Positions 1-64,000 of a stretch of DNA of 64,000 nucleotides are shown here, one piece after another (the first letter of the stretch is position 1; every line of letters starts with the position of its first letter). The stretch is from positions 1 through 64,000 of the forward strand of contig JADZAP010000025.1 of the NCBI GenBank assembly GCA_020852705.1, in the 5' to 3' direction. Source of the stretch: Ignavibacteria bacterium. GTDB lineage: Bacteria > Bacteroidota > Ignavibacteria > Tepidaquicellales > OLB5. The position numbers and the translations under genes were made by a program. The notes under the pieces are model-generated. The model saw nothing but the letters and a program-made list of their open reading frames with translations, was not told the origin of the DNA and searched no databases.

Positions 1-1727
1 AAAATAGCATCTAAATTCCATCCACCTTCCCCATCTTTATAAATTTCAAGATTTGCTGTATTTCCAGACATTGAATTAAGGTAAATAAAAATACCAGAAT
101 TTTGATTATCCCAGTTTACAGTTGAAGAACTAGAATACGGTGAAAATACTTCATTATAACTAACACTCCAAGCATCCCACCTATCCCCCATCCATTTACG
201 TGAAGTCCAGGGCTCTTCAATATTAGTATATATTCTGTCAGTTCCGGTACCGCCAGTATTTAGTTGTTTTTTACCAACACCGAACCATTTATAATGCCCA
301 TTACTGAATGTACTTTTACCATCCCTTGCTGCTAAACCCCAAGAGCCAGCATCATTAAAATCAAAAACAGGTGCCGTTTTTATAAAATACGGGAGCCAAT
401 AATTTGTAGGATCCCAATCCGGTGCCTGATTGTTTACATATTGCCAGTTCCATAAACCATCAGCACATTCCTGATCCATAGAAGGAGTCCAATTATACTC
501 ACTGGGTGTATGATAAATATACACACCTTTCGAATAATATTCCTGCTGCCCTAAATCAAAATAGGGGTTGTCATGACATGTATCTCCCCACATAATTTTA
601 TCATAACTTGAAATTTTCTGACGGTTTGCAATTAAAAAGAACTCATTAGTACCATTGATAGGAACCTGCAAAACTTCACCCTGATTGGATGAGTGTCGTG
701 ATGTAAAATCATCTATGCTGTAGTTAAAACCGTTTGTGAAATCAACCAGTTCCGGTATCATGTATCCAAGCTTTATAGATTCCCACGGGCTTAGGTATTC
801 ATCCAGTCCAAAATCTGCACCCAAACCCATCATCTTGCCATACGGTGCATGTCCAGTTCCATATAAATAATGTCCGTGTTCATGTCCTGAAAAACTCACA
901 ACACCCTTTAAATCCATTGGATATTTTGGTGTTCCTCCCCAATGTCCAGGTGTCATCCTTAGACCAGAACCAATAGGGCTTACATCATTAACAATTCCAT
1001 GAATAATTAAGCTTGTATTCGTTATTGTATAATTTGTTCCTTGAGAATACGATAAATCCAGACAGGCAATACCGCCAGCAGGCATGCCGCCCACATTTGA
1101 CCAGGTGCGGTGAACTATATATATCATATCAATATAATTATCTGGGGTATAAACAAACGTTCCGCTACTTTTAGTCCATTTGTCGTAATTTGGCCATTCT
1201 GCAATTGATATTAATTGTTCAAGCCCTGCATAAATATCATCATTTATCTTCCTTGTAGCATTAACTCCATAAAGACTTTGGTATTCAGATGCCGATAGGG
1301 GTAGAATTATTGAATAAGCATTTCCTATAATGTGGAAACGTCCCCTTGAAGCCTCCATCCAGAAATCACTTTAACGGTCATTTGTTTCCGAATAAGCGTT
1401 CCACCATTCGCTGCCATAATTATTGTTGCGAGTTGCTGCTATATAATTATTTAAATCAACTGGCGGAAAGCCGGCTGGCCAGTTTGCATCATTTATATAC
1501 GGTTCGCCAGAGGAATATTGAACGAATGCAATAATTACAGGGAATACGCTATTGTTGTTTGTTCCTGAATAGAAATCAGTTCTTTCAGGTTTGTGGTTAC
1601 CACCAATAAATGAAGTTTGGTTTCCGGTCTTAGTGAAGCTGCAAGTATAACCCCACTGCTGCTGTGAATATATGTTTAATGTACAAACCAAAATTACAGT
1701 TAAGGCTGTTAAAATTAAGTTTTTCAT
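1..1727 (-). pseudogene. Secreted M6-like HExxH metallopeptidase, interrupted by an in-frame TAA at 1371-1373 and truncated at the left window edge
   Basis: ORF 1371..1727 (signal peptide MKNLILTALTVILVCTLNIYS) ends ...AYSETNDR*. Hand translation continues in the SAME frame without another stop to base 1: SDFWMEASRGRFHIIGNAYS...VVSFSGHEHGHYLYGTGHAPYGKMMGLGADFGLDEYLSPWESIKLGYM... HEHGH is a zinc-protease-type motif. Confidence 0.75.
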
Positions 1728-1981
1728 AGTAGTTAAAAATTTATGTTTTTAAAATTTTATTATTTGCCTAACTTTGCAGAAATTTGCTGGCTGAAAAGTG
1801 TTTACATAAATATTTATAACCTGCAAATAGAATTATAAAACGCAATCAAAAGGGGTATAAAGCTTGCAATTATACTTTATGTAAATTCCATAAACTTGGC
1901 GGTTCGCGGAATTCTCCCTTGAGTCTGCATTATATCTGTTTATTTATAAATCCATGGCGGTTTCACTTAATCCTCCCGTTT

Positions 1982-3232
1982 TTATTTAATTAAAATCATT
2001 TTTTTAGTTTCTTTATATTCTTCTGTAAAAAAAGTGTAAAAATATATCCCACTTGACAAATTTGCTGCATTAAATTCTACTTCATAAATTCCTGCATTAA
2101 GTCTTTGATTAACTAAATCTGAAATTTGTTCACCTAAAGAATTGTACACAGTTAATTTTACATAGCTATTTTGTGGTATTTCGAACCTTATTATTGTAGA
2201 GGGATTAAATGGATTAGGATAGTTGTGATATATTTTATATATTATTGGTAAATTATGACCCGTTAGTTGAATAGGTACAATAAGCCCTCCTGAACTTGTT
2301 TGTAAGATTGTGCCAGTATTTCCAGCACACCAGCCTATAGAATCATTAATAAAAAATACTGAACTATATGCAGTAAAAACTGGAATAACTTGTTGAAGCC
2401 AATTGTATCCGCCATTTGTTGTTTTAAATACTTTTGCTGCTCCACCACACGTCCAACCTGTATTAATACTTGAAAAAAAAATGGATACAGCATTCCAATT
2501 GTCAGGTTCAGGAGTTACTCTTGAGATACTGTCCCATGTTTGTCCAAAATTTATCGTTCTATGAACCTTTCTATTTTGCAATCCTATTAACCACCCTACA
2601 TCACCTATAAATGACATCTCGAAAAAATCCGAGGTTTCATTTGATACAATTATTAGATTCCAATTAATTCCTCCATTTGTGCTTTTATAAAAAGTGCCAC
2701 TTTCTCCCCCAACTAACCCATTCAAATTATCTTTAAAATAAATATCCCATGCATACGATACCCCAATCATGCTTGAATCAATTGTTGCAAAACCATTAGT
2801 GGTTCTAAGCGTCCATTGCCCGCTTCCGCATATCCATCCGGTGGTCCTGTTTATAAAGCTTAACCCATAAAAAAACTTGCCGGGGTTTACTCCGCTTCTG
2901 ATAACAATCCAGTTTGAACCCCCGTTTGTTGTTTTTAAGATTGTTTCAAATATGCCTACGCAATAAACATATTCTGAATCAACTGCATGAATATCATAAA
3001 GTGTTTCGGTAACGCCTGTGATTTGCACTACCCAGTTAAGCCCAGCATTGGTAGTTTTTAAAATTGTGCCATTTGCTCCGCATACCCACCCTGTATATTG
3101 GTTTATGAACTGAATATCAGCTAAACTGAATATTGTGCCACTGTTTTGCTGTACCCACTGGGGGAAACAATTATCAATTAATAATGAATAATTAATAATA
3201 AGTATAAATGATATGTAAATTATTTTTTTCAT
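1982..3232 (-). CDS. Ycf48-like / BNR-type beta-propeller secreted protein with C-terminal T9SS sorting domain
   Basis: Repeated GWxCGxxGTILKTTNxGxxW motifs; signal peptide; C-terminal YPNPFNPSTIIRFEIPQ...SGIYFYTFFTEEYKETKKMILIK typical of type A T9SS sorting domains. Confidence 0.85.
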   Translation of the reverse strand: MKKIIYISFILIINYSLLIDNCFPQWVQQNSGTIFSLADIQFINQYTGWVCGANGTILKTTNAGLNWVVQITGVTETLYDIHAVDSEYVYCVGIFETILKTTNGGSNWIVIRSGVNPGKFFYGLSFINRTTGWICGSGQWTLRTTNGFATIDSSMIGVSYAWDIYFKDNLNGLVGGESGTFYKSTNGGINWNLIIVSNETSDFFEMSFIGDVGWLIGLQNRKVHRTINFGQTWDSISRVTPEPDNWNAVSIFFSSINTGWTCGGAAKVFKTTNGGYNWLQQVIPVFTAYSSVFFINDSIGWCAGNTGTILQTSSGGLIVPIQLTGHNLPIIYKIYHNYPNPFNPSTIIRFEIPQNSYVKLTVYNSLGEQISDLVNQRLNAGIYEVEFNAANLSSGIYFYTFFTEEYKETKKMILIK

Positions 3233-3268
3233 GTTGAAATTTATTAAATATAAAAATTTATTAACTAT

Positions 3269-3337
3269 TCAGCAAAAGTAATTCCGCGCAGTTAAAACTG
3301 CAAAAAATAATACAAATAATTCGTTAAGTTTTTTCAT
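3269..3337 (-). other. 22-codon mini-ORF with signal-peptide-like sequence upstream of the Ycf48-like gene
   Basis: Reverse-strand translation MKKLNELFVLFFAVLTARNYFC*, preceded by AGAGG. Confidence 0.3.
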
Positions 3338-3629
3338 GTTTTATACCTCTAAATTTTTATTAATTACACAATGCAGTCGCATTTACAGGAAGTTTAAGAG
3401 AATTTTCATCAAGTCTTTACGAAAAAAAAAAAAACGGATTGCAATTACAAGGGTATTTTTAAAGTATCATAATAATTCGTTAAAAACAGTTTAAGTTATT
3501 ATATTAGAGCATTTAATAAAAATTTTAAATATTTTTGATTAACTTTTTAACTACAAAACGTTAATAACCAAAATTCTTTTACATAATACAAGTATTACTG
3601 CCTGCATTTAAAATCACAAAAGTAACCTT

Positions 3630-3637
3630 TATATTTG
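3630..3637 (+). promoter_or_regulatory. TATATTTG box (matches Bacteroidota -7 TAnnTTTG) just upstream of scpA
   Basis: Sequence TATATTTG ending 7 nt before the scpA ATG. Confidence 0.35.
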
Positions 3638-3644
3638 CTGAATT

Positions 3645-4400
3645 ATGTACAGAATAAAGCTCAATGAATTTGAAGGTCCTTTAGACCTGCTGCTTTTCTT
3701 TATTCAACGGGATGAACTTGATATTCACAATATCCCTGTATCAAAAATCACAAATGAGTTCTGCGAATATGTTAATTATATGCAGGTGCTTGATCTTGAG
3801 GTTGCCAGCGAGTTTATCCTTATGGCGGCTACTCTTATTCAGATAAAAGCCAGGATGATGCTCTATAAACCGGATGAAGTTACAGAGGAAGAAGAAGATC
3901 CCCGTTATGAACTTGTAAAACGGCTGCTTGAATATAAACGTTTCAAAGATGCATCTCAGGAGTTTGCAAACCTTGAAGATGAACAGCGTAAAGTTTTTTA
4001 CCGCAATGATTTTGAAGGCGACTACAGAATGTATGATGAAGCCGAAGAGGATATTACAATTCAAAATCTCACCCTTTATAATTTAATTAAGGCATACAAA
4101 TATGCCATGGAGCATCAGCCAAAAGAAGTAGTTCATAATATTCAGCGGCTTAATGTATCAATTGATGAGCAGATTGAATATGTTCATACACTCTGCTCGC
4201 AAAATACCGAAGTTTCATTTCTTAAAATGATTATCGGAATGGAAAAAATCCGTATTGTTGTTACCTTTATTGCAATACTTGAAATGGTAAAAAATGAAAT
4301 CATTGGAATTAAAATAAACGATACTTTAACCGATTTTATGTTATTTAAAATTGCTGAAATGCCCGAAGAAGGAATAATAGAAACTTCCAGTTTTAATTGA
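3645..4400 (+). CDS. scpA: Segregation and condensation protein A
   Basis: N-terminal FEGPLDLLLFFIQRDELDIHNIPVSKIT, ScpA/kleisin hallmark; followed by scpB. Confidence 0.93.
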   Translation: MYRIKLNEFEGPLDLLLFFIQRDELDIHNIPVSKITNEFCEYVNYMQVLDLEVASEFILMAATLIQIKARMMLYKPDEVTEEEEDPRYELVKRLLEYKRFKDASQEFANLEDEQRKVFYRNDFEGDYRMYDEAEEDITIQNLTLYNLIKAYKYAMEHQPKEVVHNIQRLNVSIDEQIEYVHTLCSQNTEVSFLKMIIGMEKIRIVVTFIAILEMVKNEIIGIKINDTLTDFMLFKIAEMPEEGIIETSSFN

Positions 4401-4636
4401 ATTTAACCATGCTGCATAAATTAACTTTTTAAATTTCTAACTGTTGTTTAACTATAATTATCAGTTTTACCTTTCAAAATTTTCTTTAAATTAATGTTTT
4501 TTGCTCTTTTTTTCACAAAAAAGCTTTATTATATTCGTATTCAATTAAAGGTTCTGCTTTTTTAGCAGGTGTGGTATCCTGTTTTAATTTATTGTAATTT
4601 AAAATTTAATATATTTATACCATATCATATTTCTAA

Positions 4637-5434
4637 ATGAATTTTGACGGCATAAAAAAAATTGTCGAAGTCCTTATATTTTCTTCAGACCGCCCCTTGA
4701 CTTTAAAGCAGCTGAAGGATATTATCAATCAGGAAAAATCTGAAACAGGCGTAACTGCCGATATTCGGAATATTGAAAAAGCAGTTGGCGAGCTTATTGA
4801 AAAATATCAGTCAGATGAATATTCATTCAGTCTGATACAGATTGCCGGTGCATACCGTTTTGCTACAAAACATGATTTTGCACCCTGGCTTGCAAAACTG
4901 AATAAAGAAAAACTAAAAAGAAGGCTTTCACAATCAGCCTTAGAAACACTTGCAATAATTTCATACAACCAGCCGATTACAAAAGCTGAAATAGAAGCAG
5001 TCCGCGGTGTAAATGTAGATTATATAATCGGCTCTCTTCTGGAAAAAGACCTTATTACTATCAGGGGAAGGGCAGAAGTTGTAGGTAGACCAATGCTTTA
5101 CGGAACCACTGATAATTTATTGGAGTATCTTGGGATAAATTCTGTTGAAGATCTGCCTCAGTTAAAAGCAATTGATGAAATAATAAAATCCGGACCGCCC
5201 GAGGGTGTTTCTCAATCTGATATTGATTTCTATGAAGAAATAAACCATATCCGGGAAACTATGATAACTGAGGGCAATGCGGCATCTTCTCTGATTTCAG
5301 AGGTCAGCACAAATGAAGCAAATACAGTTATCCATAATTTACCTGTATCTGATGAAAATACTCAGGAAAACATCAATGATGGTGATAGTCAAAACTCCGT
5401 TGAAAATAATACTATTAATGATGAAAACAATTAA
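4637..5434 (+). CDS. scpB: Segregation and condensation protein B
   Basis: SALETLAIISYNQPITKAEIEAVRGVNVDYIIGSLLEKDLITIRGRAEVVGRPMLYGTT, ScpB winged-helix signature. Confidence 0.94.
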   Translation: MNFDGIKKIVEVLIFSSDRPLTLKQLKDIINQEKSETGVTADIRNIEKAVGELIEKYQSDEYSFSLIQIAGAYRFATKHDFAPWLAKLNKEKLKRRLSQSALETLAIISYNQPITKAEIEAVRGVNVDYIIGSLLEKDLITIRGRAEVVGRPMLYGTTDNLLEYLGINSVEDLPQLKAIDEIIKSGPPEGVSQSDIDFYEEINHIRETMITEGNAASSLISEVSTNEANTVIHNLPVSDENTQENINDGDSQNSVENNTINDENN

Positions 5435-5519
5435 TGATGAAAATAATTAATAAAAGTTTAAATATTATTTTTAGGAATATTAAAATTAGGGCTGTAATTA
5501 AAACGGAGTAAAATATAAG

Positions 5520-6566
5520 TTGCCTAAACAAAAGAAAAGTGAGAATTCTTACGAAGATAAAAATGATGTTAATTCATCTGAAGAAAAAGATTCCAAACTT
5601 ACAAGATTAAATAAATTTATTTCAAATGCGGGTATTAGCGCCAGAAGAAAAGCTGACGAATTAATTTTTACAGGAAGGGTTACAGTAAATATGCAGACTG
5701 TTACAGAACCGGGAACAAAAGTTAACCCGGATAAAGATGTGGTAAAGGTTGACGGAGAAAAAGTAAAACCACAGTCAGAATTTATCTACGTTGTGCTGTT
5801 TAAACCAAGGGGTTATGTAACAACAACTCATGATGAAAAGGGCAGACCTACTGTTATGGATCTCATTGGACTTAACACACGCCTGTACCCTATAGGCAGA
5901 CTTGACTACGATACAGATGGTGTTTTGCTGCTTACAAATGATGGTGAGTTCAGCAACATGATGATGCACCCCCGCCACAAAGTATTTAAAACATATTTTG
6001 CTAAACTTGATAAGCCAATGGAAGATAATGATGTAAAAAAACTTCGTGATGGTGTTGTAATTGATGGACGCCCCACTTCAAGAGCTAAAGTCAGAATTAT
6101 TCCAAACACTGCCGAACAGAATATTTGGATTTCAATACACGAAGGGCGTAACCGCCAGGTTAGAAGGATGCTTGAAACGCTTGGATATTTAGTTCAGCGT
6201 TTAAAAAGAGTTGAATATGCAAGAATTGGTCTTGACGGACTTAAACCGGGTGAATGGCGTTACCTTTCTCCCGAAGAAATTGACTATGCAAGAAAACTTG
6301 CTACCCCAAAACCGGTTATTGTTAGAAAGCCCAAACCAGAACCGGTTGAAGATGATGAGAAAGTAATAGAACAGCCCAGAAAAGGTAAAAAAGGCGGCAA
6401 GAAAAAAAAGAAAAAAGAAAAGATGATGAAAAAAATGGAAAATATGCAGCCGCTAAATTCTGAAGCTCAGTCTAAAGAGCAGTTAAGTAACAGCTCAAAT
6501 GTCCTGGATAGTATTTCTAAAGAACTTGAAGATATATCTGAACAAATATCAGATAACAAAGAATAA
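5520..6566 (+). CDS. Pseudouridine synthase, RsuA/RluB family, with Lys-rich C-terminal extension (TTG start)
   Basis: S4 domain LNKFISNAGISARRKADELI; catalytic YPIGRLDYDTDGVLLLTNDGEF; NRQVRRML; KKGGKKKKKKEKMMKK tail. Confidence 0.93.
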   Translation: MPKQKKSENSYEDKNDVNSSEEKDSKLTRLNKFISNAGISARRKADELIFTGRVTVNMQTVTEPGTKVNPDKDVVKVDGEKVKPQSEFIYVVLFKPRGYVTTTHDEKGRPTVMDLIGLNTRLYPIGRLDYDTDGVLLLTNDGEFSNMMMHPRHKVFKTYFAKLDKPMEDNDVKKLRDGVVIDGRPTSRAKVRIIPNTAEQNIWISIHEGRNRQVRRMLETLGYLVQRLKRVEYARIGLDGLKPGEWRYLSPEEIDYARKLATPKPVIVRKPKPEPVEDDEKVIEQPRKGKKGGKKKKKKEKMMKKMENMQPLNSEAQSKEQLSNSSNVLDSISKELEDISEQISDNKE

Positions 6567-6586
6567 CAAAAATATCAATTAAGTTA

Positions 6587-6627
6587 AAAGGGCACGGGCT
6601 TAGTTTAATGAAGTAGTGTCCTTTTTT
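6587..6627 (+). terminator. Rho-independent terminator-like hairpin after the pseudouridine synthase gene
   Basis: AAAGGGCAC ... GTGTCCTTTTTT; one G:T wobble. Confidence 0.6.
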
Positions 6628-6661
6628 ATTTTTCTATAAAAAATTACAGGAGAAAATTTTT

Positions 6662-8227
6662 TTGCAGGAAACAAATGATCTGGTAAAAAACCGTTTGCTC
6701 GCACTGGAAGAAATCAAAAAAATGGGGATAAATCCATATCCCCACAGATTTGAAGTTACAGCCGATTCGGCAAAAATTATCAGCAATTTTAAAGATCCAG
6801 CCGATGAAAAAGAAGCTGAAGAACGGAAAAAAGATTTAGTTTCTGTGGCAGGCAGAATTATGACCATCCGTAAAATGGGTAAAGCAAGCTTTTGCCACAT
6901 TAAAGATGAATCAGGTAAATTGCAGATTTACATTAGACAAAACGATGTTGGAGAAGAACAATATAAACTTTTTAAACTGCTTGATATTGGCGATATTATA
7001 GGAGTTAACGGTTTTGTTTTCCGTACTAAAATGGGTGAAATTTCAGTTCATGCAGTTTCTGTTTCTATTCTGACCAAAACCATTCTGCCTCTGCCTGTTG
7101 TTAAAGAAGAAATAACTGAAACAGGCGAAAAAATTATTCACGATGCATTTGCCGATGTTGAGCTTCGCTACAGACAGCGGTATATTGACCTTATTGTTAA
7201 TGATAATGTTAAAGATATTTTTATTAAACGTACCAAAATTATCCACTCAATAAAACAAACTTTAGAAAATTATAACTTTTTTGAAGTTGAAACCCCTACA
7301 CTGCAGTCAATTTACGGAGGTGCAAATGCGCGTCCCTTTGTAACTCATCATAATGCTCTTGATATTCCCCTGTATTTAAGAATATCAAATGAACTTTTTT
7401 TAAAACGCCTTATAGTAGGCGGTTTTAACAGGGTATATGAGTTTGTTAAAGATTTCAGGAATGAAGGGATTGACCGCACTCATAACCCTGAGTTTACTCA
7501 GGTTGAGTGGTATCAGGCTTACGGCGATTATGAAGACAGTATGCGTTTGTTTGAAGAGGTTGTTGAAACAGCATGCCTTGCAGTTAATCCAGCCACTAAG
7601 GTTGAATATCAGGGCACTGAGATAGATTTTAAAAAACCCTGGAGGCGTCTTAAAATGACCGATGCAATTTCTGAAAAATGCGGTATTGATGTGCTTAATA
7701 TGAAGAAGTCAGAAATTATTGAATATATGAATGATAATAAAATTGAGTTTGACCCTAAAATTTCTCACAGCAAAGGTCTTGTAATTTCTGCTTTATTTGA
7801 AGCTGCCTGCGAAGATAACCTTATACAGCCGGTATTTTTAATAGATCACCCTATTGATACAACTCCTCTTTGCAAACCCCTGCGAATATATAGTATGCAG
7901 CAGATTGAAGAAATGAAAAAAGATCCTGAACAGGTTATTTTTGCAGAAAGATTTGAGCCGTATATAAATAAATGGGAGCTTGGTAACTCTTACACAGAAC
8001 TTAATGATCCTGTTTTACAGCGAAAATTACTTGAAGAACAGGTAGAGCGGGGCAGAGGAGGTGAGGAAGAAACTCATCCGCTTGATGAAGATTTTCTTCG
8101 CGCTATTGAAATAGGTATGCCCCCAACCACAGGAGTTGGTCTTGGAATTGACCGCTTAGTGATGCTATTAACTAATTCACAAACAATAAGAGATGTTTTG
8201 TTTTTCCCATTAATGAGACCTCTGTAA
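6662..8227 (+). CDS. lysS: Lysyl-tRNA synthetase, class II (TTG start)
   Basis: Motifs FLKRLIVGGFNRVYEFVKDFRNEGIDRTHNPEFTQVEWYQAY and MPPTTGVGLGIDRLVMLLT. Confidence 0.95.
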   Translation: MQETNDLVKNRLLALEEIKKMGINPYPHRFEVTADSAKIISNFKDPADEKEAEERKKDLVSVAGRIMTIRKMGKASFCHIKDESGKLQIYIRQNDVGEEQYKLFKLLDIGDIIGVNGFVFRTKMGEISVHAVSVSILTKTILPLPVVKEEITETGEKIIHDAFADVELRYRQRYIDLIVNDNVKDIFIKRTKIIHSIKQTLENYNFFEVETPTLQSIYGGANARPFVTHHNALDIPLYLRISNELFLKRLIVGGFNRVYEFVKDFRNEGIDRTHNPEFTQVEWYQAYGDYEDSMRLFEEVVETACLAVNPATKVEYQGTEIDFKKPWRRLKMTDAISEKCGIDVLNMKKSEIIEYMNDNKIEFDPKISHSKGLVISALFEAACEDNLIQPVFLIDHPIDTTPLCKPLRIYSMQQIEEMKKDPEQVIFAERFEPYINKWELGNSYTELNDPVLQRKLLEEQVERGRGGEEETHPLDEDFLRAIEIGMPPTTGVGLGIDRLVMLLTNSQTIRDVLFFPLMRPL

Positions 8228-8252
8228 TGATCAAATCAATTAATATATTTTT

Positions 8253-9611
8253 ATGAAAGTAGCTAATAATATTCTCGAGCTTTTTGGAAAGACACCGCTT
8301 GTTAAACTGAACCGTATGACAAAGGGACTAAAAGTTCCGGTTTTTGCAAAAATGGAATCTATGAACCCCGGTGCCAGTGTAAAAGACAGAATTGGAATTG
8401 CAATGATTGAAGATGCCGAAAAACGCGGTATGCTAAAACCCGGCGGTACTATTATAGAAGCAACCAGCGGAAACACAGGAATTGGGCTTGCTATTACTTC
8501 CGTTGTAAAAGGTTATAAATGTATTTTTACAATGACCGAAAAAGTTTCAGTGGAAAAACGCCGTTACCTGCAGGCACTTGGTGCCGATGTTGTTATTTGC
8601 CCCATGACTGCAAAACATGATACCCCTGAGCATTACCTTAGCGTTGCAAAAAGAATTAACGCAGAAACCCCAAACTCCCTGTTTATGTATCAGTACAACA
8701 ACCCATCAAATCCAGATGCACATTATCACACTACAGGACCGGAACTGTGGGAACAAACTAAAGGTAAAATTACACATTTTGTCGGAAGTCTTGGTACAGG
8801 CGGAACTGTGAGCGGTACAGGAAGGTATCTAAAAGAAAAAAATCCAAATATAAAAATAATTGCTGCAGATCCCTATGGCTCTGTTTTTAAAACTTATAAA
8901 GAATCCGGTATTCTTACCGAAGGCACTCCATACCTTGTTGAAGGAATTGGGCAGGATATGCTCCCTGAAAATGTACACTTTAAATATATTGATGAAATAA
9001 TTAACATCACCGATAAGGAATCATTCCACATCTCGAGAAGACTTGGCAGGGAAGAAGGTATATTTGCAGGCGGTTCTACCGGTACAAATCTGGCGGCTGC
9101 ATTAAGAGTTGCCAAAGATCTTGATGAGAAGTCTCTTGTTGTGTTTATTGTTTGCGATACAGGTGAAAGATATTTAAGCAAACATCACAGTGATGAATGG
9201 ATGAGAGAAAAGCGTCTGCTGGAAAAAGATAAAACCACTTTGGGGGTTGTATTACAGACTAAGCTAACTGGCGGATTGCCAAATATGGTATCAGCTTCAC
9301 CCGATGAAACAATAACAGAAGCACTTGCAAAAATGGAAAAATATAATGTCTCGCAAATTCCTGTTGTTGAGCAAAATAGCTCGCTTGGTTCGCTTGATGA
9401 AGCTGATATAATGAGTAAGATACTTGATAACCCGTTAACTGCTGAAAAAAAAGTGAACGAAATTATGAATAAACCATATCCCGTTGCGGATGAATCAGAA
9501 GATATACGGCACGGTATTCAGTATTTAAAAGAATCTCCTGCAATTCTTGTCAGCCAGTACGGAAGGATAATCGGAATATTAACCAGATATGATGTGCTGG
9601 ATTTTGTGTGA
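8253..9611 (+). CDS. Cystathionine beta-synthase-like PLP enzyme with C-terminal CBS domain pair
   Basis: [51 protein letters not shown]-terminal CBS domains ([46 protein letters not shown]). Confidence 0.92.
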
Positions 9612-9634
9612 GGCAAATTTTTTAGGTTATTCCG

Positions 9635-9779
9635 CGCAAAGCCGCAAAGAGATATGTTTAAGGATTAAAATTTTTAGTATCAGACAATTTATCAATCAGT
9701 TTATAAAAATTATAAAAATTTGCAGGGATGCAAATCCGCAATTTACATCAATGTAACTTTGCGTCTTGGCGTCTTTGCG
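9635..9779. repeat. Short dispersed-repeat-like element with GC-richer inverted ends
   Basis: Left end CGCAAAGCCGCAAAG (9635-9649); right end CTTTGCGTCTTGGCGTCTTTGCG (9757-9779), imperfect inverted complements in an AT-rich intergenic region. Confidence 0.5.
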
Positions 9780-9795
9780 AAAGAGTAAAATGTAA

Positions 9796-10944
9796 ATGAA
9801 ATTTTCAACTAAAGCTATACATGCCGGCAACAACCCCGACCCATCAACCGGAGCGGTAAATGTTCCTATTTACGCAACTTCAACTTACGCAGATGAGGCT
9901 TATGGAGTTTCAAAAGGATATGATTACGGTAGAACAATTAACCCAACCCGTGTTGCCTTAGAAACTAACTTAGCTGCACTTGAAAATGCAAAATACGGAT
10001 TTGCTTTTTCAAGCGGTATGGGTGCAACCCATGCTGTTGCATCATTACTGCAAAAAGGCGATCATGTAATTGTATCTCAAAATGTTTACGGCGGCACTTA
10101 CAGAATTTTTGAGCGTATTTTCCGGAAAATGGGTCTGGATTTTTCATGGGTAGATACTTCAATTAAAATTGAAATTGAAAATGCACTAAAGCCACACACA
10201 AAAATGATATTTGTTGAAACCCCTACAAATCCTATGCTAAGCTTAACCGACCTTTTAATGATTTCAGACTTTGCCAAAATAAATAAGCTTATTTCTGTTT
10301 GTGATAATACTTTTATGAGCCCGTATTTCCAGAACCCGCTTGATTTTGGAATTGATGTAGTTGTACACAGCACAACAAAATATATTAACGGCCACAGCGA
10401 TGCAATCGGCGGATTTGCCGCAACCGGCAGAGAAGATATTGCCGAGCAGTTAAAATTCATACAAAACTCAGTTGGTGCAGTACCCTCACCGTTTGATTGC
10501 TACCTGGTGCTTCGCGCAACCAAAACCCTTGCTTTAAGAATGGAGCGTCATAACCTAAATGCAATGAAAATTGCAGTAGAGCTTCACGAAAATTATAAAG
10601 ATAAAATTAAAAAAGTATATTACCCGGGTCTAAAGTCACACCCTCAGCATGAACTTGCCAAAAAGCAGATGAGGGGTTTTGGCGGGATGATATCAGTTGA
10701 TTTGGGTTCGCTTAATAATGCCGTTAAATTTTTTAATGGCTTAAAAATTTTTTCAAGGGCTGAATCCCTTGGCGGAGTTGAAAGTCTTATTTGCCACCCT
10801 GTTAGCATGACACACGGTGCTGTACCCAAAGAAGAACGCGAGAAATTCGGCTTAACCGATGGACTTGTAAGACTCTCTGTTGGTATTGAAGATTATGAAG
10901 ACCTTATTGAAGATATTAAAAATGCATTAGATGAAATCAAATAA
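9796..10944 (+). CDS. Cystathionine gamma-synthase/gamma-lyase (Cys/Met metabolism PLP enzyme)
   Basis: FSTKAIHAGNNPDPSTGAVNVPIYATSTY; YDYGRTINPTR; VVHSTTKYINGHSDAIGG. Confidence 0.93.
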   Translation: MKFSTKAIHAGNNPDPSTGAVNVPIYATSTYADEAYGVSKGYDYGRTINPTRVALETNLAALENAKYGFAFSSGMGATHAVASLLQKGDHVIVSQNVYGGTYRIFERIFRKMGLDFSWVDTSIKIEIENALKPHTKMIFVETPTNPMLSLTDLLMISDFAKINKLISVCDNTFMSPYFQNPLDFGIDVVVHSTTKYINGHSDAIGGFAATGREDIAEQLKFIQNSVGAVPSPFDCYLVLRATKTLALRMERHNLNAMKIAVELHENYKDKIKKVYYPGLKSHPQHELAKKQMRGFGGMISVDLGSLNNAVKFFNGLKIFSRAESLGGVESLICHPVSMTHGAVPKEEREKFGLTDGLVRLSVGIEDYEDLIEDIKNALDEIK

Positions 10945-10949
10945 AGAAA

Positions 10950-12098
10950 ATGCTGCCTAATCACGATGAAATACGCTCGCAGTTTCCCTTTACCGAAAAA
11001 ATTATTTATTTTGATGCCGCTCATTTTACGCCATACCCCCTGCGTTCTGTAAAAAAACTTAATGAGTTCATCAATAATTTTACAACTGACTTTCTTAATT
11101 TGAGCCTTGTTAATTTAAATCAGTCCCGTGAATTAAGAAATACTTGCGGCAGACTTTTAAACTGCAATGCTGAAGATATTATCATAACAAGCAACACAAC
11201 ACACGGTATTAATATTTTTGCAAACGGTATTCAGCTGCCGCCTGATGATAATAATGTTGCAATGCTTGATTCAGAATTTCCTGCTGTTGTTTATCCGTGG
11301 CTTAATCAGGAAAAACTTGGAAAGGTAACTGTTATGCTAATTCCAAGCGATAAGGGCTACGCAAACGAAGCATTGATAAAACGTACACTTATGGATTTCA
11401 ATATCCGCGTTTTCACAATCTCACTTGTGCAGTTTCTTGGTTACAGGCATTCAATCCGTAATATAGCAGAGTTCTGCCGCAAGCGTAATATCTTTCTGGT
11501 TGTAGATGCAATTCAGGCAACCGGTGTTTGCCCTGTTGATGTACAGGGAATGGGCATTGATTTTCTGAGTACAGGAAATCAAAAGTGGCTGATGTCACCG
11601 GCAGGACTTGGATTTACTTATATTTCAAAAAAATACAGAGAGATTATTAAACCAACCTATGCAGGTACAACGAATGTAAATTTTAATTTTGAAAATTTTC
11701 TTGATTATAAACTTGATTTTAAAAATTCAGGTGAAGCATACGAAAACTCAACACTGAATACTCTGGGAATGATTGGCACTGTTGAAGTGCTTAAATATTT
11801 TTTAGAGCTTGGTATTGAAAATATATTCAATCATATTATTGATATTCAGGATAAAATAATAAGTTTGCTTAATAAAAATATATATAAAATAGAAAGTGAT
11901 CTTTCTGCTGAACACAGGTCTAATATAATGATACTTTCTCACGTTAACAGCAGCTGCAATAAAGATGTACAGAAGTATGCTGAAGAAAAGAAAATTTATC
12001 TTGCATTAAGAGAAGGCTTTTTAAGAATTTCTCCTCATATTTATAACAATTATAAAGATGCCCAAACTCTTGCAGAAGTATTGAACTCAATTGAATAA
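10950..12098 (+). CDS. Aminotransferase class V-fold PLP enzyme
   Basis: IIYFDAAHFTPYP; ITSNTTHGINIFANG; FLVVDAIQATGVCPVDVQGMGIDFLSTGNQKWLMSPAGLGFTYIS (PLP Lys). Confidence 0.85.
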   Translation: MLPNHDEIRSQFPFTEKIIYFDAAHFTPYPLRSVKKLNEFINNFTTDFLNLSLVNLNQSRELRNTCGRLLNCNAEDIIITSNTTHGINIFANGIQLPPDDNNVAMLDSEFPAVVYPWLNQEKLGKVTVMLIPSDKGYANEALIKRTLMDFNIRVFTISLVQFLGYRHSIRNIAEFCRKRNIFLVVDAIQATGVCPVDVQGMGIDFLSTGNQKWLMSPAGLGFTYISKKYREIIKPTYAGTTNVNFNFENFLDYKLDFKNSGEAYENSTLNTLGMIGTVEVLKYFLELGIENIFNHIIDIQDKIISLLNKNIYKIESDLSAEHRSNIMILSHVNSSCNKDVQKYAEEKKIYLALREGFLRISPHIYNNYKDAQTLAEVLNSIE

Positions 12099-12127
12099 AT
12101 TAATTAAAAAAACCAAATTAAAACACT

Positions 12128-12517
12128 ATGACTTATTATAATTCAAAAAAAGTCTCAACAAATTTTGAGAAAACTATAGAAATAGTAACCGATGAGCTTA
12201 AAAATGAGGGCTTTGGGGTACTGACTGAAATTGATGTAAAAGAAACATTAAAGAAAAAGCTTGATGTTGATTTCAGGAAATACAGAATACTTGGTGCTTG
12301 TAATCCGCCTCTGGCATATAAAGCTTTAAGTACTGAAGAAAATATCGGCGTTATGCTGCCATGTAATGTAATTGTTCAGGAAAAAGATAATGGCGAAGTT
12401 CAGGTTTCGGCAATAAATCCAATGGAATCTATGAAAACTGTTGGCAACTCACAACTTGAAGAAATTGCAGGTACTGTATCTAAAAAACTGGCAAATGTGA
12501 TTAACAAACTTAATTAA
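12128..12517 (+). CDS. DUF302 domain protein
   Basis: EKTIEIVTDELKNEGFGVLTEIDVKETLKKKLDVDFRKYRILGACNPPLAYKAL matches the DUF302 pattern. Confidence 0.85.
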   Translation: MTYYNSKKVSTNFEKTIEIVTDELKNEGFGVLTEIDVKETLKKKLDVDFRKYRILGACNPPLAYKALSTEENIGVMLPCNVIVQEKDNGEVQVSAINPMESMKTVGNSQLEEIAGTVSKKLANVINKLN

Positions 12518-12568
12518 AATCAGATATATTATTTATTCTTTTAAATTCATTTGCATAAATTATAAACA

Positions 12569-13738
12569 ATGCCTTCAATTTTCTTAAAAAAAAATGAAGA
12601 TAAAAGACTGCGAAAAGGACATCTTTGGGTTTTCAGCAATGAAATTGCAAAGTGTGATGGCTTTTTGCAAAATGGAGATCTTGTTGATCTTTATACTGCT
12701 AATAAAGAGTACCTTGGTACCGGATTTTATAACAAAAATTCTCTGATTTCCCTTCGGCTGCTTGGAAACAATTATAATGGTGATATAACCGAATATATCC
12801 ATTCTTCATTAAATCAAGCCAATGAACTGCGTAAAACTTTTTATCCTAAGAGAAGTTCTTACAGACTTTGCTTTAGCGAAAGTGATTACCTTCCCGGGCT
12901 GATAATAGATAAATATAATAATACTTTTGTATTACAGGTTTATAGTGTTGGAATGTATGCTAATCTTGAACATGTTATCAGCTATTTAAAAGATGAACTT
13001 CAGGCAGAAAATATTTTTACCAGAAATGATTTTTATTTCAGAAAACTTGAAGGATTACCGGAAGAGGATAATTTATATTTTGGCAATACCGAAAGTGAAG
13101 TGATTGATGATAGTAAAATAAAATTTAAAATAAATTTTCCCGAATCACAAAAAACAGGTTTTTATTTTGACCAGTGTGATAACAGAGAATTCATTGAGAG
13201 GTTTACAAATAATAAAACCGTGCTCGATGCATTCTGTAATTCGGGGGCATTCGGGCTTCATGCTGCGCATGCTGGTGCCGGATTTGTAACTTTTGTTGAT
13301 TCTTCCGAAAAAGAAATTTTAAATGCTGAAAATAATTTTAAATTAAATAACTGCACCGCTGAAAATGATTTTATTGTTATGGATGTATTTGATTACCTTG
13401 CTAAATGTATTGATGCCGGAAGAACATTTGATGTTGTTATGATTGATCCGCCCGCTTTTGCTAAAAATAAGAAAAGTATTCCCGCTGCCCTTAAAGGTTA
13501 TACTAAACTTAATAAACTTGCAGCAAGCTGTGTTGGTAAAAACGGGTATTTAGTTACATCTTCATGCTCTCACCATATTTCAAAAGCCGATTTCCTTGAA
13601 TCCGTTGTAAACGGGGCAGCAAAAGCAGGCAAAGCATTGCAGCTTGTTCATTTTAATTCAGCTTCTTTAGATCATCCCTCACTTCCTGCAATGGATGAGA
13701 CAACTTATCTTAAATTTGCTGTTTTCAAAGTGATTTAA
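12569..13738 (+). CDS. Class I SAM-dependent rRNA methyltransferase, RlmI-like (PUA + MTase)
   Basis: N-terminal LKKNEDKRLRKGHLWVFSNEI (PUA); QKTGFYFDQCDNRE; MIDPPAFAKNKKSIPAALKGY; TSSCSHH. Confidence 0.9.
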   Translation: MPSIFLKKNEDKRLRKGHLWVFSNEIAKCDGFLQNGDLVDLYTANKEYLGTGFYNKNSLISLRLLGNNYNGDITEYIHSSLNQANELRKTFYPKRSSYRLCFSESDYLPGLIIDKYNNTFVLQVYSVGMYANLEHVISYLKDELQAENIFTRNDFYFRKLEGLPEEDNLYFGNTESEVIDDSKIKFKINFPESQKTGFYFDQCDNREFIERFTNNKTVLDAFCNSGAFGLHAAHAGAGFVTFVDSSEKEILNAENNFKLNNCTAENDFIVMDVFDYLAKCIDAGRTFDVVMIDPPAFAKNKKSIPAALKGYTKLNKLAASCVGKNGYLVTSSCSHHISKADFLESVVNGAAKAGKALQLVHFNSASLDHPSLPAMDETTYLKFAVFKVI

Positions 13739-13810
13739 AGCAAATTTTCTATCTTTTTATATTCAACCAATACCCTTATTTTGCGTAATTAAAATTAAAT
13801 TTAAAACAAA

Positions 13811-14902
13811 ATGAGTAAATATCCTCCTGTTTATTATTCTGATTATTTGCAAATTGATAAACTTCTCAGTTCTCAAAAACTAAAGAGCAACGAGTACGGG
13901 CATAAAGCCCATGATGAAATGCTCTTTATCATTGTTCACCAGGTTTATGAGCTTTGGTTTAAGCAAATACTGCATGAAATTGATTCTGTTAATACGATGT
14001 TTCGTGATGATATTGTTGATGAAAAAAGTATAGGTACTGCAGTTTCTAGGTTGCACAGAATTACCGAAATTCAAAAGCTGATGGTTGAACAGCTTCGTGT
14101 TATTGAAACCATGACACCGCTTGATTTTCTTGAGTTCCGTGATTTTCTGATTCCCGCAAGCGGTTTCCAAAGTTTTCAGTTCAGACTTATTGAAAATAAA
14201 CTTGGTCTTTCTGATAATAAACGCATTCAATACAATAATGTTGACTATCTAAATACTCTGGAAGAACCTCACAAAAAACTGATATTTGATACTGTTAAAG
14301 ACCCTTCACTATTTGAACTCCTAAATAAGTGGCTTGAGCGTACTCCGTTTATCAATACAAAAAAGTTTAATTTCTGGCAGAGCTATAAACAGACTGTTGA
14401 AAATATGCTTGAAAAGGACAGAAATATTATTTTAGAAAATAAAACACTCTCAGAAACAAAAAGAGAATTTCAGCTTAAGAATATAGATATAACCCTTGAA
14501 AATTTTGATGCATTATTTGATGAGAAAAAGTATGATCAGCTCTTAAATGAAGGCAAAAGACATTTAAGCAATAAAGCAATGCTTGCGGCAATATTCATAA
14601 ATTTATACAGGGATGAGCCAATACTTCACATGCCGTATAATTTGCTGAATTATTTGGTTGAAATTGATGAACTTTTCACCGAGTGGCGTTACCGGCATGC
14701 TCTAATGGTTCACCGTATGATTGGAGCTAAAATAGGTACAGGAGGTTCTTCCGGTCACCAGTATTTAATGCAGACTGTTGAAAAACACAGGGTATTTGTC
14801 GATCTGTTTAACCTTCCAACTTACCTGATTCCCCGCTCTGAACTGCCAAAACTGCCAGTTGAGCTTGTGAGGGAATTAGGCTTTAATCATTCAAAAGCTT
14901 AA
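13811..14902 (+). CDS. kynA: Tryptophan 2,3-dioxygenase
   Basis: HDEMLFIIVHQVYELWFKQILHEIDSV; FQSFQFRLIENKLGL; WRYRHALMVHRMIGAKIGTGGSSGHQYL. Confidence 0.95.
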   Translation: MSKYPPVYYSDYLQIDKLLSSQKLKSNEYGHKAHDEMLFIIVHQVYELWFKQILHEIDSVNTMFRDDIVDEKSIGTAVSRLHRITEIQKLMVEQLRVIETMTPLDFLEFRDFLIPASGFQSFQFRLIENKLGLSDNKRIQYNNVDYLNTLEEPHKKLIFDTVKDPSLFELLNKWLERTPFINTKKFNFWQSYKQTVENMLEKDRNIILENKTLSETKREFQLKNIDITLENFDALFDEKKYDQLLNEGKRHLSNKAMLAAIFINLYRDEPILHMPYNLLNYLVEIDELFTEWRYRHALMVHRMIGAKIGTGGSSGHQYLMQTVEKHRVFVDLFNLPTYLIPRSELPKLPVELVRELGFNHSKA

Positions 14903-16330
14903 AAGTGAATTAAACTAATTATTCAATAAGAGTCGTATTCTAATTCGTGAAAATTTGTGAAATTAGTGGTTATTGGTTTAAATGAAGAATAATTTAACCA
15001 CAAATTGCACCAATTACTCGAAATGAAATAAAAGCATTCAAAAGCTTAACAGTGATTTAAACAAACAACTCAAAATAAGTTGTATTTTAATTCGTGAAAA
15101 TTTGTGAAATTAGTGGTTATTGGTTTAAATGAAAAATAATTTAACCACAAATTGCACTAATTACTCGAAATGAAATAAAAGCATTCAAAAGCATAACAGT
15201 GATTTAAACAAACAACTCAAAATAAGTTGTATTCTAATTCGTAAAAATTTGTGAAATTAGTGGTTATTGGTTTAAATGAAGAATAATTTAACCACAAATT
15301 ACACCAATTACTCGAAATGAAGTAAAAGCATTCAAAAGCTTAAAAGTGAATTAAATTAATTATTCAAAAAGAGTTGAATTCTAATTCGTGAAATTAGTGG
15401 TTATTGGTTTAAATGAAGAATAATTTAACCACAAATTACACCAATTACTCGAAATGAAGTCTATCTATCTATATATATTAAGAAATAATGTCAGAAATAC
15501 TATATAAAGATGAATCATATAAAATTATTGGGTGTTGTTTGGAAGTTTATAATGAAATGGGACCGGGTTTCTTAGAAGTTGTTTATAAAGATGCTCTCGA
15601 AATTGAGTTTCAGATGAATAATATTCCATATACAAGAGAAAAGCAATATGAAGTTATATATAAAGGTAAACCAACACATAGAAAATATAATGCCGATTTT
15701 GTAATTTTTGAAACAATACTTTTAGAAGTAAAAGCATTCAAAAGATTAACTGATGAAAATTTAATGCAGACATTAAATTATTTAAAAGTTTCAAAATTGA
15801 AATTAGGTTTATTAGCTAATTTTGGTGAAAGTTCATTTAATTCAAAAAGAGTTGTATTTTAATTCGTGTAAATTTGTGAAATTAGTGGTTATTGGTTTAA
15901 ATGAAGAATAATTTAACCACAAATTGCACTAAATACTCGAAATGAAGTAAAATCATTCAAATCTTAACAGTGATTTAAACAAACAACTCAAAATAAGTTG
16001 TATTCTAATTCGTGAAAATTTGTGAAATTAGTGGTTATTGATTTAAATGAAGAATAATTTAACCACGAATTGTACCAATTACTCGAAATGAAATAAAAGC
16101 ATTCAAAAGCTTAAAATGAATTAAACTAATTATTCAAAAGAGTTGTATTCTAATTCGTAAAAATTTGTGAAATTAGTGGTTATTGGTTGAAATAAAGAAT
16201 AATTTAACCACGAATTGTACCAATTACTCGAAATGAAATAAAAGCATTCAAAAGCTTAAAAGTGAATTAAACTAATTATTCATAAAGAGTTGAATTCTAA
16301 TTTGTGAAATTAGTGGTTATTAAAAATATT
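14888..16330. repeat. ~147-bp repeat array interrupted by a GxxExxY gene
   Basis: Unit starts (CATTCAAAAGCTTAA...) at 14888, 15035, 15182, 15329, in-gene 15735, 15954, 16100, 16245; spacing 147, 147, 147, then 146 and 145. Each full unit carries CTAATTCGTGAAAATTTGTGAAATTAGTGGTTATTGGTTTAAATGAAGAATAATTTAACCACAAATTGCACCAATTACTCGAAATGAA. Confidence 0.95.
15488..15862 (+). CDS. GxxExxY family protein (PD-(D/E)xK_3 nuclease-like)
   Basis: GPGFLEVVYKDALEIEF (GxxExxY motif) and YNADFVIFETILLEVKAFKRLT (D...ExK-like); ~124 aa. Confidence 0.9.
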   Translation: MSEILYKDESYKIIGCCLEVYNEMGPGFLEVVYKDALEIEFQMNNIPYTREKQYEVIYKGKPTHRKYNADFVIFETILLEVKAFKRLTDENLMQTLNYLKVSKLKLGLLANFGESSFNSKRVVF

Positions 16331-16332
16331 AT

Positions 16333-17121
16333 ATGAAAATCGATCTTTCAGGAAAAAATGCTGTAGTTTGCGGCGCTTCGCAGGGAATAGGCAGAGCTAT
16401 TGCAATTGAATTTGCTCAATGCGGAGCTAATGTTGTATTGCTTGCACGAAATGAAGAGTCGTTAAGGAAAGTTTTAAGAGAGCTCCCTGCATCTAAAACG
16501 CAGAATCATAACATTATTATTGCTGATTTTTCTCAGCCGGAAGAACTTCGCAATAAAATGAAGAACTTTGCAAGTGAGGCAAAGCCAGTGCATATACTTG
16601 TTAATAATACAGGCGGTCCAAAGGGAGGAGAGATATATAAAGCTGAAACAATTGAGTTTGAGCTGGCTTTCAGAAATCATTTGATCTGTAATCAGATTAT
16701 GGTTCAGGCACTGCTTGAAGGTATGAAAAGAAATCAATACGGAAGAATTATAAATATTATTTCAACATCTGTAAAACAGCCAATCAAAAATCTGGGAGTT
16801 TCAAATACTATTCGTGCTGCTGTTGCAAATTGGGCAAAAACTTTATCAGTTGAGCTTGCCTCATTTGGTATAACTGTAAATAACATTTTGCCCGGTGCTA
16901 CCAAAACCGAAAGACTTAAAGGTATATTCAGGTCCCGCTCAGAAACATCCGGCAGATCAATTGAAGAAATTGAAAAGGAAAGTCTTGCAGAAATTCCAGC
17001 CGGCAGGTTTGCAGAACCTCAAGAACCCGCCTATGCTGCAGCATTTTTGGCATCACCTTTTGCAGCATATATAAACGGCATTAACCTGCCTGTTGATGGC
17101 GGCAGACTGAATTGTTTGTAA
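16333..17121 (+). CDS. SDR family oxidoreductase
   Basis: GKNAVVCGASQGIGRAIAIEFAQCGANVVLLARN; LVNNTGGP; INGINLPVDGGRL. The usual YxxxK is not obvious. Confidence 0.88.
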   Translation: MKIDLSGKNAVVCGASQGIGRAIAIEFAQCGANVVLLARNEESLRKVLRELPASKTQNHNIIIADFSQPEELRNKMKNFASEAKPVHILVNNTGGPKGGEIYKAETIEFELAFRNHLICNQIMVQALLEGMKRNQYGRIINIISTSVKQPIKNLGVSNTIRAAVANWAKTLSVELASFGITVNNILPGATKTERLKGIFRSRSETSGRSIEEIEKESLAEIPAGRFAEPQEPAYAAAFLASPFAAYINGINLPVDGGRLNCL

Positions 17122-17181
17122 ATTAGTGAAATTAACGGTAAATTAATTTTTATAAAAATTTTAAATTTTAAATTTTAAATT

Positions 17182-17484
17182 ATGCTTACATATAACGTAA
17201 CAATAAATGTAGATGATTCAATTCATAATAAATGGCTTAAATGGATAACATCAAAACATATACCTGATGTAATTTCAACTAAATGCTTTACCAAATATAT
17301 TATGTACCGCTTACTTTCTCCTTCGCCTGAAGAAGGTACTTCTTATGTTATTCAGTACTTTTGCAAAAATATTGAAGATTATGAACGCTACCAGTTAAAG
17401 CATGCTGCTATACTACAGAATGAACATAAAGAAAAATTTGATGGCAAATTAACTGCTATAAGATCACTTATGGAAGAAGTCTGA
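17182..17484 (+). CDS. DUF4286 family protein
   Basis: MLTYNVTINVDDSIHNKWLKWITSKHIPDVISTKCFTKYIMYRLL. Confidence 0.8.
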   Translation: MLTYNVTINVDDSIHNKWLKWITSKHIPDVISTKCFTKYIMYRLLSPSPEEGTSYVIQYFCKNIEDYERYQLKHAAILQNEHKEKFDGKLTAIRSLMEEV

Positions 17485-17523
17485 ATCAGTGAACAATTTT
17501 TTGGATGAATAATGTGTAATATG

Positions 17524-17557
17524 TAATGAATAATGAATAATGAATAATGAATAATGA
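17524..17557 (+). repeat. Heptanucleotide tandem repeat (TAATGAA)n
   Basis: taatgaataatgaataatgaataatgaataatgag, about 4 full copies plus a degenerate one. Confidence 0.8.
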
Positions 17558-17613
17558 GTTATGTGTTATGAACATCTTGTGATTCTATAAATTACAATTT
17601 AAACGAATTTATC

Positions 17614-17811
17614 ATGGCTGAAGAAAAAAATGATAAATACGAAGACGCTGAAGTTAAAAAAAAGTTTGAAGAGCTTTTTAAGAAACTAAAATTTTCAAAT
17701 TACCGGTTTTGCCCGTATTGCCGGAGTGCTGTTGAGTTTCTTTGGATACACGGACATTACCAATGCCCCAAATGTAAAAATATAGTTATTAGCTGTTGCG
17801 GAGATATTTAA
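17614..17811 (+). CDS. Small zinc-ribbon protein
   Basis: 65 aa with CPYC...CPKC motifs. Confidence 0.65.
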   Translation: MAEEKNDKYEDAEVKKKFEELFKKLKFSNYRFCPYCRSAVEFLWIHGHYQCPKCKNIVISCCGDI

Positions 17812-17864
17812 AAAACCGAAATTTATTAAATTCAATATAAATTATTATTATTTAACACTTTAAA

Positions 17865-19301
17865 TTGATAAAAAATTATATAAATGGCAGGCTAATAGAG
17901 CCTGTTTCTGAAAAATATTTTGATAACTTTGATCCGGCAACGGGAACTGTTTACGGAATTATTCCGGATAGCGACGAACGTGATATTGAGCTGGCTGTTT
18001 CCGCAGCAGAAGCTGCATTTAATGAATGGGCTAATCTGCCCGTAATGGCTAGAAGCAAATATTTATTAAAAATTGCATCCTTAATTCAGCGTGACCTAAA
18101 AGAATTTGCAAGAGCTGAATGTGTTGATAACGGCAAGCCGTTATCACTTGCCAGAGCGGTTGATATTCCCAGAGCTGTTCAGAATTTTGAATTCTTTGCA
18201 TCCGCTGTTCATGGTTTTGCAAGCGAGGCACACCAAACAGAAGATGATGCTATAAATTATACTCTTCGCTCGCCAATTGGTATTGTTGGAGCAATTTCAC
18301 CGTGGAACCTTCCGCTTTATTTATTTACATGGAAAATTGCACCAGCGTTAATTACAGGCAACTGTGTTATTGCAAAACCATCTGAAGTTACACCTGTAAC
18401 TGCTTTTATGCTTTCTGAAGCCTGCATAGAAGCAGGTCTGCCTGCGGGAGTACTTAACATTGTTCATGGTTTCGGAAATAAAGCCGGTAAGGCTATTTCA
18501 TCTCATCCAAAGATAAAAGCCATTACATTTACCGGAGGAACCAAAACCGGTGCTGAAATTGCTTCAATAGCTGCACCGATGTTTAAAAAAATTTCACTTG
18601 AATTAGGCGGAAAAAATCCAAACATTATTTTTGCTGACTGTAATTATGATAAAATGTTAGAAACAACCCTGCGGTCATCATTCCGCAATCAGGGTGAAAT
18701 ATGTCTTTGCGGTTCCAGAATATTTATAGAAAAACCGCTTTATGAAAAATTTAAAAATGATTTTATTGTAAAAGTTCAGGAGCTTCACATCGGAGACCCG
18801 CTTGAACTTGATACTGATCAGGGTGCAATTGTTTCAAAACAACACCTGGAAAAGGTACTTTCCTATATACAGCTAGCAAAAGAGGAAGGCGGTACAATAC
18901 TTTGCGGAGGTAACCGCTTTGTCCCGGAAGGCAGATGTGAAAACGGCTGGTTTATTGAACCAACAGTAATTGAAGGTTTGCCTTACAATTGCAGAACTAA
19001 TCAGGAAGAAATTTTTGGTCCGGTTGTTACCCTTATTCCATTTGAAACTGAAGATGAAGTACTGCTTATGGCTAACAGTACAGAGTATGGTCTGGCTTCA
19101 ACTGTATGGACAGAAAACCTGAGCAAAGCACACCGAATAGCATCTGCACTTGAAACCGGTATTGTTTGGATAAACTGCTGGATGGTTCGAGACTTGCGTA
19201 CTCCTTTCGGAGGAATGAAATCCTCGGGAGTTGGCAGAGAGGGCGGCTTGGAAGCTTTAAGATTTTTCACCGAACCTAAAAATGTGTGTGTGAAACTTTA
19301 G
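17865..19301 (+). CDS. Aldehyde dehydrogenase, probable 2-aminomuconic/2-hydroxymuconic semialdehyde dehydrogenase
   Basis: ALDH motifs ITFTGGTKTGAEIA, KKISLELGGKNPNIIFAD, FRNQGEICLCGSRIF, QEEIFGPVVTLIPF; the CLCGSR variant resembles AMSDH/HMSDH-type enzymes. Confidence 0.85.
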   Translation: MIKNYINGRLIEPVSEKYFDNFDPATGTVYGIIPDSDERDIELAVSAAEAAFNEWANLPVMARSKYLLKIASLIQRDLKEFARAECVDNGKPLSLARAVDIPRAVQNFEFFASAVHGFASEAHQTEDDAINYTLRSPIGIVGAISPWNLPLYLFTWKIAPALITGNCVIAKPSEVTPVTAFMLSEACIEAGLPAGVLNIVHGFGNKAGKAISSHPKIKAITFTGGTKTGAEIASIAAPMFKKISLELGGKNPNIIFADCNYDKMLETTLRSSFRNQGEICLCGSRIFIEKPLYEKFKNDFIVKVQELHIGDPLELDTDQGAIVSKQHLEKVLSYIQLAKEEGGTILCGGNRFVPEGRCENGWFIEPTVIEGLPYNCRTNQEEIFGPVVTLIPFETEDEVLLMANSTEYGLASTVWTENLSKAHRIASALETGIVWINCWMVRDLRTPFGGMKSSGVGREGGLEALRFFTEPKNVCVKL

Positions 19302-19359
19302 GATTTTTAAAATTATGAAAAATTATAAAACTAATTTTTCATAAAACTATTTATATATT

Positions 19360-21003
19360 ATGTTAGGTGTATGCATTGAATTAAAAACTACCTGCAGTCA
19401 CTGCAGTTCACCTTTAATGATGAATGCAGTTACAAATGATATACTATGCCCTGCATGTAATAAAAATAATTATTTTTCTGATGAAGATTGGCAAAATCTG
19501 CTTGATGATGCATTAAAAGAAGGTCCAGTACTAAAAGAGGGCGAAGGACAGCCCTCAACTATTATGCGAGGTGCATATACATATCAGCTTATGTACGGCA
19601 AGCAGCTCCCCAGGTGCGGTAAATGCAAAACCAACATTGATTTAAATAAACTCGCAGAATACTCAGAATCCGGTAATTACCTGTGCCAAAAATGTTCAAG
19701 TAAAACTTTTGTCAGGAAAACAGATGTTATACTTGCTGCAGTATATTCAAGTGTAAAATATTTAGTTGGCGAAGATGATGATATGCTGAAAGTAAATCCT
19801 GCTAAAAGTAAACTGCCGGCATCTTTAAAACCTGTGTTGTTCACATGCCCTTCTTGTGCGGGCAATCTGGAAATTGACGGAACAGACCGTATGGTATCGT
19901 GCAAATTCTGTGATTCACAGATATACCTGCCTGATGATCTTTGGCTGAGATTGCACCCCGTAAAAGAAGTTACAAGATGGTATTTGGTTATTGATGAAAA
20001 TGCTCTTCCTGCTAAAGGAACTATGCCTGATTGGTACTATCTTTCAGATGTTGTATCTGATAGAGATGGAAATACATATTTTGCTTCAGCAAATGATTCT
20101 GAAGGAGATTTTATTGTTTGGTCAATCAATAAGGAGTTAGAAGTACGTTGGATAAAAAAAGGATTAAAGTTCAGCCATGAAAAAACAGGTTTATGCCCCG
20201 CTAATGATGGTGAGCTGTATCTTTTCAATGAAAACAGAAACTCTATTCTTAAGTTGTCATCAAAAAGCGGAGATGAATTAAAAAAAATAGATGGCAATGC
20301 TTCTGCCGGTATAAAAAGCTTTAAAGGAATTAAAAGACTTATTTCGTGTCCCGATGGGACTTTGCTGGCAAATATTAATAATGTATTTGTTAGGTTTAAT
20401 GAAGAAGGCAGCCGTTTAAATTTATGGGAATCAAAAAAATTCGGATTATTTTCGGCAGGTGTTGGAAATGATATTCCGCAAAATGATAGCGAATGGGCAC
20501 CTTATATTAAAGATGTTGGCAGTGTTCCCAAAAAACTTAATGGTGACTTTACTTTTATGAATATCGGATTAGATGGTTATATTTACATGCTTGATAAAAG
20601 TTCGTCTGATGGAGAACTTGCTAAATATGAGCAATCTGGTACAAAAGTATGGTCTAAATATATTCCTCTAAATTATAAAAATTGCCGCCCTTCTCAGGAT
20701 GAGAGAGGAAACATCTATATTATAGGAACAAATCAAAACGGTGATACAAGAATAATCAGTTATAATTCTACAACAGAAAAATTTGTTGAAATTATAAAGG
20801 ATCTTAGTGAAGGAAGTTACCTTGAAGAAGAAGATACACTAACAGTTCTGCCCGATGGTACAATTCTTGCTTTAAAAACTTATAATTGCCTGAAAGTATT
20901 TTCTCCTGCCCATGAAATGATCTTTCGTTCAGGACAAAGCAAAGAAGAAGATGAAGATTTTATTAAAGAAAATAAAGAAAAACATGAAAAGGATGAGGAT
21001 TAA
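19360..21003 (+). CDS. Hypothetical protein: three zinc-ribbon pairs plus NHL/beta-propeller-like C-terminus
   Basis: CSHC...CPAC, CGKC...CQKC, CPSC...CKFC; then repeats like DVVSDRDGNTYFAS, MNIGLDGYIYMLD, DERGNIYIIG, TVLPDGTILAL. Confidence 0.65.
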   Translation: MLGVCIELKTTCSHCSSPLMMNAVTNDILCPACNKNNYFSDEDWQNLLDDALKEGPVLKEGEGQPSTIMRGAYTYQLMYGKQLPRCGKCKTNIDLNKLAEYSESGNYLCQKCSSKTFVRKTDVILAAVYSSVKYLVGEDDDMLKVNPAKSKLPASLKPVLFTCPSCAGNLEIDGTDRMVSCKFCDSQIYLPDDLWLRLHPVKEVTRWYLVIDENALPAKGTMPDWYYLSDVVSDRDGNTYFASANDSEGDFIVWSINKELEVRWIKKGLKFSHEKTGLCPANDGELYLFNENRNSILKLSSKSGDELKKIDGNASAGIKSFKGIKRLISCPDGTLLANINNVFVRFNEEGSRLNLWESKKFGLFSAGVGNDIPQNDSEWAPYIKDVGSVPKKLNGDFTFMNIGLDGYIYMLDKSSSDGELAKYEQSGTKVWSKYIPLNYKNCRPSQDERGNIYIIGTNQNGDTRIISYNSTTEKFVEIIKDLSEGSYLEEEDTLTVLPDGTILALKTYNCLKVFSPAHEMIFRSGQSKEEDEDFIKENKEKHEKDED

Positions 21004-21049
21004 GGTATATAATAAAAGTTAACTATAAGGATATAAAATTTAAATTAAT

Positions 21050-21565
21050 TTAAGAATATAATTTTTTCAATACTTTCTTAGCTCTTGCCTTTATTCCGGC
21101 AGTTGCAGTTTTCAAAGAAAAATTTATAGTTTCAGCAAGCTCATTTTTGAGCTCAGGAAATTTATCTGCAATATTTGATGCAACTTTCATAGCAAAACAC
21201 CTTACCGCAATAGTTTCATTTGGATTTGTAATATAATTTATACATTTATCATATACCTTTGCATAATATTTCGGGGAAATGTTAATAAACTGAAGCACTC
21301 TCATTATATTGCGTTTTACTGCATTATGAATATCATTATCATCAAGTCTCTTGATAATTTTTCCAATTGATTTATTAACAAGTTTTGGGTGTGCTTCAGC
21401 AACTGAACTTAACACCCATGAAATCCGCTGAACCACTCGGTATTCATCATGCAAAAATATTTGCAGAAACTGCCTGAATCGTAATTCATCATTTCCAATC
21501 CAGGCAGCAATTTTTAATGTTTGTGATTTTGAGTGTTCTTTTAATACTTCCTTACGTATATCCAA
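21050..21565 (-). CDS. HEAT-repeat-like hypothetical protein
   Basis: Alpha-helical repeats (LVNKSIGKIIKRLDDNDIHNAVKRNIMRVLQFI; ETIAVRCFAMKVASNIADKFPELKNELAETI). Confidence 0.55.
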   Translation of the reverse strand: MDIRKEVLKEHSKSQTLKIAAWIGNDELRFRQFLQIFLHDEYRVVQRISWVLSSVAEAHPKLVNKSIGKIIKRLDDNDIHNAVKRNIMRVLQFINISPKYYAKVYDKCINYITNPNETIAVRCFAMKVASNIADKFPELKNELAETINFSLKTATAGIKARAKKVLKKLYS

Positions 21566-21578
21566 CTGTTTAGTTTAT

Positions 21579-22079
21579 TTACATATTTGCTTCATCAGCA
21601 GTAGGACCGTAAATTCCGGGTAGGGGAATATCCAGCAATCTTAAATACACTCCAAGCTGTGCACGGTGATGATAGCTGTGGTTAAATGTAAATGTTCTAA
21701 GCACTGCAGCTTTTGGCAGAGTAAAAAATATCTTATCACCCATTCTCATTGTCCAGTTCTGCATAAAAATATCATCTGTTGTGCGGTTAAGACACTCAAC
21801 CGCTTTTGAAACCTGTTCATCAAAATTCTTTACTAATTCTTCCGTTGTTTTTGGAATTACCGGTTTGTATTCCCATTTTGCAAAATCAAGTTCATCATGG
21901 TCAAGTGTTACCATAGTCCACCCGGGAAGTTCTGCAACATGATTTGCCAGATTTCCAAGTTTCATTGATTTTGCATGAGGTGCCCAGTCAGGTTTATCCA
22001 TTGGTACGCGTTCAAGTAGTTTGCGGGTTGATTCAGCTTCCTGCTTAAGCTCAGCTAAAAAAGCATCTTTAATTGCCAT
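21579..22079 (-). CDS. DinB family protein
   Basis: ESTRKLLERVPMDKPDWAPHAKSMKLGNLANHVAELPGW...FNHSYHHRAQLGVYLRLLDIPLPGIYGPTADE. Confidence 0.88.
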   Translation of the reverse strand: MAIKDAFLAELKQEAESTRKLLERVPMDKPDWAPHAKSMKLGNLANHVAELPGWTMVTLDHDELDFAKWEYKPVIPKTTEELVKNFDEQVSKAVECLNRTTDDIFMQNWTMRMGDKIFFTLPKAAVLRTFTFNHSYHHRAQLGVYLRLLDIPLPGIYGPTADEANM

Positions 22080-22279
22080 AAATTTTTCTGTTATAAGTTT
22101 TTTAATTTATGCAAATTAGCTTTCAATAGTTTTAATCTCAATGAAATAACGCGTAACTATTTAAGTTATTATATTTTGTTTTATAAATCAACTAAAACTT
22201 TACAATTGTTTTTACACATCATTATTCATAATTTTGTTTATTATTCGGGCTTAAAAAACCCATAAAATATAGTTAAAAT

Positions 22280-23371
22280 ATGAAAATTTTGAAGTTTTTC
22301 TTAGTTGTTGTACTTCTTACTTTTTTATTGTTGTCCCAAAGCTCCGCTTCTGGAAGTATTAGCTGGTACAATGTTTTTTCGGGTACTATTGCTAACTACC
22401 CGGTAACTATGCACCTTGTTAAATATGGTGAATATGTAAAGGGTTACTATTATTCTAATAAATATAAAAAACCCATTGAAGTTTTTGGCAGTATGAAAAG
22501 TGATTCAATTATTCTTACTTCATATTACTCTTATAATAATATTGAAACATTCAATGGCGTTCTGAATGGAATTAATTACACAGGTTCATGGGTAGATACA
22601 AAAGATGAAAATAAAATCCTGAATTTTTCGCTGCAATCATCTGCATCAATCGGGTATGAAATGGTTTATGTTGAAGGTAATGAAAGATTGTTTAAAGATT
22701 TAGAAACTCCATCAGCAGTTTATCTTGAAGGAGCAATTTGGCCTAAAAGCGATATTGAAAATTCATTATTTATACGAAATTCAATATTAAAGCTGCTAGA
22801 TATAAAAACCGGAACAACCGACCCCGGCTTGGTGATGCTTGAAAATAAAAAAAAGTTTATGAATGACTATCGGGATGAAAATGCTTATTTAAAACATGAA
22901 GATGTAATTGATTATGGCGGGGTCTATTCACTTGAATTAAATAAAATTATTTCACCTGTATATGAAGATGATAGGCTGCTTATATTGGCAATGTATATAT
23001 ATACATTTACCGGCGGAGCACATGGCAACTACGGAACCACATATACTTGCCTTGACCTTGAAAATAGAAAAATAATTTCTTTAAATGATATAATTACAAC
23101 AGATGGTATTAAAGATTTACCTAAGTTACTTGAAAAAAATTATAAGCTTTCTAATGATGTTCCTCTTCAAAAATCACTTTGGGAAGCCGGTTTATTAGTT
23201 GATACTATTCCTGTGAATGATAATTTCTCAATTACTCCCGGGTTTCTTATGTTTAACTATGTTCCTTACGAAATATCTTCATTTGCAGATGGCGAAATTA
23301 CAATTTTTGTTCCGTTTGATGATTTAAAAAATTATTTAAAACCATTGGGTATTGAGCTGCTAAAACCATAA
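22280..23371 (+). CDS. DUF4163/DUF3298 (RsiV-like) domain exported protein
   Basis: YTFTGGAHGNYGTTYTCLDLENRKIISLNDI...FSITPGFLMFNYVPYEISSFADGEITIFVPFDDLKNYL. Confidence 0.8.
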   Translation: MKILKFFLVVVLLTFLLLSQSSASGSISWYNVFSGTIANYPVTMHLVKYGEYVKGYYYSNKYKKPIEVFGSMKSDSIILTSYYSYNNIETFNGVLNGINYTGSWVDTKDENKILNFSLQSSASIGYEMVYVEGNERLFKDLETPSAVYLEGAIWPKSDIENSLFIRNSILKLLDIKTGTTDPGLVMLENKKKFMNDYRDENAYLKHEDVIDYGGVYSLELNKIISPVYEDDRLLILAMYIYTFTGGAHGNYGTTYTCLDLENRKIISLNDIITTDGIKDLPKLLEKNYKLSNDVPLQKSLWEAGLLVDTIPVNDNFSITPGFLMFNYVPYEISSFADGEITIFVPFDDLKNYLKPLGIELLKP

Positions 23372-23378
23372 CCTTATA

Positions 23379-23816
23379 ATGAAAAATAATAGCAATATAA
23401 ACTCAAATAAAGCACCCGAGCCCGTTGGTCTTTACCCTCATGCAAAATGTGCAGGTAACCTGCTTTTTCTCTCCGGTGTTGGTCCCCGTGAACGCGGCAC
23501 CAAAAAAATTCCTGGTGTTACACTTGATGAAAATGGAAATATTATTTCTTATGATATTGAAACACAATGCCGCTCAGTTTTTCAGAATGTAAAATGGATA
23601 CTTGAAGATGCCGGCTCAAGTTGGCAGAATCTTATTGATGTAACAGTATTTTTAACCAATATGAAGGATGATTTTCCTGTTTTCAATAAACTTTGGGCAG
23701 AGTATTTTAAAAACTTCCAGCCGTGCAGAACAACTATTGAAATTAACTGCCTGCCAACTCCAATTGCTATTGAACTGAAATGCATTGCACTTGCAGAAAA
23801 CAAAGAGCAGAAATAA
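23379..23816 (+). CDS. RidA family protein, 2-aminomuconate deaminase type
   Basis: APEPVGLYPHAKCAGNLLFLSGVGPRERGTKKIPG and CRTTIEINCLPTPIAIELKCIA; ~145 aa, AmnD/NbaF-like. Confidence 0.85.
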   Translation: MKNNSNINSNKAPEPVGLYPHAKCAGNLLFLSGVGPRERGTKKIPGVTLDENGNIISYDIETQCRSVFQNVKWILEDAGSSWQNLIDVTVFLTNMKDDFPVFNKLWAEYFKNFQPCRTTIEINCLPTPIAIELKCIALAENKEQK

Positions 23817-24484
23817 TAACATTTTTTGCTGCTGTATGTATAATAATTTTACTCCCCGCTTTTTTTATGTTATCACAAAAATCAGAAAACAAATATAAAT
23901 ATCTTGCTCTGGGTGATTCATATACTATTGGCGAAAGCGTTGAAGAAAATGAACGTTTTCCTGCTCAGTTAGTAAACAAATTCAAGGGTGATAGTTTACA
24001 AATTTCTGATCCGCTAATTATTGCTAAAACTGGATGGACAACTGATGAACTTATAAATGCAATTAATATATGTAATGTTACTGATACATTTGATATTGTT
24101 ACATTGCTAATTGGTGTAAATAACCAGTACAGAGACAGAAGACCTGAGGATTTCAGAATAGAATTTAAACAGCTTTTGAAAATTGCTGTAAATTTTGCCG
24201 GCGGAAAAAATGAGAATGTATTTGTACTTTCAATCCCTGACTGGGGTGTAACTCCTTTTGCAGAAGGTAAAGATAAAAAGAAAATTGCATCTGAAATAGA
24301 TGAGTATAACCGGATCAAAAAAGAAGAGTGTATTAATGCAGAAATTAAGTTTTATGATATTACATATATTTCAAGGTTAAATGATGAGGCATTAATTGCA
24401 TCCGATGGGCTGCACCCTTCGGGTAAAATGTATAAAATGTGGATTGATTTAATATATAAAGATATTAAAAGTGCTTTACAATAA
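23780..24484 (+). CDS. SGNH/GDSL hydrolase with N-terminal membrane anchor, overlapping the ridA 3' end
   Basis: YLALGDSYTIGES (block I), LLIGVNNQY (block III-like), SDGLHPSGKMY (D/H). Confidence 0.88.
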   Translation: MHCTCRKQRAEIITFFAAVCIIILLPAFFMLSQKSENKYKYLALGDSYTIGESVEENERFPAQLVNKFKGDSLQISDPLIIAKTGWTTDELINAINICNVTDTFDIVTLLIGVNNQYRDRRPEDFRIEFKQLLKIAVNFAGGKNENVFVLSIPDWGVTPFAEGKDKKKIASEIDEYNRIKKEECINAEIKFYDITYISRLNDEALIASDGLHPSGKMYKMWIDLIYKDIKSALQ

Positions 24485-24565
24485 TGTTAGTTTTTTATCA
24501 AAAGAATTTTTTAATTTGTTATTTCATTCCATGTTTAATTTGTTATATATTTAACATATATTTTT

Positions 24566-25786
24566 GTGAAAATTAACCCCGCCGAAATATTAATAAAAGA
24601 TTATAATTATAAACTCCCCTTAGAAAAAATTGCACAGTATCCTTTAAAAGAACGTGACAGCTCAAAATTACTTATTTATAAGCAGGGTAAAATTTCTCAT
24701 TCAATATTCCGTAATATTTCAGATGTAATTCCAAATGACTCTCTTGTAATATTCAATAAAACCAAAGTTATTAACGCAAGATTAAAATTCACTTCCAAAA
24801 CAGGCAAGCAAATTGAAATATTTACTTTAGAGCCAACCGGTAAATCAGAACTTGTTACAGCACTCGGCTCAAAAGGAAGGGTAAAATGGCTTTGCCTTGT
24901 AGGAAATCTAAAAGCATGGAAAAGCACTCAGATTGCAAATGAATTTAAAATCGGGCAGATTAATTATTCTTTAGCAGCAGAGCTGCTTGAAAAAAGGGGA
25001 GATTCTTTTGTAATTTCTTTTAGCTGGCTGCCGGCGGAATTAACTTTTGCTGAGATTCTGGAAAAATTCGGATGCGTTCCTCTGCCTCCTTATATGAAAA
25101 GAGAAGCCCAAACTGCTGATACGCAGACATATCAGACTATATATGCCGAAAATGAAGGCTCAGTAGCAGCGCCAACTGCGGGTCTGCATTTTACACCACA
25201 GGTATTTAAATCTCTTGCTAAAAATAATATTCAAACAGATTTTATAACTCTGCATGTTGGAGCCGGAACATTTAAACTTGTTAAAACTGAGACAATCAAT
25301 GAGCATTTAATGCATTCAGAAAACTTTTATATTGAAAAAAATGTGATTAGCAATATATTAGCCAATCTGAATAATAATAAAATTATTTCTGTTGGCACAA
25401 CTACTATGAGAACAATTGAATCAGTTTATTGGTTTGGTGTTCAGTTATTGCAGGGAAGGTATAATGGCGGAGATATTTTTATATCACAATGGGAGCCGTA
25501 TGAATTTGAAAATGAAGATACAATAAAAGCTCTGAATGCCGTGGTAGAATATATGAACGATAATCATATAAATTACCTAAGCGGCAAAACCAATATCATT
25601 ATTGTTCCAGGGTATGATTTCAGGATTTTCAGCGGACTTATCACCAATTTTCACCAGCCCCAAAGTACTCTATTGCTGCTTATAGCAGCTTTTATTGGAA
25701 ATAATTGGCAAAGGGTCTATGATTATGCTTTAAATTGTGATTTCCGTTTCTTAAGTTACGGAGATAGTTCTGTTTTATTTAAGTAA
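24566..25786 (+). CDS. queA: S-adenosylmethionine:tRNA ribosyltransferase-isomerase-like (GTG start)
   Basis: YNYKLPLEKIAQYPLKERDSSKLL; FGCVPLPPYMKREAQTADTQTYQTIYAENEGSVAAPTAGLHFT; GLITNFHQPQSTLLLL. Confidence 0.92.
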   Translation: MKINPAEILIKDYNYKLPLEKIAQYPLKERDSSKLLIYKQGKISHSIFRNISDVIPNDSLVIFNKTKVINARLKFTSKTGKQIEIFTLEPTGKSELVTALGSKGRVKWLCLVGNLKAWKSTQIANEFKIGQINYSLAAELLEKRGDSFVISFSWLPAELTFAEILEKFGCVPLPPYMKREAQTADTQTYQTIYAENEGSVAAPTAGLHFTPQVFKSLAKNNIQTDFITLHVGAGTFKLVKTETINEHLMHSENFYIEKNVISNILANLNNNKIISVGTTTMRTIESVYWFGVQLLQGRYNGGDIFISQWEPYEFENEDTIKALNAVVEYMNDNHINYLSGKTNIIIVPGYDFRIFSGLITNFHQPQSTLLLLIAAFIGNNWQRVYDYALNCDFRFLSYGDSSVLFK

Positions 25787-25817
25787 ATTTAATTTTGGAC
25801 ATTTTAACTTATTCAAT

Positions 25818-26369
25818 ATGAACAATAATTATTCAGTAGAAACATTTCATAAAAACTGGTGGCTAATTGCTATTAGGGGAGTACTTGCTGTATTATTCGG
25901 TATCCTTGTAATTGCCTCTCCGTATATTGTGATGTTTTCTTTAATCACTTTTTTTGCTTTTTTTGCAATACTTTCCGGATTTTTTATTATAACTTTAGCA
26001 ATGCTTGGGGTAACTGAAAGCCGATGGATTAGACTTTTAGAAGGTTTAATTTTTATTGCCTCCGGGATTGTTGTATTTTTAAATCCTGTAACTATTGTTG
26101 GCGGAGTAATGATATTCATTGCTGCATGGGCAATACTTTCAGGTATTTTACAAATACTCGGTGCAATCCGCTTACGCCGCATTATTACCAATGAATGGTT
26201 TATGATATTTAATGGAGCAATTTCCATTATTTTCGGAATTATTCTGGCTGGTAATCTTATTCAGGGTGCTGGTGTAATGCTTATTGTTTTTGGAGTATTT
26301 GCAATACTAAGCGGATTATTTTCAATAATCCTTGCCTTCAAAATAAAAACATTTAAACTAAATAATTAA
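25818..26369 (+). CDS. HdeD family acid-resistance/DUF308 membrane protein
   Basis: Six hydrophobic segments; WWLIAIRGVLAVLFGILVIASP; WAILSGILQILGAIRLR. Confidence 0.87.
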   Translation: MNNNYSVETFHKNWWLIAIRGVLAVLFGILVIASPYIVMFSLITFFAFFAILSGFFIITLAMLGVTESRWIRLLEGLIFIASGIVVFLNPVTIVGGVMIFIAAWAILSGILQILGAIRLRRIITNEWFMIFNGAISIIFGIILAGNLIQGAGVMLIVFGVFAILSGLFSIILAFKIKTFKLNN

Positions 26370-26404
26370 AATATTATATAAACAAATTAAAAACAGAGTT
26401 AACT

Positions 26405-26797
26405 ATGGAAGAAAATATAAATACAAACAATTCTGATAACACCAATGAAAATAACACAGATAAGCCAAGCAATGAATTAAACGAAGAATATCTGGTATCT
26501 GTATTTAAAACAGATAATATGGCATTAATTGCTGTTGTAAAATCTATTCTTGATGAAGCAGGAATAAAATACCTTGCCAAAGGCGATAGTGTACAAAGTG
26601 TTGTACCTATTAATGCTTTTCCTGTTGAGTTTCAGGTAATGCCTGAAGATGAAACTTACGCGAAAGAATTATTAAGTGAAGTTGATCAGGAATCAGATTG
26701 GTATGATGAGAATTCACCCGAAGATGATTCTTCAGAAGATGATTCTTCAGAAGGTGATTCCGCTGAAAGCAATGCATCAAACGAACCGCAGGCATAG
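26405..26797 (+). CDS. DUF2007 domain protein with acidic C-terminal tandem repeat
   Basis: YLVSVFKTDNMALIAVVKSILDEAGIKYLAKGD; C-terminal EDDSSEDDSSEGDSAES. Confidence 0.75.
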   Translation: MEENINTNNSDNTNENNTDKPSNELNEEYLVSVFKTDNMALIAVVKSILDEAGIKYLAKGDSVQSVVPINAFPVEFQVMPEDETYAKELLSEVDQESDWYDENSPEDDSSEDDSSEGDSAESNASNEPQA

Positions 26798-26835
26798 GTG
26801 ATAAATTAACTTTATAAACGGAATGATTATAATTT

Positions 26836-28335
26836 ATGATTAAAAGGTATTTAATACTTTTAATTTTTGTTTTCTCTTCTTATGCTCAAAACAATGAAGT
26901 TGTTTTTGTTCAAATGAATGATGTTTACGAAATTGCTCCGCTTGAAGGAGGAAAATACGGCGGACTTGCTCGTGTTAAAACTATTATTGAGAGGATAAAA
27001 CAATCTAATCCCAATACATTTGTTGTGCTTTCAGGTGATTTTATTTCACCAAGCGCTTTAAGTACAAGTACTTTTGATGGATCGCGGATAAATGGCAGGC
27101 AAATGGTTGATGTACTTAATGCAATTGGTTTAAATTTTGTTACTTTTGGAAATCACGAATTTGATTATAAACAGGATGTTTTGCAAAACAGGATAAATGA
27201 ATCACATTTTGAGTGGATTTCGTCAAATGTTAAATTTATCAATAACGGTAAAATTACTCCGTTTAGTCAAAGAGGAAGTGATCTTCCAAAGTATAAAATT
27301 ATTAAACTGGAGTTTAATAATAATATCCAACCGCTTAAAATAGGTATTATCGGAATCTGCATTAATTCAAACAAACAGCCTTATGTTGAATACAGCGATT
27401 ATTTTCAGACTGCAAAGGATACATATCATAATATTATGGATAGCATTGATTGTGCCGTTGCTATAACACATTTGAATATTGATGATGATAAAAAGCTTGC
27501 AAATGAACTCCCTCAGTTAAAACTTATAATGGGCGGTCATGAACATATTAATATGCATTATGAAACAGTCGGAACTGTAATTGCAAAAGCTGATGCAAAT
27601 GCTAAAACAGTTTATATTCATAGACTTTTATTTAATGAAAAAAATGAATTTATAAAAATTACAAGCGAGCTTGTAAAAGTTGATGAATCAATTCCGGAAG
27701 ATCCTGCTGTTAAAGATATGGTTGATACATGGGTAACAAGGGCGTATAAAGGCTTTTTTGATAAAGGATTTGATCCTTTAAAAATGGTTATTGATTTGAA
27801 AAATGATACACTTGATGGCAGGGAAGAAACTGTTCGCTATAGCCAGTGTGCATTGGGTTATTTAATTGGCAATGCAATGTTCAATGCATCAAAGAATTCT
27901 GATCTGGCATTTTTCAATAGCGGGGCAATCAGAATTGATGACAAATTAACCGGTGAAGTTACACAATATGATATTATCAGAATACTTCCTTTTGGCGGTA
28001 AAATTCTGCAGGTTGATTTAAAAGGTTCATTGCTTAAAAAGATTATTGAAACCGGATTTAATCAGCCGGGGTCAGGAGGTTATCTGCAGTTTTTTGGTAT
28101 GGAACTTACTCAAGATGGTTACAAAGTTAAAGGGGAACTTATAGATGATAATAAAATTTACAATGCTGCTGTTGCAGATTACCTGCTTACCGGCTTAGAA
28201 CAAAATTTTAATTTTTTAACAGAAAATAATCCCGGAATTATAAAAATTTATGAACCTGACCCCATTGATAAATCTGACCTCAGGAATGATATTCGTTTTG
28301 CAATAATAAGCTGGCTTGAAAAATGGAACAGGTAA
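26836..28335 (+). CDS. Bifunctional metallophosphatase/5'-nucleotidase
   Basis: VVLSGDFISPS, NFVTFGNHEFDYK, LIMGGHEH; C-terminal 5'-nucleotidase domain (FFNSGAIRID; ILPFGGKI). Confidence 0.9.
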   Translation: MIKRYLILLIFVFSSYAQNNEVVFVQMNDVYEIAPLEGGKYGGLARVKTIIERIKQSNPNTFVVLSGDFISPSALSTSTFDGSRINGRQMVDVLNAIGLNFVTFGNHEFDYKQDVLQNRINESHFEWISSNVKFINNGKITPFSQRGSDLPKYKIIKLEFNNNIQPLKIGIIGICINSNKQPYVEYSDYFQTAKDTYHNIMDSIDCAVAITHLNIDDDKKLANELPQLKLIMGGHEHINMHYETVGTVIAKADANAKTVYIHRLLFNEKNEFIKITSELVKVDESIPEDPAVKDMVDTWVTRAYKGFFDKGFDPLKMVIDLKNDTLDGREETVRYSQCALGYLIGNAMFNASKNSDLAFFNSGAIRIDDKLTGEVTQYDIIRILPFGGKILQVDLKGSLLKKIIETGFNQPGSGGYLQFFGMELTQDGYKVKGELIDDNKIYNAAVADYLLTGLEQNFNFLTENNPGIIKIYEPDPIDKSDLRNDIRFAIISWLEKWNR

Positions 28336-28418
28336 CTTTACCTACTATAATAGCAGGCGGATTTCTTCTGCTTTCTTTTGTAATTCTATATCTTTTTAAA
28401 CATAAAAAAAGAAATTAA
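28323..28418 (+). CDS. Putative 31-aa single-pass membrane small protein overlapping the 5'-nucleotidase 3' end
   Basis: Hand translation MEQVTLPTIIAGGFLLLSFVILYLFKHKKRN*; below the ORF-track length cutoff. Confidence 0.5.
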   Translation: MEQVTLPTIIAGGFLLLSFVILYLFKHKKRN

Positions 28419-28463
28419 TGGAATTAAAAATTAAACCAAATTAATTATTTCTAAATTATAGTT

Positions 28464-29078
28464 TTATTTTTTGTATTTCCAATTTCTTGATTTGCCTTCT
28501 TTAATCCATTCAATTGCAGTTTTAATTCTTCTTGTTCTGGTTTCCTCAGTTTTTGCTTCGCCAATCCACTCAAGATATTCCCGTTTATGTGAAGGCGGAA
28601 ATGCCTTATACTTTTTGAGAGCAGATTTATTTTTATTTAAAGCATTCCGGAAATCGGGATGTAACTTATATACTTTACGTGTATGCTTGGGTTTTTCTGA
28701 ACGGTTAAATTTAACACCATTTTCATTAAGTTTCATTGCTTCCTTTATCCATTTTATAAGTTGTGTATCCTTAGGCAGGTCTTCAATAGTCTCTAATCTG
28801 CCTAAATTTCCCATAGATCCTTTTTTATCTTCTCCCATCAGTATTTTATGATCTTTCATCAAAGAGCTTTTCCAGAAACCAAGTACAGCATGCTTTTTAA
28901 ATGCTGCAAATCCAATAAACGGACCCTTATATTCAAAGCTGGGCATCCCCCATTTAATTGTTTCATTTACTTCAGGACATGTTTTATGAATTAATTCTCT
29001 AAGATGTGTTAAAATTGGTTTGGCAAAATCGTTTGATTTTGCTATATATGAATCAATTCGTTTATCCTTGTTTTGCAT
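28464..29078 (-). CDS. YdeI/DUF1801 family protein
   Basis: ETIKWGMPSFEYKGPFIGFAAFKKHAVLGFWK; C-terminal HPDFRNALNKNKSALKKYKAFPPSHKREYLEWIGEAKTEETRTRRIKTAIEWIKEGKSRNWKYKK. Confidence 0.88.
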   Translation of the reverse strand: MQNKDKRIDSYIAKSNDFAKPILTHLRELIHKTCPEVNETIKWGMPSFEYKGPFIGFAAFKKHAVLGFWKSSLMKDHKILMGEDKKGSMGNLGRLETIEDLPKDTQLIKWIKEAMKLNENGVKFNRSEKPKHTRKVYKLHPDFRNALNKNKSALKKYKAFPPSHKREYLEWIGEAKTEETRTRRIKTAIEWIKEGKSRNWKYKK

Positions 29079-29125
29079 TGTACTTGTTCACTTTTTTTAA
29101 AATCAATATGTTAATTGTATAATTT

Positions 29126-29623
29126 TTATGCTTTAATTCCGTATTCTGCGTTCCATGAACCCTGAATTTTACGGAGCTGAACAATTTGTCCTGTATGATA
29201 AGCATTATGTAATGTATATTGCGAAAACATTTCATACCAGCTTGCTCCATATCCCTTAAAAGCTTCCTTTGAAAGAAATTCATCTGATGATGCCTCAACT
29301 AGCTTAATAACCTCTTCCATTATATCTGAAAGCTTCTTTACAGTGCTTTTCCAGTTTTCTTCTGTTACAGATGCAACATCAAATGTTCTGCTGTTATCAA
29401 TTGTTATTTTATCTGGCTCAGCACCTTTAAATCTTAATAGCCAGCGGCTGTTCCAAAATATTAAGTGATCTACTATTCCCCAAATACTGTGACCGCCTGC
29501 TGAAAGGGGACTTGCTGCATCTTTTGCATCAAGTCCCGTTAAGGAATCAGTAAATGAAACCAGCCATCCTTTTTCGTTAAAAGTAGTTTTTAACTGATCT
29601 AATAAATATTTTTTTTGGCTCAT
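29126..29623 (-). CDS. DinB family protein
   Basis: GGHSIWGIVDHLIFWNSRWLLRFKG...YTLHNAYHTGQIVQLRKIQGSW. Confidence 0.88.
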   Translation of the reverse strand: MSQKKYLLDQLKTTFNEKGWLVSFTDSLTGLDAKDAASPLSAGGHSIWGIVDHLIFWNSRWLLRFKGAEPDKITIDNSRTFDVASVTEENWKSTVKKLSDIMEEVIKLVEASSDEFLSKEAFKGYGASWYEMFSQYTLHNAYHTGQIVQLRKIQGSWNAEYGIKA

Positions 29624-29630
29624 ATAATAA

Positions 29631-30056
29631 TTATTTTCTATTATTTTGTATTACAGGTTTCAATCTGCAAATTTTTGAAACTAAAAATCTGTTTCTGTTA
29701 AAAAGCTTATAAAATACCCAGGTTAATTTTCTCAATGGCTGCACCCAAAGTAAATAACCAAATGGTTTTGACCACCATACGGTTTTCATTCCGAAAATAT
29801 AAGCATCTGCTCCAATCAGTTTTTTTCCGTTATTAAATAAAAGTATAATATCCCTGTTTAAATTTTCTTCATCTAACCCAAGTTTTACCTTAACCCATTC
29901 TTCCTGCAGCATTGCAATATTAAATCCGGTTTTCTTTATAGTTTTTTCCCAAAACGGTATCCACCATGAGCAGAATCCGCACTTGCCGTCATATAAAACC
30001 CAGCCTTCAGGATTTGACATATCGGTGAAATTTATCATCTTGCCTATATTGTCCAT
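29631..30056 (-). CDS. DCC family (DUF393) thiol-disulfide oxidoreductase-like protein
   Basis: WVLYDGKCGFCSWWIPFWEK; GADAYIFGMKTVWWSKPFGYLLW. Confidence 0.8.
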   Translation of the reverse strand: MDNIGKMINFTDMSNPEGWVLYDGKCGFCSWWIPFWEKTIKKTGFNIAMLQEEWVKVKLGLDEENLNRDIILLFNNGKKLIGADAYIFGMKTVWWSKPFGYLLWVQPLRKLTWVFYKLFNRNRFLVSKICRLKPVIQNNRK

Positions 30057-30655
30057 TCATCATGTATTATTGCTATTAGATAGTTTTTTCCGTTATACTC
30101 TTTAAAAACAAATCGCAATGCCCGCCAGTCCATTCCGTTAAATTTTACTTCAAATCCTGAAAAATAGCTTTCTGTATATTCAAGTCCCGGATAGACTGTT
30201 TCAATATTGTTAGCGGTGTTACTATGTCCCAGGCAATTATTAAGTGAAAGTTTTTCAGCATTCAAAAAATCTACATCATATACAAACCTTTTAAAATACT
30301 CTTTTATCGGAAGGTAAATTGAATCTCCGGTTCCATCCATATATCCCCAGAAATAATATTTAGGTTTCAACCTGCTAAAGCAATCCATAAAATATTGCTT
30401 AGAAAAAACCCGGTCATTAACGGTATCAATATAACCATATGGTGAAAACCGTACTCCTTCAATTGGATGAAATAATTTACCAAGTTTAAAATATTCTTCA
30501 TTTTTAATTAATTCTAATATTCTTTTTGAAAGATCAGGAAGTGAAGAATCTGCAGAAGTGTTTAAGTTACAAGATGGTATTATTGTTTCTGATTCTGCTG
30601 AACAATTATAAATAAACCTGAAACAAATAACTATTGCAATTAATAAATATTTCAT
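30044..30655 (-). CDS. Hypothetical exported protein
   Basis: Signal peptide MKYLLIAIVICFRFIYNCSA; overlaps the start of the DCC gene. Confidence 0.6.
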   Translation of the reverse strand: MKYLLIAIVICFRFIYNCSAESETIIPSCNLNTSADSSLPDLSKRILELIKNEEYFKLGKLFHPIEGVRFSPYGYIDTVNDRVFSKQYFMDCFSRLKPKYYFWGYMDGTGDSIYLPIKEYFKRFVYDVDFLNAEKLSLNNCLGHSNTANNIETVYPGLEYTESYFSGFEVKFNGMDWRALRFVFKEYNGKNYLIAIIHDEWTI

Positions 30656-30829
30656 AATTATGCTGAGGGTTAATAAATATATAAACTAAACATAATAAAA
30701 CAAATTTACTCATCTATTTTTTATAATACAATTTAGAATTATACAAAGCAAACAGCTGTATTACCTTTAATTATTCCCTAATTTTAACGATTTTTGAATA
30801 TTAAAAAATATTTGTCATAAAAATACTAT

Positions 30830-32065
30830 ATGCTGAGTTCACTTTCTAAAATTACAAGGATAATATCTTCAAATTTAAATAAAAAAGTAACAAAAGAAAC
30901 AGATGGTCATATAATAGCTCTGGGAGGCGGTGGATTCAGCGATCAGCCCGATAATCCTTTGCTTGATGAATATCTTTTGCTTCAAACTAATAAAGCCAAA
31001 CCAAAAGTTCTTTTTTTACCTACAGCAGGCGGTGATCATGAAGACTATATCAAAAAGTTTTACCGCGCTTATAAGAAATTTAACTGTATTCCTTCACATC
31101 TTTCACTTTCAAAAAAAACTTATCCATATAGAAAACTTGAGCAAATGGTTTTATCCCAAAACCTGATATTTGTAGGAGGAGGCAGTCCAAGGTTTTTAAT
31201 GCAGGTTTGGCGTAAAGCCGGTCTTAACCGGATAATTAAAAAAGCATGGCAAAATGGCATTGTACTCAGCGGTATGTCCGCTGGCGGTATTTGCTGGTTT
31301 GAAGATGGTTTTACCAATCCAAAGGATGATATTTGGAGAAGAATAAGCTGTCTGGGTTTTCTTGAAGGAAGTTTCTGTCCCCACTATGATAAAAGGGGAG
31401 AGCTTCGTAAAGCATTCAGGAAAATGATTTCTACCGGAGAAATATCCAATGGTTACGGAGTTCAGGATGGTGTTGCACTTCATTTTATCGGCACTGAATT
31501 GAAGTATATTGTTTCAAACCGTTCAGATGCTAAAGCTTTTTTAGTGAAAAAAAGCGGATTTAGAGTAAGAGAAAAACCTATTGAGCCATCTTATCTTGGC
31601 ATTTTGCATGTTTCGCATAAACCCGATTCAACTAATTCTTCAATTGAATTTGACAAAACAGATTCAACTGAATTTGTGAAGGAATACATTAAACGTATAA
31701 ATGATCATAATATTGATGGTTTGCTCGAAATGACTTCGGATAATGCATCATTTATTGATTCCATGGGAATAAATACAAAAGGAAGATATGAAATGAAAAA
31801 AGCATGGCAGGTTTTGCTTGAATTTTTTCCGGATTACACAGTTGTTGTAAAAGATATGATAGCAAAAAACGGAATGGTAGCCGTATTTGGTACAGCTAAA
31901 GGTACTCTTGCAGCAAACGGCAAACTTCAGTCCGAAAATAAATTTGAAATTCCTGCATCGTGGACTGCTGCCGTTGAAAAGGGGAAGATTTCCAAATGGC
32001 GTGTTTATGCAGATAATCAGCCGGTTAGAAAATTGATTGAAAAATATAAGGGTATTAGGTTTTAA
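30830..32065 (+). CDS. Peptidase S51-like domain fused to SnoaL/NTF2-like domain
   Basis: S51: HIIALGGGGFSD, LIFVGGGSPRFLMQVWRKAGL, GIVLSGMSAGGICWFEDG; C-terminal FVKEYIKRINDHNIDGLLEMTSDNASFIDSMG...KGKISKWRVYAD, SnoaL-like. Confidence 0.85.
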   Translation: MLSSLSKITRIISSNLNKKVTKETDGHIIALGGGGFSDQPDNPLLDEYLLLQTNKAKPKVLFLPTAGGDHEDYIKKFYRAYKKFNCIPSHLSLSKKTYPYRKLEQMVLSQNLIFVGGGSPRFLMQVWRKAGLNRIIKKAWQNGIVLSGMSAGGICWFEDGFTNPKDDIWRRISCLGFLEGSFCPHYDKRGELRKAFRKMISTGEISNGYGVQDGVALHFIGTELKYIVSNRSDAKAFLVKKSGFRVREKPIEPSYLGILHVSHKPDSTNSSIEFDKTDSTEFVKEYIKRINDHNIDGLLEMTSDNASFIDSMGINTKGRYEMKKAWQVLLEFFPDYTVVVKDMIAKNGMVAVFGTAKGTLAANGKLQSENKFEIPASWTAAVEKGKISKWRVYADNQPVRKLIEKYKGIRF

Positions 32066-32193
32066 TTTGATTTTATATCCTTTCAATACACTGTTATTTG
32101 AATACAGTTAGTCTGATTTTTTATGGAACGCCAAGGAGTGAAATTTAATTATATATTATACACGGCTTTCCTGAAATTTGTTTTAACTATAAT

Positions 32194-33075
32194 TTGAAAG
32201 TTGTAAAATTAAATAACAAACGTATTCCGGCTTTTAAAGAATATTTCAATAAATATTCTAAAGCACAGGATGAATCATATCCGCCTCAGGCAGATTATTC
32301 AATTAGTAAAAATGAGCCTGTTTTTATTTTACTTGATCATACGGGTAATATTGCCGGTGTTGCAGCACTTATGATGTCTCATGTTTACAAAGAGACAGGT
32401 TCGGCACGATTCCGGATGTTCCACTGCGTTGAACAATTAGCTGTAAATTACAAAATACTTCTTAATGAAATTTTAAAGTTTACAAAAGGATTAAAAAGTA
32501 TTTATTGTTTTACTGAAGAAAATCAATGTGCAATGTGCAATGTATGGGAAGAAATTGGTTTTTATGCAAAACGATATGCATGGATACTGAACCGTAATGC
32601 TATTTTGAATGAAAATCCTGTTTTTTTAAACGGTTATGAACTTAAACCATTTCGCACGGGAATTGACGAAGAAGCATTATGCTATGTTATAAATGATGCT
32701 TTTGGTAATTCTTTCGGTCATGTAAAAATGAATTCAGAGAGGATTAAAATGCTTCAAAATGAATCATCATATATAGATGGTGGGATTTTACTGCTGTGGA
32801 AGGATAAAAAACCTGTAGGCTCAATTTCTTTAACTTCCGATATGGATGACGGAATAATGACACTTTTTATTGATGGAATTGCTGTAATACATTCTCAACA
32901 GGGGAAAGGATTGGGCAAAAACCTTCTGCGTTCAGGTATTGAATTTGCAGTGAAGAAAGGTTATACAAAAGTTAAGCTGAGCGTAAACACAAAAAATGAA
33001 AAAGCAGCAGAACTTTATTTTAAGGAAGGTTTTATAAAAGAGGCATTATATAAAAGCTATTATTACGATATTTAA
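32194..33075 (+). CDS. GNAT family N-acetyltransferase (TTG start)
   Basis: IDGIAVIHSQQGKGLGKNLLRSGIEFAVKKGYTKVKLSVNTKNEKAAELYFKEGF. Confidence 0.87.
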   Translation: MKVVKLNNKRIPAFKEYFNKYSKAQDESYPPQADYSISKNEPVFILLDHTGNIAGVAALMMSHVYKETGSARFRMFHCVEQLAVNYKILLNEILKFTKGLKSIYCFTEENQCAMCNVWEEIGFYAKRYAWILNRNAILNENPVFLNGYELKPFRTGIDEEALCYVINDAFGNSFGHVKMNSERIKMLQNESSYIDGGILLLWKDKKPVGSISLTSDMDDGIMTLFIDGIAVIHSQQGKGLGKNLLRSGIEFAVKKGYTKVKLSVNTKNEKAAELYFKEGFIKEALYKSYYYDI

Positions 33076-33081
33076 AATTTA

Positions 33082-34278
33082 ATGGTAAAAGATAAATCTG
33101 AACTTACAGAACTTAAAAATGAATTTATTGAGCTTATAATAAACTCAATGCAGGATAATACTTTTGTAAAATTTACACTTGGTAAATACAGGGGAAAAGA
33201 AGACGGTATAGAAAATATATTTATTGCTCCTGTTAAGCTAAAAGATGATGTAAAATATTCGTTCAGGTATAAATATAAAACCCGTGATGTTTATAAAAAC
33301 TACGATATTACTGAATCTGCTGACTTAATTGCAGATGAGCTTGGTAACCGTTTCCTTTCAGGAACATTGTTTTCTACAAAAAATGATTTTGTTTTGGAGT
33401 ACAATAAAAAACGTGTTCCTAGGACTTTTACCAGAAAAGCATCATTTTCTAAGGTTGAAATAAAAGAGCATAACAGAATTAAGACCCGTTATATTGATTC
33501 CCGTGATAAGTATCTCAACTTGCTTGGTATTACTAATGCCAAAGGAGAAGTCAGAGGGGAAAAATATGATAAATTCAGGCAGGTTGATAAATTTGTAGAA
33601 ATACTGCAATCTCTTATTGTTTCAAGCCCGCTTGCTGAAAGCCCTGAACTTAATATACTTGATCTAGGAAGCGGAAAAAGTTATTTAACTTTTGCTGTTT
33701 ATTCTTACATTAACTCACATGGCAAAAAGACACATACTACCGGTGTTGAGCAAAGAGAAGACCTTGTGAATTTATCTAATCAATTTGCTGCCGAGTGCAA
33801 TTACAATGATCTTAAATTTATAAAGGGATCTATAAATGAAGTATCGCTTAAAAATGCTGATATAGTTATTGCGCTTCATGCCTGCGATACAGCTACTGAT
33901 GATGCCATTCAAAAAGCTATTGAGCTTAAGGCAAAAATAATTGTTCTTGCTCCATGCTGTCAAAAGTATGTGAGAAAACATTTTGAAATACCGGATAACC
34001 TGAAACCTGTATTTAAGTATGGTATCCTTGAAGAACATTTATCTTCATTTTTAACTGACGGACTGCGTTCACTTACATTAGAAGCATTGGGTTATGAAAC
34101 AAAAATATTTGAATTTATCTCAGGTGAACATACAAATAAAAATATCATGATAACCGCAGTTAAAAAAGATGAAACACAAGATAATTATATAAGTAAAGTT
34201 GTTGAAATTGAAAAAATGAAATCTCTTTTTAGCTTATCAGATTTTTATTTGGATAAGCTGCTTATTAAAAAACAATAA
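33082..34278 (+). CDS. Class I SAM-dependent methyltransferase, METTL25/Methyltransf_32-like
   Basis: LNILDLGSGKSYLTFAVYSYI; IVIALHACDTATDDAI; IIVLAPCCQKYVRK. Confidence 0.85.
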   Translation: MVKDKSELTELKNEFIELIINSMQDNTFVKFTLGKYRGKEDGIENIFIAPVKLKDDVKYSFRYKYKTRDVYKNYDITESADLIADELGNRFLSGTLFSTKNDFVLEYNKKRVPRTFTRKASFSKVEIKEHNRIKTRYIDSRDKYLNLLGITNAKGEVRGEKYDKFRQVDKFVEILQSLIVSSPLAESPELNILDLGSGKSYLTFAVYSYINSHGKKTHTTGVEQREDLVNLSNQFAAECNYNDLKFIKGSINEVSLKNADIVIALHACDTATDDAIQKAIELKAKIIVLAPCCQKYVRKHFEIPDNLKPVFKYGILEEHLSSFLTDGLRSLTLEALGYETKIFEFISGEHTNKNIMITAVKKDETQDNYISKVVEIEKMKSLFSLSDFYLDKLLIKKQ

Positions 34279-34293
34279 ATAAATTATAAAGTT

Positions 34294-35643
34294 ATGTTAA
34301 AACTAGATCTTTCTCATGTTATAAAATTTCTTCCGGAAAGTGAATTAAACTCGTATAACTCAGCAGCTGTAGAAGCAAACAAAACTCTTGAAAATGGCAC
34401 AGGAAAAGGCAGTGATTTCCGGGGATGGCTTAATCTTCCTAAAGATATTTCAGCAAATGAAATTGCTGAAATTAAACAATGCGCAGATGATCTTTCAGGC
34501 TGCAGTGATATTATAATTGTTATCGGAATAGGAGGTTCCTATCTTGGTGCCAGAGCAGTTATTGATGCACTTTCTGATAATTTTAACTCATTGAAAAACC
34601 GATCAGAGCGAGGTGCTCCGCTAATATTATTTGCAGGAAATAATATTAGCGAAGATTATCATGCAGAGCTTGTAAATCTGCTGGATAAATTTGATTACTC
34701 TGTTATTGTCATCTCAAAATCAGGCACAACTACAGAACCTGCTTTAGGTTTCCGTTTGCTTAAATTACACATTGAAGCCAAATACGGCAAAAAAGATGCA
34801 AAAAAACGCATTGCAGCCGTTACCGATAAGCAAAAAGGAGCTTTAAAAAACCTTGCAGATTCCGAAGGATACAAAACTTTTGTAATACCTGATGACATAG
34901 GCGGCAGATATTCGGTTTTAACGCCTGTTGGTTTACTGCCTATTGCAGCAGCCGGTTTTAATATTGAAAATCTTCTTGCGGGTGCAAAAAATATGATGCA
35001 GATATGTTTTGATAAAACAAACATACATGATAATCCTGCTAACTTATATGCTGCTGCCAGAAATGCACTGTATAAAAATGGTAAAGCAATTGAAATCCTT
35101 GCAAGTTTTACTCCAAATCTCAGCTACTTTATTGAGTGGTGGAAACAGCTCTTTGGTGAATCAGAAGGTAAAGATGAAAAAGGAATTTTTCCGGCAGGGG
35201 TTAATTTCACAACTGATCTTCATTCAATGGGACAGTGGATGCAGGAAGGTACTAGAAATATTTTTGAAACTGTCATTAAAGTTAATAGTAATAAATTTAC
35301 TTTAAAAGTGCCAAATGATAAAGATAATCTTGATGAGCTTAATTATCTTTCAAACAAAAGATTGGGTGAAATTAACAAAATGGCTGAGCTTGGCACTATG
35401 CTTGCGCATGTAGAAGGCGGAGTTCCTAATATTTCCGTAACTATTGAAAAAATTGATGAATTTAATCTGGGTGAACTTATTTATTTCTTTGAAAAAGCAT
35501 GCGGTATAAGCGGGTATTTGCTTGGGGTAAATCCCTTTAATCAGCCCGGCGTTGAAGCGTATAAAAAAAATATGTTTGCACTTTTAAATAAACCCGGATT
35601 TGAAAAATTGAAAGCTGAAATTGAAAATAAACTGAATAAATAA
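34294..35643 (+). CDS. pgi: Glucose-6-phosphate isomerase
   Basis: IIIVIGIGGSYLGARAVIDAL; VISKSGTTTEPALGFRLL; GLLPIAAAGF; NPFNQPGVEAYKKNMF. Confidence 0.94.
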   Translation: MLKLDLSHVIKFLPESELNSYNSAAVEANKTLENGTGKGSDFRGWLNLPKDISANEIAEIKQCADDLSGCSDIIIVIGIGGSYLGARAVIDALSDNFNSLKNRSERGAPLILFAGNNISEDYHAELVNLLDKFDYSVIVISKSGTTTEPALGFRLLKLHIEAKYGKKDAKKRIAAVTDKQKGALKNLADSEGYKTFVIPDDIGGRYSVLTPVGLLPIAAAGFNIENLLAGAKNMMQICFDKTNIHDNPANLYAAARNALYKNGKAIEILASFTPNLSYFIEWWKQLFGESEGKDEKGIFPAGVNFTTDLHSMGQWMQEGTRNIFETVIKVNSNKFTLKVPNDKDNLDELNYLSNKRLGEINKMAELGTMLAHVEGGVPNISVTIEKIDEFNLGELIYFFEKACGISGYLLGVNPFNQPGVEAYKKNMFALLNKPGFEKLKAEIENKLNK

Positions 35644-35672
35644 TCATTTATTTACAATTAATATATAATAAA

Positions 35673-36539
35673 ATGAAAACATTTCTGCAATTAGTTATTT
35701 TAATTTGTATTTTTATGGGAAATACATATACACAAAATCATTCCTGCTGCGAAGATAAAGGCACCACAGGAAGTGACATTTCTGCTCCTAACATTATGGC
35801 AGCATTTGGTAACGAACAGTCATTTAAAAATGTTCATCCGCAGCCATTGCCTTTTAAATTAACAGATGGAAAAGGCTCAATGATAACCTTTAAAACACCT
35901 GACGGTACAGATGCCTACGGTTACCAGGTAAAAGCCGATAAACTCTCAGATTACTGGATATTCATTTTTCATGAGTGGTATGGACTTAATGATTATATTA
36001 AACAGGAAGCAGAAGAAGTTGCCTCAACACTTGGAAATGTAAATGTGCTGGCTATTGATCTTTATGATGGTAAAGTTGCATCCAACAATGATGATGCTGC
36101 AAAGTATGTTCAATCAGTAAATAATGAACGGGCTTTAAATATTATTTACGGTGCACGTGATTATGCCGGAGCGGATGCTGTTTTTGCTACACTTGGCTGG
36201 TGTTTTGGCGGCTCATGGAGCAATCAGGCAGCTATTGAGCTTGGCAGCAGATGTAAAGCATGTGTTATATATTATGGAATGCCTGAGCAGAATATCAACA
36301 GACTTGAAAAACTTAAAGCACCGGTACTTGGTATCTTTGCAAAACAGGATGCGAGGATAACTCCGGAAGTAGCAGAAAAATTTGAAGAAAATTTAAAGAG
36401 TCTTAACATTCCAGTAACCATTTATATTTATGATGCAGTTCATGCATTTGCAAATCCAAGCAATCCTAAACACGATGCTGAAGCAACTAAGGATGCAAAA
36501 GAAAAAACTTATAGCTTTTTGAAAGAGAAATTGCCGTAA
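35673..36539 (+). CDS. Dienelactone hydrolase family protein, exported
   Basis: Signal peptide; FHEWYGLNDYIKQEAEEVAS; ATLGWCFGGSWS (Cys nucleophile); YDAVHAFANPSN. Confidence 0.88.
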   Translation: MKTFLQLVILICIFMGNTYTQNHSCCEDKGTTGSDISAPNIMAAFGNEQSFKNVHPQPLPFKLTDGKGSMITFKTPDGTDAYGYQVKADKLSDYWIFIFHEWYGLNDYIKQEAEEVASTLGNVNVLAIDLYDGKVASNNDDAAKYVQSVNNERALNIIYGARDYAGADAVFATLGWCFGGSWSNQAAIELGSRCKACVIYYGMPEQNINRLEKLKAPVLGIFAKQDARITPEVAEKFEENLKSLNIPVTIYIYDAVHAFANPSNPKHDAEATKDAKEKTYSFLKEKLP

Positions 36540-36602
36540 ACTAAATTTTTCCAACTCATTAAATAAATCAATAGTTTTATTTAATGAGGGTTATACAATA
36601 TT

Positions 36603-38621
36603 TCAATAATTTATCAATTCACTCAACTTCTCTGTAAATCTTTCTTTGGGAAAGAAATTTTTCTCTAATTCAGCTGCAAACGGTACAGGAGTATCAAGCG
36701 AAGCTGAGCGAATTACAGGAGCATCTAAATATTCAAACAGGTTTTCGCATATCCATGCTGCAATTTCACCCCCAATTCCTCCAAATAAAGTATCTTCATG
36801 CAAAATGATAACCTTACCGGTTTTCTTCACGCTTTCGGCTATAGTATTGTAATCCAAGGGAACAAGTGTTCGCAGGTCAATTATATCTGCTGTAATTTCT
36901 TTCATTTTGTCCAATACATCTTGTGCCCAGTGAACTCCCATTCCGTAAGTAATAATTGTTACATCATCACCTTTTCGTGCATATCGGGCTTTCCCCAATG
37001 GAAGGGTATAATATCCCTCAGGTACATTTTCACTTTTACTGCGGTAAAGTGCTTTATGTTCAAAAAACAACACGGGATTCGGATCTTCAAATGAACTTAA
37101 CAGCATCCCTTTTGCATCAAAAGGTGTTGCAGGATAAACTACTTTAAGCCCGGGAACATGCGTAAACCACGCCTCATTGCTTTGTGAATGAAAAGGTCCC
37201 GCGCCAACACCGCCTCCTGCAGGCATTCTTATAACTACATCTGCATTCTGTCCCCAGCGGTAATTAATCTTTGCCAAATTATTCACTATCTGATTAAATC
37301 CGCAGGTAACAAAATCAGCAAACTGCATTTCTACCATAGCTTTGTAACCGTTTATTGCTAACCCAAGACCTGTACCCACAATTGCAGATTCACATAAAGG
37401 TGTGTTACGAACTCTTTCTTTACCGAATTCTTTATAAAAATTTTCAGTAACTTTAAATACTCCGCCATATTCAGCAATATCCTGCCCCATAAGTATCAGA
37501 TTATCATGTTTTTTCATAGCCTCATATAAACCATCACTTATAGCATCAACTAATCTTTTTTCTTTAACAACTTTACCGGGTTCACTAATTGTTTGTTCAA
37601 ATGGTGCATAAACATCCGCCAATTCGTAAGCTGTGTTTGGTTTAATTTTGGGTTCTGCAAATGCTGTTTCTAAAGCTTTTTCAATTTCAATCTTAAATTT
37701 ATCTCTTATTATCTGAATAGTTGAGGACTTAAGCAGCCCTTCGTTCTGTAAATAAGTTTCATAATTTTTAACAGGATCTTTTGCCTGCCATTTTTCAAAC
37801 AGTTCTTTTGGCACATACTTTACCCCGGAGGCTTCTTCATGTCCCCGCATACGGAATGTCATACATTCTATCATTACTGGGCGCGGCTTTTTTTTCATAC
37901 TGTTTCTTAGTGTTAATATCCTGTCATATACTTCAAGCAGGTTATTCCCGTCTATTTTATATGCTTCCATTCCGTAGCCAATTGCTTTATCCACAAGTGC
38001 TTTGCATTTATACTGCTCGCTGACCGGAGTTGAAAGTCCGTATGCATTATTTTCTATTATAAAAATTACGGGAAGATTCCACACAGCAGCAACATTAAGC
38101 GATTCGTGGAAGTCGCCTTCGCTTGTACCGCCATCTCCAGTAAATACTGCAGTAATCTTCAGATCGTAATTAGAATTTTTAATTTTTCTAAGGTATTCTG
38201 CAAGTGCAATTCCATCTGCAATTCCTAATTGCGGTCCTAGATGACTTATCATTCCAACAATATGATGCTCTTTTGTGCCAAAATGAAATGAACGCTCACG
38301 TCCTTTAGAAAATCCATTGTAAGAACCCTGCAGCTGCTTAAATAGTTTATCTAAAGGCAGTTTTCGCGAAGTAAATACACCAAGGTTACGGTGCATTGGC
38401 AGTATATATTCATCTAAAGCCATGGCTTTGGTAACGCCAACCGATATTGCTTCTTGTCCAATTCCTGAAAACCATTTGCTTATTTTACCAAGTCTTAAGT
38501 TTAAAAGCATTTTTTCTTCTATCATTCGGGGAAGCAGAACTGCTTTATAAAGCTCTAACAAGGTTTCATCTGTATATTTTTTTCTGTTGAATTCCATTTC
38601 GGGTGTTTCAGTTGATATCAT
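36603..38621 (-). CDS. Fused alpha+beta E1 component of 2-oxoacid dehydrogenase
   Basis: Alpha: FTGDGGTSEGDFHESLNVAAVWNLPVIFIIENNAYGLSTP (ThDP motif); beta: GQDIAEYGGVFKVTENFYKEFGKERVRNTPLCESAIVGTGLGLAINGYK. Confidence 0.92.
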   Translation of the reverse strand: MISTETPEMEFNRKKYTDETLLELYKAVLLPRMIEEKMLLNLRLGKISKWFSGIGQEAISVGVTKAMALDEYILPMHRNLGVFTSRKLPLDKLFKQLQGSYNGFSKGRERSFHFGTKEHHIVGMISHLGPQLGIADGIALAEYLRKIKNSNYDLKITAVFTGDGGTSEGDFHESLNVAAVWNLPVIFIIENNAYGLSTPVSEQYKCKALVDKAIGYGMEAYKIDGNNLLEVYDRILTLRNSMKKKPRPVMIECMTFRMRGHEEASGVKYVPKELFEKWQAKDPVKNYETYLQNEGLLKSSTIQIIRDKFKIEIEKALETAFAEPKIKPNTAYELADVYAPFEQTISEPGKVVKEKRLVDAISDGLYEAMKKHDNLILMGQDIAEYGGVFKVTENFYKEFGKERVRNTPLCESAIVGTGLGLAINGYKAMVEMQFADFVTCGFNQIVNNLAKINYRWGQNADVVIRMPAGGGVGAGPFHSQSNEAWFTHVPGLKVVYPATPFDAKGMLLSSFEDPNPVLFFEHKALYRSKSENVPEGYYTLPLGKARYARKGDDVTIITYGMGVHWAQDVLDKMKEITADIIDLRTLVPLDYNTIAESVKKTGKVIILHEDTLFGGIGGEIAAWICENLFEYLDAPVIRSASLDTPVPFAAELEKNFFPKERFTEKLSELINY

Positions 38622-38663
38622 TTTATTATTAATGACTTCAGTAAATTTTTGTTTTACAAATAC

Positions 38664-38696
38664 AAAAAAAGGGAAGACACTTTATGACTTCCCTTT
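38664..38696 (-). terminator. Rho-independent terminator downstream of ferritin (minus strand)
   Basis: AAAGGGAAG-acactttatga-CTTCCCTTT; reading minus strand the stem ends in a T run. Confidence 0.75.
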
Positions 38697-38718
38697 ATGG
38701 AAATTGTTTACATTAAAA

Positions 38719-39225
38719 TTATTCTTTTGGAGCAATGAATGATCTCGAAGCAAATTCCTGATCAAGTAAAAGTAATCCCTCACCTTTGCCGTCTATTAAC
38801 TGCATTCTGCCTAATGATTTTGATGCCATTGCTTCTTCTTCAACCTGTTCATCTACATACCACCTTAAAAAGTTATTAACAGCATGGTCATTTTCTTTGA
38901 TTGCTTCATCCATCAGGTCATTTATTGATCTTGTTACTTTTTTTTCATGTTCTAATGCTTTTTCAAACACAACTATTGGCGAAGCAAAATCATAATCAGG
39001 TTTTGCAATCTGCTGCAGCTCTACTTTTCCGCCTTTATCTATTATGAAATGAAATATCTTCATTGCATGGAAATGTTCTTCCTGTGTTTGTACGTGAAAG
39101 TAGTTTGCAATTCCGTCTAAATTCATACAGTGAAAATATGCCGCCATTGAAAGATATTCATATTCTGAAACAAATTCGTTGTTCATTTGTTTATTTAGCT
39201 CACTTTGAAGCTTGTTTGATAACAT
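38719..39225 (-). CDS. Ferritin
   Basis: LNKQMNNEFVSEYEYLSMAAYFHCMNLDGIANYFHVQTQEEHFHAMKIFHFIIDKGG; WYVDEQVEEEA. Confidence 0.93.
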   Translation of the reverse strand: MLSNKLQSELNKQMNNEFVSEYEYLSMAAYFHCMNLDGIANYFHVQTQEEHFHAMKIFHFIIDKGGKVELQQIAKPDYDFASPIVVFEKALEHEKKVTRSINDLMDEAIKENDHAVNNFLRWYVDEQVEEEAMASKSLGRMQLIDGKGEGLLLLDQEFASRSFIAPKE

Positions 39226-39392
39226 TTTTACCGCTCCTTAACTGTTTCTAATCTTATTTAAAATTTTAAATCCTAAAACAAAAATACTAATATTAATAAT
39301 TACTTTTAATGTAAAAATGTTTCAAATTTATTTTTAATCTTATAAAAATCATAATTTTGTAATACTTTCTCAATTTAACAGAAATTTATCTA

Positions 39393-39788
39393 TTATTTTC
39401 CGATATTATCAATTAACCTTCTGTCTTTTTTAGTAGGTCTGCCCTTGCCTTTGTACTTGCTGATATATGATACAAATCTTTCTGTATCCTTTTTTTCAAG
39501 TTCTTCCTTAGGTGTAATTTCAACAGCAAAGTTTTTAACTAATGGTGCAGATACCCGCTTTTCCAAAATCTCATTTACCCTGAAAATTCTTTTAATATAT
39601 CCCTGCTGAACAGAAATAATTTCCCCGGGTTTTATTAATCTGCATGGTTTTATAATCTTACCCTCAATTTTAACTTTTCCGCCTATGCAGGCTTCTCTTG
39701 CAAGTGACCTTGACTTAAATACACGGATGCACCACAGATATTTATCTATACGAATGCCTAATATAAGTTTTTCTGGTTTCACCTGCAT
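39393..39788 (-). CDS. S4 domain RNA-binding protein (HslR-like)
   Basis: IRIDKYLWCIRVFKSRSLAREACIGGKVKIEGKIIKPCRLIKPGEIISV; C-terminal KGKGRPTKKDRRLID. Confidence 0.9.
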   Translation of the reverse strand: MQVKPEKLILGIRIDKYLWCIRVFKSRSLAREACIGGKVKIEGKIIKPCRLIKPGEIISVQQGYIKRIFRVNEILEKRVSAPLVKNFAVEITPKEELEKKDTERFVSYISKYKGKGRPTKKDRRLIDNIGK

Positions 39789-39962
39789 TAAATATGTTAA
39801 ATAAAATTTTTATTACTTTAAATTACACAAATTATCAGATATAAGTTGTGAATTCAAGGAAAATACAGATTAATTTTAAAAGTATGAGTTTTTTTCTCTT
39901 TTAACCTTAGCACAATTTTCCTAAATTTGTATTCAAATGGGTCATTCAAATCAATTTTTATT

Positions 39963-41591
39963 ATGGAACTTTTAGGAAATATTGTAGATGTTTTAAACCG
40001 GAAAATTTTTCCGGGTAAAGTAATTTTTGAAAATGGTAAAATTGTTTCAGTTACCCAAACTGAGGACACATATAATAACTACATTTTACCCGGATTTATT
40101 GATGCTCATGTGCATATAGAAAGTTCAATGCTTGTACCTTCGGAGTTTGCCCGTTTAGCAGTGCTTCATGGTACTGTTGCAACTGTTAGTGACCCCCACG
40201 AAATTGGCAATGTACTTGGAGTAAATGGTGTACGTTATATGATTGATAACGGAAAAAAAGGACCGTTTAAATTTTATTTCGGTGCACCTTCTTGTGTACC
40301 CGCTACTGCTTTTGAAACTGCAGGAGCAGAAATAACTTCTGCAGATATACGTGAGCTGATTGAAAAAGACGGGCTTAAATATCTGAGTGAAATGATGAAC
40401 TATCCCGGTGTGCTATTTAACGATCCTTTAGTAATGGAAAAAATTCAAATTGCACATTCACTTGGTAGACCGGTTGATGGGCATGCACCAGGATTAAGGG
40501 GTGATGATGCTAAAAAATACATTGCTGCCGGAATTTCAACTGACCATGAATGTTTTACTTTAGATGAAGCTTTGGGTAAAATTGCCCTTGGAATGAAAAT
40601 TATCATTCGCGAAGGCTCCGCTGCAAAGAATTTTGAAGCCTTGCATCCGCTTTTAAAAGATCATTCTGATTTGGTCATGTTCTGCAGTGATGATAAACAT
40701 CCAAACGATCTGCTTATCAGCCAAATTAATGAACATGTCAGGCGGGCAGTAAAATACGGGTATGACCTCTTTAATGTGCTTTTTGCGGCTTGTGTAAATC
40801 CCGTAAAACATTATGGACTTGATGTAGGTTTGCTTAAACCCGGCGATAATGCAGATTTGATAATCGTTAATAATCTCACAGATTTTAAAGTACAGCAAAC
40901 TTATATTAATGGTGAACTTGTTGCAAATAATGGTGTTTCTTTAGTAAAAAAAGTTAAAACTGAAATTATTAATAATTTTAATACCTCAAGAAAATCAATT
41001 AAAGATTTTGAACTTGATGCTTTATCTGACGGAGCCCCAAAAATAAGAGTAATAAAAGCATTAGATGGACAGCTTTTAACCGAAGAGCTTCGTGAACCAG
41101 CCAAACTGTTTGATGCTAAATTGATTTCTAATACCGATAATGATGTATTAAAAATGGCGGTTGTTTGCAGATATAATAATTCTAAACCCGCTATTGGATT
41201 TATCAGGGGGTTTGGTTTTAAAAAGGGTGCTATAGCTTCCTGTGTAGCTCATGATTCCCACAACATTATTGCTGTTGGTGTTACCGATGAAGATATTTGT
41301 CATGCTGTAAACAGTATTATTGATTATAAAGGAGGTATTTCTGCTGCATTTGATGATATTGTTGAAGTGCTTCCGCTTCCGGTTGGCGGTATTATGAGTA
41401 ACGATGATTGTTACACTATTGCTGAAAAATATACTGCAATTGATAAAATTTCAAAAGACCTTGGTTCAAACCTTCATGCACCCTATATGACACTTTCTTT
41501 TATGGCATTACTTGTAATTCCCTTATTAAAATTAAGTGATAAAGGTCTCTTTGACAGCAAAAAGTTTGGATTTGTTGATCTGTTTGTTTAA
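39963..41591 (+). CDS. ade: Adenine deaminase (ATG at 39963 preferred over the track's TTG at 39927)
   Basis: [65 protein letters not shown]. Confidence 0.93.
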
Positions 41592-41818
41592 TTATTTCTT
41601 AAATTTAAAATAATTGCATAAATAGGTTATTTTTATCCTTTGTTACATTCTGCAAGTATATTTATGCTAAACTATTTCATAAATACCTGATAATTATTGA
41701 ACTACATAACATAGAAACCTAACGTTTTTAAGGTATTCCTACATTGCGATATTTGAGTTATTTTGCATAAAATAAATTATTTGAAATATTGCAATTAGCA
41801 AATTTTGTGGAGTTTAAT

Positions 41819-42031
41819 ATGGCTAAAAATAATCAGCAAAAAACCGTACTGGCGTCTAGGAATAACTCAATAATTTCTGTGGCTGAATCTCTTTTAAAAG
41901 ATGCAGGTATTGTTTATTCAATATACAAAAATGGTGCAACCGAGATACAGGTTTCTGGCGATGAAAATATCCATAAAGCAAGAAAGATTCTTATTGACCT
42001 GGAAGAACTGGATTTTCATGATAATAAATAA
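41819..42031 (+). CDS. DUF2007-like small protein
   Basis: KTVLASRNNSIISVAESLLKDAGIVYSIYKNGATEIQVSGDENIHKARKILIDLEEL. Confidence 0.55.
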   Translation: MAKNNQQKTVLASRNNSIISVAESLLKDAGIVYSIYKNGATEIQVSGDENIHKARKILIDLEELDFHDNK

Positions 42032-42092
42032 TTTTTGTTTGAAATTTTAAATTTAAGATATAAATTTATTAAATAAGTTTTTATATTTACTG

Positions 42093-42117
42093 CGGAGCTG
42101 ATGCTCCGTTTTTTTTA
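42093..42117 (+). terminator. Rho-independent terminator
   Basis: CGGAGC-TGAT-GCTCCG followed by TTTTTTTT. Confidence 0.88.
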
Positions 42118-42200
42118 TTCCCTCTGTAAATTTTTTTTAACATATTAATCAAACCGGCTAAACTAGTTTTACATATAAACAGTTTAAGCGTTATTTAATT

Positions 42201-43202
42201 ATGAAAAAAATTCTGATTCTTGGCGGCACAGGTTTTGTTGGCCGCATACTAACTGAAGAACTTATAAAAGATGAAATTTATCCGGTACTCTTTAACCGAG
42301 GTAAACGCTCCCCTGGTATTTTTCCGGGTTTAAGACATATCTCAGGCGATAGACTTGATATGCATGATATTGAAAAGATTTCAAAAGAAAGCTGGGATGT
42401 TATCATAGATTTTAGCTGTATGTATCCTGTGAATCTTGATGAAATTACTGATATGATGAAAGGTAAAACAGGAAAATACATTTTTGTAAGTACCGTTAGT
42501 GTTTATCCAATGAATGACGCTGCATATTGGGATAAACCGGTAACGGAAGATGCAAAAACTCTCCCTTGTACCCCCGAACAAAAAACAGATCCTGATGTGA
42601 ATTTAACTTACGGTGAAAAAAAAGCTGAGTGTGAGCGCATTCTGCTTGAAAAGAATTGGATAAATCCCGTTATTTTTAGACCCGGGTTAATTTATGGCAG
42701 GTATGATTACACTGATAGGTTTTATTATTGGTTATACCGTGCCTATGCTAATGATAAAATATTATTACCTGCCGGGGGTACTGAAAAGTTTACTGCAACG
42801 CATAGTGAAGATTTTGCTAATCTGATAAAAATTGCAATTGAAACTGATACTACAAGCAGAGTATTTAATGCCGTTACACATACGCCTGCTAATCTTTTTG
42901 AACTTGTAAATATAGCAGCAAATATATTAGGCACTAAATCTCAATTTGTAAATGCTGATATGAATTTTATCAATGATAATCATCTTGTTCCCTGGGTTGA
43001 CTTTCCAAATTGGGTCGGCGAGTTTAATATGCTTGTTGATAATTCACTTGCTTTAAAAGAATTTCCTGTTAGTTTTTTATCATTTAAAGATAGCATAAAG
43101 CACAGTATTAATTATTACGAATCAATTGGCTGGCATATTCCAAAAGCAGGGTTGTTACCTGAAAGGGAAATGGAGTTAATTAAAATATTAGAAACTAATT
43201 GA
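42201..43202 (+). CDS. NAD-dependent epimerase/dehydratase family protein
   Basis: MKKILILGGTGFVGRILTEELI; YIFVSTVSVY; TYGEKKAECER; VIFRPGLIYGRYDYTDRFYYWLYRA. Confidence 0.9.
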   Translation: MKKILILGGTGFVGRILTEELIKDEIYPVLFNRGKRSPGIFPGLRHISGDRLDMHDIEKISKESWDVIIDFSCMYPVNLDEITDMMKGKTGKYIFVSTVSVYPMNDAAYWDKPVTEDAKTLPCTPEQKTDPDVNLTYGEKKAECERILLEKNWINPVIFRPGLIYGRYDYTDRFYYWLYRAYANDKILLPAGGTEKFTATHSEDFANLIKIAIETDTTSRVFNAVTHTPANLFELVNIAANILGTKSQFVNADMNFINDNHLVPWVDFPNWVGEFNMLVDNSLALKEFPVSFLSFKDSIKHSINYYESIGWHIPKAGLLPEREMELIKILETN

Positions 43203-43255
43203 ATTTGAAAACTGATATAATTATTTTCTGTTTTATTTTGGCAGTCAATATAAAA

Positions 43256-44287
43256 TTAATTTCCAGCTTCGCTGTACATTTTCTTAATTAGCTCAGTTAT
43301 CCCTAGAAATTCTGCAGCGTTTTTCCAAAGAAGTTTTTCCTTAACTACATTATTCAGTTCTGCCATTCCCTCAATTAGTTTTCCCGGGATATGTTCACCC
43401 AATGGAAACGGATAATCTGACCCTAATACTATGTTATCTTCACCAATCAGATCTATCAAAAATTTTAATGCAGATTCATCATGTACAAGTGAATCAAGGT
43501 AAAACTTACCAAGGTAATTTCTGGGGTTAACCATATTTTTTGTCTGAACAAGGTCAGGTCTTACTTTAAATCCATGTTCTATTCTGCCAATTGTAAACGG
43601 AAATGATCCGCCTCCATGAGCAAAACACACACGCAGTTTTTTAAATTTTTCAAATACTCCGCCAAATATCATAGAGCATATTGCAAGTGCTGTTTCAGCG
43701 GGCATACCAACAAGCCAGGGCAGCCAGTACTCAGGCATCCTTTCTTTACCCATCATATCCCAAGGGTGCACAAACACAGCTGCATTCATTTCTTCACAGG
43801 CACCTAATACCTCACAAATTTCCGGGTCATCTAGATTTTTACCCTGAATATGGGTTCCAATTTCAATTCCTGCAAGTCCAAGATCCTTCATTATCCTTTC
43901 AAGTTCTTTTACTGCTAGTTTTGCATCCTGCATCGGAAGTGTCCCAAGTCCAATAAATCTTGATGGATTATCGTTTACTGTTTGTGCAATATGATCATTC
44001 AAATGTTTTGCCAAATCAAGCGTTTCATTGGGCTTTGCCCAATAGCTAAACATTACCGGAACTGTTGAAAGTACCTGCATTGAAACTTGATGTTCATCAC
44101 ATTCTTCAATGCGTTTTGTATGACTCCAGGAGTTATCAGTAATTTCCCTAAAAACCCTGTCCCCAATCATCATTTTAGCACAGCACGGTTTATGGTGCTC
44201 AATTGTCAGGAAACCTTGCTTGTTATATTTTTTATTTAGGTCAGGCCATTTTTCAGGCAGTATATGTGTGTGTACGTCTATCTTCAT
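43256..44287 (-). CDS. Aminocarboxymuconate-semialdehyde decarboxylase-like amidohydrolase
   Basis: MKIDVHTHILPEKWPDL; VFVHPWDMMGKERMPEYWLPWLVGMPAETALAICSMIFGGVFEKFKKLRVCFAHGGGSFPF; VLGSDYPFPLGE. Confidence 0.92.
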   Translation of the reverse strand: MKIDVHTHILPEKWPDLNKKYNKQGFLTIEHHKPCCAKMMIGDRVFREITDNSWSHTKRIEECDEHQVSMQVLSTVPVMFSYWAKPNETLDLAKHLNDHIAQTVNDNPSRFIGLGTLPMQDAKLAVKELERIMKDLGLAGIEIGTHIQGKNLDDPEICEVLGACEEMNAAVFVHPWDMMGKERMPEYWLPWLVGMPAETALAICSMIFGGVFEKFKKLRVCFAHGGGSFPFTIGRIEHGFKVRPDLVQTKNMVNPRNYLGKFYLDSLVHDESALKFLIDLIGEDNIVLGSDYPFPLGEHIPGKLIEGMAELNNVVKEKLLWKNAAEFLGITELIKKMYSEAGN

Positions 44288-44799
44288 TTCTTTTCAGGGG
44301 GTTCAAGTATTGTTCCGCATCTTTTACAGGTGCGTTTTTCGGTATCATTCCAGAATCTTTCAAATATTGGAGGAAGTTGTGTTACAATATTATCAAGTTT
44401 TACAAATTCCTCATACAGCTTATCACCGCATTTTTCGCAATACCACTGAAAGGCATCAAGTTCTTTTTCATCACGCTTACGCTCTATAACTAACCCTATT
44501 GTGTTTGCCGGTCTTTGCGGTGAGTGAGGTGTATTTGGAGGCAGATAAAACATTTCTCCTTCTTTGATATGCACATCCTTTGGCTTTCCGTTTTCTATTA
44601 CTTTAACAATAATATCCCCTTCAATCTGATAAAAAAATTCAGCACCATCTTCAAAATGATAATCTTTTCTTGAATTAGGACCGCCAACTACCATTATTAT
44701 CAAATCTCCATCTACCATACATTTATTACCAACAGGAGGTTTAAGCAAATGGCGGTTGTCGTCTATCCATTTTTTAAAATTAAATGCTTCTAGTGACAT
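44284..44799 (-). CDS. 3-hydroxyanthranilate 3,4-dioxygenase
   Basis: LKPPVGNKCMVDGDLIIMVVGGPNSRKDYHFEDGAEFFYQIEGDI; C-terminal rubredoxin-like CEKC...CKRC; 4-nt overlap with the decarboxylase. Confidence 0.94.
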   Translation of the reverse strand: MSLEAFNFKKWIDDNRHLLKPPVGNKCMVDGDLIIMVVGGPNSRKDYHFEDGAEFFYQIEGDIIVKVIENGKPKDVHIKEGEMFYLPPNTPHSPQRPANTIGLVIERKRDEKELDAFQWYCEKCGDKLYEEFVKLDNIVTQLPPIFERFWNDTEKRTCKRCGTILEPPEKK

Positions 44800-44814
44800 T
44801 TATTTATCTCCTTA

Positions 44815-45375
44815 TTATTTTAAATTTTTTTTAATATTTTTTGCCTGTTCAAGATGCCTTCGCTGATGTGCTGAATTAACTGCAAGAATATCAAATGCCG
44901 AAAATTTTATCCAGCTTATAGCAGGTGATGGCAGCTTAAGCTTAGTAAAATCCCATTGCGCAGATCTTTCAATTATATTCACCCATCTATCCTGAAGCTG
45001 TAAATATGCTGCAACAGCTTTTGATTTGTTAATCTTTGTATCAGGTTTCCATTTGCCTGGTGCTTTAAACTTTCTTTTTACTGGAGGTTCTAAAATTTTT
45101 ATGAACTTTCTTCCTAAGAAGCTGAATTTCATCTCTCCTGAATATAGCTGATTCTTTTCTTCAAGTTTCTTTAATCCAATATCTAAAATATCGCAGTAAT
45201 CTGAACCGGTTACTATTAAATGATCAATACATCCTCCAATTGACCAGCCGTTATTTGGAGGTGTTTTGTTAAACTCCTTATCTTTAACCTTTTCAAAAAA
45301 TAATGCAGCATCTGATTTCATATTTCTGAATTCATCGCTTAACTTTTGCAGTTCATTTGGCAAATTGTTCATCAT
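44815..45375 (-). CDS. DinB-like protein
   Basis: NNGWSIGGCIDHLIVTGSDYCDIL...FDILAVNSAHQRRHLEQAKNI. Confidence 0.82.
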   Translation of the reverse strand: MMNNLPNELQKLSDEFRNMKSDAALFFEKVKDKEFNKTPPNNGWSIGGCIDHLIVTGSDYCDILDIGLKKLEEKNQLYSGEMKFSFLGRKFIKILEPPVKRKFKAPGKWKPDTKINKSKAVAAYLQLQDRWVNIIERSAQWDFTKLKLPSPAISWIKFSAFDILAVNSAHQRRHLEQAKNIKKNLK

Positions 45376-45394
45376 TTATAATACGGTAATATCA

Positions 45395-45985
45395 TTATAA
45401 TCCCGGTACAAGATCAAAAAAATGAAATGGGCTTGCATAAAAATCACCAGGACCAAAGTAATCTTTGGAAACCCTTGTAATTTTTCCATCGCTATTTTTA
45501 CGGAATACAGATGCCCCCGGCAAATAACCGTCTTTTTCATTATAATAACCCATATCTTTAATAAATGTATTTGCTGTTGCTGAGTACATATTGAATTTCC
45601 ACCCTCTTGAAGCAGAAAAATCCTTTTGCACCTCTGGTGCATCGGGCGAAATAAGCGCAAAAGAAGTTTTCTTTTCAATAAAATAGCTTACGCCGCTAAA
45701 CCCATCTGCCCATAATGTGCAGTATGAGCATGATTTACCCATATTATGAATAATTATCAAATGCTCTTTATCTCCAAACATTTCAGAAAGCTTTTTATCA
45801 TTTCCTTCTCTATCTTTAAAAATGTAATCTTCAACATCCATTCGGGAAATTTTAGAAGTGAGCTTAATATATTTTTTTCTAAGTTCAATTATTTCTTCAT
45901 GAAGCTTATTTAGCTTTTTTTCCGATTTTTCCTTTTTATTGATTTTGTTTTTGCTGCCCGCTGATTTTTTATCTTTTTTTCCCAT
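45395..45985 (-). CDS. DUF899/thioredoxin-like protein
   Basis: LSEMFGDKEHLIIIHNMGKSCSYCTLWADGFSGVSYFIEKKTSFALISPD. Confidence 0.82.
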   Translation of the reverse strand: MGKKDKKSAGSKNKINKKEKSEKKLNKLHEEIIELRKKYIKLTSKISRMDVEDYIFKDREGNDKKLSEMFGDKEHLIIIHNMGKSCSYCTLWADGFSGVSYFIEKKTSFALISPDAPEVQKDFSASRGWKFNMYSATANTFIKDMGYYNEKDGYLPGASVFRKNSDGKITRVSKDYFGPGDFYASPFHFFDLVPGL

Positions 45986-46199
45986 AATATTTTAATTTTT
46001 GCTCAAAAATGGCAAAATTCTTTTAAAAATAAAGCTTTTGGTGGATTTACTCTAATAATAAAAATAAGTTCTTTTATAAACTATACCATTCGTAACTTAT
46101 TGCCGGTTATCTTTTGATTTGTAGTTATATATTTTACTTTTTAGTATTTATAAATATTTGTATTTTTGCAGTTCACTCCTAAAACAAAATATTACAAGT

Positions 46200-46934
46200 A
46201 TGCAAAGAGAAATTCAAAAATGGTTCAGTCCAAACCTGAATAAAGATATGGAAATTGTTATTTACGGAACAGGCAGTCAATATGCACTGTTAATGTTTCC
46301 TACTGCGGCAGCTGATTTCCTTGAATATGAACGATTCCATTTGATTGAATCTATTATGCCCTATATTAATAAAGGAAAAATCAGAGCGTATTCAATAAAC
46401 AGTATTAATAATGAAAGCTGGCTGAATGATGGAAATCACCCTGAATATAAATCAGAGCGTCACAGGCAGTTTAATGATTATGTTGTAAATGAAGTTGTAC
46501 CGTTTATTAAATCACAATGCGGTGATGAAGTTCAGATAATAACAACCGGTGCATCTTTTGGTGCATTGCATGCAGCAAATCTGTTCTTCCGCAGACCTGA
46601 TCTTTTTGCGGGTACTATTGCAATGAGCGGCTCGTATGACCTTAAGGATTACAGCAAAGGTTACTATGATGATAATGTTTATTTTAATTCACCAGTAGAT
46701 TATCTAAGTAACCTTAATGATGAAAATATTATTAATCAGATAAAAAACAGAAAACACATTTACATTACCACCGGACAGGGCAGTTATGAAAATCCAGAGG
46801 CATCTAGGAATTTAAGTAATGTACTTAACGCTAAAGGAATTAATCATGAACTTGACCTATGGGGTTATGATATTCCCCATGACTGGCCTTCATGGCGTAA
46901 AATGCTGCCGTATTTTATTGATACTAAACTGTAA
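46200..46934 (+). CDS. Alpha/beta-hydrolase esterase (COG4947-like); ATG at 46200 preferred over the track's 46158
   Basis: VQIITTGASFGALHAANLFFRRPDLFAGTIAMSGSYDLKDY (GxSxG); IPHDWPSWRKMLPYF. Confidence 0.82.
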   Translation: MQREIQKWFSPNLNKDMEIVIYGTGSQYALLMFPTAAADFLEYERFHLIESIMPYINKGKIRAYSINSINNESWLNDGNHPEYKSERHRQFNDYVVNEVVPFIKSQCGDEVQIITTGASFGALHAANLFFRRPDLFAGTIAMSGSYDLKDYSKGYYDDNVYFNSPVDYLSNLNDENIINQIKNRKHIYITTGQGSYENPEASRNLSNVLNAKGINHELDLWGYDIPHDWPSWRKMLPYFIDTKL

Positions 46935-46943
46935 AGTTTATAT

Positions 46944-46970
46944 ATCCCCTCAACCTGAGGGGATTTTTTT
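46944..46970 (+). terminator. Rho-independent terminator
   Basis: ATCCCCTCA-ACC-TGAGGGGAT followed by a T run. Confidence 0.88.
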
Positions 46971-47116
46971 ATCTTCAAAATTAATTAATTACTGGTATTA
47001 ATTTTTGCATTAAGATAATATCCTGAAAAGTTAAATACATAAAATCTTAATTTTTGGACTGTTAGATTATATGTATATTTGTTAATTTGTAAATTCAAAT
47101 CAATTAAGAAATAAAA

Positions 47117-47881
47117 ATGAAAAGTATAATAATTTTATTATTAGTATCTGTACTTACTGTATATTCACAAAATGGTGATACAATTTCCACTGCTAGCGGA
47201 TTAAAATATATAGTGCTTAAAAAAGGCAATGGAAAAGCTTCTGTTGCAGGAAAAGTTGCTGAAGTTCACTATACAGGCTGGCTTCTTAACGGAAAAAAAT
47301 TTGATTCATCCTTTGATAGAAATGAACCGCTGGAATTTATTTTAGGTGCAAAACAGGTTATTGCAGGCTGGGATGAGGGTGTGGCATTAATGCACGTTGG
47401 TGATAAGTTCAGACTTATACTTCCTCCAGAGCTTGCCTATGGTGAAAACGGGGCAGGGGAAATTATTCCCCCTAATTCAACTTTGATATTTGATGTTGAA
47501 TTATTAGGAGTACACAAACCTAAAAAATCTATTGTGGATACTTTGATGGCTGTTATTCTGGATAAGAATGTTGAAAAAGCTGTTCAGCTTTATTGGAATT
47601 TGTACGAAGATAAACCCGATGATTATAATTTTAAAGAAAGTCAGCTTAATGTGCTTGGTTACCGGCTTTTGCAGGTTGGATTATACAAGCAGGCAGTAGA
47701 AATTTTTAAGCTGAACGTTGAACAATATCCCGATTCATTTAACACTTATGATAGCTTGGGTGAAGGTTATATGAATGCCGGTGATACAAAAAATGCAATA
47801 AAAAATTATAAACTTTCATTAAAACTTAACCCCGAAAATGAAAATGCCAAGAAAATGCTTGAAACCCTGAATAATAAATAA
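47117..47881 (+). CDS. FKBP-type peptidyl-prolyl isomerase with C-terminal TPR-like region
   Basis: AEVHYTGWLLNGKKFDSSFDRNEPLEFILGAKQVIAGWDEGVALMHVGDKFRLILPPELAYGENGAGEIIPPNSTLIFDVELL; TPR-like AGDTKNAIKNYKLSLKLNPENENAKKMLE. Confidence 0.92.
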   Translation: MKSIIILLLVSVLTVYSQNGDTISTASGLKYIVLKKGNGKASVAGKVAEVHYTGWLLNGKKFDSSFDRNEPLEFILGAKQVIAGWDEGVALMHVGDKFRLILPPELAYGENGAGEIIPPNSTLIFDVELLGVHKPKKSIVDTLMAVILDKNVEKAVQLYWNLYEDKPDDYNFKESQLNVLGYRLLQVGLYKQAVEIFKLNVEQYPDSFNTYDSLGEGYMNAGDTKNAIKNYKLSLKLNPENENAKKMLETLNNK

Positions 47882-47918
47882 GTTAACATAATTAATATTA
47901 AAAGCACATAATTAAATT

Positions 47919-48398
47919 ATGAAGATAGAAGAGCTATTATTTTTAGAAGGCAGATGGGAAGGAAGCGGAACTGCACAATACCCTTTAATTTCCGAAGTAT
48001 CTTACAGCGAAATTCTGAATTTTGAATATGATAAAACTAAAGGTTTTATATTTTATATACAGCAAACAAAGTTTAAAATTCCCGGTAAAGAAAATGATAC
48101 ACTTCATCATGAATCCGGTTTCATTAAGCAAACAGAATCCGGAAATATTGAGCTTTCCAATTCACAAAATAATGGCAGGGTAGAAGTTTTATATCTTGAT
48201 AATCTGCAAATATCAGAACAAAATACAAGAATTGTATTTGAATCCAAGCTTTTTGGTAATGACCCCAAAATGATAAAAACACTTAGGGAGTATAATCTAA
48301 CCGGCAGTAATATGTTCTACGAAATGAAAATGGCTACAAGTTCTAATCAGGTTTTAAGTACACATCTTAAATCTGAATTAACCAAAAAGGGAAATTAA
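47919..48398 (+). CDS. Nitrobindin/THAP4-like heme-binding beta-barrel protein
   Basis: LLFLEGRWEGSGTAQYPLISEVSYSEILNFEYDKTKGFIFYIQQT. Confidence 0.75.
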   Translation: MKIEELLFLEGRWEGSGTAQYPLISEVSYSEILNFEYDKTKGFIFYIQQTKFKIPGKENDTLHHESGFIKQTESGNIELSNSQNNGRVEVLYLDNLQISEQNTRIVFESKLFGNDPKMIKTLREYNLTGSNMFYEMKMATSSNQVLSTHLKSELTKKGN

Positions 48399-48406
48399 CA
48401 TATCTG

Positions 48407-49666
48407 ATGAAATTTAATAATACCTTTGATTTTGCTTTTTCTTTAGATAACAAGGATGAATTAAAATACTACCGAAACCGTTTTTATATTCCGCAAACAA
48501 ACACTGGCAAAGATGTAATTTATTTTGCGGGTAACTCGCTTGGACTTCAGCCAAAAACTGTTAGGGAATATATTGAGCAGGAACTGCTGGACTGGGAAAA
48601 AATGGGTGTTGAAGGGCACAATCATGCTAAATACCCATGGCTTCCTTATCACGAATTTTTAACAGAGCAAACTGCTGCACTTACAGGTGCCCTGCCCGAA
48701 GAAGTTATAAATATGAATTCGCTTACTGTGAACCTTCATTTAATGATGATTTCATTCTACCGCCCAACTGTAAATAAAAATAAGATACTAATTGAAGCTA
48801 ATGCATTTCCTTCCGACCATTATGCACTTCAGTCACAAATTAAATTCCATGGGTATGATCCCAAAGAGTGTCTTATTGAAATGAAGCCTTTAAATGGTGA
48901 ACAAGTAATAAGAACAGAAAATATTCTTCAAAAAATTAATGAAGATGGTGATAAGATTGCATTAATAATGTTTTCAGGGGTTAATTATTACTCCGGTCAG
49001 GCATTTGATATGGAAAAAATAACTAAAGCAGGTCATACAAAAGGGTGTATGGTTGGATTTGACTTAGCTCATGCAGCAGGTAATTTAAAATTAAAGCTTA
49101 ATAAATGGGGCTGCGATTTTGCCGTTTGGTGCAGTTATAAGTATTTAAATGGCGGTCCCGGTGCAATTGCAGGGGCTTTTGTTCACAAAAAGCATTTATT
49201 GGATATGACAATCCCTAAATTTTGGGGATGGTGGGGACAGGATAAAGCTACAAGATTTCTTATGGATCATGATTTCCGGCCTATACCAACTGCTGAAAGC
49301 TGGCAATTAAGCAATCCCCCAATTTTGCAGCTTGCGGCACTTCGAGCTTCGCTGGATATTTTTCATTCTGCCGGAATTGATAAATTGCGTTTAAAAAGTG
49401 AAATGTTAACCGGATTTATGGAATATCTTATTAATGAAAATAATGATGGTAATATAGAAATTATCACACCCCCAAACAAATATGAACGGGGATGTCAGCT
49501 TTCATTAAGAGCAAAAAAAGATGGTAAAGCCCTTCACAAAAAATTAAATAATTCAGGGGTTATTTGTGATTGGCGTGAACCTGATGTTATTCGCTGTGCA
49601 CCGGTACCTTTATATAATACTTTTACTGATGTTTGGAATTTTGTGAAATTATTGTATTCAAAATAA
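48407..49666 (+). CDS. kynU: Kynureninase
   Basis: VIYFAGNSLGLQPKTVREYIEQELLDWEKMGVEGH; GFDLAHAAGNLKLKLNKWGCDFAVWCSYKYLNGGPGAIAGAFVH. Confidence 0.95.
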   Translation: MKFNNTFDFAFSLDNKDELKYYRNRFYIPQTNTGKDVIYFAGNSLGLQPKTVREYIEQELLDWEKMGVEGHNHAKYPWLPYHEFLTEQTAALTGALPEEVINMNSLTVNLHLMMISFYRPTVNKNKILIEANAFPSDHYALQSQIKFHGYDPKECLIEMKPLNGEQVIRTENILQKINEDGDKIALIMFSGVNYYSGQAFDMEKITKAGHTKGCMVGFDLAHAAGNLKLKLNKWGCDFAVWCSYKYLNGGPGAIAGAFVHKKHLLDMTIPKFWGWWGQDKATRFLMDHDFRPIPTAESWQLSNPPILQLAALRASLDIFHSAGIDKLRLKSEMLTGFMEYLINENNDGNIEIITPPNKYERGCQLSLRAKKDGKALHKKLNNSGVICDWREPDVIRCAPVPLYNTFTDVWNFVKLLYSK

Positions 49667-49717
49667 TTAATTGATCTGCTGTATTTTTATTTTCATGCAA
49701 AGTACAATATATTAAAT

Positions 49718-51082
49718 ATGCAGAATATTACAATTGTTGGTGCTGGATTAGCAGGATCACTGCTTTCGGTTTATCTTGCTAAAAAAGGGTTTAATGTAAA
49801 TGTATATGAACGCCGTCCCGATATGCGGAAAACCGGCATTAGCGCAGGTAAATCTATTAACCTAGCACTTTCTGCCCGCGGTATTAATGCTTTAAAAGAA
49901 GTTGGGCTGTATGATGAAATAAAAAAAATCTCAATCCCTATGTATGGCAGAAGAATTCATACAATTGATGGCTCTACCAATCTGCAGCCTTATGGCAGAG
50001 ATTTGAGTGAATATATTAATTCAGTTTCACGAAGTGAACTGAATAAAAAACTGATGGATCTTGTCGAAAACTTCCCTTCTGTAAAAATACATTTTAATAT
50101 GCGCTGCATTAATATGGATCTTGCAAAAGATGAATTGTATTTTTACAACGAAGCACAGAATACCGAACATCATATTAGCTCACCTGTCACAATCTCAGCA
50201 GATGGCGCTGCATCTGCAGTAAGAATGGAAATGATGAAAACCCCGCGATTTGATTTTAAACAGGAATATGAAAATTACGGTTATAAAGAGCTTCACATTC
50301 CCCCAAACAATGACGGCACTTTTAAAATGGATACTAATGCACTTCATATATGGCCCCGCGGTTCATTTATGCTTATAGCTCTTCCAAATATGGATGGCAG
50401 TTTTACCTGCACTTTGTTTCTTGCATACGATAAATCATTTGCTGGTGAAAACAGTTTTGAGTTTTTAAATGATAAAAGTAAAGTTCAACAATTCTTTGAA
50501 AAGAATTTCCCCGATACTATAAGCTTAATGCCTGCATTATTAGAAGATTTTTTTGCAAATCCAACCGGCACTTTGATAACTATTAAATGTTTTCCATGGA
50601 GTATTGAGGGTAAAATGTTAATGTTAGGGGATGCCAGCCATGCTATTGTTCCGTTTTTTGGACAGGGTATGAATGCGGCATTTGAAGACTGCTCTGTGCT
50701 TAATAAATGTATTGATAATCATCCTGCTGAATGGAATAAAATTTTTAGTGAGTTCCAAACATTAAGAAAACCCAATACCGATGCAATTGCAGAGCTAGCT
50801 CAGGAAAATTTCATTGAAATGCGTGACCTTGTTGCTGAACCAAGTTACCTGCTTAAGAAAAAAATAGAAGCAAAACTTTACAGCATTTACCCTGATACAT
50901 TTGTTCCAAAATATTCAATGGTAACATTTCTTCGGATGCCTTATTCAACTGCACTTAAACGGGGTAAAATACAGGAAGAGATTCTGGAAGAGCTTAGCAA
51001 AGAAAAACTTTCACCCGAAAATATTGATTTAAAACAAGCTGATAAGTTAATTAAAGCAAAACTTCCAAAATTGGATTTATAA
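49718..51082 (+). CDS. kmo: Kynurenine 3-monooxygenase
   Basis: ITIVGAGLAGSLLSVYLAKKGFNVNVYERRPDMR; SINLALSARGINAL; MLGDASHAIVPFFGQGMNAAFEDC. Confidence 0.95.
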   Translation: MQNITIVGAGLAGSLLSVYLAKKGFNVNVYERRPDMRKTGISAGKSINLALSARGINALKEVGLYDEIKKISIPMYGRRIHTIDGSTNLQPYGRDLSEYINSVSRSELNKKLMDLVENFPSVKIHFNMRCINMDLAKDELYFYNEAQNTEHHISSPVTISADGAASAVRMEMMKTPRFDFKQEYENYGYKELHIPPNNDGTFKMDTNALHIWPRGSFMLIALPNMDGSFTCTLFLAYDKSFAGENSFEFLNDKSKVQQFFEKNFPDTISLMPALLEDFFANPTGTLITIKCFPWSIEGKMLMLGDASHAIVPFFGQGMNAAFEDCSVLNKCIDNHPAEWNKIFSEFQTLRKPNTDAIAELAQENFIEMRDLVAEPSYLLKKKIEAKLYSIYPDTFVPKYSMVTFLRMPYSTALKRGKIQEEILEELSKEKLSPENIDLKQADKLIKAKLPKLDL

Positions 51083-51136
51083 TTTATTCAATTAATAAAT
51101 TACTCCGGTTTAACAGCCGTAATTTATAAAATATAT

Positions 51137-52129
51137 TTAATTAACGCTAAGCTTTAGCTGACCTGAAGGAACAACATTATTAAATCCGTTTGATAATGTT
51201 TGTACTGTCCCAAACGATGCATGATTAATAATTCCGCTGAATATTACCAGATAAAACGGTTTTGAAATTGCTGCTCCCTGTTCAAATTTTGGCTCTAATG
51301 TAATAAATACATTATAATTATTTTCAAGATCAGCTATATCCGGTAAACCGCCGCCCGGGCAGTTGGCTAGAAGCCAGTCGTTGCCCGGTAAATTCCATGT
51401 TAAACCGCCTGTCATTTGACATTGCTGATTATCATCTGCTGTATTTGGAGATTCAAACCTGCCTATATTATAAATATTAGCTGTATTGTTTTCTTTTACC
51501 CATGCCTGATAAATCCATTCAGCTGTATCTGGTAATACCGGAAGCGTTATACCTGCAGCGGTTCCTGTGGTATCTGTTGTGAACCATAATCCTTTTTTAT
51601 ATTCAGATGATGCAATTCCTTTTGTTGGTGTTGCTAATATATATTTAGCAGCAGATGAAGAAAATTGTGAAGATATAGGTAGTATTTCATTGTATGTCAT
51701 TGTGAGATTATATATAAGATCATTACCTGAAATTTGTTTTGCTCCGCCTAGAATTTTAATATTGCTTGGAATAGTATCAAAATATCCCGGGGGCTGAATT
51801 GTAATCAATACATCACCAATATTATTTATATTGGAAATTTTAGATAAATTGACTGAAAATGTCCCTCCTGAAGTATCTGTAATTTGACCGGAAGGATTAA
51901 CAGCAAATCTTCCCATTGAGCGGAACGAATTTTCATCATGATCTAAACTTGTTTCTACACTGCCCCAAAGTTCATAAGTGCCGTCAACATTCTTATCAAG
52001 CATTTTTAGATTTGTTAAACTTAATGTTCCGCTGTTTTGTGAAGTACTAACACCTGAATCATTGCAAGAAAATATCATTATACTCAGGATGAAGCTAAAA
52101 AATAAAATATATATTCTTTTCATTTTCAT
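51137..52129 (-). CDS. Hypothetical lipoprotein with two RskA-like beta domains
   Basis: Lipobox-like IMIFSC; YELWGSV...MGRFAVNPSG...VLITIQPPGYFDTIPSNIKILGG and WIYQAWVKENN...NIGRFESPN...VFITLEPKFEQGAAISKPFYLVIFSG. Confidence 0.6.
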   Translation of the reverse strand: MKMKRIYILFFSFILSIMIFSCNDSGVSTSQNSGTLSLTNLKMLDKNVDGTYELWGSVETSLDHDENSFRSMGRFAVNPSGQITDTSGGTFSVNLSKISNINNIGDVLITIQPPGYFDTIPSNIKILGGAKQISGNDLIYNLTMTYNEILPISSQFSSSAAKYILATPTKGIASSEYKKGLWFTTDTTGTAAGITLPVLPDTAEWIYQAWVKENNTANIYNIGRFESPNTADDNQQCQMTGGLTWNLPGNDWLLANCPGGGLPDIADLENNYNVFITLEPKFEQGAAISKPFYLVIFSGIINHASFGTVQTLSNGFNNVVPSGQLKLSVN

Positions 52130-52536
52130 AATTTGTCATATTGATGTATGACAACACTTTTCTAGAGGTTTTATAATTTTTAATATTATTATTTAATTGA
52201 ATAAAAATAAAGGAAGCGGTATATTAAAATATCATATATTGCATTAATATTCCAGTATTTATTTATTTTGATAGTTTATTTTTACCAATTATTGATAAAG
52301 TAATAAAAATTTTTGTAACTTGATGAATAAAATAATTACAGTTCACAATCTATTTAATAAAAATCAGATAAACAATGATTATTTTAATTAATCTCCTAAT
52401 TAAAAACGTCAATTTGTAGTATAAAATTTCAGATTTAATAGAAAATACTGTTATTAATAAACTTAATTTATTCTGATAAATACATAATTTTCATGCCATA
52501 AATCCACAAAATTTTAGATACTAACTTTAATAAATT

Positions 52537-52574
52537 AAGTGTAAATTACACTTTATATGCATAAAAATGCATAT
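52537..52574. promoter_or_regulatory. Two adjacent palindromes upstream of dxr
   Basis: AAGTGTAA-A-TTACACTT (52537-52553) and ATATGCAT-AAAA-ATGCATAT (52555-52574). Confidence 0.4.
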
Positions 52575-52594
52575 ATTTAAAATTTAAAGCTTTA

Positions 52595-53761
52595 ATGAAA
52601 AATATTGCTGTTTTTGGCTCTACAGGTTCTATTGGCAGAAATACACTTGAAGTAGTTCGGAATCTTAATAAAAATGGATTTCCTGTAACAATTAAGTACC
52701 TTACAGCAAATTCAAATTGGCAGCTGCTTGCCGAGCAAATTGAAGAATTTTTACCCTCTGCAGCGGTTATTTTTAACTATGAAAGTTTTAAAGCATTAAA
52801 AAACCGTTCTTTTAAACATAAGTGTGAAATTTTCTGCGGTACCGAAGGCATTAAAGAAATTGCAAAGCGAAACGATTTTGAAGCTGTTGTTAATGCTCTT
52901 GTTGGCTTCAGCGGACTGATTCCAACAATTGAAGCCATTAAAAATGGCAAAGATATTGCATTAGCCAATAAAGAATCATTAGTTGTAGCAGGTGAACTCA
53001 TTTATCAAATGCTTGGCAGCAGTAATTCAAATATGCTGCCTGTTGATAGTGAACACAGTGCTATTTTGCAATGCCTAATTGGCGAGCCAATGAAAGAGAT
53101 AAAAAAGCTTTTCCTCACTGCCTCAGGCGGTCCCTTTAGAGAGCTTCCGGTTAATGAAATGGCAAATGTCTCGGTTGCTGATGCATTAAAGCATCCTAAC
53201 TGGAAAATGGGTAATAAAATAACAATAGATTCTGCAACTTTAATGAACAAAGGATTTGAAATTATTGAAGCTAAATGGTTGTTCAATATTGAAGCAGAAA
53301 ATATTGATGTTTTAATTCATCCGCAGTCTATTATTCATTCTATGGTGGAGTTTTCTGACGGTTCTGTGAAAGCACAGTTAGGCGTTCCTGATATGAAACT
53401 CCCTATTCAGTATGCGTTAACTCATCCGCAAAGAATAGGTTCAGATTTTCCAAGAATTGATTTTAAACAGCTGAAAAATCTTGATTTTGGAGTGCCTGAT
53501 CTTGAAAAGTTTGAGTGCCTTAAACTTGCATACGATGTAATAAAATCCGGCGGATCTTATCCAATAGTAATGAATGGTGCAAATGAAGCAGCAGTAAATT
53601 TGTTTCTTAATGGAAAAATAAGGTTTACCGATATTCCATCACTGATAAAATCTGCAATTGATAAACATGAAAATCACTCGGAACTTTCACTTGATGGTAT
53701 TATTGAAATTGACAGCTGGTCAAAAAGATTTGTAAATGATACTGCCCTTGCGGCAGCATAG
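52595..53761 (+). CDS. dxr: 1-deoxy-D-xylulose-5-phosphate reductoisomerase
   Basis: IAVFGSTGSIGRNTLEVV; LANKESLVVAGEL; PVDSEHSAILQCL; TASGGPFRELP; HPNWKMGNKITIDSATLMNKGFEIIEAKWLF. Confidence 0.96.
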   Translation: MKNIAVFGSTGSIGRNTLEVVRNLNKNGFPVTIKYLTANSNWQLLAEQIEEFLPSAAVIFNYESFKALKNRSFKHKCEIFCGTEGIKEIAKRNDFEAVVNALVGFSGLIPTIEAIKNGKDIALANKESLVVAGELIYQMLGSSNSNMLPVDSEHSAILQCLIGEPMKEIKKLFLTASGGPFRELPVNEMANVSVADALKHPNWKMGNKITIDSATLMNKGFEIIEAKWLFNIEAENIDVLIHPQSIIHSMVEFSDGSVKAQLGVPDMKLPIQYALTHPQRIGSDFPRIDFKQLKNLDFGVPDLEKFECLKLAYDVIKSGGSYPIVMNGANEAAVNLFLNGKIRFTDIPSLIKSAIDKHENHSELSLDGIIEIDSWSKRFVNDTALAAA

Positions 53762-53817
53762 CTGAAAAATTTATATTCAGTTATTTAACTAATAAAAAGG
53801 AGAAATACTAAAATTAT

Positions 53818-55143
53818 ATGGGTGTAGTCAGCACGATTCTTTATTTTCTAATTACAATTGTAATTCTGGTTTTTGTACATGAGTTTGGTCATTTTGCAGC
53901 AGCTAAACTCTGCAAAATGCGGGTAGATAAGTTCTACCTGTTTTTTGATTTCTTTAATTTGCGCATTTTTAAATTTGTAAAAGGTGATACTGAGTACGGA
54001 CTTGGTGTTTTTCCTTTAGGCGGATATGTTAAAGTTGCCGGTATGATTGATGAAAGTATGGATAAAGAGTTTATCAATCAGCCCCCGCAGCCATGGGAAT
54101 TTCGTTCAAAACCCGTTTGGCAGAGAATGTTTGTTATTACCGCTGGTGTTATAATGAATACTATTCTGGCATTTGTTATATTCTATGTTATCAATCTTTC
54201 CGAAGGCAAACAGAAAATGGAAACCAATACTATTGGATATGTTACTCCGGGTTCTGTTGCTTCAAAGTATGGTATTTTGCCCGGCTCTCAGATAATTTCT
54301 ATTAATGGGAAACCTGTTGAATACTGGGACGATGTCAGAGGAATAGTATTTATTGAAAGCATGGGTGAAGATGTAAATATTAAGATTAAAACTAATGGTG
54401 CAGAAAAGGAAATTTTCCTGCCTAAGTCAGCTCTTCATGATTTAAATGAACGTTCATTCGGATTGTTTCCTGAAAAAATGGAGCCAATGATACAACAGGT
54501 TGCCGATAAAGGTCCTGCAAGAAATCTTGGTTTGCAAAAAGGTGATATTATTGTTGAAGCAAATAATACACCTATAACACACTCTCAGCAGTTTGTTGAT
54601 ATAATTAAAAGTAATGCCGGCAAAGATATAGCTGTAAAATGGAACCGTAACGGTGCTATTATGAACGGCAATGTAAAACCCGAAGCTGACAGCACAATTG
54701 GTATAGGAATTGGTAAATATACCGGAATAGTTAAAGATATTAAGTTTAATGTTATAACTGCTGTTCCGCAGGGATTTAATGATCTTTGGCATTATGGAAT
54801 TGTTTTGTTTGTTAAATCAATGTGGAAGATAATTAAGGGCGATATTGCTTTCAGCAAAGCCGTTGGGGGACCGGTTAAAATTGCCCAATATGCAGGTCAA
54901 TCTGCTGAAGGCGGATTGCTTTCATTCCTTGGATTTATGGCGATGCTTTCAATTACACTTGCTGTTATAAATATTCTGCCATTCCCGGCACTTGATGGCG
55001 GGCACTTTATGTTCCTTCTTTATGAAGGAATTTTCCGTAAGCCCGTAAGTCACAAGATTCAGATTGTAGTGCAGAATGTAGGATTCCTTCTCCTTATGGC
55101 ATTTATGTTGTTTGTTGTTTATAATGATATTATTCATATTTAA
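53818..55143 (+). CDS. rseP: RIP metalloprotease RseP
   Basis: ILVFVHEFGHFAAAKLCKMRVDKFYLFF; PLGGYVKVAGM; PDZ-like regions; INILPFPALDGGHFMF. Confidence 0.94.
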   Translation: MGVVSTILYFLITIVILVFVHEFGHFAAAKLCKMRVDKFYLFFDFFNLRIFKFVKGDTEYGLGVFPLGGYVKVAGMIDESMDKEFINQPPQPWEFRSKPVWQRMFVITAGVIMNTILAFVIFYVINLSEGKQKMETNTIGYVTPGSVASKYGILPGSQIISINGKPVEYWDDVRGIVFIESMGEDVNIKIKTNGAEKEIFLPKSALHDLNERSFGLFPEKMEPMIQQVADKGPARNLGLQKGDIIVEANNTPITHSQQFVDIIKSNAGKDIAVKWNRNGAIMNGNVKPEADSTIGIGIGKYTGIVKDIKFNVITAVPQGFNDLWHYGIVLFVKSMWKIIKGDIAFSKAVGGPVKIAQYAGQSAEGGLLSFLGFMAMLSITLAVINILPFPALDGGHFMFLLYEGIFRKPVSHKIQIVVQNVGFLLLMAFMLFVVYNDIIHI

Positions 55144-55191
55144 TTTATGCAAATACAGATTAATTTATAATTATTTTTAGAGTAATGTATT

Positions 55192-55225
55192 AACTGACCA
55201 ATTTTTTTAGAATTGGTCAGTTTTT
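55192..55225 (+). terminator. Terminator-like hairpin after rseP, abutting the serBA-like start codon
   Basis: AACTGACCAATT-tttttag-AATTGGTCAGTT followed by TTT; next ATG at 55230. Confidence 0.75.
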
Positions 55226-55229
55226 ATTT

Positions 55230-57122
55230 ATGAAAACAAATAGACATTTTATTATTGATTTTGACAGTACCTTTATAAAAGTTGAAGCTTTAGACGAGCT
55301 TGCACAGATTTCATTAAAAAATCATCCGCAAAAAGAGAAACTATGCAGCAGAATTAATTTATTAACCCAACTGGCTATGAATGGTGAAATGCCGTTCCCC
55401 GAATCACTTTCTGAAAGACTTAAATTAATTAATGCTGATAAAACTCATATTAAAAAGCTTATATTAAAACTTAATAAACTTGTTTCATTTTCAATATCTG
55501 CAAATAAGGATTTTTTCAGGAAATATTCTGATAACATAATTATTATTTCAGGAGGTTTCCGTGAATATATTGTTCCTGTTGTTCAAAAATACGGAATAAA
55601 ACCATCCAATGTATATGCCAACAGTTTAATTTTTGATCCAAATGGAAAAATAACCGGATATGATATAAATAATCTCCTTGCAAAATCCGGCGGAAAAATA
55701 TCACAGCTAAAAACTCTAAAGTTAAATGGTGAACTAATTGCAATTGGAGATGGTTATACAGATTATGAACTTAAATCCTCCGGATTAATTGACCGCTTCT
55801 ACGCTTTCACAGAAAATGTTGAGCGTCCTGTTGTAATTAGCAATGCAGATTATGTTGCTCCGAGTTTTGATGAATTTTTATACATTTCAAAATTACCAAT
55901 GAGTATATCCTATCCAAAGAACAGGATAAAAGTACTTCTGCTTGAAAATATTCACAATGATGCATCAAAAATTTTCAAATCAGAAGGTTATTCTGTTGAA
56001 GTTGTAAATAAAAGTTTAAGTGAAAATGACCTTTGCGAAAAAATTAAGGACGTTTCTATATTAGGTATCAGATCTAAAACAATAATTACTGAAAAAGTTT
56101 TATCAAAAGCTAAAAGATTACTTGCAATTGGATCATTTTGTGTCGGAACAAATCATATTGAACTAAATGCTTCACTTAAAAAAGGTGTGATAGTTTTTAA
56201 TGCACCTTTTAGTAATACACGAAGTGTGGTTGAGCTTGCCCTAGGTGAAATTATTATACTTATGAGAGGTATTTTTAGCAAAAGCAGCTTGCTTCATAAT
56301 GGCATTTGGGATAAATCAAGCAATGGAAGTTACGAAGTGCGGGGAAAAAAACTGGGAATAATTGGATATGGAAAAATTGGTTCTCAGCTTTCAGTTCTTG
56401 CCGAAAATCTTGGTATGGAAGTATATTATTTTGATATTCTGGAAAAACTTGGTTTGGGTAATGTAAATAAATGCAGTTCATTAAAAGAACTGCTTAAAAA
56501 ATGCGATATAATTACCGTGCATGTTGATGGTGATAAACGCAATTCAGGGTTAATTGGCGATAAAGAATTCCGGCAAATGAAAGATGGTGTTATATTTTTA
56601 AATTTAAGCAGGGGACATGTTGTTAATCTTGATGCACTTGCAAATAACATTATTTCCGGTAAAGTTAAAGGAGCTGCCATTGATGTTTTTCAATATGAAC
56701 CGCTAAGCAATGATGAAAAATTTGTTCATGTTCTGCAGGGATTAAATAATGTTATATTAACTCCGCATATTGGCGGTAGTACAGTTGAAGCACAGAAGGA
56801 TATTGCTAATTTTGTTCCCCGTAAGATTATTGAATTTATTAACAGTGGAAACTCTTTTTATAGTGTAAACTTTCCCAATATTCAGCTTCCGCCTTTTGTT
56901 AATGCACACAGACTTATACATATTCACTATAACATACCGGGAATTCTTGCAAAGATAAATTCTGTTTTTGCAGAAAATAATATTAATATTATTGGTCAAT
57001 ATCTTAAAACTAACGAAACTGCAGGTTATGTGATAACAGATATCAGCACAAAATATGACCCGGACGTAATTAACAAATTAAAAAAAATTCCCCATACTAT
57101 TAAATTCCGTATTCTATATTAA
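55230..57122 (+). CDS. HAD phosphoserine phosphatase-like domain fused to D-3-phosphoglycerate dehydrogenase (SerB-SerA fusion)
   Basis: N-terminal FIIDFDSTFIKVEALDEL, IIISGGFREYIVPVV, IAIGDGYTDYEL (HAD motifs); C-terminal LGIIGYGKIGSQLSVLAENLGMEVYYFD, VILTPHIGGSTVEAQ and ACT-like end. Confidence 0.92.
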   Translation: MKTNRHFIIDFDSTFIKVEALDELAQISLKNHPQKEKLCSRINLLTQLAMNGEMPFPESLSERLKLINADKTHIKKLILKLNKLVSFSISANKDFFRKYSDNIIIISGGFREYIVPVVQKYGIKPSNVYANSLIFDPNGKITGYDINNLLAKSGGKISQLKTLKLNGELIAIGDGYTDYELKSSGLIDRFYAFTENVERPVVISNADYVAPSFDEFLYISKLPMSISYPKNRIKVLLLENIHNDASKIFKSEGYSVEVVNKSLSENDLCEKIKDVSILGIRSKTIITEKVLSKAKRLLAIGSFCVGTNHIELNASLKKGVIVFNAPFSNTRSVVELALGEIIILMRGIFSKSSLLHNGIWDKSSNGSYEVRGKKLGIIGYGKIGSQLSVLAENLGMEVYYFDILEKLGLGNVNKCSSLKELLKKCDIITVHVDGDKRNSGLIGDKEFRQMKDGVIFLNLSRGHVVNLDALANNIISGKVKGAAIDVFQYEPLSNDEKFVHVLQGLNNVILTPHIGGSTVEAQKDIANFVPRKIIEFINSGNSFYSVNFPNIQLPPFVNAHRLIHIHYNIPGILAKINSVFAENNINIIGQYLKTNETAGYVITDISTKYDPDVINKLKKIPHTIKFRILY

Positions 57123-57237
57123 AAAAAATTATTCAGCTTGTTTTTGTGTAATTTTTAAATACATCTGAAAAATTATAGCACGGAAATTCTTATAATTTTC
57201 CGATAACTTTAATTATACTTTAAATATTATTCTGATT

Positions 57238-58524
57238 TTGTTAAACCAAGCTGTATTTATAATATTATTAATTTTTGTTAACGCATTATTTGTTGTTACT
57301 GAATATGCAATAATCCGCATTCGTTCATCAGAAATTGATGTACTTATTGCAGGCGGTAATCTGCGTGCTAAGGACACAAAAAAAGTTATTAGTGAGTTGG
57401 ATAAATATATTTCAGCAACACAGCTTGGAATTACCTTTTTAAACCTGCTTATTGGCTGGGCAGGTGAGGATATTTTTATTCATCTCCTGCACCCTGTATT
57501 TATAAATATCGGATTAAACGATTCATTTAGCCAAACAATGGCTGTTATACTTGGGCTCATTATTATTACATATTTTACTATCACAATTGGTGAGCTTGCC
57601 CCTAAAGCAATTGCAATCAGAAAATATACCAAAGCAGCGTTATGGTTTTCTGCACCGCTGATTTTATTTTATAAAATTTTTAAGCCGTTTATCTGGCTGC
57701 TTAATTTTTCTGCAAATTTTATTATTAAACTTATCGGCTTAAAACCGCTTGAATATGACAGCGGTGTGCATAGCCAGGAAGAAATTAAACAGGTTATTTT
57801 GCAGGGCAGAAAAGCCGGTGTAATTGATAAAACCGAACACCAGCTTATTGAAAAAATTTTTGATTTCAATGATAAACTTGTTAAAGAAATAATGGTACAC
57901 CGCGGCAATATGGTAGTACTGAATATTGACGATAGCCGTGAAAAGATTTTTGAAACAGTAACCGAAGAAGGTTATTCCAGAATTCCTGTTTATAAAGATA
58001 CAATAGATAATATAATCGGTATAATTTATACAAAAGATCTTATCTCTGCATCTGAGTATAGAGAGCTTATTATGATTGAGGATATTATACGTCCTGCATT
58101 TTTTGTGAATGAAACCAAGAATATTGGAATACTGTTAAGGGAATTTCAAAATGCAAAAGTTCATTTGGGTATTGTTATTAATGAGTATGGAGGAGTTGAA
58201 GGACTTGTTACAATGGAAGATATTATTGAAGAAATTACCGGTGAAATATTAGACGAATACGATGAAGAAAACCCTGATATTGTTAAAGCAAAAAATCAGG
58301 AGTATATTGTAAATCCTGCAATTTCTGTAAAAGATTTTAACCAAAAATTTTCTGCAGCAATTCCAATTGACGGAAATTATAATACTCTTGGCGGATTTCT
58401 TTACTATGTTACAGAACATATACCGGAACTATACGAACGTATAGATTACGGAGGACTGACATTTATTATATCATCCAAACAGCGCAATACAATTAAACAG
58501 GTTAAGGTTATTAAGAACACCTGA
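57238..58524 (+). CDS. Hemolysin/CNNM family transporter (DUF21 + CBS pair + CorC-like; TTG start)
   Basis: NALFVVTEYAIIRIRSSEID; EHQLIEKIFDFNDKLVKEIMVHR; YSRIPVYKDTIDNIIGIIYTKDL; EYGGVEGLVTMEDIIEEITGEI. Confidence 0.93.
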   Translation: MLNQAVFIILLIFVNALFVVTEYAIIRIRSSEIDVLIAGGNLRAKDTKKVISELDKYISATQLGITFLNLLIGWAGEDIFIHLLHPVFINIGLNDSFSQTMAVILGLIIITYFTITIGELAPKAIAIRKYTKAALWFSAPLILFYKIFKPFIWLLNFSANFIIKLIGLKPLEYDSGVHSQEEIKQVILQGRKAGVIDKTEHQLIEKIFDFNDKLVKEIMVHRGNMVVLNIDDSREKIFETVTEEGYSRIPVYKDTIDNIIGIIYTKDLISASEYRELIMIEDIIRPAFFVNETKNIGILLREFQNAKVHLGIVINEYGGVEGLVTMEDIIEEITGEILDEYDEENPDIVKAKNQEYIVNPAISVKDFNQKFSAAIPIDGNYNTLGGFLYYVTEHIPELYERIDYGGLTFIISSKQRNTIKQVKVIKNT

Positions 58525-58533
58525 GATAAATTT

Positions 58534-58899
58534 TCATCTTACCTTCACAGGCAGCTCGCTGCCAATAAAGAACTGTCCGTTAACACCCTGTATATCAACC
58601 GGTAACTTATCTCCAAATACTGTTCTGCCGTTAATTGATTGCAGATCTACCTTTAAATTCTTGCTTGATGATCCGTTAATTCTTGAAAGATCCACCGGTA
58701 AATACCCTCCGCTTATTGAATACCCGTTTATAGCTTTCAGATTGACATCCTGTACTGTATCGTATGCGTTTACATCTTTTGGACCGAAATATATATTTAC
58801 TGTAATTAATAACAGGCAAATTGCTATTACTGTTAATACTGTTTTAGAGTATTTATCAAGACTTACAACTGATTTTACTGAGGCAGCTTTGGTTTCCAT
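58534..58899 (-). CDS. Small single-pass membrane protein with ~18-aa tandem repeats
   Basis: TM segment TVLTVIAICLLLITVNIYFG then VNLKAINGYSISGGYLP / VDLSRINGSSSKNLK / VDLQSINGRTVFGDKLP / VDIQGVNGQFFIGSELP / VKVR. Confidence 0.7.
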   Translation of the reverse strand: METKAASVKSVVSLDKYSKTVLTVIAICLLLITVNIYFGPKDVNAYDTVQDVNLKAINGYSISGGYLPVDLSRINGSSSKNLKVDLQSINGRTVFGDKLPVDIQGVNGQFFIGSELPVKVR

Positions 58900-59061
58900 G
58901 TTAATTTCTCCTTAAATATGTATTTTAATTAGTATATTAGTTTTATTTACAATATTGTTATATTTATAAAATGAAATAGTGAAAAATAATATAATTTAGA
59001 GTAAAAAAGTGAGCAAAAGTGAAGAAATACATGTAAAATTTTGTAAAGTAAACTTCAATAA

Positions 59062-60366
59062 ATGCATTTAGAAAGTGTACTTTTTGAGCTTATAGTTGTT
59101 TTGCTTATAATTTTTGCAAATGCATTTTTTGTAGCTGCAGAATTTGCAATTGTAAAAGTACGCTCTACTCAAATTCAGACTCTTGCCGAAAAAAACAATC
59201 AGCGTGCAAAAACTACAGCTAAAATTTTACGAAATCTTGATGCTTATCTTTCTGCTTCACAAGTTGGAATTACTATGACATCGCTTGGGCTGGGCTGGGT
59301 TGGCGAGCCCGTTACTACAAAACTTTTAACTCCCATTTTTACAATTATTGGACTTTCAAATCAGCAGACTATCCACACACTTTCAATAATTATAGGTTTT
59401 ATTTTTCTTACTTTTCTTCATATCTCACTTGGCGAGCAGGCTCCCAAAATGCTAGCTATAAAAAGCCCTAAATCGGTTGCACTTTCAGTTTCCATTCCCC
59501 TTAATCTTTTCTATATTGCTTTTAAACCTATTGTTTGGCTGCTTAATCATGCTGCAAACCTGATACTTCGTGCTATTGGTATTCAGCAGGTATCTGAATC
59601 AGAACGAATCAGCTCTGAAGATGAGCTTCGCCTGTTGATTTCAGAGGGCAGAAAGTCTGGCGCTATAGACCAAACCGAACACCAGCTTATAGAAAAAATT
59701 TTTGAATTTAATGATAAACAGGCAAGTGAAATTATGGTTCCAAGAAATCATATGATTGCACTAAATCTTGAAGATTCCAGGGAAGAGATATTTCAGAAAG
59801 TTACTGAAGAAGGTTTTTCCAGAATCCCGGTTTACAAAGAAACAATTGATAATATTGTTGGAATTATTTATACAAAAGATCTAATTTCTGCCTCAGAGCA
59901 CCGCGAGCTTATTACCCTTCGTGATATTATTAGACCTGCTTATTTTGTATCATCTACCAAGCAAATCGGCAATTTGCTTAAAGATATGCAGCGAAATAAA
60001 GTACACATGGCTATTGTTGTTGATGAATACGGAGGTGTTGAAGGACTTGTTACTATTGAAGATATTATTGAAGAAATTGTTGGTGAAATTCAGGATGAAT
60101 ATGATGTTGATGAATCACAGGAAGTTGTAAGCGAAAAATCAGGGGTATATCTGGTAAATCCTATAATTTCCATTGAGAATTTTAATTCAAAATTCAAATC
60201 TGATATTCCCGAAGATCCGGATTATCAAACACTAAATGGATTTTTACAAAAAGTAACAGGACATATCCCTGAAGTTTACGAGAGAATTGATTATAAAGGA
60301 ATGAGTTTTGTTATCACTAAAAAATCAGGTAACCGTATTTTGCAGGTAAGAGTTCAGAAAATATAA
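59062..60366 (+). CDS. Hemolysin/CNNM family transporter, paralog of 57238..58524
   Basis: NAFFVAAEFAIVKVRSTQIQ; EHQLIEKIFEFNDKQASEIMVPRNHM; FSRIPVYKETIDNIVGIIYTKDL; EYGGVEGLVTIEDIIEEIVGEI. Confidence 0.93.
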   Translation: MHLESVLFELIVVLLIIFANAFFVAAEFAIVKVRSTQIQTLAEKNNQRAKTTAKILRNLDAYLSASQVGITMTSLGLGWVGEPVTTKLLTPIFTIIGLSNQQTIHTLSIIIGFIFLTFLHISLGEQAPKMLAIKSPKSVALSVSIPLNLFYIAFKPIVWLLNHAANLILRAIGIQQVSESERISSEDELRLLISEGRKSGAIDQTEHQLIEKIFEFNDKQASEIMVPRNHMIALNLEDSREEIFQKVTEEGFSRIPVYKETIDNIVGIIYTKDLISASEHRELITLRDIIRPAYFVSSTKQIGNLLKDMQRNKVHMAIVVDEYGGVEGLVTIEDIIEEIVGEIQDEYDVDESQEVVSEKSGVYLVNPIISIENFNSKFKSDIPEDPDYQTLNGFLQKVTGHIPEVYERIDYKGMSFVITKKSGNRILQVRVQKI

Positions 60367-60384
60367 AAAAGTTAACAGATATTT

Positions 60385-61851
60385 TTATTCTTTTTTAATA
60401 TCAAGTTCCTTTTCATTATTGTTTTTTCTAAACAGCATATTTTTTAGTGTTTTAAATTCTTCGCTGTTTTTGTAATTATTATAAATGTATCCCAAAGAAA
60501 CTATACAAAATATTGCTGTTAGCAATATTCTGTACAAAATCATTAGATTGAAATAGTAAGATATAGATATAATTAATATTGCAGGTAATGATAATAAAAT
60601 TATAACCTTATATTTATAATCTATTTTATAATATTTTTGTGATAAAATAAATGTAAGTAAAAATATAACAAAATTAGCTAACATTATACTAAAAGCAGCA
60701 CCTACTGAACCAAAAAGGGGAGTAAGTATAAAATTCAGCAGAATATTAATTCCGGCAGCTGACATAGTTATCCATATTGTGTGCTGAAGTTTTTTTGTTA
60801 AATTTATACCAATAGAAACTATAAAATAAGCACTGCTGAAAAATACACTCGCACATAAAAAAGGTACTACCGCTTTGGCATTATAAAAATCAGGCTGTGT
60901 AAAAACTTTAAGTATATCTGTTGCAAACATTGAAATACCAAGAATAAGAATAACATTAAAAATAAAAAAAAGCTGAAATACCTTTGAGTAAATTTCCTTT
61001 GCATTTTTTTCGTATTGAATATCCATAGCATAAGGTCCCCAGGATAACTGTAATGCACCGCCAATTATTCCCACAATATTAGAAAGTTTTGCACCTACGG
61101 CATAAATTCCAACCGATGAAAGATCCAAATAATGTGCAAGAAAATACCTGTCAGTTGAATTCAAAATCCATACTGCAACTCCTGTACCTATCAGCGGGAA
61201 ACCATAACTCAGTATTTTCTTACTCCAGTTATAAGAAAACCTGAATTTATATCTGCTGAAAACATAATAAATTGTGAATAAAAAAATTAATCCGTAAGAA
61301 ATTAACTGAGCCAGTAATGCTCCATAAACGCCCATTCCTTTTAAGAGTACAAAATATACAGTAAGTAAAATGCTGAGCAGAATATTTATTGATGAAAGAA
61401 TTGTATAAAGCCACATTCTGAACTCAAGCCGTAAGAGATTGAATAAGAATGAATGCAGTGCCTGAAATACTATTGTGATACCTGTAATAATAACAAAAAG
61501 TCTAAGATCTTTACCAAATAATAAATCAGATATGAATCCTGAAAATAAATAAATTATGGCAAATGCCGCTGCCGAAAACAGAAGACGGATGTAAAGTGAT
61601 GAAATTAGTATTTCAGCTCGTTCATCAAAATGTTCCTTCCTGAAATAATAGTAACCAACAGAGGTATCTGTGCCTGATAATATTAAAAATGTACTTACAA
61701 CAACTATTGTACTTAAAAGATCAAGTATCCCGTAATCTTCAGTGGTTAAAACGGCAGTATATAAGGGCAGCAAAAGCAGAGAAATAGATTTAGAAATATA
61801 CCCGCTAAGCCCATAAATAAGTGATTCTTTCGCTAATCTTTTTAGACTCAT
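60385..61851 (-). CDS. Polysaccharide flippase (MATE/Wzx-like)
   Basis: Multi-pass protein; SLLLLPLYTAVLTTEDYGILDLLSTIVVVSTFLILSGTDTSVGYYYFR. Confidence 0.9.
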   Translation of the reverse strand: MSLKRLAKESLIYGLSGYISKSISLLLLPLYTAVLTTEDYGILDLLSTIVVVSTFLILSGTDTSVGYYYFRKEHFDERAEILISSLYIRLLFSAAAFAIIYLFSGFISDLLFGKDLRLFVIITGITIVFQALHSFLFNLLRLEFRMWLYTILSSINILLSILLTVYFVLLKGMGVYGALLAQLISYGLIFLFTIYYVFSRYKFRFSYNWSKKILSYGFPLIGTGVAVWILNSTDRYFLAHYLDLSSVGIYAVGAKLSNIVGIIGGALQLSWGPYAMDIQYEKNAKEIYSKVFQLFFIFNVILILGISMFATDILKVFTQPDFYNAKAVVPFLCASVFFSSAYFIVSIGINLTKKLQHTIWITMSAAGINILLNFILTPLFGSVGAAFSIMLANFVIFLLTFILSQKYYKIDYKYKVIILLSLPAILIISISYYFNLMILYRILLTAIFCIVSLGYIYNNYKNSEEFKTLKNMLFRKNNNEKELDIKKE

Positions 61852-62888
61852 TAATCTTTCCCGAGAGTTAAATTCAGGATATAATTTGCATTTTTTACAT
61901 AATCGTGATATTTTTCAACAAATTTTCTGCCTGCATTTCCATATTCAATAAGTTTTTGTTTGTTATGTATCAGTTCTTTTAAACCCTGTGCAAGATTATC
62001 AGGATTTAAATTTATTATCGGAATATCCGGAATATAATTGTATAAATCCTTTCGTAAATAACATACGGTAGTTTTGCCAAGAGCCATTGATTCAACACTA
62101 ATTAAACCGTACCATCCTGCAACCATTTGATCTATTAATATATCAGCATTTTGTATTTCTTCAATAACTTTGTTGTGCGGAATATTTCTTATCAGTTTGA
62201 AATCAAATGATATATTCTCTCCTTTAAGTTTTTCTACTGCCTCCAGAATATACTTAGTTCCTTTTATCCCGTCATCGCTTGGAATGTGTACTATTTTCAC
62301 CTTATTATTAACATCGTATTTTGGAATATATTTATCAAGTTCAAGTAAAAGGTATAAATAACTGTATTTGTTGCCCAGAATGTTTGCATCAAATGGATGC
62401 GAAAATGTATGGCTTGCATTTTTCTGGATAATTTTTGTTTCATTAATCTTTTCAGTCATTATACATCTTATCTTTTTCTGGTATTCATCTGAACAGTTTT
62501 TGCACACTGTATATTTTTCATTACTGTTAAGATAATATTCCTTATCTCTAATATCACATCCAACGTATATCATTGCAGTTTTCTTACCTAATAATTTAAG
62601 AAATTTAAGATCTCCTTTTCTTGAGAGCATTGTTGACCTGGTATTGAATATAAAAATATCATATTTCAATGTATGCTTGATAAAATAATAATATTTTATT
62701 AATCTGTTAACAAAACTGAATTTTGGATCTGCAAATTTCAGTTTTTTGTGATAACCATAAGAAAAAGTATGTTCATCAATCACTACGGCATCTGCTTTTA
62801 CTCCGGATTTTCTTAATCCTTCTGCAATTTTATACGCAATTCCGCCCGTATTAGCATATCCGCAAAGTACTTTTATTTTTTTCTTCAA
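61851..62888 (-). CDS. Glycosyltransferase (GT4-like fold)
   Basis: VKIVHIPSDDGIKGTKYILEAVEKLK; ADILIDQMVAGWYGLISVESMALGKTTVCYL. Confidence 0.82.
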   Translation of the reverse strand: MKKKIKVLCGYANTGGIAYKIAEGLRKSGVKADAVVIDEHTFSYGYHKKLKFADPKFSFVNRLIKYYYFIKHTLKYDIFIFNTRSTMLSRKGDLKFLKLLGKKTAMIYVGCDIRDKEYYLNSNEKYTVCKNCSDEYQKKIRCIMTEKINETKIIQKNASHTFSHPFDANILGNKYSYLYLLLELDKYIPKYDVNNKVKIVHIPSDDGIKGTKYILEAVEKLKGENISFDFKLIRNIPHNKVIEEIQNADILIDQMVAGWYGLISVESMALGKTTVCYLRKDLYNYIPDIPIINLNPDNLAQGLKELIHNKQKLIEYGNAGRKFVEKYHDYVKNANYILNLTLGKD

Positions 62889-62901
62889 AAATCTTAAAAT
62901 T

Positions 62902-63690
62902 CTATATTTTAAAAGCCGGTGAATACACAGCCAGAGAGGTGTTTTGTATCCTGTAAATATTTAAAGATTCATTCAATTTGTTTAGATATTCTGCAACATC
63001 TGCCACATTGCTGTAATCGTGCCAAAAAATTATTCCATTAGGTGTAAGTGATTTTAATGCATTTTCTGTATCTGTTTTCACATAATTATATGAATGTGCA
63101 CCATCTATGAAGAACAATTCAACTTTTTTATTAAATTCAGAAAAATCAAATTTTGCAGAATCTCCAAAATGCTGGATAATTTTTTCCTTTTCAACTCTGT
63201 TTAAAAAACACTCTCCAATTCTAAATCCGCTTTTGGTTATAAGCTGAAGGTCTCCGGGATCAAGTTTCATATTTATTTCATTCAATTTTTCCGGAGGAAG
63301 ATCCAATGTATGTATTTTAGTCTCATTAACAGTATTTACTGCTAAGTGCAGAGTTGTTCTGCCGTCAAATGTTCCAATTTCAAAAATTATTTTTGGTTTC
63401 AGCAATTTTGCCGTTAAACACAAAATATAGAGTTCATTTAATGTTACATTTCCCTGTCTAAAATTCCATTTTTCTATTTTTACATCTTCAATGTTATTTT
63501 CTGTTTTAAATAAATCTAATGCATCAATAGATTTTAGAATATTTGTTTTTGAAATTAAATTATAATTATAATGAAAATCATTTGTTATAACTGAAAATTC
63601 CTTAAATTTTTTACGATTGAAAAAAATATTAAAAAAACCGTTTATAAACAGGTTTTTAAAGTATATACAATAATATTTAATTGTTGACAA
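62902..63690 (-). CDS. Class I SAM-dependent methyltransferase
   Basis: IFEIGTFDGRTTLHLAVN; VELFFIDGAHSYNYVKTDTENALKSLTPNGIIFWHDYSN. Confidence 0.85.
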   Translation of the reverse strand: MSTIKYYCIYFKNLFINGFFNIFFNRKKFKEFSVITNDFHYNYNLISKTNILKSIDALDLFKTENNIEDVKIEKWNFRQGNVTLNELYILCLTAKLLKPKIIFEIGTFDGRTTLHLAVNTVNETKIHTLDLPPEKLNEINMKLDPGDLQLITKSGFRIGECFLNRVEKEKIIQHFGDSAKFDFSEFNKKVELFFIDGAHSYNYVKTDTENALKSLTPNGIIFWHDYSNVADVAEYLNKLNESLNIYRIQNTSLAVYSPAFKI

Positions 63691-63799
63691 TGTTTAAAGA
63701 AATATTTTATTATCAAAATAACAATATTTTTTCTGAGAATTACAAAAATTAGTTATCTTCAATATTCAAAGTAATTAAAATTGAAATTTATTTAATATC

Positions 63800-64000
63800 T
63801 TACATAATATTTAAAATTAATTCTATCGTTCCTTTTGTGCCGCAGTTCATTAATGTGTCAATTATCGAAAGCCCCGGTACAAATTCGATTGAATTAATCT
63901 GCCTGTATTCAGGATGCTTAAAATTCTGATAAATAAGTTTTATACCTGCCGTTTCAAATTTCTCATCTTCCTGATATTTATGTGCTCCGCCTCCGCACAT
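63800..64000 (-). CDS. WbqC-like family protein, C-terminal part (runs into the window edge)
   Basis: IKLIYQNFKHPEYRQINSIEFVPGLSIIDTLMNCGTKGTIELI resembles WbqC C-termini. Confidence 0.65.
   Translation of the reverse strand: MCGGGAHKYQEDEKFETAGIKLIYQNFKHPEYRQINSIEFVPGLSIIDTLMNCGTKGTIELILNIM

Follow-up and report, generated by a model that had tools for sequence, protein, structure and literature searches.

The tandem repeat array between the genes for tryptophan 2,3-dioxygenase (TDO) and a short-chain dehydrogenase (SDR) is best explained, with a probability that we place at roughly three in four, by a very small transposon-like element with terminal inverted repeats (TIRs) of ~30 bp and a Cas4-like nuclease as its sole gene. 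The nuclease would cut the words of its own TIRs, host repair would copy the element, and the copies seen here would be tandem duplicates, mostly without the gene. The DNA analyzed (hereafter the window) comprises positions 1-64,000 of the forward strand of contig JADZAP010000025.1 from Ignavibacteria bacterium (GCA_020852705.1), 64,000 nucleotides in total.

The array lies in the gap between the two genes, and its repeats follow one another at spacings of 147, 147, 137, 488 (the gene-bearing copy), 146, and 145. The original prediction had taken a 147-bp repeat as the unit. This division was not upheld, as the natural unit consists of an element of 115-125 nt, with a TIR at either end, and a spacer of 22 nt, and the array was redivided into six such short elements, one gene-bearing element of 466 nt, and a truncated first copy, all separated by near-identical 22-nt spacers. 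Each TIR is made up of about three words of the CAC-NAATT kind (~9-10 bp), about 9 nt apart. The features are as follows:

14885..14972, + strand: truncated left-most copy, without the left TIR, in which the final TDO codons and the TDO stop lie
14995..15119, + strand: gene-less element 1, type-1 interior (115/125 identities to the full element)
15142..15266, + strand: gene-less element 2, type-1 interior (by alignment to the full element)
15289..15403, + strand: gene-less element 3, type-2 interior, the clearest gene remnant (109/115 identities to the full element)
15404..15425, no strand: spacer TTGGTTTAAATGAAGAATAATT (by alignment of the copies)
15426..15891, + strand: full element, TIR - GxxExxY gene - TIR, 466 bp, with TAACCAC...GTGGTTA ends and equal anatomy in congeners
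15426..15455, + strand: left TIR TAACCACAAATTACACCAATTACTCGAAAT (sequence; inverted-repeat test, L031)
15488..15862, + strand: GxxExxY gene for a predicted 124-aa PD-(D/E)XK nuclease (profiles, alignments, AF2, Foldseek)
15860..15891, - strand: right TIR (TAATTCGTG...GTGGTTA), starting at the stop codon of the gene (sequence; alignment of the copies)
15914..16037, + strand: gene-less element 4, type-1 interior (by alignment to the full element)
16060..16182, + strand: gene-less element 5, type-2 interior (by alignment to the full element)
16205..16319, + strand: gene-less element 6, type-2 interior (by alignment to the full element)
14973-14994, 15120-15141, 15267-15288, 15892-15913, 16038-16059, and 16183-16204: near-identical spacers

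The final codons and stop (HSKA*) of the TDO open reading frame (13811-14902) derive from the truncated first copy, and the ends of the gene differ in relatives. The type-1 interiors (14995-15266 and 15914-16037) carry a small inverted repeat, ACAACT...AGTTGT, which type 2 lacks. No known RNA family was found across 14500-16700.

All six complete short copies could be aligned collinearly to the gene cassette, with 104-115 identical bases each when long gaps were allowed; in each, the matched parts are the two TIRs and, between them in the order of the gene, its EVKAFK region and its C-terminal codons. The alignment scores lay 4.5-9 standard deviations above those of copies with shuffled interiors, and for no copy did any of the 200 shuffles reach the real score, the narrowest margin being that of the copy at 15914-16037 (145.2 vs 139.3). 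The alignment of the units to the gene region, which had been proposed as a check, came out in favor of the original prediction. The two gene segments matched by the 147-nt unit gave E = 1.1e-4 and 7e-7 against the whole 2.94-Mb genome, and a chance match in A+T-rich DNA was ruled out by the interior shuffles together with these values. As had been claimed, both halves of the unit occur in the GxxExxY gene (15725-15750 and about 15838-15868, the latter comprising the last codons, stop, and flank, recur in the units), and the unit flank ACTCGAAATGAAGT is present at 15447-15460. The path from gene to unit is less simple than had been supposed. Deletion of 15461-15729 leaves one mismatch (GATTAA vs GCTTAA) instead of the exact junction; the GAAGT junction is present in the copies at 15289 and 15914, while the remaining copies read GAAAT; and more than two deletions, along with substitutions, are required where two had been thought sufficient.

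The near-identical spacers point to a single insertion that was then duplicated in tandem, and not to a series of independent insertions, and the alignments argue for a subsequent loss of most of the gene from what would then be the short copies. In the gene-less copies of congeneric species, no gene remnants were detectable (z about 0), so that descent by deletion is shown only for the window array and the congener copies may have arisen otherwise. The idea that the units are collapsed copies of a repeat-plus-gene cassette thus holds for the window array, where the remnants are collinear and bounded by TIRs that had not been recognized in the prediction, and it is not shown for the congener copies. 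A MITE should have an interior derived from its parent, and this is met by the window copies and not by the congener copies.

It could be that the array is merely an ordinary tandem duplication of intergenic DNA, including part of a resident gene, with no mobile element involved. The spacers do show tandem duplication at the window locus, but as a full explanation this very improbable reading is contradicted by what other genomes show: members of the gene family have flanking TIRs in many of them, and insertion addresses vary, with presence or absence of the element in relatives. An inverted repeat was found to span the gene in 56 of the 78 testable GxxExxY loci of one genome scan (score at least 28), compared with 0.25% of offset positions, and TIR arms within a locus matched each other better than cross-locus pairs (39/78 vs 7% at a score of at least 36). 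In a second set of loci, TIRs flanked 46 of 51 genes vs 1 of 190 controls, and they also flank a GxxExxY gene on a Bacteroides plasmid and another in an Oscillatoria contig. The TIR words vary by element and include CAC-RAATT, CAC-AGATTAAAA, CGCAAAG, GCAGATT, and ATTAAG, among others. At the Treponema, Fusobacteria, Gemmatirosa, and Sphingomonas loci, the inverted-repeat scores were near control level. As judged from these sequences, elements in which inverted repeats enclose this gene are found again in many bacteria, together with short relatives that lack it. No prior description of such a GxxExxY element was found in the open-licence literature, to which the search was confined, and a description elsewhere is not excluded. 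Note that in a Sphingomonas plasmid record (L304) the GxxExxY gene lies between fabD and fabG with one upstream CGCGAAG-type repeat and no TIR pair.

The protein encoded by the window cassette matches only the GxxExxY/PDDEXK_3 profiles, namely TIGR04256 (E = 4.5e-39, 133.4 bits vs a curated cut-off of 35) and PF13366 (E = 1.9e-35, 122.2 bits vs a curated cut-off of 22); a search of a defense library gave a weak Cas4 profile match (E = 0.0026). Alignments identified candidate catalytic residues E30, D70, E80-x-K82, and Q94-xxx-Y98, and the invariant positions include E30, D70, E80, K82, N97, and Y98. Q94 and Y98 form the QxxxY motif known from RecB/Cas4-type nucleases. The AlphaFold2 model was confident (pLDDT 96.6), and its best Foldseek matches were SSO0001 (4ic1, E = 3.6e-5), which is a Cas4 protein, and the lambda-exonuclease family, with I-Bth0305I as a weak fold match; a search of the sequences of solved structures returned no credible relative. 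On the strength of the model, the Foldseek matches, and the invariant D70/E80/K82, the protein meets the definition of a PD-(D/E)XK fold and is predicted to be Cas4/lambda-exonuclease-like, its nuclease activity being inferred. Among six congeneric genes, dN/dS was 0.03-0.15 for the pairs in which it could be computed, with dS near saturation in several, and these ratios show purifying selection on the gene. A phage origin was considered and rejected, no relative having been found among the phage records. In one published study (PMC8934634), a pipeline reported a GxxExxY domain in place of an expected cas4 gene.

The window's genome contains six GxxExxY genes, two of which lack TIRs, and 37 TIR-core sites with at most one mismatch (15 in the array and 22 outside it), compared with none for the reversed pattern. 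In the proposed search of this genome for the unit, TIR-type segments occur elsewhere and the complete unit does not. The results named in advance as supporting were obtained, with gene-less copies at other sites, complete genes in the expected place inside the repeat, and presence or absence at orthologous sites. The full-element anatomy was found at the equivalent TDO/SDR gap in three congeners. In a set of 12 genomes from the genus, one of them that of the window, the contents of the two gaps next to the SDR gene range, depending on the species, from full elements through gene-less TIR pairs and half-remnants to no element at all. One congener (G006) has an element between its HEAT and DinB genes, which in the window lie 13 nt apart with no element. 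The suggestion of a mobile or recombinogenic element in a parent/MITE-like relationship is supported by this pattern of presence and absence; that the nuclease drives the mobility is only inferred.

Several other arrangements were seen in these genomes. The TDO/SDR gap of G009 (L120) holds a second GxxExxY gene, with TIRs and broken by one stop. Another GxxExxY gene of the window's genome (L034, about 900-2500) lies amid many CTTTGCG/CTTAGCG-type repeats, and two more (L032 and L033), with TGTCAGAATCAGGATT-type flanks, adjoin apparent type I restriction-modification genes. Other contigs (L043, L044, L023, L010, and L016) carry repeats in which an end of the GTGTAATTCGTGGTTA type is joined to TTGATTTATAAAATCAAT and a CCCCTCTCC/GGAGAGGGG palindrome, with no bounding by two TIRs in the sequence read.

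In Flavobacterium, palindromes of ~60 bp, consisting of two TIRs almost touching, were present in 10, 4, and 7 copies in three genomes, with none in the control. A 61-bp doublet of this kind gave a very strong folding signal in the hairpin test (z = -10.6), and the window palindromes gave z = -2.2 and -3.5. The gap between the SufE and DUF59 genes holds full elements in seven species and gene-less palindromes of several word types in 11, and no element in G160, G117, and G106. At the miaB/sigma-54 address, a single change of TIR type falls on the nuclease tree (21 rows), compared with seven on the tree of the sigma-54 host gene (22 rows). The TIR type thus follows the nuclease clade and not the host gene tree, which indicates that closely related hosts exchange the gene along with both of its TIRs. 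Two loci with nearly identical flanks (L204 and L312) carry different palindromes in one spot, and 3 of 16 palindromes or elements were nested near the center of another palindrome, compared with 0 of 96 controls. Some Flavobacterium genomes have gene-less palindromes of a type without a matching resident gene; in G059, most palindromes are of the AGATTAAAA type, yet no resident gene with such a TIR was found, and these are possibly relics of a replaced cassette. The empty sites are too diverged to reveal a target-site duplication, a defined target, or the exact boundaries of the elements.

One interpretation of these data reverses the direction, with the gene-less palindromes being older, the nuclease gene entering at the palindrome center, and most gene-less copies being unoccupied homing sites and not the products of deletion. 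A good part of the evidence above also fits such homing-like behavior, including the position of the gene exactly between the arms, the nested cases, the common Flavobacterium palindromes with almost no interior, the congener copies without gene remnants, and the finding that closely related species can have unlike cassettes at a single address. The six gene-less copies of the window do, however, hold gene remnants in order, and fully empty gaps occur besides palindromes. This direction remains a tentative possibility overall and may be valid outside the window.

The same data could also be taken to mean that the element has a host-beneficial role, in defense or in RNA 3'-end or hairpin regulation, and is inherited vertically with little present mobility. 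The retention of one address in many Flavobacterium species, the purifying selection, the strong hairpin potential, and the weak Cas4 profile match are all compatible with such a role, but cassette exchange at fixed addresses and the varied locations indicate movement. We regard this reading as unlikely, and it and mobility are not mutually exclusive.

Across the phylum, the GxxExxY gene was present in 77 of 158 sampled genomes, and CCAC-NRATT palindromes numbered 84 in these 77 genomes vs 5 in the 81 without the gene. The reversed control pattern gave six palindromes in all 158. At least two palindromes were found in seven gene-bearing genomes and in none without the gene (p = 0.006). Palindromes of one word type exceed chance only in gene-bearing genomes. 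The association was not corrected for kinship and is concentrated in few genomes, with 42 palindromes coming from a single one, and the pattern was limited to one word family and a narrow range of lengths. The window's genome scores 0 with this pattern because its own elements are longer.

The element encodes no joining enzyme, and it could be that a conventional transposase moves it in trans, the GxxExxY gene being cargo or a hitchhiker; Y1 transposases were present in most other genomes searched. Against this decidedly unlikely arrangement, one locus after another has GxxExxY as the gene enclosed by the TIRs, and the TIR type tracks the nuclease clade. In addition, the Y1 genes checked elsewhere are flanked by different repeats, with CCACNRATT sites few or absent, and the window's genome gave no Y1 match, Y1 being the only transposase class searched.

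The preferred reading, a nuclease-bearing element copied by host repair, can be laid out in steps that remain inferred, from the cutting of the TIRs and its specificity to its role as the driver of movement and the repair or copying itself. Most likely, the nuclease would recognize its own TIR words, perhaps as a hairpin or cruciform formed by the paired TIRs, and would cut at these words or at the palindrome. Host break repair would then place copies of the element at other sites, among them palindromes that belong to other types of element and were already present. In the window lineage, the element would have been tandemly duplicated together with its 22-nt spacer, and all array copies but one would have lost most of the gene to become MITE/REPIN-like gene-less copies. 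A nuclease cut followed by host repair would account for the exchange of cassettes at fixed addresses, the nesting, the derivatives without a gene, and the association of palindromes with the gene. Against it stand the absence of an encoded joining enzyme and the fact that no movement has been observed.

More broadly, the GxxExxY elements could be a widespread, undescribed mobile class, in which a lone Cas4-like nuclease mobilizes TIR cassettes and their palindromic derivatives via host break repair, nuclease specificity and TIR words co-evolve, and the A+T-rich CACGAATT-, CAGATTAA-, and CTTTGCG-like intergenic repeats seen beside the GxxExxY genes are their remains; we consider the case for this generalization to be evenly balanced. 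If true, a common protein family of unknown role would gain a function, the origin of a class of short intergenic palindromes would be explained, and a nuclease without a joining enzyme would be able to sustain a mobile repeat family, as a second solution to the task of REPIN/RAYT. The link between TIR word and nuclease clade gives direct, testable predictions on DNA recognition.

Among known systems, TIR transposons (insertion sequences) and MITEs share with the GxxExxY elements their TIRs, internal-deletion derivatives, and orthologous presence or absence. They differ in that the sole gene here encodes a nuclease of ~125 aa, with no DDE or other known transposase, and no target-site duplication was seen at the diverged empty sites. 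Free-standing homing endonucleases, including I-Bth0305I, are likewise lone nuclease genes with apparent exchange at fixed addresses, but the GxxExxY elements have paired TIRs, dispersed gene-less copies, and varied addresses. A homing endonuclease is defined by cutting the unoccupied allele and copying itself into it, and what was seen here is confined to the exchange of cassettes at fixed addresses. An integron cassette would call for an integron integrase alongside; the neighbors of this array are the TDO and SDR genes. The Cas4/lambda-exonuclease family (SSO0001, 4ic1) provides the best fold matches, QxxxY after ExK, and the weak profile match, whereas the GxxExxY protein is smaller and its gene is bordered by inverted repeats and not in a cas locus. 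In REPIN/RAYT systems, a chromosomal gene is flanked by related repeats, with dispersed hairpin-forming palindromic doublets and tandem clusters (PMC3116915), and the GxxExxY system shares all three: the repeat-flanked gene, the dispersed hairpin-forming doublets, and the tandem clusters. A RAYT as the mobilizer in the window's genome was rejected, as no Y1 match was detected there. The RAYT is a Y1/HUH tyrosine transposase (PF01797), unlike the PD-(D/E)XK nuclease found here; the GxxExxY termini are A+T-rich word repeats, and the gene-bearing cassette is itself exchanged between species. By analogy, and with mobilization by the nuclease inferred, the GxxExxY element would work like a REPIN/RAYT or MITE/parent pair, yet would not be a member of the REPIN/RAYT group.
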